A stretch of 21,120 bases of DNA from a virus. The notes below the pieces were generated by a model. It worked only from the letters and a program-made list of their open reading frames with translations. It was not told where the DNA came from and ran no database searches. The position numbers and the translations under genes are program-made. Positions 1 to 21,120 of the stretch are shown here, one piece after another (the first letter of the stretch is position 1; each line of letters opens with the position of its first letter). The stretch spans positions 1 to 21,120 of IMG/VR virus record IMGVR_UViG_3300020220_003619; one strand, given 5' to 3'.

Positions 1-1135
1 CTTCCATATTTTCACCTTTTTTGTACTCGAACTTAGCCTTACCTGTACCCATGGTTTTTGGACCTTCTTTTTTGTCCTCTTTGAAACCACCAGTAACTTT
101 GTCCTTGTAAGAAAATTTAGGACCGTGACCAATTCCAGTACCTTTAGGTTTTACTGTCATATTTTTACCCTCTTTCGTTTCAGATTTTTTAACCTTCTTG
201 TGGTCGTATGCTTCTTCCAATGATTCATCCATATCTCCGTCATGAGTTTCGTCCATAGCATCTTCATCATCTTCGCACATCTTGTCGTCCTCGTCCATAG
301 CGTCTTCATCATCTTCGTCCATCATTCCGTGATGAGTTTCGTCCATAGCATCCTCATCATGAGTTTCGTCCATAGCGTCTTCATCATCTTCGTCCATCAT
401 TCCGTGATGAGTTTCGTCCATAGCATCTTCGTCATGAGTTTCGTCCATAGCGTCTTCATCATCTTCGTCCATCATTCCGTGATGAGTTTCGTCCATAGCG
501 TCTTCATCATCTTCGTCAAACTGAATTTCATAAACAACTTCTTCCTCCATGGAATTACCCATCTCCTCTGTGTCAAAATCTTTTACGTCCATTAAATCCA
601 CTTCATCAGTGTCTTTGTTTGCGAAAATAGCGTCAATGACATCATCGATTGCTTCGGTTTTTTCGTTTCTCATTTCTTTGATTGTTTTTTTCTTTGATTC
701 AGATTCACCAAGCTTCACAAGGTATTCTACATCAGCATCATTGTCCATTAGGTGTACGTTATCACCGTCTTTTTTCACGATGATACCATCTTCTTCACCC
801 ATAGCTTTAAAAACCTTAAGAATTTCTTCGTCAGAAGCGTTAGTCAAATCTATTGGAAGTTCTTCAGATTCAACATCGAAATCGATGTCTTCATCTTCAG
901 GATTATCTACAGTCATATCAACTTCTGTATCGCCATCAGGTTTTACATCTGTTTCAATTTCTGCGTCTGCATCAACCTCATCGTCGGATTGTTCCGAAAG
1001 AGATTCTTTTACTAACTGATTGATTTCTTCCTTCATTGTAGAAGCAAGTATTCCTTTTGCATTTTCGGCGATAGCTTCTTCAACTTGTTTCATTTGAATG
1101 AACGCCTCTTCAACTAGCTTATTTTTTTCTTGCAT
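1..1135 (-). CDS. Acidic repeat-bearing protein, probable gp22-type prohead scaffold (C-terminus off the left edge)
   Basis: At least 378 residues are visible and the frame stays open to base 1. Residues 1-50 are helical and charged. Residues ~50-200 are dominated by Asp/Glu. Residues ~205-300 hold near-identical acidic repeats built from DEDDEDAMDETHHGMM and DEDAMDETH. The visible C-terminal part switches to Lys/Gly-rich sequence. The gene is the last one seen after portal and prohead protease, where T4 places scaffold gp22 before capsid gp23. T4 gp22 is acidic and is degraded by gp21 at (L/I)xE sites, and IAE and LGE occur here. That fit is positional and compositional, so the scaffold role is inferred. 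The start at 1135 lies 22 nt below a TATTTAT box at 1158-1164; a second box lies at 1239-1245. No Shine-Dalgarno sequence is present. It could also be an unrelated acidic virion protein. Confidence 0.75.
   Translation of the reverse strand, partial: MQEKNKLVEEAFIQMKQVEEAIAENAKGILASTMKEEINQLVKESLSEQSDDEVDADAEIETDVKPDGDTEVDMTVDNPEDEDIDFDVESEELPIDLTNASDEEILKVFKAMGEEDGIIVKKDGDNVHLMDNDADVEYLVKLGESESKKKTIKEMRNEKTEAIDDVIDAIFANKDTDEVDLMDVKDFDTEEMGNSMEEEVVYEIQFDEDDEDAMDETHHGMMDEDDEDAMDETHDEDAMDETHHGMMDEDDEDAMDETHDEDAMDETHHGMMDEDDEDAMDEDDKMCEDDEDAMDETHDGDMDESLEEAYDHKKVKKSETKEGKNMTVKPKGTGIGHGPKFSYKDKVTGGFKEDKKEGPKTMGTGKAKFEYKKGENME
241..517 (-). repeat. In-frame tandem repeats inside the acidic protein gene
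   Basis: Two alternating units, about 48 bp and 27 bp, make a 75-bp composite that occurs twice plus partial copies. All units are multiples of three, so the frame is kept. They encode alternating DEDDEDAMDETHHGMM and DEDAMDETH. The copies are almost identical at the DNA level, which points to recent slippage or recombination. Confidence 0.9.
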
Positions 1136-1250
1136 GAAAATTGTATTAATTTATCTAATAAATAGTATCAAATAAGAAAAAGTTTATTTTTTGATATCAC
1201 AAAAAACATATATCTCAGTAGTGGGTAATTAATTTCTAATAAATAGTTCC
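1136..1250 (-). promoter_or_regulatory. Leader with two TATTTAT boxes upstream of the acidic protein gene
   Basis: Read on the minus strand, this AT-rich leader carries the same CTATTTATTAGA word twice, with cores at 1239-1245 and 1158-1164. It follows a terminator, so the acidic protein gene probably has its own promoter. The duplicated box would fit the high expression expected of a scaffold. The promoter role is inferred. Confidence 0.45.
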
Positions 1251-1280
1251 ATAAAATAAAAAAAGTGGTCAGAGACCACT
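1251..1280 (-). terminator. Rho-independent terminator after the DUF4494-like gene
   Basis: On the minus strand a perfect 7-bp stem (AGTGGTC/GACCACT) with a 3-nt loop is followed by a run of seven T and further T-rich sequence. It begins 6 bases after the stop codon of the gene at 1287-1499. Confidence 0.85.
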
Positions 1281-1286
1281 TTCATA

Positions 1287-1499
1287 TTATTTTTCGATTA
1301 CTTCATCGATTTTACTTTCGGATACCGAAGTTATCCTCCATTCGTAAGAAAAACTTTCATATCGCTTAGTGACCTTAGCTTCAACATCGGTTACTGAAAA
1401 TCCTCTTACTAATTTTTCTTCTCTAATTTTTTTAATTTTTCCTGTATTCTCATCAGCTAATTCGTACTGAATTTTTGCTACAAAATATTTTTCGTCCAT
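1287..1499 (-). CDS. Small DUF4494-like protein
   Basis: 70 residues, basic/acidic mixed, with no signal peptide or membrane segment. The pattern of an N-terminal YFVAKIQYE strand, a Lys/Glu-rich middle, then 'FSVTDVEAKVTKRYESF' and a C-terminal ITSVSESKIDEV strand resembles DUF4494, a small domain of unknown function common in Bacteroidetes and their phages; the match is by eye. The start ATG lies 6 bases after the stop of the prohead protease gene, so the two are probably co-transcribed and perhaps translationally coupled. A strong terminator follows. No function can be assigned. Confidence 0.8.
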   Translation of the reverse strand: MDEKYFVAKIQYELADENTGKIKKIREEKLVRGFSVTDVEAKVTKRYESFSYEWRITSVSESKIDEVIEK

Positions 1500-1505
1500 A
1501 AATAA

Positions 1506-2228
1506 TTATTTTCCTAAATAATCCGTAAGTTTTCTCATTAAATCAATAGATTTGTTAGCGTCTCCACTAATATCCGAAGATTTTATTTTCTTTTCCTCTT
1601 CTATGTTTTCTTCGTATTTGTTTCTATCTTCAGGATTATCAAAAAGATAGGCGCCTGGTGTAGATGGCGATGAAACTAAATCAAAACATATCAATTCAAA
1701 ATCATCTTGAACTTCATTTCTTTCTCCCACTTTTTTTAAAGAACCAACTCCTCTCGAAGATATACCCATTGTTACTCCTTGTCTCATTAGATTTGCTGCA
1801 ACATCTCCTTTACTCGAAACTATACCTCTTTCATGGAATCCTGGACTTGTCAAAAGTTTCAATTTACCCATGAGAATATTCTTGTCCCACCAAATATCAG
1901 TTATAATATGTGATACTCTATCCAAATCAATAAGCGATGATTCGGGGTGGTTCAATTCAGAAGTTGAAAGTCCTTTATCAATTATATTTTTGTATCTATC
2001 GGCTTCCCTTTTCAAGATTGGTTCAGGATAAGTTCTTCCATTTCTGTTTGGTACATTGTACTTTTGTAAAACTGCATAAAACTCGAAAGGGTTTCTATAA
2101 TCTAATTTCGATGATTCTTGAAGAACTTTAGCATTCAATTCATTTTTTGGAGAAATCCAACCTGCATCCATCTCGACTAAAATCCCATGACCTAACTCAT
2201 GAGCTTCTAATATTCTTAATTCTTTCAT
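1506..2228 (-). CDS. gp21: Prohead core protease, T4 gp21-like
   Basis: 240 residues. T4 gp21 is a serine protease that matures the prohead by cutting scaffold and capsid proteins at (L/I)xE sites. The family landmarks are in order: NRNGRTYP at 61-68, the ELNHPE box with the probable catalytic His94, the DLDRVSHII stretch at 101-109, and MGISSRG at 154-160 with the probable nucleophile at Ser157 or Ser158. The C-terminal ~40 residues are Lys/Glu/Asp-rich and may be a removable tail. Position after the portal and before the acidic scaffold-like gene matches T4 order. A TATTTAT box at 2242-2248 lies 13 nt before the start. Confidence 0.95.
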   Translation of the reverse strand: MKELRILEAHELGHGILVEMDAGWISPKNELNAKVLQESSKLDYRNPFEFYAVLQKYNVPNRNGRTYPEPILKREADRYKNIIDKGLSTSELNHPESSLIDLDRVSHIITDIWWDKNILMGKLKLLTSPGFHERGIVSSKGDVAANLMRQGVTMGISSRGVGSLKKVGERNEVQDDFELICFDLVSSPSTPGAYLFDNPEDRNKYEENIEEEKKIKSSDISGDANKSIDLMRKLTDYLGK

Positions 2229-2267
2229 TTAATCTTTTCTGATAAATATAATCAAGTGGATTGTTTA

Positions 2268-2705
2268 TTAAGATTGTGGTTTTTTGGTATAATGAAATTC
2301 AAAATATTTGTTTTTATCAATGTTGTTCTGATAAATTGATTTCACAATTTTTTTAATTGATTCTTTGGTTTCAAATGATTTGAAATCTAACTCATCGTTT
2401 GTGTAGAGATTAATTTCCAAATTGAAAAAAGATTTTTTTCCATATAAGATACCACTAGTTCTTAAGTCTAAGTCAACTATAGTTTCTTGTCTGAATTGAT
2501 TTGTATTTATTGAATTGAAAACTGTGTGTTTGATTTCTCTATTAAGATTACAAACAATTCTATTCCAATTTTCTAATTCTTCTTTTGGTGTCACCCAAGA
2601 TTGAATGTTTACGAATATTGATTTGAGATTTTTAGAATCGACTGTACCATATACAGATTTTATTGTGTTGTACAGATTTAGTTTTACGCTCTTGCCTTTT
2701 TTCAT
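2268..2705 (-). CDS. Conserved-looking phage protein of unknown function
   Basis: 145 residues, basic at the N-terminus (KKGKSVKLNLYNTIKSVYG) and at the end (FHYTKKPQS), with an alternating hydrophobic pattern (LEINLYTNDELDF) that suggests a mixed alpha/beta fold. There is no signal peptide or membrane helix. It lies between the bS21 gene, which is on the other strand, and the prohead protease. The start at 2705 has the box-like but imperfect word CTATTTTTATA about 30-40 nt upstream. I do not recognise it. A role in the morphogenesis cluster is inferred from position only. Confidence 0.75.
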   Translation of the reverse strand: MKKGKSVKLNLYNTIKSVYGTVDSKNLKSIFVNIQSWVTPKEELENWNRIVCNLNREIKHTVFNSINTNQFRQETIVDLDLRTSGILYGKKSFFNLEINLYTNDELDFKSFETKESIKKIVKSIYQNNIDKNKYFEFHYTKKPQS

Positions 2706-2800
2706 TAAGTTTCATATTACTATTAGTTTATTTTTTATAAAAATAGTAGTAGTTTTACTTAATGTCAAAAATTTGAACAAATTAAGAATATTTCTAGTAT

Positions 2801-2992
2801 ATGATTATTATCGAAATAAAAAACAACGAAAACTTAGAAAGAGCATTAAAGACACTCAAATCCAAAGTAATTAAAACTAAACAAAATCAACTCCTTTTAA
2901 AAAAAAAGGAATATACTAAACCTTCCGTTGTAAAAAGAACCGCTAAGTTAAAAGCTATTTTTTTAGAAAGGAAAAAAAAACAATTAGATTGA
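2801..2992 (+). CDS. rpsU: Ribosomal protein bS21, phage-encoded
   Basis: 63 residues, the length typical of Bacteroidetes bS21. The N-terminal MIIIEIKNNENLERALKTLKSK matches the bS21 pattern (acidic/Asn turn, then E-x-ALK-x-x-K), and E-Y-T-K-P-S-V-V-K-R at 37-46 matches the F-x-KPSV-x-KR core, followed by a basic helix. bS21 sits on the 30S platform near the 3' end of 16S rRNA. In Flavobacterium ribosomes it helps hide the anti-Shine-Dalgarno sequence, with Tyr54 described as important; here residue 54 aligned on KPSV is Phe. It is the only plus-strand gene in the morphogenesis block, and its 3' end overlaps the convergent neighbour by 9 bp. Homologues are known in other phage genomes. Confidence 0.9.
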   Translation: MIIIEIKNNENLERALKTLKSKVIKTKQNQLLLKKKEYTKPSVVKRTAKLKAIFLERKKKQLD

Positions 2993-3685
2993 TTCTTCTA
3001 ATTTTTTCAATTTCAAATAAGTTATTTGGTCAAACTTTTCTTTACTAACTCTTTCCAAAGTTTCGGAGATTCTATCTCTGATTTCTGAGTCATTCTCATT
3101 CTTCATAATAGATTTCAATTTCAGGATAGTATTTTCTCTGAGAGATTCAAACTTTGTTTTTAAATTATCTGTGTCCTCAGACAATAGTTGTATGAACTCC
3201 TTTTTGGTGTTTTCATCAAAAGATTCCAAATAATTCGAAATTGTTTGATTTGCGATTTTCACCATTGATTTAATTGGAATATTAACAGCTTCAATTATTT
3301 TATGACTTTTCTTAGATGTTAAAACTTTAATAATGTTCTTTTTAGATTCGATTCTCTCGTGCAAATCAGTTTTATTTATATAAACTAAATTGTCAATATC
3401 TTGGTATCCATTTACAACAGTTCTATCAGAACTTGTATTGATTTTAGTTGTGGATAGAAGTTTCCTAATTAAAAAAATACCTTCGGATAAAAAATCTTTT
3501 GCATCATTTTCACTGAAATCTTGCGGGCTACTCAATTGGTCATAAATTGAATATATCTTTGATATATTCTTATTGTTCAGGATGTTCTGTTTAAACTCCT
3601 TCAAAGTTTTTTTGAACTCAGTCTCATTCCTATAAGACTCTAACAAGTTGTTTTCTATAACCGATTTTATTTGCCCGAATGTCAT
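2984..3685 (-). CDS. Helical phage protein of unknown function downstream of the portal
   Basis: 233 residues, Lys/Glu/Asn-rich and almost wholly helical by pattern, with coiled-coil-like stretches near 120-135 and 165-233. The N-terminus MTFGQIKSVIENNLLES looks amphipathic. No catalytic motif, signal peptide or membrane segment is seen. It lies 22 nt after the portal gene and before the protease. T4 has small core proteins gp67 and gp68 in this interval; this protein is longer and no homology to them can be claimed. A TATTTAT box at 3701-3707 is 15 nt before the start, and the leader holds only a partial AGGA. Confidence 0.8.
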   Translation of the reverse strand: MTFGQIKSVIENNLLESYRNETEFKKTLKEFKQNILNNKNISKIYSIYDQLSSPQDFSENDAKDFLSEGIFLIRKLLSTTKINTSSDRTVVNGYQDIDNLVYINKTDLHERIESKKNIIKVLTSKKSHKIIEAVNIPIKSMVKIANQTISNYLESFDENTKKEFIQLLSEDTDNLKTKFESLRENTILKLKSIMKNENDSEIRDRISETLERVSKEKFDQITYLKLKKLEESI

Positions 3686-3707
3686 CTTGGTATTTTTCCT
3701 ATAAATA

Positions 3708-5546
3708 TTATGAATTTAATAACTTATCTAACTCTTTTTCAATTTCTCCCAAAGATTCTTGAGCATGTCCTAATTGTAAAACTTTTCTTCCTTCAATCAT
3801 GTTATTTTCCACTAAAATATTCAAACTATCCATTCTACTTTCAGGAGCTAATTCAGGCTCACCTGCTGGTGGTGTTTCTAGTGTAGGTGCGGCTGGTTCA
3901 GGTAAAGCAGCACCGGCTTCAGGTGCAGGTCCAAGTTCCTCAGCACCACCTGGTGTTGTAGATGCACCCACGGAGGATGTTGCTCCGGTCGCACTACCAT
4001 AAAGTTTGTCAATATTATCAAAGAGACCAGATTTAGTAATTACAGTTGGTGTTGCCTTCAATTCCTCACCTACGGCTCTTTCAATTCTTTGTTGTTGTAA
4101 ATCAAGTCTGATTTCATCGTCTGACCAACCAAAGATGTGTTTCTTTGCCCATGTAGAAGATGTTGCCTGTATTCCATTTCCTGGGTCAGAAACCAAATCT
4201 TTATAAAGTAAGATTTTTTCTTTCCATACTTCCACAGTCAACAGGTCTGCCTGTTTTGATGGGTTTGTAAGTCCTAATGTGAAGTTTGTAAGTTCGTCTT
4301 CAAAACCCAACAAAAATAAATGTATTATTGCAATTTTATTTAGTTCTTGCAACATACTTTTTTGGATTCTGTTAATCGTTCTAGCAAAACGAATATCTTG
4401 TAATGAAAGATTTTTTCCATCCCCGACAACCTCTTCAAAACCTAAAAACGCTTTTGGTACACGTAAGGCTGTTAATAATTTCTTTTGTATATATTCGATA
4501 TCGGCAATCTCTGATAAGTTTTGAGCACCCTGTAGTGTATCAATTGGACTTGGTGCAGCTGGGTCTCGGACTGGAACAAAGTAATCTTGGTCTACAGCCA
4601 TTTGATTGAATCTCATGTCTACATTTCCAGTTTTACTATCTACAATTTGTTCTCTCTTAAACTTATTTGCAACGCGTTGTACGTATGCTTCAACATCATC
4701 ATCGTTCATATTACCCACAAAAACCTTAAATATTCTTCTTTCAGGGGCTCTTGAAGTTCTATAAATTAACATCGCATCCTCAGAAAGCAAAAGTTGTTTC
4801 CATATTCTTCTAGCTTTTTCCAACATTGAAGTTCCATAGGGTAATTTTCTATCATCACCCAATAATCTGAAGTGTGCAATCTCCCAAGATTGGAACTCCA
4901 TATTTTTGTTTTTCCATGTGAAATGAAGAGCCTTTTTCTGACTGTCTAATTCTTTTGTAATGTCAATAGAAATTTTTTGACTCACCCCAACCTCATGTCT
5001 TTCTATTTCGATTGTTGGTAATTGTTGACAACCAACAACACCTTTCTCAGGGTCCAATTTCAGATAAACAAAGTTATCACCATACTTACATGTATTTCTT
5101 GTCCACATAGGTAAGTTAGTGTTGATATCCAAGTTGTTGTTAAATAAATCAGCTAAAACACCTTTGATTCTTTTTGACTCGGAATATATTTGTAAAATGA
5201 AACCATCCTCATTTGTGGTTGTACATTCCTCAGCGTAAATGTCCAAGGCTGCAGATATTTCAGGAGTGTATTCCATTGACTCATAATCGTATTGAGCCGA
5301 CAACCTTGATGGTTCATAATAAATGGCTTGTGAGTATAAATTATTTTCAACCTTTGCCCATTGATTTGTAAGATAATAAGTTTGTTGTGCCTGAAGTTTT
5401 TCAGACTCATATTCTTGTTTACTTTTTGTTCTTAATAATTCTTTTTTATCAAACTTGAATGTTGGATAATCTTGATTTAATAAAGAATTAGGACCAAAAG
5501 TTTGGGATAGTCGTTGCCAAACCGTTAAATTTTGATTTTCTGCCAT
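3708..5546 (-). CDS. gp20: Portal protein, T4 gp20-like
   Basis: 612 residues against 524 in T4. The portal is the dodecameric ring at the capsid vertex that nucleates prohead assembly and is the DNA channel for the terminase. Residues ~85-115 (EYTPEISAALDIYAEECTT), the W-T-R-N-T-C-K-Y-G-D-N-F-V-Y stretch near 150, 'FRLLGDDRKLPYGTSMLEKARRIWKQL' near 228-254 and 'YRTSRAPERRIFKV' near 262-275 are the recognisable family blocks. The helical segment with LRVPKAFLGFEE is near 365. Residues ~515-575 are a Pro/Ala/Gly/Glu linker before a short helical C-terminus. The start at 5546 is 29 nt below a TATTTAT box at 5576-5582. Confidence 0.96.
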   Translation of the reverse strand: MAENQNLTVWQRLSQTFGPNSLLNQDYPTFKFDKKELLRTKSKQEYESEKLQAQQTYYLTNQWAKVENNLYSQAIYYEPSRLSAQYDYESMEYTPEISAALDIYAEECTTTNEDGFILQIYSESKRIKGVLADLFNNNLDINTNLPMWTRNTCKYGDNFVYLKLDPEKGVVGCQQLPTIEIERHEVGVSQKISIDITKELDSQKKALHFTWKNKNMEFQSWEIAHFRLLGDDRKLPYGTSMLEKARRIWKQLLLSEDAMLIYRTSRAPERRIFKVFVGNMNDDDVEAYVQRVANKFKREQIVDSKTGNVDMRFNQMAVDQDYFVPVRDPAAPSPIDTLQGAQNLSEIADIEYIQKKLLTALRVPKAFLGFEEVVGDGKNLSLQDIRFARTINRIQKSMLQELNKIAIIHLFLLGFEDELTNFTLGLTNPSKQADLLTVEVWKEKILLYKDLVSDPGNGIQATSSTWAKKHIFGWSDDEIRLDLQQQRIERAVGEELKATPTVITKSGLFDNIDKLYGSATGATSSVGASTTPGGAEELGPAPEAGAALPEPAAPTLETPPAGEPELAPESRMDSLNILVENNMIEGRKVLQLGHAQESLGEIEKELDKLLNS

Positions 5547-5583
5547 GATACAATTTAACCATTTACGTCAATAATATAAATAG

Positions 5584-7341
5584 TTATTTTGCACCGAATA
5601 ACCACCCATAGGTTTTATAATCTTGACGTGACGCACCATTCTGATAGGAGTTTTGTCTTCCCATCTGTGGGACCATTGGGTTAAAAAAGTTTGAACTATT
5701 TTTGTTTTCATTGATGGACGTTGCCCATGAGTTCAACATAGCTTTTGTATGGTTCACATTCTTCTGTATGGATTGGAAAGATTTCTCTCCGACGTATATA
5801 GCCATGGAAATTGCCATGATACAATCATCGTGTTGTCCCTTTTGGTGGTCAGGTCTTCCATTAAGGTAAATGAATGTATTCATCTCATTATAAGTTCTGT
5901 GAGAATATATTTTGAAATCGTGTCTAATTGCTTCTTCAAAAGCAGCAATTATTTGAACTCTTTTAGTATTGAAATTGATACCAGGTATTTTATCCTGTAT
6001 TTTGGGGTCCCATTTCCATTTCTTATTTGGGTCTAAATTATCTACATACAATCCATGTTCATAGTTCATTTCTTGTAACTTTCTCGCGGTTGAAACACCC
6101 ATACCTCCCGTGATATCTATAACTCCATAGGCGTTATACATAGAACCCCATTTATACCCAATCTCCGCCAATACATCAGGTGGAATCTTCCCAACATACT
6201 CCAAGACTTGTTCTCTTTCATCAAAATCAATTATTTGTATACTAGAATAATCTTCTGAATCTCCTCTCGATACGTCAAGTCCCATAATATATTTGTGACC
6301 TCCAACAGGTTCTTTGAAAATCCAAAGCGCAGAACCCATAAGTTTGGCTTGTGGTTCTCTTAATTGGTTTTTGGAAATTTTCTGCATAATATCCGGCTCA
6401 AAAACATTGTCTCCTGAACCAAGAAAATTACATTCTAATTCTTGTGCTACTTTTCTTTTATCAAACTTCAATTTTTTTACCATTCCTTCGAACCAAGAGG
6501 AGCAAGGTTTGTATCCTTGTTCAATATATTTTTTTAATTCACTATGGTCTCTATCGTATGGATTATCAATAGATAAATCAACAACAATGTCTTTGGGATA
6601 ATCTTCTCTATTGAGAAGATAATGAACTAAATCATTTGTTTTGACCATGTAAAGGTCTTTCGTATATCTTGGGTCTCTATACCAAAACATCTGAGAGATT
6701 TTAAATTCATTCATCCCTCTAAGAGCTTGATTGTAGATATCATAATAAATTGCATCATAGCCGTTTGGTGTGGAAATAACAATAACTTTACCACCTGTGG
6801 AAAGTGAGGCCATACACGCTGACCAAAAGTCATCATCCCCCTCTATGAATGCCGCCTCGTCAAAAATAAGAATCGTAGGTGTATAACCTCTCAAGGCATC
6901 TTTAGAAGTTGCTACTGCTTTTACTTCACAATCATTCGTGAGTTTGAAATGTCTTTGTGAGTTTTTTTCTTGTGAAAAACCAACACCAACCCATGCTGGC
7001 CATTGTTCTGTGAAACTTCTAACTTTATTAGCGAACTCAACTGATGTATCAAGTTTGTTCGCAATTATTAATATTTTTTCAGGTTTTTGTTTTTTGGCAA
7101 AAACTAATTTTTTCGAAGCCCAAGCTGCGGTAACTGTAGAAACACCAGCCTGTCTATATTTTAATGCAATATTTTCATTGAAAGAATCGTAATCTTCAAT
7201 CAAAGATATTTGGTCTGGAAATAAATCTAAAGGGACGTATTTGGAAACTGTGTTGTCGTAGGTTTGTAAATACGTACGAAGTGCATAAGGAGTGTTCCTC
7301 ATACACTTGGTACCTTCGATAATTACTTGTTCTTTAGTCAC
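5584..7341 (-). CDS. gp17: Terminase large subunit, T4 gp17-like
   Basis: 585 residues (T4 gp17 is 610). It pumps DNA into the prohead and cuts concatemers. The ATPase has a deviant Walker A, YRQAGVST at 62-69, where the usual GK[ST] Lys is Val. Walker B ILIFDEAAF (D161, E162) and the STPNG coupling motif at 190-194 are intact. The C-terminal RNase H-type nuclease shows D356 (MGLDVSRGD), D409 (VIDITGG) and the HDD at 504-506. The start codon is GTG, 6 bases after the stop of the upstream gene, so coupling is likely. The portal gene follows; T4's tail sheath and tube genes 18 and 19 are not between them. No small-subunit (gp16) homologue was recognised. Confidence 0.96.
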   Translation of the reverse strand: MTKEQVIIEGTKCMRNTPYALRTYLQTYDNTVSKYVPLDLFPDQISLIEDYDSFNENIALKYRQAGVSTVTAAWASKKLVFAKKQKPEKILIIANKLDTSVEFANKVRSFTEQWPAWVGVGFSQEKNSQRHFKLTNDCEVKAVATSKDALRGYTPTILIFDEAAFIEGDDDFWSACMASLSTGGKVIVISTPNGYDAIYYDIYNQALRGMNEFKISQMFWYRDPRYTKDLYMVKTNDLVHYLLNREDYPKDIVVDLSIDNPYDRDHSELKKYIEQGYKPCSSWFEGMVKKLKFDKRKVAQELECNFLGSGDNVFEPDIMQKISKNQLREPQAKLMGSALWIFKEPVGGHKYIMGLDVSRGDSEDYSSIQIIDFDEREQVLEYVGKIPPDVLAEIGYKWGSMYNAYGVIDITGGMGVSTARKLQEMNYEHGLYVDNLDPNKKWKWDPKIQDKIPGINFNTKRVQIIAAFEEAIRHDFKIYSHRTYNEMNTFIYLNGRPDHQKGQHDDCIMAISMAIYVGEKSFQSIQKNVNHTKAMLNSWATSINENKNSSNFFNPMVPQMGRQNSYQNGASRQDYKTYGWLFGAK

Positions 7342-7347
7342 AAAAAG

Positions 7348-8631
7348 TTATTTGGGTCTCGAAATTCCCAAACTCGATAAGAAGTCGTCCATATCATCTT
7401 CATCATCTTCTGAACCGCCAGAACTTTCATAATCTCTCTTGAGTTCCATGGCTTCCTTCATTATTTCTTTGAACTTAGATGTCGCTCTCTGAATCTTTTG
7501 TTGGTCTTCAGAAATTGCATTACCTATAAGTTCCAAAAATTCTTGAGCAGGAATTTGGTAGAGTTGTATTTCAAACCAGTTTATCAAACCTTTATTACTT
7601 GAGTCGAACATCTCATCAGGTAAAGCAAACCTAATCTTTTCAACTATTTCAGGCCCGAGTCTAAGTTGCATCGGTTCATTTGAAAGAATATCAACTTGAG
7701 ATTTTACTTTTTCTCTCATCGAAGGGTCTTGTGGAAGACCAAATCTAGCATTGGCAGCTTTCACACCTTTGATAATTTCGTGTGTCAAAATTGGGAATAT
7801 TAACCCTTCAGCAACAATTTTAGTGTCTGGTTTTTCTTCACCTCCACCTTCATCGTCATCTTCTCCATCGGCGTCTTGTAATTCTACTTTTCCAGCAACA
7901 CCATTTCCTGTGGCACTCATTTGTTCAATCATCTGTTCCATACTGAAATAAAGGAAGTCATTAATTGCCATGATTCCTAAATAAGCCGGATAGAGTTTAG
8001 CATTAATACTATCCAATTCTCTCTTTATATCAGGTTTTTGAAAAAGATAATGTCCTTTTTTTGCAGCACCTTGAACAATCGCATTTATAAGATTTCTTTT
8101 ATGTTTCTCTAATTCTAATTCTTCTTGAGGAGTTAAATCTTCGATGTCAAAACTCGGAAGTTGCATTTCCTTTTCGTCCTCTTCTTCGTCTTCTTCTTCG
8201 TCACCTTCTTCATCAGGTTCATATCTGAAATTAGAAACGTCTATCGGTTCTCTGTTTAACGAAGCTTCAATTTGATACCAATCTTCAGGTACCTCAGTTT
8301 CGTCTAAAGCCGCTTTCACAGCTAATTGTTCAAGTTCCTCTCTGTGTCTTGCTTCAATTTGAATAATCATAGGGACTTTATTCATTTCCTCCCTATATAT
8401 TCTCTGAATAATATTCGGAGTCATTCTTTCGAGTCCACGAGCTTGTCTCAGTTTATCAACCACTTTCTTAAATCTACTCATAGCAATTCTTTGCACGTCT
8501 TGTTCTTTTTTCTTAAAAGCAGGATTTTGAGCGTACAAATTTTCAGGACTTCCTAATTTTCTTTCGAGATTAGGGTCCATTCTTTCGGGGTAGTTACCGT
8601 AGTCTAATTGTTCTTTTAACTTATTTGCCAT
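7348..8631 (-). CDS. Unknown virion-cluster protein with acidic linkers
   Basis: 427 residues. The N-terminal ~125 residues are charged and helical (K-K-x-x-Q-D-V-Q-R-I-A-M-S-R-F-K-K). A run of Asp/Glu follows at ~140-155, a hydrophobic helical core at ~175-245 (AYLGIMAINDFLYFSMEQMIEQM), a second acidic Gly-rich linker at ~255-270, and a helical C-terminal domain ending in a DDEDDMDDFLSSLG tail. No enzyme motif is seen. The start overlaps the end of the preceding gene by 11 bp, and GTG of the terminase follows 6 bases after its stop. Position directly before the terminase would suit a neck, tail or packaging accessory protein, but no family was recognised. Confidence 0.85.
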   Translation of the reverse strand: MANKLKEQLDYGNYPERMDPNLERKLGSPENLYAQNPAFKKKEQDVQRIAMSRFKKVVDKLRQARGLERMTPNIIQRIYREEMNKVPMIIQIEARHREELEQLAVKAALDETEVPEDWYQIEASLNREPIDVSNFRYEPDEEGDEEEDEEEDEKEMQLPSFDIEDLTPQEELELEKHKRNLINAIVQGAAKKGHYLFQKPDIKRELDSINAKLYPAYLGIMAINDFLYFSMEQMIEQMSATGNGVAGKVELQDADGEDDDEGGGEEKPDTKIVAEGLIFPILTHEIIKGVKAANARFGLPQDPSMREKVKSQVDILSNEPMQLRLGPEIVEKIRFALPDEMFDSSNKGLINWFEIQLYQIPAQEFLELIGNAISEDQQKIQRATSKFKEIMKEAMELKRDYESSGGSEDDEDDMDDFLSSLGISRPK

Positions 8632-9448
8632 GTTTAAGTAATGAAGTTATTGATTTAATTACTTTGTCTTTAGCTTCTTCAGGTGAGATGTCTTGTTTGC
8701 CTGCTCTAGGAGCTTCTTTTTCACCTGGATGAGGATTTTTACCTGGTCTAATTTTCGGTTTGGTGGGACCAGGTCTTTCTTTCGTACCAGGTTTTTCTTT
8801 TGGTTTTGTGGGTGCAGTAGCAGGACCTTGTTCTTCAAGATATTTCATCAAGTCCCCTTTTGTAATTCTTGGAGGTAAGTTTCTTTCTACTATTTTCATA
8901 ATCTCGTTTTCTAAAAATAAAGATACCGGATTTTTTCCTTCCTTCAAAGATTTTTTAACGTCTTTGACACATCTTTCATACTTGTTCATTTCTTTAGCGT
9001 TCCACTGACTTCTTTCCCTACTTCCAAATTCTTTACCCAACTGTGCGGTACATATTGCCCAAGGATTTTGTTCTTTTTTCTTTGATTCTGTAATTCCTAC
9101 AGAGCCTAAGTTTTTGTTTTTTGGATTCGTATCATCATCCTCACCATCATTGGTCTCGTCACTTTGGTCCTCTGGCGGTTTTTGACCCGTAATTTTCTGA
9201 GTCAAATCCTGTTGAACTAAGTCTGTATCATCATCTTCTTTAACATCACCCTTTTTTTCGTAAACTTCAAATGGTTTTTTTTCCGCTTTGAGTTTCTGTA
9301 TTGTACTTGAATCTCCTGCGGAAACCATCGTGACTTCACTAACCAATTTTTTGTGAAGTACGTTAATTTGAGATTCAGTAAGTTTTGATACAGTCTTGGC
9401 TGATAATCCCTTTTCAATTAATTGGTAAGCTTTAATGTTAGTTTTCAT
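8621..9448 (-). CDS. Unknown protein with an NPWAICTA motif and a Pro/Lys-rich tail
   Basis: 275 residues. Residues 1-40 are helical. Residues ~60-125 are an acidic, low-complexity linker. Residues ~127-170 carry KKEQNPWAICTAQLGKEFGS followed by a K-x-x-YERCVKDVKKS stretch, a Trp/Cys-containing module that I recall from other phage proteins. Residues ~205-250 are Pro/Lys/Gly-rich (KEKPGTKERPGPTKPK). Two conserved-looking Cys (in AICTA and ERCV) could pair or bind metal, which is speculation. Its ends overlap both neighbours by 11 bp, marking a translationally coupled unit. The function is unknown. Confidence 0.82.
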   Translation of the reverse strand: MKTNIKAYQLIEKGLSAKTVSKLTESQINVLHKKLVSEVTMVSAGDSSTIQKLKAEKKPFEVYEKKGDVKEDDDTDLVQQDLTQKITGQKPPEDQSDETNDGEDDDTNPKNKNLGSVGITESKKKEQNPWAICTAQLGKEFGSRERSQWNAKEMNKYERCVKDVKKSLKEGKNPVSLFLENEIMKIVERNLPPRITKGDLMKYLEEQGPATAPTKPKEKPGTKERPGPTKPKIRPGKNPHPGEKEAPRAGKQDISPEEAKDKVIKSITSLLKHGK

Positions 9449-9836
9449 AAACTACTTTCTTTTCAAATTCCAAAATCAAATCTCTTTCATAGAGTTTGTT
9501 TTTTATTTCCTGTTCACTCTGTCCAAATCTAAAAACCAATCTTTTCTTTCCCATTACTTCGTCAGGTTCCCAGGCTAATGCAACCACATTATCGATTGCA
9601 TCTATCATACAAAAAAAATCGGAGTTCTGAATCAAATCTAATTTTACATCAGTATTTCTTAGAACTCCTACCTTTTTGATATATTTTAATTCGGGTGGAA
9701 GAGGATAACCATTTGATGGTCTATTTTCCCACGACTCCCCCCAAACATCTTCAACATCATCAGAAAATATGAATTCGTATAAATTGTCACCTTTGTAGTC
9801 AGGTCCTAATCCATTGACGAATATCAGATAACTCAT
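9438..9836 (-). CDS. Unknown phage protein, 132 residues
   Basis: 132 residues with mixed alpha/beta character. The N-terminal MSYLIFVNGLGPDYKGDNLYEFIFSD and the middle LRNTDVKLDLIQNSDFFCMIDAIDNVVALAWEP show alternating hydrophobic strands, and the end is a charged helix. No signal peptide, catalytic motif or membrane segment is visible. ATG overlaps the TGA of the upstream gene in an ATGA junction, and its own 3' end overlaps the next start by 11 bp. A partial AAGGA lies about 10 nt upstream, within the preceding coding region. I do not recognise it; the cluster suggests a virion or assembly component. Confidence 0.85.
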   Translation of the reverse strand: MSYLIFVNGLGPDYKGDNLYEFIFSDDVEDVWGESWENRPSNGYPLPPELKYIKKVGVLRNTDVKLDLIQNSDFFCMIDAIDNVVALAWEPDEVMGKKRLVFRFGQSEQEIKNKLYERDLILEFEKKVVYEN

Positions 9837-11047
9837 ACTAATAATCCTTCAGGTGAAATCTTTGTTTGTTTACCTTTTGATTCGAAAATTAAATTGTTCT
9901 TATTTGTTTTTCCGATAAATCTTGAGTTAATATTTTCTTCTAAAAACTTCTGAGAAGCTTCTTTTTGTTCATTAGTTTCAGACATTTCGGAAACTAATTT
10001 CATAATTTTTTCGATATCTCCCTTTCTTTCTTTGATTCTTTTTTGGTTTTTTTCTTGTCTTTCCAAGATTTCTCTTTTTGTAAGTTCAAAATATTTCGAA
10101 ATTACTTTATCTACTTTTGACTCACCAAAAATACCGTCCATGATTGCCCCCATTCCGAAATCCATTTCTCCCATTTCTTTACCTTCAGGAGCTGTCATAT
10201 CAGGAAGTGGTTCAGCTTCAGGTGCCATTTGTTCTTCACCACCCAAATCAGGTAATTCATCTCCTTCTTCTCTTCCCTCAGCATCTTCGAACTTTGATAA
10301 GATATCCTCTTTATCTTCATCACTTAAACTTCCTAAATCTAAAGATGAAAGAACCATATTAATCACATATTTAATATCTTCAGAAGTCATTCCGTCTTTA
10401 GCTTCCAATGCTCTAACTTTCTGAGTCAATTTTCCAGTAAGTTTTTGAATTGATTTGAAGGTTACTTCTTCTTCGTCTTTTTCCATTTCTTCTCCCGCAG
10501 GCATTTCTGTACCCATATCCATAGGTTCAGAATCTGCTGGAGGTAAATCCGCCATAGGAGCTTCTTCACCACCCGTAGGTGCTGCTTCAGGTGAAGGAGG
10601 AAGTTCTGGTGAAGGAACCGCTGGTGGAGCTACAGGAGCTTCAGCCTCAGGGGCATCTTCAACAGGTTTTGGAGTTTTGAGAACAAACTTTTTTTGTTCA
10701 CCGAAAAGAGCAACCCCCTCTTCATTTTCCACTAATCTGTTTATTTCTTTTGCTAAAAGATTCAATCTTTTGAAAGCCTGAGAATACGATGAATAATATT
10801 TTCTATTTTTCATCGGCTCAATATAATCTGTTTCAGATTCGGAAATTGTTTTCTTGATAATATAACCTTGTCTCTCTTTTACAATATGGTAATCACTACC
10901 ATCTGCCATTACAATTTTGTATTCAGATTTAGACGTTTCGTTTATATTAGAGGGTAGCGACTCGTTGAAACGAGCGATTTCCATAATTCTTTTTAATTTT
11001 TCTTGGCCTTGAAGTTTTTCACTTCCGAGTGGTTTTAAGTCTGCCAT
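9833..11047 (-). CDS. Unknown virion-cluster protein with a Pro/Ala/Glu-rich middle
   Basis: 404 residues. The N-terminal ~115 residues are ordered-looking (MADGSDYHIVKERQGYIIKKTI, then a helix KRLNLLAKEINRLVE). Residues ~130-200 are a disordered Pro/Ala/Glu/Met linker. Residues ~200-260 are helical (IKYVINMVLSSLDLGSLSDEDKEDIL), followed by a second acidic linker and a long Lys/Glu helix at ~315-365. The end, RFIGKTNKNNLIFESKGKQTKIS, looks like a small beta hairpin. It is the first gene of a four-gene overlapping run leading to the terminase. No TATTTAT box precedes it, so it probably shares the promoter ahead of the Pro/Thr-repeat gene. The function is unknown. Confidence 0.85.
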   Translation of the reverse strand: MADLKPLGSEKLQGQEKLKRIMEIARFNESLPSNINETSKSEYKIVMADGSDYHIVKERQGYIIKKTISESETDYIEPMKNRKYYSSYSQAFKRLNLLAKEINRLVENEEGVALFGEQKKFVLKTPKPVEDAPEAEAPVAPPAVPSPELPPSPEAAPTGGEEAPMADLPPADSEPMDMGTEMPAGEEMEKDEEEVTFKSIQKLTGKLTQKVRALEAKDGMTSEDIKYVINMVLSSLDLGSLSDEDKEDILSKFEDAEGREEGDELPDLGGEEQMAPEAEPLPDMTAPEGKEMGEMDFGMGAIMDGIFGESKVDKVISKYFELTKREILERQEKNQKRIKERKGDIEKIMKLVSEMSETNEQKEASQKFLEENINSRFIGKTNKNNLIFESKGKQTKISPEGLLV

Positions 11048-11066
11048 AGTTATGTTAGTTTTTTTT

Positions 11067-11438
11067 TTAATTATTTAATCCATTGAATCCACCTAAAGTG
11101 ATTGCGTTTAATTGTGCAACTGGTCGTCCATCGGCATCAGTAAAGATTGGATGTGGTGCATAGGCTCCACTAAAATCAGCACTACCACCACTAAAATTAC
11201 CTAATATAGCCAGAGAATATTCGTATTGTTGGTCTGCACTTACTCCTGTAAAAGGATACTGTGATGGAGTTGGAGTAGGGGTAGTTGTTGGTGTAGGCGT
11301 TTGGGTTGTAGTGGGTGAAGGCGTTACTCCTCCAGTACCCGTTTGGGTTGTAGTAGGTGTAGGCGTTACTGCCGCAGTACCAGTTTGGGTGTTAGTCGGA
11401 GTTATAGTCGGAGTTATAGTTGGTGTTGGTGTTGCCAT
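11067..11438 (-). CDS. Pro/Thr-repeat small protein, possible virion surface component
   Basis: 123 residues. Residues 2-58 are almost only Thr and Pro with Gln/Gly (TPTPTITPTITPTNTQTG and similar). Residues ~60-123 form a small domain with YPFTGVSADQQYEYSLAIL and a Gly/Phe-rich end. The absence of a signal peptide argues against secretion by the cell. Similar TP-repeat proteins occur in uncultured marine phage genomes, to my recollection as uncharacterised structural proteins; a flexible spacer or capsid decoration role is inferred. A TATTTAT box at 11452-11458 is 13 nt before the start, and this gene probably leads the operon through the terminase. Confidence 0.78.
   Translation of the reverse strand: MATPTPTITPTITPTNTQTGTAAVTPTPTTTQTGTGGVTPSPTTTQTPTPTTTPTPTPSQYPFTGVSADQQYEYSLAILGNFSGGSADFSGAYAPHPIFTDADGRPVAQLNAITLGGFNGLNN
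11262..11434 (-). repeat. Imperfect tandem repeats encoding the Pro/Thr tract
   Basis: A unit of about 54 bp that encodes TPTPTTTQTGTGGV-like sequence recurs about twice with few changes, flanked by shorter ACT/CCA-rich (Thr-Pro) triplet repeats. All copies keep the frame. Confidence 0.75.
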
Positions 11439-11477
11439 CTAATTTTTCTTTATAAATATACCACCGAGCCAAATAAT

Positions 11478-12233
11478 TTAAATTACCAAATAAGATATTA
11501 CTCCTTCTTGAAGTTTTTGTTCTATGGATAATTCTTTGTCGGTGAGTTTGTTGAGTGAATCGAAAAGTTTTTCAATATGTCCTGACCTACGCAAATATTT
11601 GAAAACTAAGTTCTCATAGGACAATTCACCCTCTTTTTCCAATCCGCATTGTCTATATTCTTTCAATTTGTCCTTGAGTTTTTCTATTGTTTCAATCTTT
11701 TCTTCCTTTACGGCTTTATCAATTTTTTCTGTCCAATTGGAAATTTTATTTTTCAAAATCTCTTCGTCGATTTCTGCTTTCAATTTCTTTGGTTTACTCA
11801 ACCACTCATTATTCATTACTGAATATAAACCTGAGCTTACGTGTAACTCGTCTATATCCTGAGCATAAAGTTCAACATAATAACCAAAAATCTTTATGTC
11901 ATGTTTTTCATTAAACACTTGTTTTTTAAGATTATATAATTCTTTATATAAATCGGCTTCTTTCTCATATTGTTGTAAATCAACAAGGATGTGCAAATCG
12001 AAGTCCGAGAACTCTGACCAATTGAAGTTTGCTAGTGAACCTGTCAATACGATGTCTTCTACAAAAACATCTTCACCTAAGAAATCGATGAACTTTTCCG
12101 CTATTTTCAACAAAGCTTGTCTGACTTTGGGAATCATTACTGCATCGTTGGGTTCCTCAGGGTTTTCCCAAACTTTCGGATTCAAAGTCGATTTGATTGT
12201 GAAACTATCTAAAATCTTTTGTAGATTACTCAT
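11478..12233 (-). CDS. Nucleotidyltransferase-fold protein
   Basis: 251 residues. The signature of the polymerase-beta-like nucleotidyltransferase fold is clear: VLTGSLANFN at 62-71 (the GS motif) followed by SDFDLHI at 76-82 with the metal-binding Asp77 and Asp79. A third carboxylate is plausible in the FGYYVELYAQD strand that follows. The C-terminal half (from ~155) is a Lys/Glu-rich helical region (KIDKAVKEEKIETIEKLKDKLKEY). Such proteins transfer nucleotides to RNA, protein or small molecules. The substrate cannot be read here, and no antitoxin partner is adjacent. A TATTTAT box at 12239-12245 is 5 nt from the start, and the gene ends 40 nt before the Pro/Thr-repeat gene. Confidence 0.85.
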   Translation of the reverse strand: MSNLQKILDSFTIKSTLNPKVWENPEEPNDAVMIPKVRQALLKIAEKFIDFLGEDVFVEDIVLTGSLANFNWSEFSDFDLHILVDLQQYEKEADLYKELYNLKKQVFNEKHDIKIFGYYVELYAQDIDELHVSSGLYSVMNNEWLSKPKKLKAEIDEEILKNKISNWTEKIDKAVKEEKIETIEKLKDKLKEYRQCGLEKEGELSYENLVFKYLRRSGHIEKLFDSLNKLTDKELSIEQKLQEGVISYLVI

Positions 12234-12254
12234 TTGTAATAAATACTTGAACCT

Positions 12255-12497
12255 TTATAGTTTTTTGTATTTATATTTCTTTGCAATTTCAGTAGTAAAA
12301 AACTTTCCTTGAGAATCGGCTTTTCTGAACTTGGTATATTCCATATGTGGAACATCACTGTATTGATATTTCATACCGTTATTAAACTCAACAACCAAAT
12401 TTTTGGTATCAGTATCATATTCCGTTTTTTTAATGTTTGAGGATTTGATTTCGTTAATAATTTTAGAACCTTGTATTTCTTCACGGATGATAGCCAT
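12255..12497 (-). CDS. KTSC-domain protein
   Basis: 80 residues. The pattern 'VEFNNGMKYQYSDVPHMEYTKFRKADSQGKFFTTEIAKKYKY' is that of the KTSC domain (named for its occurrence at the C-terminus of lysyl-tRNA synthetases), including F-x-N-G-x-x-Y-x-Y, the VP turn, the A-x-S-x-G-x-F-F loop and the closing I-x-x-x-Y. KTSC proteins are small and poorly understood; some occur in phages. It lies 21 nt before the nucleotidyltransferase gene. A TATTTAT box at 12543-12549 lies 45 nt from the start, just past the Hsp20 terminator. Confidence 0.88.
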   Translation of the reverse strand: MAIIREEIQGSKIINEIKSSNIKKTEYDTDTKNLVVEFNNGMKYQYSDVPHMEYTKFRKADSQGKFFTTEIAKKYKYKKL

Positions 12498-12546
12498 AAT
12501 TGTAATTTTTATAAACTAATATTATAATCAGTCAATACAATTATAA

Positions 12547-12577
12547 ATAGAAAACCCCCGTCAAGAGGACGAGGGTT
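12547..12577 (-). terminator. Terminator after hsp20
   Basis: On the minus strand, AACCCTCGTC/GACGGGGGTT forms a 10-bp stem with one G-U pair and a 5-nt loop, followed by TTTTC. On the plus strand the same stem has a C-A mismatch, so the minus orientation, downstream of hsp20, is favoured. The T run is short. Confidence 0.7.
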
Positions 12578-12599
12578 ATTACAGAAAAAATTAACAACA

Positions 12600-12995
12600 T
12601 TACAGAAGACTAATTCTTTTCTTTTCTTGTTTTTTGAAATTGGGAACAAATACTGTGAGTATTCCGTCTTCAACAGTCGCCTCAATTTGTGAAGGGTCAT
12701 AATTTGTACCAATCTTGAATTGTTTGTCGATTACTTTTGTTTTTTCTTTTCCATCGATTTTATAAGTTCTTTTACCATCAATGTGAAGAACTCCATCTTC
12801 CATTTCAACCTTCAGATTGGTTTTGTTGTACCCTGGAACCTCAAAAAACAAATAAGCACCATCTTTAGTGTTATTAATCTCATAATTTTCATCACCATCT
12901 GACTTACTGATGACTGAGGTTTTGTAGTGATAATTTGAATTGTTTCCGATAATGTCTTCGAAAAGTCTGCTAATTTCACTGTTAGATAAAATCAT
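12600..12995 (-). CDS. hsp20: Small heat-shock protein (Hsp20/alpha-crystallin)
   Basis: 131 residues. Hsp20 proteins hold unfolding proteins without ATP. The alpha-crystallin domain runs from ~40 to 125: AYLFFEVPGYNKTNLKVEMEDGVLHIDGKR gives the first strands, and 'IEATVEDGILTVFVPNFKK' is the family's A-x-x-x-x-GiL-x-v-x-v-P signature. The C-terminus RISLL is a shortened version of the I-x-I/V oligomerisation tail. The short N-terminus (~35 residues) is usual. It is divergent from the ClpC gene across 164 bp and is followed by its own terminator. Hsp20 genes are known in marine T4-like phages. Confidence 0.93.
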   Translation of the reverse strand: MILSNSEISRLFEDIIGNNSNYHYKTSVISKSDGDENYEINNTKDGAYLFFEVPGYNKTNLKVEMEDGVLHIDGKRTYKIDGKEKTKVIDKQFKIGTNYDPSQIEATVEDGILTVFVPNFKKQEKKRISLL

Positions 12996-13159
12996 AGTTT
13001 GTTATTTTTTAAAGTTTATTATTTTTATACTTATGAGTCAAATAAAATGCCAGTGATATAATTAAGACATCATGACATACAAAAAAAATATTTATGACAA
13101 TTTGTCAAATTATTTGTTTATGTATTGTTTTTGATACATCTTTGTGAAAAATAAATACT
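12996..13159. promoter_or_regulatory. Divergent hsp20-clpC intergenic region with inverted repeats
   Basis: This AT-rich spacer separates two chaperone genes that point outward. It holds a perfect 13-bp palindrome TGACAATTTGTCA at 13095-13107, an ATGTAT/ATACAT inverted repeat at 13120-13139, and on the plus strand a TATTTAT box at 13089-13095 that touches the palindrome. These look like operator and promoter elements serving clpC, possibly both genes. A regulatory role is inferred. Confidence 0.45.
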
Positions 13160-15175
13160 ATGCACGAACTTATGGATGACGATGAAAAAATGATGAGCAA
13201 GAAGCAAAAACCAAGCTCAGACAGTTCTACACCTGTATTAGATAATTTTAGTAGAGACCTCAACAAACTCGCTGATGAAGATAAACTCGACCCTGTAATT
13301 GGTAGAGATAGGGAGATTCTCAGAATCGCACAGATTCTATCTCGTAGAAAGAAGAATAATCCTATTATCATCGGTGAACCTGGTTGTGGTAAAACCGCAA
13401 TTATTGAAGGACTCGCAATGAAGATTGTCAGAGGTAATTGCCCAAGAAACCTAATTGACAAACGTATCGTAAATCTCGATTTGACCTCAGTGGTTGCGGG
13501 TACAAAATACCGTGGTCAATTTGAAGAAAGAATGAAGGTCATAATTGAAGAACTCCAAGCTAACCCGAATATTATCGTTTTCATTGATGAGATTCACACT
13601 CTTGTCGGTTCAGGTAATTCAGCTGGTTCAATGGATGGTTCTAATATTTTTAAACCAGCTTTATCCCGTGGTGAAATTCAAGTCATTGGAGCAACCACTC
13701 TCGATGAATTCCGTAAGAATATTGAAAAAGATGGAGCTCTTGAACGTAGATTCCAAAAAGTGATTGTTGAACCTTCAAGTGTTATAGAGACGATTACAAT
13801 TCTCAAAAATATCAGAGACAAATATGAAACTTTCCATAAAGTATCATATTCAGACGAGATAATCGAAACTTGTGTAAAATTAGCTGACCGCTATATCACA
13901 GATAGAGAGTTTCCTGATAAAGCTTTTGATATTTTAGATGAGGTAGGAGCACGTATGCAAACTGAAATAAAGGTTCCTGAAGCAATTGAAGAACTTAAAA
14001 AGAAAGCAGCTGAAATTAAACAAATGAAAATGGATGTCGTAAAAAAACAGAATTACGAACAAGCAGCAGAACTAAGGGATAGAGAAAAAAAGATTCTTAC
14101 CAAACTTGACCATGAGAAAACCAAGTTTGAAGAACAACTCATCAAAGACAAACAAAAAATATCCCTCGATGATGTCTATGATGTGGTATCTAATATGACA
14201 AAAATACCTGTTAACAAAATGTCTGTTGATGACACTAAAACTCTTATCAATTTGGATAAGACTTTAATGGAAAAAGTCATAGGTCAAGACGAAGTAATTA
14301 AGAAAGTAGTCAAGTCTATCAAGAGAAATAGATTAGGTATCAAAGACCCTAACAGACCAATTGGTTCATTTGTATTTTTAGGTTCTACAGGTGTAGGTAA
14401 AACTCACTTCGCTAAACAACTTGCTAAAGAAATGTTTGGCACCGAAGATTCACTTATTCGTGTTGATATGAGTGAGTATCAAGAAAAGCACACCATATCA
14501 AAATTGGTTGGAGCACCCCCTGGTTACGTTGGATATGATGAAGGTGGTCAGTTGACAGAAAAGGTAAAAAACAAGCCATACTCTGTGATTCTTTTCGATG
14601 AGGTTGAAAAAGCGCATAAAGATGTTTTTACTGTTCTTCTTCAGATTTTGGATGATGGACACGTTACCGATAGTTTGGGTAGAAAAATCAATTTCAAAAA
14701 CACCCTCATCATTTTAACATCCAACTTGGGTGTTAAGAAATTACAAGATTTCGGAACAGGTATTGGATTCAGTAGTAATACATATTCAAACGAGGAAGCT
14801 AAAAAACAAATGTTAGTCAAGGAGATGAAGAACTTCTTTAGTCCCGAGTTTATCAATCGAATAGACGATACAGTTATTTTCAATACTTTGACCTCAGAAA
14901 ATATCAAACAAATCACGAAGATTGAGTTGAATAAACTTGTAAGTAGACTGAGTGAAATGAAATACAATTTCATCTACGATGATACTTTGGTAGAGTTTCT
15001 ATCTAAAGCAGGTTTTGATGAGTTATACGGCGCAAGACCTCTAAAAAGAGCAATACAAGATAAAGTCGAGGATTTGATTTCCGAGGAGGTCCTCACCGGT
15101 AAATTAGTAGAAAACAAAACCTACGAAATTAAAGTAGATGGAGAAAATCTAAAAATTCAGAAAAAAGGGAGATAA
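13160..15175 (+). CDS. clpC: ClpC/ClpA-type AAA+ unfoldase lacking the N-domain
   Basis: 671 residues, about 150 fewer than bacterial ClpC because the N-terminal Clp_N repeat domain is absent; it starts with ~30 polar residues. AAA1 has Walker A GEPGCGKT at 72-79, Walker B VFIDEI at 140-145 and FEERMK after the pore region. A UVR-like helix (QNYEQAAELRDRE, ~297-309) replaces the long ClpB middle domain. AAA2 has GSTGVGKT at 408-415, the GYVGYDEGG pore loop at ~455-463 and VILFDE at 476-481. GIGF at 534-537 lies where ClpA/ClpC carry the ClpP-docking IGL/IGF loop. It should unfold proteins and feed a ClpP, presumably the host's, as none is in the window. The stop codon lies in a terminator hairpin. 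Confidence 0.95.
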   Translation: MHELMDDDEKMMSKKQKPSSDSSTPVLDNFSRDLNKLADEDKLDPVIGRDREILRIAQILSRRKKNNPIIIGEPGCGKTAIIEGLAMKIVRGNCPRNLIDKRIVNLDLTSVVAGTKYRGQFEERMKVIIEELQANPNIIVFIDEIHTLVGSGNSAGSMDGSNIFKPALSRGEIQVIGATTLDEFRKNIEKDGALERRFQKVIVEPSSVIETITILKNIRDKYETFHKVSYSDEIIETCVKLADRYITDREFPDKAFDILDEVGARMQTEIKVPEAIEELKKKAAEIKQMKMDVVKKQNYEQAAELRDREKKILTKLDHEKTKFEEQLIKDKQKISLDDVYDVVSNMTKIPVNKMSVDDTKTLINLDKTLMEKVIGQDEVIKKVVKSIKRNRLGIKDPNRPIGSFVFLGSTGVGKTHFAKQLAKEMFGTEDSLIRVDMSEYQEKHTISKLVGAPPGYVGYDEGGQLTEKVKNKPYSVILFDEVEKAHKDVFTVLLQILDDGHVTDSLGRKINFKNTLIILTSNLGVKKLQDFGTGIGFSSNTYSNEEAKKQMLVKEMKNFFSPEFINRIDDTVIFNTLTSENIKQITKIELNKLVSRLSEMKYNFIYDDTLVEFLSKAGFDELYGARPLKRAIQDKVEDLISEEVLTGKLVENKTYEIKVDGENLKIQKKGR

Positions 15176-15188
15176 TCCCTTTTTTTTG
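15161..15188 (+). terminator. Terminator overlapping the clpC stop codon
   Basis: AAAAAAGGGA/TCCCTTTTTT forms a 10-bp stem with a GATAA loop that contains the TAA stop, followed by further T. It ends just before the TATTTAT box of the next gene. Confidence 0.8.
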
Positions 15189-15199
15189 TATTTATTAGT

Positions 15200-15847
15200 A
15201 TGAAACCCTTAATCTCGGTTCTTAAAGAAACTGTTATTGAAAAATCAAATTTGGACGATGTTTTAGAAATGTTTAAAAAAAATCTTCGACCAGAGTTTAA
15301 ATACGTGACAGAAAGAATTGAAAATTTTGTAAGAGGGTTTATTCAGAAAAGAGGTTATAATGTAAAATTTCTAAACGCATGTACGTCTTATGCTGGCGTG
15401 AGGACTAAAGATACAATTATAATTTGTTCTCCAAATAAGATGATGACTCTTGGTGATTTTCTTTACACAATATTCCACGAGATACGTCACGAACAACAAA
15501 TATCCACCATTAAGATGCCAAACCCTTTATCAGATATGGATTTGGATGATTTCGAAAATCTATATAAACAGTATTGGGAAATGGAATTAGATGCCGACCA
15601 ATACGCAAAAAACATGTTAGTGAAAATAGCAGAAAAATTAGGGTTGACAAGAGACGAAGCTAAATCAATTTTAAAATTATCGGGAAATATAGAAGAGTAT
15701 CCTCAGAGGTCGGATATGACAAGAAAACAAATCAGAGGAATAATTGATAACATCAAACAAATGAGAGCTTCAGGTCAAAAATATGAGGACATTAAAGACC
15801 ATCCTTTCATCAAAATGCACTTAAGTAAATTAGAGAGATTTATTTAG
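15200..15847 (+). CDS. HExxH zinc metallopeptidase-like protein
   Basis: 215 residues. FHEIRHEQQ at 92-100 supplies the zincin HExxH (His93, Glu94, His97). EMELDADQYA at 127-136 supplies the downstream ExxAD-type third ligand (probably Glu129), about 32 residues later, as in gluzincins. The rest is helical; there is no signal peptide or membrane segment, so it should act in the cytoplasm or in the virion. The C-terminal third is basic. It lies 24 nt after clpC with its own TATTTAT box at 15189-15195, 4 nt from the ATG, and converges on the M20/M42-type peptidase gene with a 4-bp 3' overlap. The substrate is unknown, and I cannot place it in a named family. Confidence 0.85.
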   Translation: MKPLISVLKETVIEKSNLDDVLEMFKKNLRPEFKYVTERIENFVRGFIQKRGYNVKFLNACTSYAGVRTKDTIIICSPNKMMTLGDFLYTIFHEIRHEQQISTIKMPNPLSDMDLDDFENLYKQYWEMELDADQYAKNMLVKIAEKLGLTRDEAKSILKLSGNIEEYPQRSDMTRKQIRGIIDNIKQMRASGQKYEDIKDHPFIKMHLSKLERFI

Positions 15848-16680
15848 AATACAAACTTAATTTGGTTGTGTACCTTTCTCTGTTTGTAATATAATTTATT
15901 TCCCAATTTTTCAATCATTTCTTTTCCAATTTTAATTCCATTCAGTACATCTTCAACCACAACATATTCTTCTTTGGTGTGATAGTCATAGTAACCGATT
16001 GAAAAATTGATACAAGAAAAATCGAATTTACTTCTCAACGCATAGACATCTGTATACGGATGGGTCATATACTCCATATCTTCATTTACCATTTGTTTTT
16101 TGAAGACCTTATCAATAGTTTCGAAAAAGGTGCTTTTTCTATCAAACAGAGGTTGTCCTGAACAAGTTTCAGTAATCATCCAATTTTCAGGAGCGTCAAA
16201 CTGAATACCATAACCGACGTTATCAAAAAACTTTGTGTCTGATTGCCTTGAGCCGTGACAACCAGTTTCTTCGGAAACAAAAAACGCCGCTTTCAAATTG
16301 TCCATCTCTTTAAGAAGAGTTAAACATGCAAAAACACCAGCCTTGTCATCACCACCAATACCAGTAGGATTTCCAAAATCATTGTAGGCTTTATATGCCA
16401 ACTTAATTTGACCTTGAGCATTTGGTCGATATTCCTCACGAATATTAATTTTGTCAATATTGTGTACAGTATCAGTATGAGATATAACACATGGATAATA
16501 GAAATCTTCAGTCAACATACCTGTGGTTTTTGTTGCATAAACATTACCGTGAGAATCTTCATAATAATCAATATTATTTTTTTCTAACCACTCACAAATG
16601 AACATAATCATCAAAGTTTCATTATAGGTTTTGGTGGGCACACTTAAGACGTTCTTTAGAAGTTGTGTATCTATTTTCAT
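15844..16680 (-). CDS. M20/M42-type zinc aminopeptidase or deacylase
   Basis: 278 residues, shorter than peptidase T (~400) because the lid/dimerisation domain is missing or reduced. Metal-site motifs are in order: SHTDTVH at 67-73 (His68, catalytic Asp70), GIGGDDKAGV at 107-116 (bridging Asp111/112), SEETGCHGS at 136-144 (catalytic Glu137 and ligand Glu138), QFDAPE near 160-165 (Asp162) and the late His234 in YDYHTKEE. It would hydrolyse small peptides or acyl-amino compounds with two metal ions. The reverse-strand leader has a TATATTTG word just before the ATG, close to the Bacteroidetes -7 element. Related peptidases are known from large phages. Confidence 0.9.
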   Translation of the reverse strand: MKIDTQLLKNVLSVPTKTYNETLMIMFICEWLEKNNIDYYEDSHGNVYATKTTGMLTEDFYYPCVISHTDTVHNIDKINIREEYRPNAQGQIKLAYKAYNDFGNPTGIGGDDKAGVFACLTLLKEMDNLKAAFFVSEETGCHGSRQSDTKFFDNVGYGIQFDAPENWMITETCSGQPLFDRKSTFFETIDKVFKKQMVNEDMEYMTHPYTDVYALRSKFDFSCINFSIGYYDYHTKEEYVVVEDVLNGIKIGKEMIEKLGNKLYYKQRKVHNQIKFVF

Positions 16681-16692
16681 CTTGCAAATATA

Positions 16693-17742
16693 TTACAAAT
16701 TATATAATTCCCCAAATTGAAATAACTCGGGCTGATACAAAAGATTATAAAAATTTTGTTCACTGAGTTTGACCTCTTTTTTTTTCAGACCTTTCCTGAT
16801 GGAAACAATTATCTTATTTGTTTCAGGTTCTAATTTTTCAATTTTAACATCTGTTAGTTTGGATTTGTCTTTGGGTAAAGGGAACCACTCACCAATTTCA
16901 AATTTCGATGATATGCGTTTTACCATTTTAAAGTATTCTTCTAAATTAGGAAACTTGTCAGAGTCATAGATTTCATCGATGAGATTATCTAAGTCTATTG
17001 ATACTTGATTGTTGAATCCTTCTTTATCAAAATTTTTATCGTCACTGAGCTCCCAAATGTTTTCAGACCACCTACCCATATCATAATCTAAACCTTGAAA
17101 TGCCATCTCCACCAATTTTTTTGGTGGTAAGTCGAGTGAACCCAACTTCGCATACAATCCGAATAAATTAACCGCAGTAGTTATAATTGATTCATCAACT
17201 AAACGAAAGTCCAAATCTTCTCCGAAGTTAGCTAACTCATCATTAATCATTTTTTCTGCTGAAATTTGCATTTCATCATTCCTTTCACTTGCATACTCCC
17301 TGACAATTTTATCAAAAACTTTTGGGAAAAGATTTTTTAGTTTTTTCGAAAATTGCTCTCTTGACCTACCATCCTCTACATCAAATTCAGCAGAATGTAT
17401 AATTTTTCCTATTTGTTCTAACTTCTCTTCATTATCAATATCAAAGTAATACCAAGGACCATATCCTTGAATAAAATCATCCTCTGAAGTATATCTATCA
17501 TAAACTTCCGAATTATTATATGGATTCATAATCTGAAGATAAAAGGATATATCATCTTGGTTCAATCCTATTGTTTTTAAAAAATCTTCGTCATCATCAA
17601 ATTTAATTTTTAATTCACTTTGAGCAGGCGACGCAGGATTATATTTTTTGACTTCTATTGATGGGTCCGAGCTTTCGAGTTCAAGAATATCAATCTTGCC
17701 TCTCATAAACTCGCGTAGCTTCTTTACAAAGAATAATGACAT
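16693..17742 (-). CDS. Unknown acidic protein, 349 residues
   Basis: 349 residues, soluble-looking and acidic. The N-terminus FFVKKLREFMRGKIDILELE is amphipathic. Residues ~105-130 hold an aromatic patch (FIQGYGPWYYFDID), ~215-235 hold FQGLDYDMGRWSENIWEL, and ~295-340 are beta-like and Lys-rich (NKIIVSIRKGLKKKEVKLSEQNFYNLLY). No catalytic signature was found. It ends 12 nt before the peptidase gene and may be co-transcribed with it. A TATTTAT box at 17750-17756 lies 7 nt from the start. I do not recognise it. Confidence 0.82.
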   Translation of the reverse strand: MSLFFVKKLREFMRGKIDILELESSDPSIEVKKYNPASPAQSELKIKFDDDEDFLKTIGLNQDDISFYLQIMNPYNNSEVYDRYTSEDDFIQGYGPWYYFDIDNEEKLEQIGKIIHSAEFDVEDGRSREQFSKKLKNLFPKVFDKIVREYASERNDEMQISAEKMINDELANFGEDLDFRLVDESIITTAVNLFGLYAKLGSLDLPPKKLVEMAFQGLDYDMGRWSENIWELSDDKNFDKEGFNNQVSIDLDNLIDEIYDSDKFPNLEEYFKMVKRISSKFEIGEWFPLPKDKSKLTDVKIEKLEPETNKIIVSIRKGLKKKEVKLSEQNFYNLLYQPELFQFGELYNL

Positions 17743-17925
17743 AACTTTTATAAATACTTTTTCATCTTTATTTTCATCCCATTAAAAAAAACACACACAT
17801 CAAGAGACATATCAAGAGGATTCAATATTTGAAATGTTCAAACCGAACCTTCATAATCGGTTCTATTGGTAATTTTGGTTTTTTGTGAATTATTTATATA
17901 TTTGTACTTTGTTATTTGAAATTAT
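17743..17925. other. Intergenic region between the unknown gene and tmRNA
   Basis: 183 bases without a gene. It holds the minus-strand TATTTAT box for the gene on the left, an AACCGA/TCGGTT hairpin at 17841-17862 with no T run, and the tmRNA promoter at its right end. Confidence 0.6.
17874..17904 (+). promoter_or_regulatory. Bacteroidetes-type promoter for tmRNA
   Basis: TTTG at 17874-17877, a 19-nt spacer and TATATTTG at 17897-17904 match the Bacteroidetes primary-sigma consensus (TTTG at -33, TAnnTTTG at -7). Transcription would start about 10-20 nt before the mature tmRNA end. A TATTTAT box at 17891-17897 runs into the -7 element. Confidence 0.6.
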
Positions 17926-18347
17926 GGGGAAGTAAAGGCATCGATTGGCGTGTTTAGATATAGGTGGCACGTAGGAGCTGAATTAACTCCTCAAAAACTG
18001 ATTTGAAAAAAAAATGACAATACTTTGTCAAAAATGGCTCTTCTTGGCTTAATTGTTGAGGAAGCTGTTGTCGAAGCTTAGTAGTTTTGACAACGTCGGG
18101 TCGGTAAGGACACGTAACCTAGGAACAGAAGTCCATGAGGTTTGACAAATACCACGTGATTAAGTTCAGAAAATTTGTCAGGAGGTGTTTTCGGTTCAAT
18201 CCGATTTAATAGGAACCGACCACAGTTGTGAGTTCTGATGGAAAAATAAGAACTTTCTATTTGTTGATTGAGAACCAATCAAATAAACGTGTAGTCACTT
18301 ATAGTTATCGCGAACAAGACACGGGTTCGACTCCCGTCTTCTCCACC
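17926..18347 (+). ncRNA. ssrA: tmRNA (ssrA) with an unusual tag frame
   Basis: tmRNA frees stalled ribosomes and adds a degradation tag. The acceptor stem pairs GGGGAAG (17926-17932) with CTTCTCC (18338-18344), keeping the G3-U pair that marks an alanine tRNA. The T arm is ACGGG-TTCGACT-CCCGT (18321-18337). CCA is not fully encoded (ACCG). Pseudoknot PK1 (AGGAG/CTCCT), PK2 (GGAC/GTCC and AACCT/AGGTT), PK3 (TGACAAA/TTTGTCA) and PK4 (TCGGTTC/GAACCGA) are all visible. H5 is GTTGTCGAA (18067-18075) paired with 18086-18094, and its loop carries tandem stops TAG TAG (18079-18084). The frame into those stops ends LIVEEAVVEA, not the ALAA usual in bacteria. The resume codon is uncertain (GAC 18016, AAA 18031 or GCT 18037). 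Confidence 0.93.
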
Positions 18348-18365
18348 GTAGACTTTTTTATTTAG

Positions 18366-18393
18366 AAAGGGGTACCTCAGGTATCCCTTTTTA
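18366..18393 (+). terminator. tmRNA terminator
   Basis: AAAGGGGTACC/GGTATCCCTTT forms an 11-bp stem (one G-U) with a TCA loop, followed by T residues. It lies 18 bases past the tmRNA 3' end. Confidence 0.88.
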
Positions 18394-18394
18394 A

Positions 18395-18427
18395 TTTGAC
18401 TTGTTAAAGATTTATTAATATATTTTG
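18395..18427 (+). promoter_or_regulatory. Possible promoter for the receptor gene
   Basis: TTTG at 18395-18398 and TATATTTTG at 18419-18427 are separated by 20 nt, one base off the Bacteroidetes TTTG/TAnnTTTG arrangement. It would give a leader of about 140 nt. Confidence 0.4.
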
Positions 18428-18514
18428 ACAGGCTTTGGGTGATTCAGGTATAGTTATGAATAGAGGTTTTTTTATGAAGTCTTATTATCGACAATTCAAT
18501 TTCGAGAATACAAT

Positions 18515-18546
18515 TCCCGTTGGCGCACTGCTTTCGGGATTTTTTA
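18515..18546 (+). terminator. Terminator-like hairpin in the receptor leader
   Basis: TCCCG/CGGGA (18515-18519 and 18535-18539) is followed by six T. It lies between the candidate promoter and the receptor start, so it could be an attenuator or the end of a short transcript. A TATTTAT box at 18545-18551 follows directly, 21 nt before the ATG. Confidence 0.5.
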
Positions 18547-18572
18547 TTTATAAACCAATAAACAAAAACAAC

Positions 18573-21120
18573 ATGAAAAAAACAATCATGATGTCACTTT
18601 TATCCTTATTCGTGACTCTCGCATCTTTCGGGCAAATTACAACTTCTGCCCTGTCTGGTGTCGTGAAAAATGAAAAAGGAGATGCTCTAGCGGGAGCGTC
18701 AGTACACGTAGTTCACCAACCAACTGGTTCTGAATATCGTGCTACTACAAACAAAGTGGGTTCATTTACCCTTCCTGCTGTGCGTCCTGGTGGTCCTTAT
18801 GTGGTTCACGTTTCAAACGTGGGTTACAAAATGCAAGAACTTACCGATATTAACACAAACCTTGGTATCACAACTACCTTGAATATTGTGTTGATTGAAG
18901 ATGCTAAGGTCTTGTCTGAGGTAGTTGTAAGTACAAACAGAAACAACGTCTTCAGTAAGGACAGAACAGGTTCGTCACAACAGTTTGGAAGAAGAGAACT
19001 TACCTCTGTTCCCATTACTGGTGCAAGAACAATTGACGGAATCACCAAGTACAACCCGATGGGTGACGGTCGTTCATTCGGAGCTGCTGATAGCAGACTG
19101 AACAACTTCACTATCGACGGTTCTCAGTTCAACAATGGTTTCGGTCTTGGTTCTTCAGCTCAGGCTGGTGGTAGAACTGGTTCAACAGCAATCTCTTTGG
19201 ATGCGATTGACCAACTTCAAATCAACGTCGCTCCATTTGACATTCGTCAGAGTGGTTTCGTTGGTGCTGGTATCAATGCTGTAACAAGAAGTGGTACCAA
19301 CAAAGTTGAAGGTTCTTATTATCAGTTTAACAGAGACAACCAACGTTATGTTGGTAACAACGCAAAAGGAACAACTGTAACGGCTTCCAAGTTTCAGGAA
19401 ACAACAAGAGGTTTCAGATTGGGTGCTCCAATTATCAAAAACAAGTTATTCATTTTTGGTAACTACGAGACACTTGAAAAGACTGAACCTGGTACAACTT
19501 GGATTTCACAAGGGTCTCCTTTGGCTGGTTCTCAAATCTCAAGAGTTTTGTATTCTGATATGAAAACTCTTTCTGATTTCATGAGAACAAATTTTAATTA
19601 TGAGACGGGTCCTTGGGAAGGGTACAACAACTCAAACAAGTCTGAGAAATTTCTCGTGAGAGCAGACTGGAACATCAACGACAAACACAAATTGACAGCT
19701 CGTTATGTGTGGCACAACTCTGATGCGGAAATCAACATTTCCAATTCTCAGTCAGCGGGTGCTGGTAACAGAACCACACAATTCAACGCTATGTCATTTA
19801 AGAACAGTGGTTACATCATCATGGATAACACCCGTTCAAGTGTATTGGAGTTGAACTCAAAGTTCTCTAACACTCTCCACAACAATTTGATTGTCGGTTA
19901 TGACAAACAAATCGAAAACAGAGCATATCTTTCAAAAGTTTTCCCAACTATTGATATCATGAATGGTACAGCAACTTACACTTCAGTAGGTTTCGACCCA
20001 TTCACTCCAAGTAACAAGTTGGACTACAACACTTTCCACATCACAAACAACTTGACCAAGTTTTTGGACAAACATACAGTTGTGGCTGGTGTTAATTTTG
20101 AAAAATATCGTTCTAATAACTTATTCTATCCCGCTTCGAACGGTGTGTATATCTTCAATTCTCTTGCAGATTTTTACACAGCAGCTAATCAATCATTAAC
20201 AAACGGTGGTAGACCTTCAACTCTTGCTCCTGCAAGATTCCAACTTCGCTATTCAGCACTTCCTGGTGGAATCGAACCATTGCAAGTTTTGAAAACTTCT
20301 CGTCTTGACCTTTATGTTCAGGATGAGTATCAGTACAACGCTAACTTGAAACTTACTGGTGGTTTGAGAGTAGCGGTCATTGGATTTGAAAACACTGCAC
20401 TCGAAAACAAAGCTGTCACAGCAATGACTTTCGCTGGTGGTGAGAAATTCAACACAAGTGTATTACCAAAAACTCAGGTTCTTTTTGAACCAAGATTTGG
20501 TTTCAACTACAATCACAAAGGTCAGAATGATTTACAAGTAAGAGGTGGTTCAGGTGTATTCACAGGAAGACCTCCTTATGTATTCGTATCTAATCAAGTG
20601 GGTAATAATGGTGTTTTGACAGGATTTATTGATGTATCAGGTGCGGCAGCTGCAAACTACGGTTTCACAGCTAACCCCAACCAATACTTTATCCCTTCTA
20701 CACCAACGCTTCCTTCTACTTTTGATTTAGCTTTTACTGACCCTAATTACAAGTTCCCTCAAGTGTGGAAATCCAATCTTGCTGCAGACAAGAAGTTACC
20801 ATACGGATTTATCGGAACTGTGGAGCTTATGTACAACAGATTTGTAAACGCAGTTCATTACTACAACGCTAACTTGGATGTTCCTGTGGGAGTATTCAAT
20901 GGTCCTGACAAAAGACCCGTATTCGCAAGAAACGACGCTGGCGTAAGAGTAAATGACAACGTATCAATGGGTGCAGTTTTAACAAACAGAAACGGAGCAT
21001 TCAACACATCCGCAACTGTGGAGTTAAAATACCCTGTACAGAAAGGTCTTTGGGGTTCACTCGCTTGGACTACATCACTTTCAAAAGATTACATGAGTGC
21101 TGGTTCAATTGCTTCAGGTT
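18573..21120 (+). CDS. TonB-dependent outer-membrane receptor, Oar/SusC-like (C-terminus off the right edge)
   Basis: 849 residues are visible. The start is chosen at 18573 because it gives a signal peptide (two Lys, then a hydrophobic core, cut after ASFG before Gln) and follows an A-rich leader typical of Bacteroidetes. Residues ~25-115 are a carboxypeptidase-regulatory-like Ig domain (LSGVVKNEKGDALAGASV ... VVHVSNVGYKMQEL). Residues ~118-225 are the plug, with RLNNFTIDGSQFNNGFG and DAIDQLQINVAPFDIRQSGF, and 'GAGINAVTRSGTNKVEGSYY' leads into the barrel. Barrel strands with alternating aromatic residues run to the edge. These receptors import large substrates through the outer membrane with TonB energy, and can serve as phage receptors. 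A SusD partner would lie outside. Finding it beside a phage cluster is odd. Confidence 0.93.
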   Translation, partial: MKKTIMMSLLSLFVTLASFGQITTSALSGVVKNEKGDALAGASVHVVHQPTGSEYRATTNKVGSFTLPAVRPGGPYVVHVSNVGYKMQELTDINTNLGITTTLNIVLIEDAKVLSEVVVSTNRNNVFSKDRTGSSQQFGRRELTSVPITGARTIDGITKYNPMGDGRSFGAADSRLNNFTIDGSQFNNGFGLGSSAQAGGRTGSTAISLDAIDQLQINVAPFDIRQSGFVGAGINAVTRSGTNKVEGSYYQFNRDNQRYVGNNAKGTTVTASKFQETTRGFRLGAPIIKNKLFIFGNYETLEKTEPGTTWISQGSPLAGSQISRVLYSDMKTLSDFMRTNFNYETGPWEGYNNSNKSEKFLVRADWNINDKHKLTARYVWHNSDAEINISNSQSAGAGNRTTQFNAMSFKNSGYIIMDNTRSSVLELNSKFSNTLHNNLIVGYDKQIENRAYLSKVFPTIDIMNGTATYTSVGFDPFTPSNKLDYNTFHITNNLTKFLDKHTVVAGVNFEKYRSNNLFYPASNGVYIFNSLADFYTAANQSLTNGGRPSTLAPARFQLRYSALPGGIEPLQVLKTSRLDLYVQDEYQYNANLKLTGGLRVAVIGFENTALENKAVTAMTFAGGEKFNTSVLPKTQVLFEPRFGFNYNHKGQNDLQVRGGSGVFTGRPPYVFVSNQVGNNGVLTGFIDVSGAAAANYGFTANPNQYFIPSTPTLPSTFDLAFTDPNYKFPQVWKSNLAADKKLPYGFIGTVELMYNRFVNAVHYYNANLDVPVGVFNGPDKRPVFARNDAGVRVNDNVSMGAVLTNRNGAFNTSATVELKYPVQKGLWGSLAWTTSLSKDYMSAGSIASG

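Follow-up and report, generated by a model that had tools for sequence, protein, structure and literature searches.

Residues 19–28, rather than residue 54, appear to mark a group of Bacteroidota-type phage bS21 proteins whose genes lack a Shine–Dalgarno sequence

Among the ribosomal proteins encoded by viruses, bS21 is the most common, and the phage-encoded protein is a candidate tool for redirecting translation. The closest described systems are the 47 phage genomes of Chen et al. 2022, which form five clades (a–e) and have predicted Bacteroidetes hosts (PMC9723584). In these phages bS21 lies on the reverse strand within the region of the TerL, portal, protease and MCP genes, it is transcribed with the head genes, and its substitution into the host ribosome has been proposed (PMC9723584). 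The same authors named four divergent residues in the region of about residues 21–28, found position 54 to be usually Tyr, with a few His and one Phe among 61, and argued that a ring at position 54 preserves stacking on A1534 (PMC9723584). On the host side, the Y54A substitution and a C-terminal deletion in the bS21 of F. johnsoniae (PDB 7jil) both lead to more use of mRNAs with a strong Shine–Dalgarno (SD) sequence, and McNutt et al. 2023 tied the SD of the host rpsU gene to autoregulation by bS21 (PMC9976891). A more distant system is the bS21 of pelagiphage HTVC008M (Mizuno et al. 2019), which was shown to enter E. coli ribosomes and brought their in vitro translation down to about 5% (PMC6375957).

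We call the stretch of DNA analysed here the window; it comprises 21,120 bases of an IMG/VR virus record and carries a bS21 gene at 2801–2992 on the plus strand. A sequence-only reading had described a complete 63-residue bS21, and this description holds: the open reading frame matches PF01165 with 42 bits (cut-off 27; profile positions 2–50 of 55) and PHROG 21469 ‘ribosomal protein S21’, and its residues 1–62 align without a gap to residues 1–62 of F. johnsoniae bS21 (PDB 7jil chain z). It is a real gene, rightly read, and of a kind already described. Both the finding and the central hypothesis of substitution are therefore not new, because Chen et al. 2022 had reported the two together. The host and phage proteins share the KPSVVKR stretch and an aromatic residue 54, but they differ at residues 19–28, at the C-terminus and at position 54 itself, where the host has Tyr and the phage Phe; the phage gene also lacks an SD. 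The pelagiphage protein, which has been seen to enter E. coli ribosomes, is likewise phage-encoded, but it is of alphaproteobacterial origin and host.

The gene is reversed inside a minus-strand cluster that runs from the T4-like terminase large subunit (5584–7341) through the T4-like portal protein (3708–5546) to the prohead core protease of the Peptidase_S77 family (1506–2228), all assigned by Pfam and PHROG. It is the sole plus-strand gene between portal and protease, as had been claimed. Its divergent neighbour is a conserved hypothetical gene of 145 aa with no known family (2268–2705, minus), and its convergent neighbour, a conserved hypothetical gene of 233 aa (2984–3685, minus), overlaps the bS21 3′ end by 9 bases. 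When each distinct phage sequence of this type is counted once, bS21 and its divergent neighbour lie on opposite strands in 94 of 94 cases; wherever they are seen, the convergent neighbour (91 of 91), the portal (89 of 89) and the protease (90 of 90) are likewise on the other strand from bS21. The reversed arrangement recurs wherever the neighbours are present and is not due to chance. The window and the phages of Chen et al. 2022 (PMC9723584) have in common a reversed bS21 flanked by two hypothetical families, an aromatic residue 54, a stretch around residues 21–28 that departs from the host sequence, and Clp protease and chaperone genes. In the window, a Clp-type AAA+ protease subunit (13160–15175, plus) and an Hsp20 chaperone (12600–12995, minus) lie close to the head genes. 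Near the contig edge, positions 224–517 are tandemly repeated, with periods of about 48 and about 75 bases, and the copies of the longer period are 97% alike.

Four viral scans yielded 226 sequences, the window among them; some contigs are represented more than once, and the distinct bS21 proteins number 102. For comparison, host sequences were drawn at phylum level around a Rikenellaceae genome, which gave 70 distinct proteins. In a tree that rests on 63 columns and leaves many forks unresolved, 100 of the 101 distinct viral sequences cluster together, separately from the bS21 of Bacteroidota (SH-aLRT 97), and the window bS21 is placed with the other phage proteins. The lone viral sequence outside this group, L311, is almost the same as a host protein. 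No named phage record matched the window bS21, and when the phage protein was searched against bacterial genomes, a single distant match was obtained, in Rikenellaceae. A second viral set (contigs L312–L331) carries RYKYKVIKTKQ or similar in the same gene neighbourhood, and its bS21 is intermediate between the host and the main phage type.

The sequence-only reading placed most weight on codon 54 (TTT, 2960–2962). The gap-free alignment does set Phe, not Tyr, opposite F. johnsoniae Tyr54. However, the phage copies do not form a clade with Phe54, which was the test proposed in that reading: in the 93 distinct phage proteins of this type residue 54 is always aromatic, being Tyr in 87, His in four and Phe in only two. 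The two Phe54 sequences, the window and L005, are 97% identical and are nested among Tyr54 phages in the tree, which together with the alignment rules out Phe54 as a clade marker. The apparent Thr, Val, Ile or Asn at position 54 in a few phages is an indexing artefact of one-residue deletions, and the aligned residue is Tyr. In the host draw, aromatic residues at this position are Tyr (21) and His (one), and the remaining hosts have Arg on the alignment. Phe54 is here confined to one lineage, and it is a minor local variation rather than a defining feature of these phages.

Comparison of the same 93 sequences points instead to residues 19–28 as the signature of the phage protein. This block, LKSKVIKTKQ in the window (codons at 2855–2884), is identical in 93 of 93 at L19, K20, K22, V23, I24, T26, K27 and Q28, with S21 in 91 and K25 in 92. 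Bacteroidota hosts mostly have [FY]K[RK]KF[DE][KR]TG[VT] here, so that the phage protein differs at about six of the ten positions. Near-complete invariance over a wider set is a sharper version of the divergence statement made by Chen et al., following whom the block lies in the part of the protein close to the mRNA path (PMC9723584). That residues 19–28 are so uniform among diverse phages and yet unlike those of hosts suggests a specific function.

The second distinguishing property concerns translation initiation. An SD-like motif precedes rpsU in 53 of the 70 distinct host sequences, whereas none was found before the 102 phage bS21 genes, including that of the window. Given that the host SD is tied to autoregulation, the phage copy appears, by inference, to stand outside that loop. 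The lack of a strong SD on phage bS21 genes is new relative to Chen 2022. More broadly, four phage records (321, 122, 109 and 62 kb) were searched for SD-like words at −20 to −5, with internal in-frame ATGs as the control and genes taken as the longest ATG open reading frames, a crude calling method. SD-like words were not enriched at gene starts in any of the four, where they occur at or below the internal-ATG rate; AGGA in the 321-kb phage, for example, precedes 13 of 336 starts and 120 of 1703 internal ATGs. On this basis, SD use by the phage genes was rejected. Around −11 to −13 the start regions are rich in A, as described for hosts. These phages combine a Bacteroidota-type bS21 with SD-less genes; were the anti-SD exposed, there would be no viral SD for it to pick out.

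A promoter-like box, TATTTATA, is also associated with these genes. The variant TATTTCTA lies 12 nt before the bS21 ATG (2789–2796, plus), and of 94 distinct phage bS21 genes, 68 have their best variant 12–15 nt before the ATG. Within the window the box recurs 22 nt before the ATG of the 233-aa gene (3700–3707) and at 5575–5582 by the portal gene, and further copies are seen at 11451–11458 and 17749–17756. Upstream of genes in the 321-kb phage it occurs 43 times against 1.9 expected, and its reverse complement eight times, so that the signal is strand-specific; a strand-specific box is present in G002 (this 321-kb phage), G003, G004 and G008. Its distance to the ATG is bimodal, at 11–13 and about 19–24, and the A fraction between box and ATG is 0.54 in the far class, which has an A-rich stretch, versus 0.28 in the near class. 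Spacing is maintained among orthologs with aligned N-termini: 12 pairs are near–near, 16 far–far and none switches, and eight others are boxless or differently spaced. Were the box to act as a −10-type element, a spacing of 11–13 would place the first RNA base roughly at the A of the ATG, which predicts a leaderless bS21 mRNA.

Stable-RNA genes did not confirm the box as their promoter. It was not seen before the tRNA genes of two phages, save for one distal TATTTGTA, and it is found beside the window tmRNA but is absent beside that of G002. Because of this mixed result, the stable-RNA genes do not prove the box to be transcriptional. The RNR and DNA polymerase genes also have variants of the box, at a greater upstream distance, and a strictly late role is therefore not claimed. 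Full-text literature searches of limited coverage returned no report of the box, and neither it nor the missing SD is part of the account of phage bS21 in Chen 2022. A sigma-factor-like protein of 248 aa is encoded about 15 kb from bS21 in G002 (93769–94515, plus; L134:13769–14515); its best PHROG, ‘late sigma transcription factor’ (E = 0.043), is only suggestive, and three more phages of the group have weak Sigma70_r2 matches at comparable positions. The two tmRNA genes, at 17926–18347 (plus) in the window and 125442–125835 (plus) in G002 (L136:5442–5835), have predicted tags ending in VVEA and TVVA (ARAGORN: VEEAVVEA and AEEATVVA). The tags of host Bacteroidota tmRNAs end in LAA, and the phage tags therefore look altered at the end read by proteases.

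We consider it likely that the window bS21 belongs to a large T4-like Bacteroidota phage, one lineage within the group described by Chen et al., and that it would substitute in host ribosomes while the anti-SD tail is kept sequestered. The protein would probably be expressed with the virion genes and would enter host 30S subunits, replacing host bS21 or acting alongside it. With an aromatic residue at position 54, it would hold the 16S 3′ tail sequestered just as the host protein does, so that the infected ribosome would still initiate on SD-less mRNAs, which are the kind that the phage makes. Free of SD-based autoregulation, the phage gene would be translated by ribosomes replete with bS21. 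Expression timing, ribosome incorporation and the effect on mRNA choice are all inferred. The sequence-only reading had coupled replacement of host bS21 to a shift in anti-SD exposure. The first part is supported in that the phage protein is of Bacteroidota type and very likely capable of entering host ribosomes, a hypothesis that is in print (PMC9723584, PMC6375957); the second, with its favouring of viral mRNAs, is unsupported given the four SD-poor phages.

Among the alternatives, the one that survives best, although we regard it as rather improbable, is that the phage merely supplies bS21 that has been lost or become limiting late in infection, and that this protein works like that of the host. 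The conserved fold positions, the aromatic residue 54 and the missing SD autoregulation all agree with such a role, but the phage-specific uniformity of residues 19–28 argues against it. A somewhat less probable proposal is that SD-less, partly leaderless phage mRNAs arise from a TATTTATA promoter and that residues 19–28 retune Bacteroidota ribosomes for initiation on leaderless or very-short-leader mRNAs, the bS21 mRNA itself being leaderless and outside SD autoregulation. Slightly less probable again is a poisoning rather than a retuning role for phage bS21, which the pelagiphage result (PMC6375957) allows: the protein would mainly halt host translation or initiation on host mRNAs, with other phage factors saving viral translation. 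The divergence of residues 19–28 from the host at most positions would fit; however, E. coli is a non-cognate host for the pelagiphage assay, the bS21 gene sits among virion genes that need late translation, and phage start regions have the make-up described for hosts. Finally, we give very little credence to the idea that Phe54 loosens the grip on the 16S 3′ tail, so that the anti-SD is bared and translation moves towards viral mRNAs. Tyr54 is a contact residue, Y54A boosts translation of strong-SD reporters (PMC9976891), and the window does have Phe. However, Phe retains the ring that stacks on A1534, and the published loosening of the tail was caused by Y54A, in which the ring is lost (PMC9976891); Tyr or His is present in 91 of the 93 distinct phage proteins, and phage mRNAs show no SD enrichment.

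Substitution of phage bS21 into host ribosomes with the tail kept sequestered thus remains our preferred reading, and the comparison shifts attention from residue 54 to residues 19–28. Selection of mRNAs by their SD is an unlikely purpose of bS21 in these phages; escape from rpsU autoregulation, or leaderless or short-leader initiation, are suggested alternatives. We believe that the features worth following are the near-invariance of residues 19–28, the absence of an SD and the leaderless start that the box predicts.
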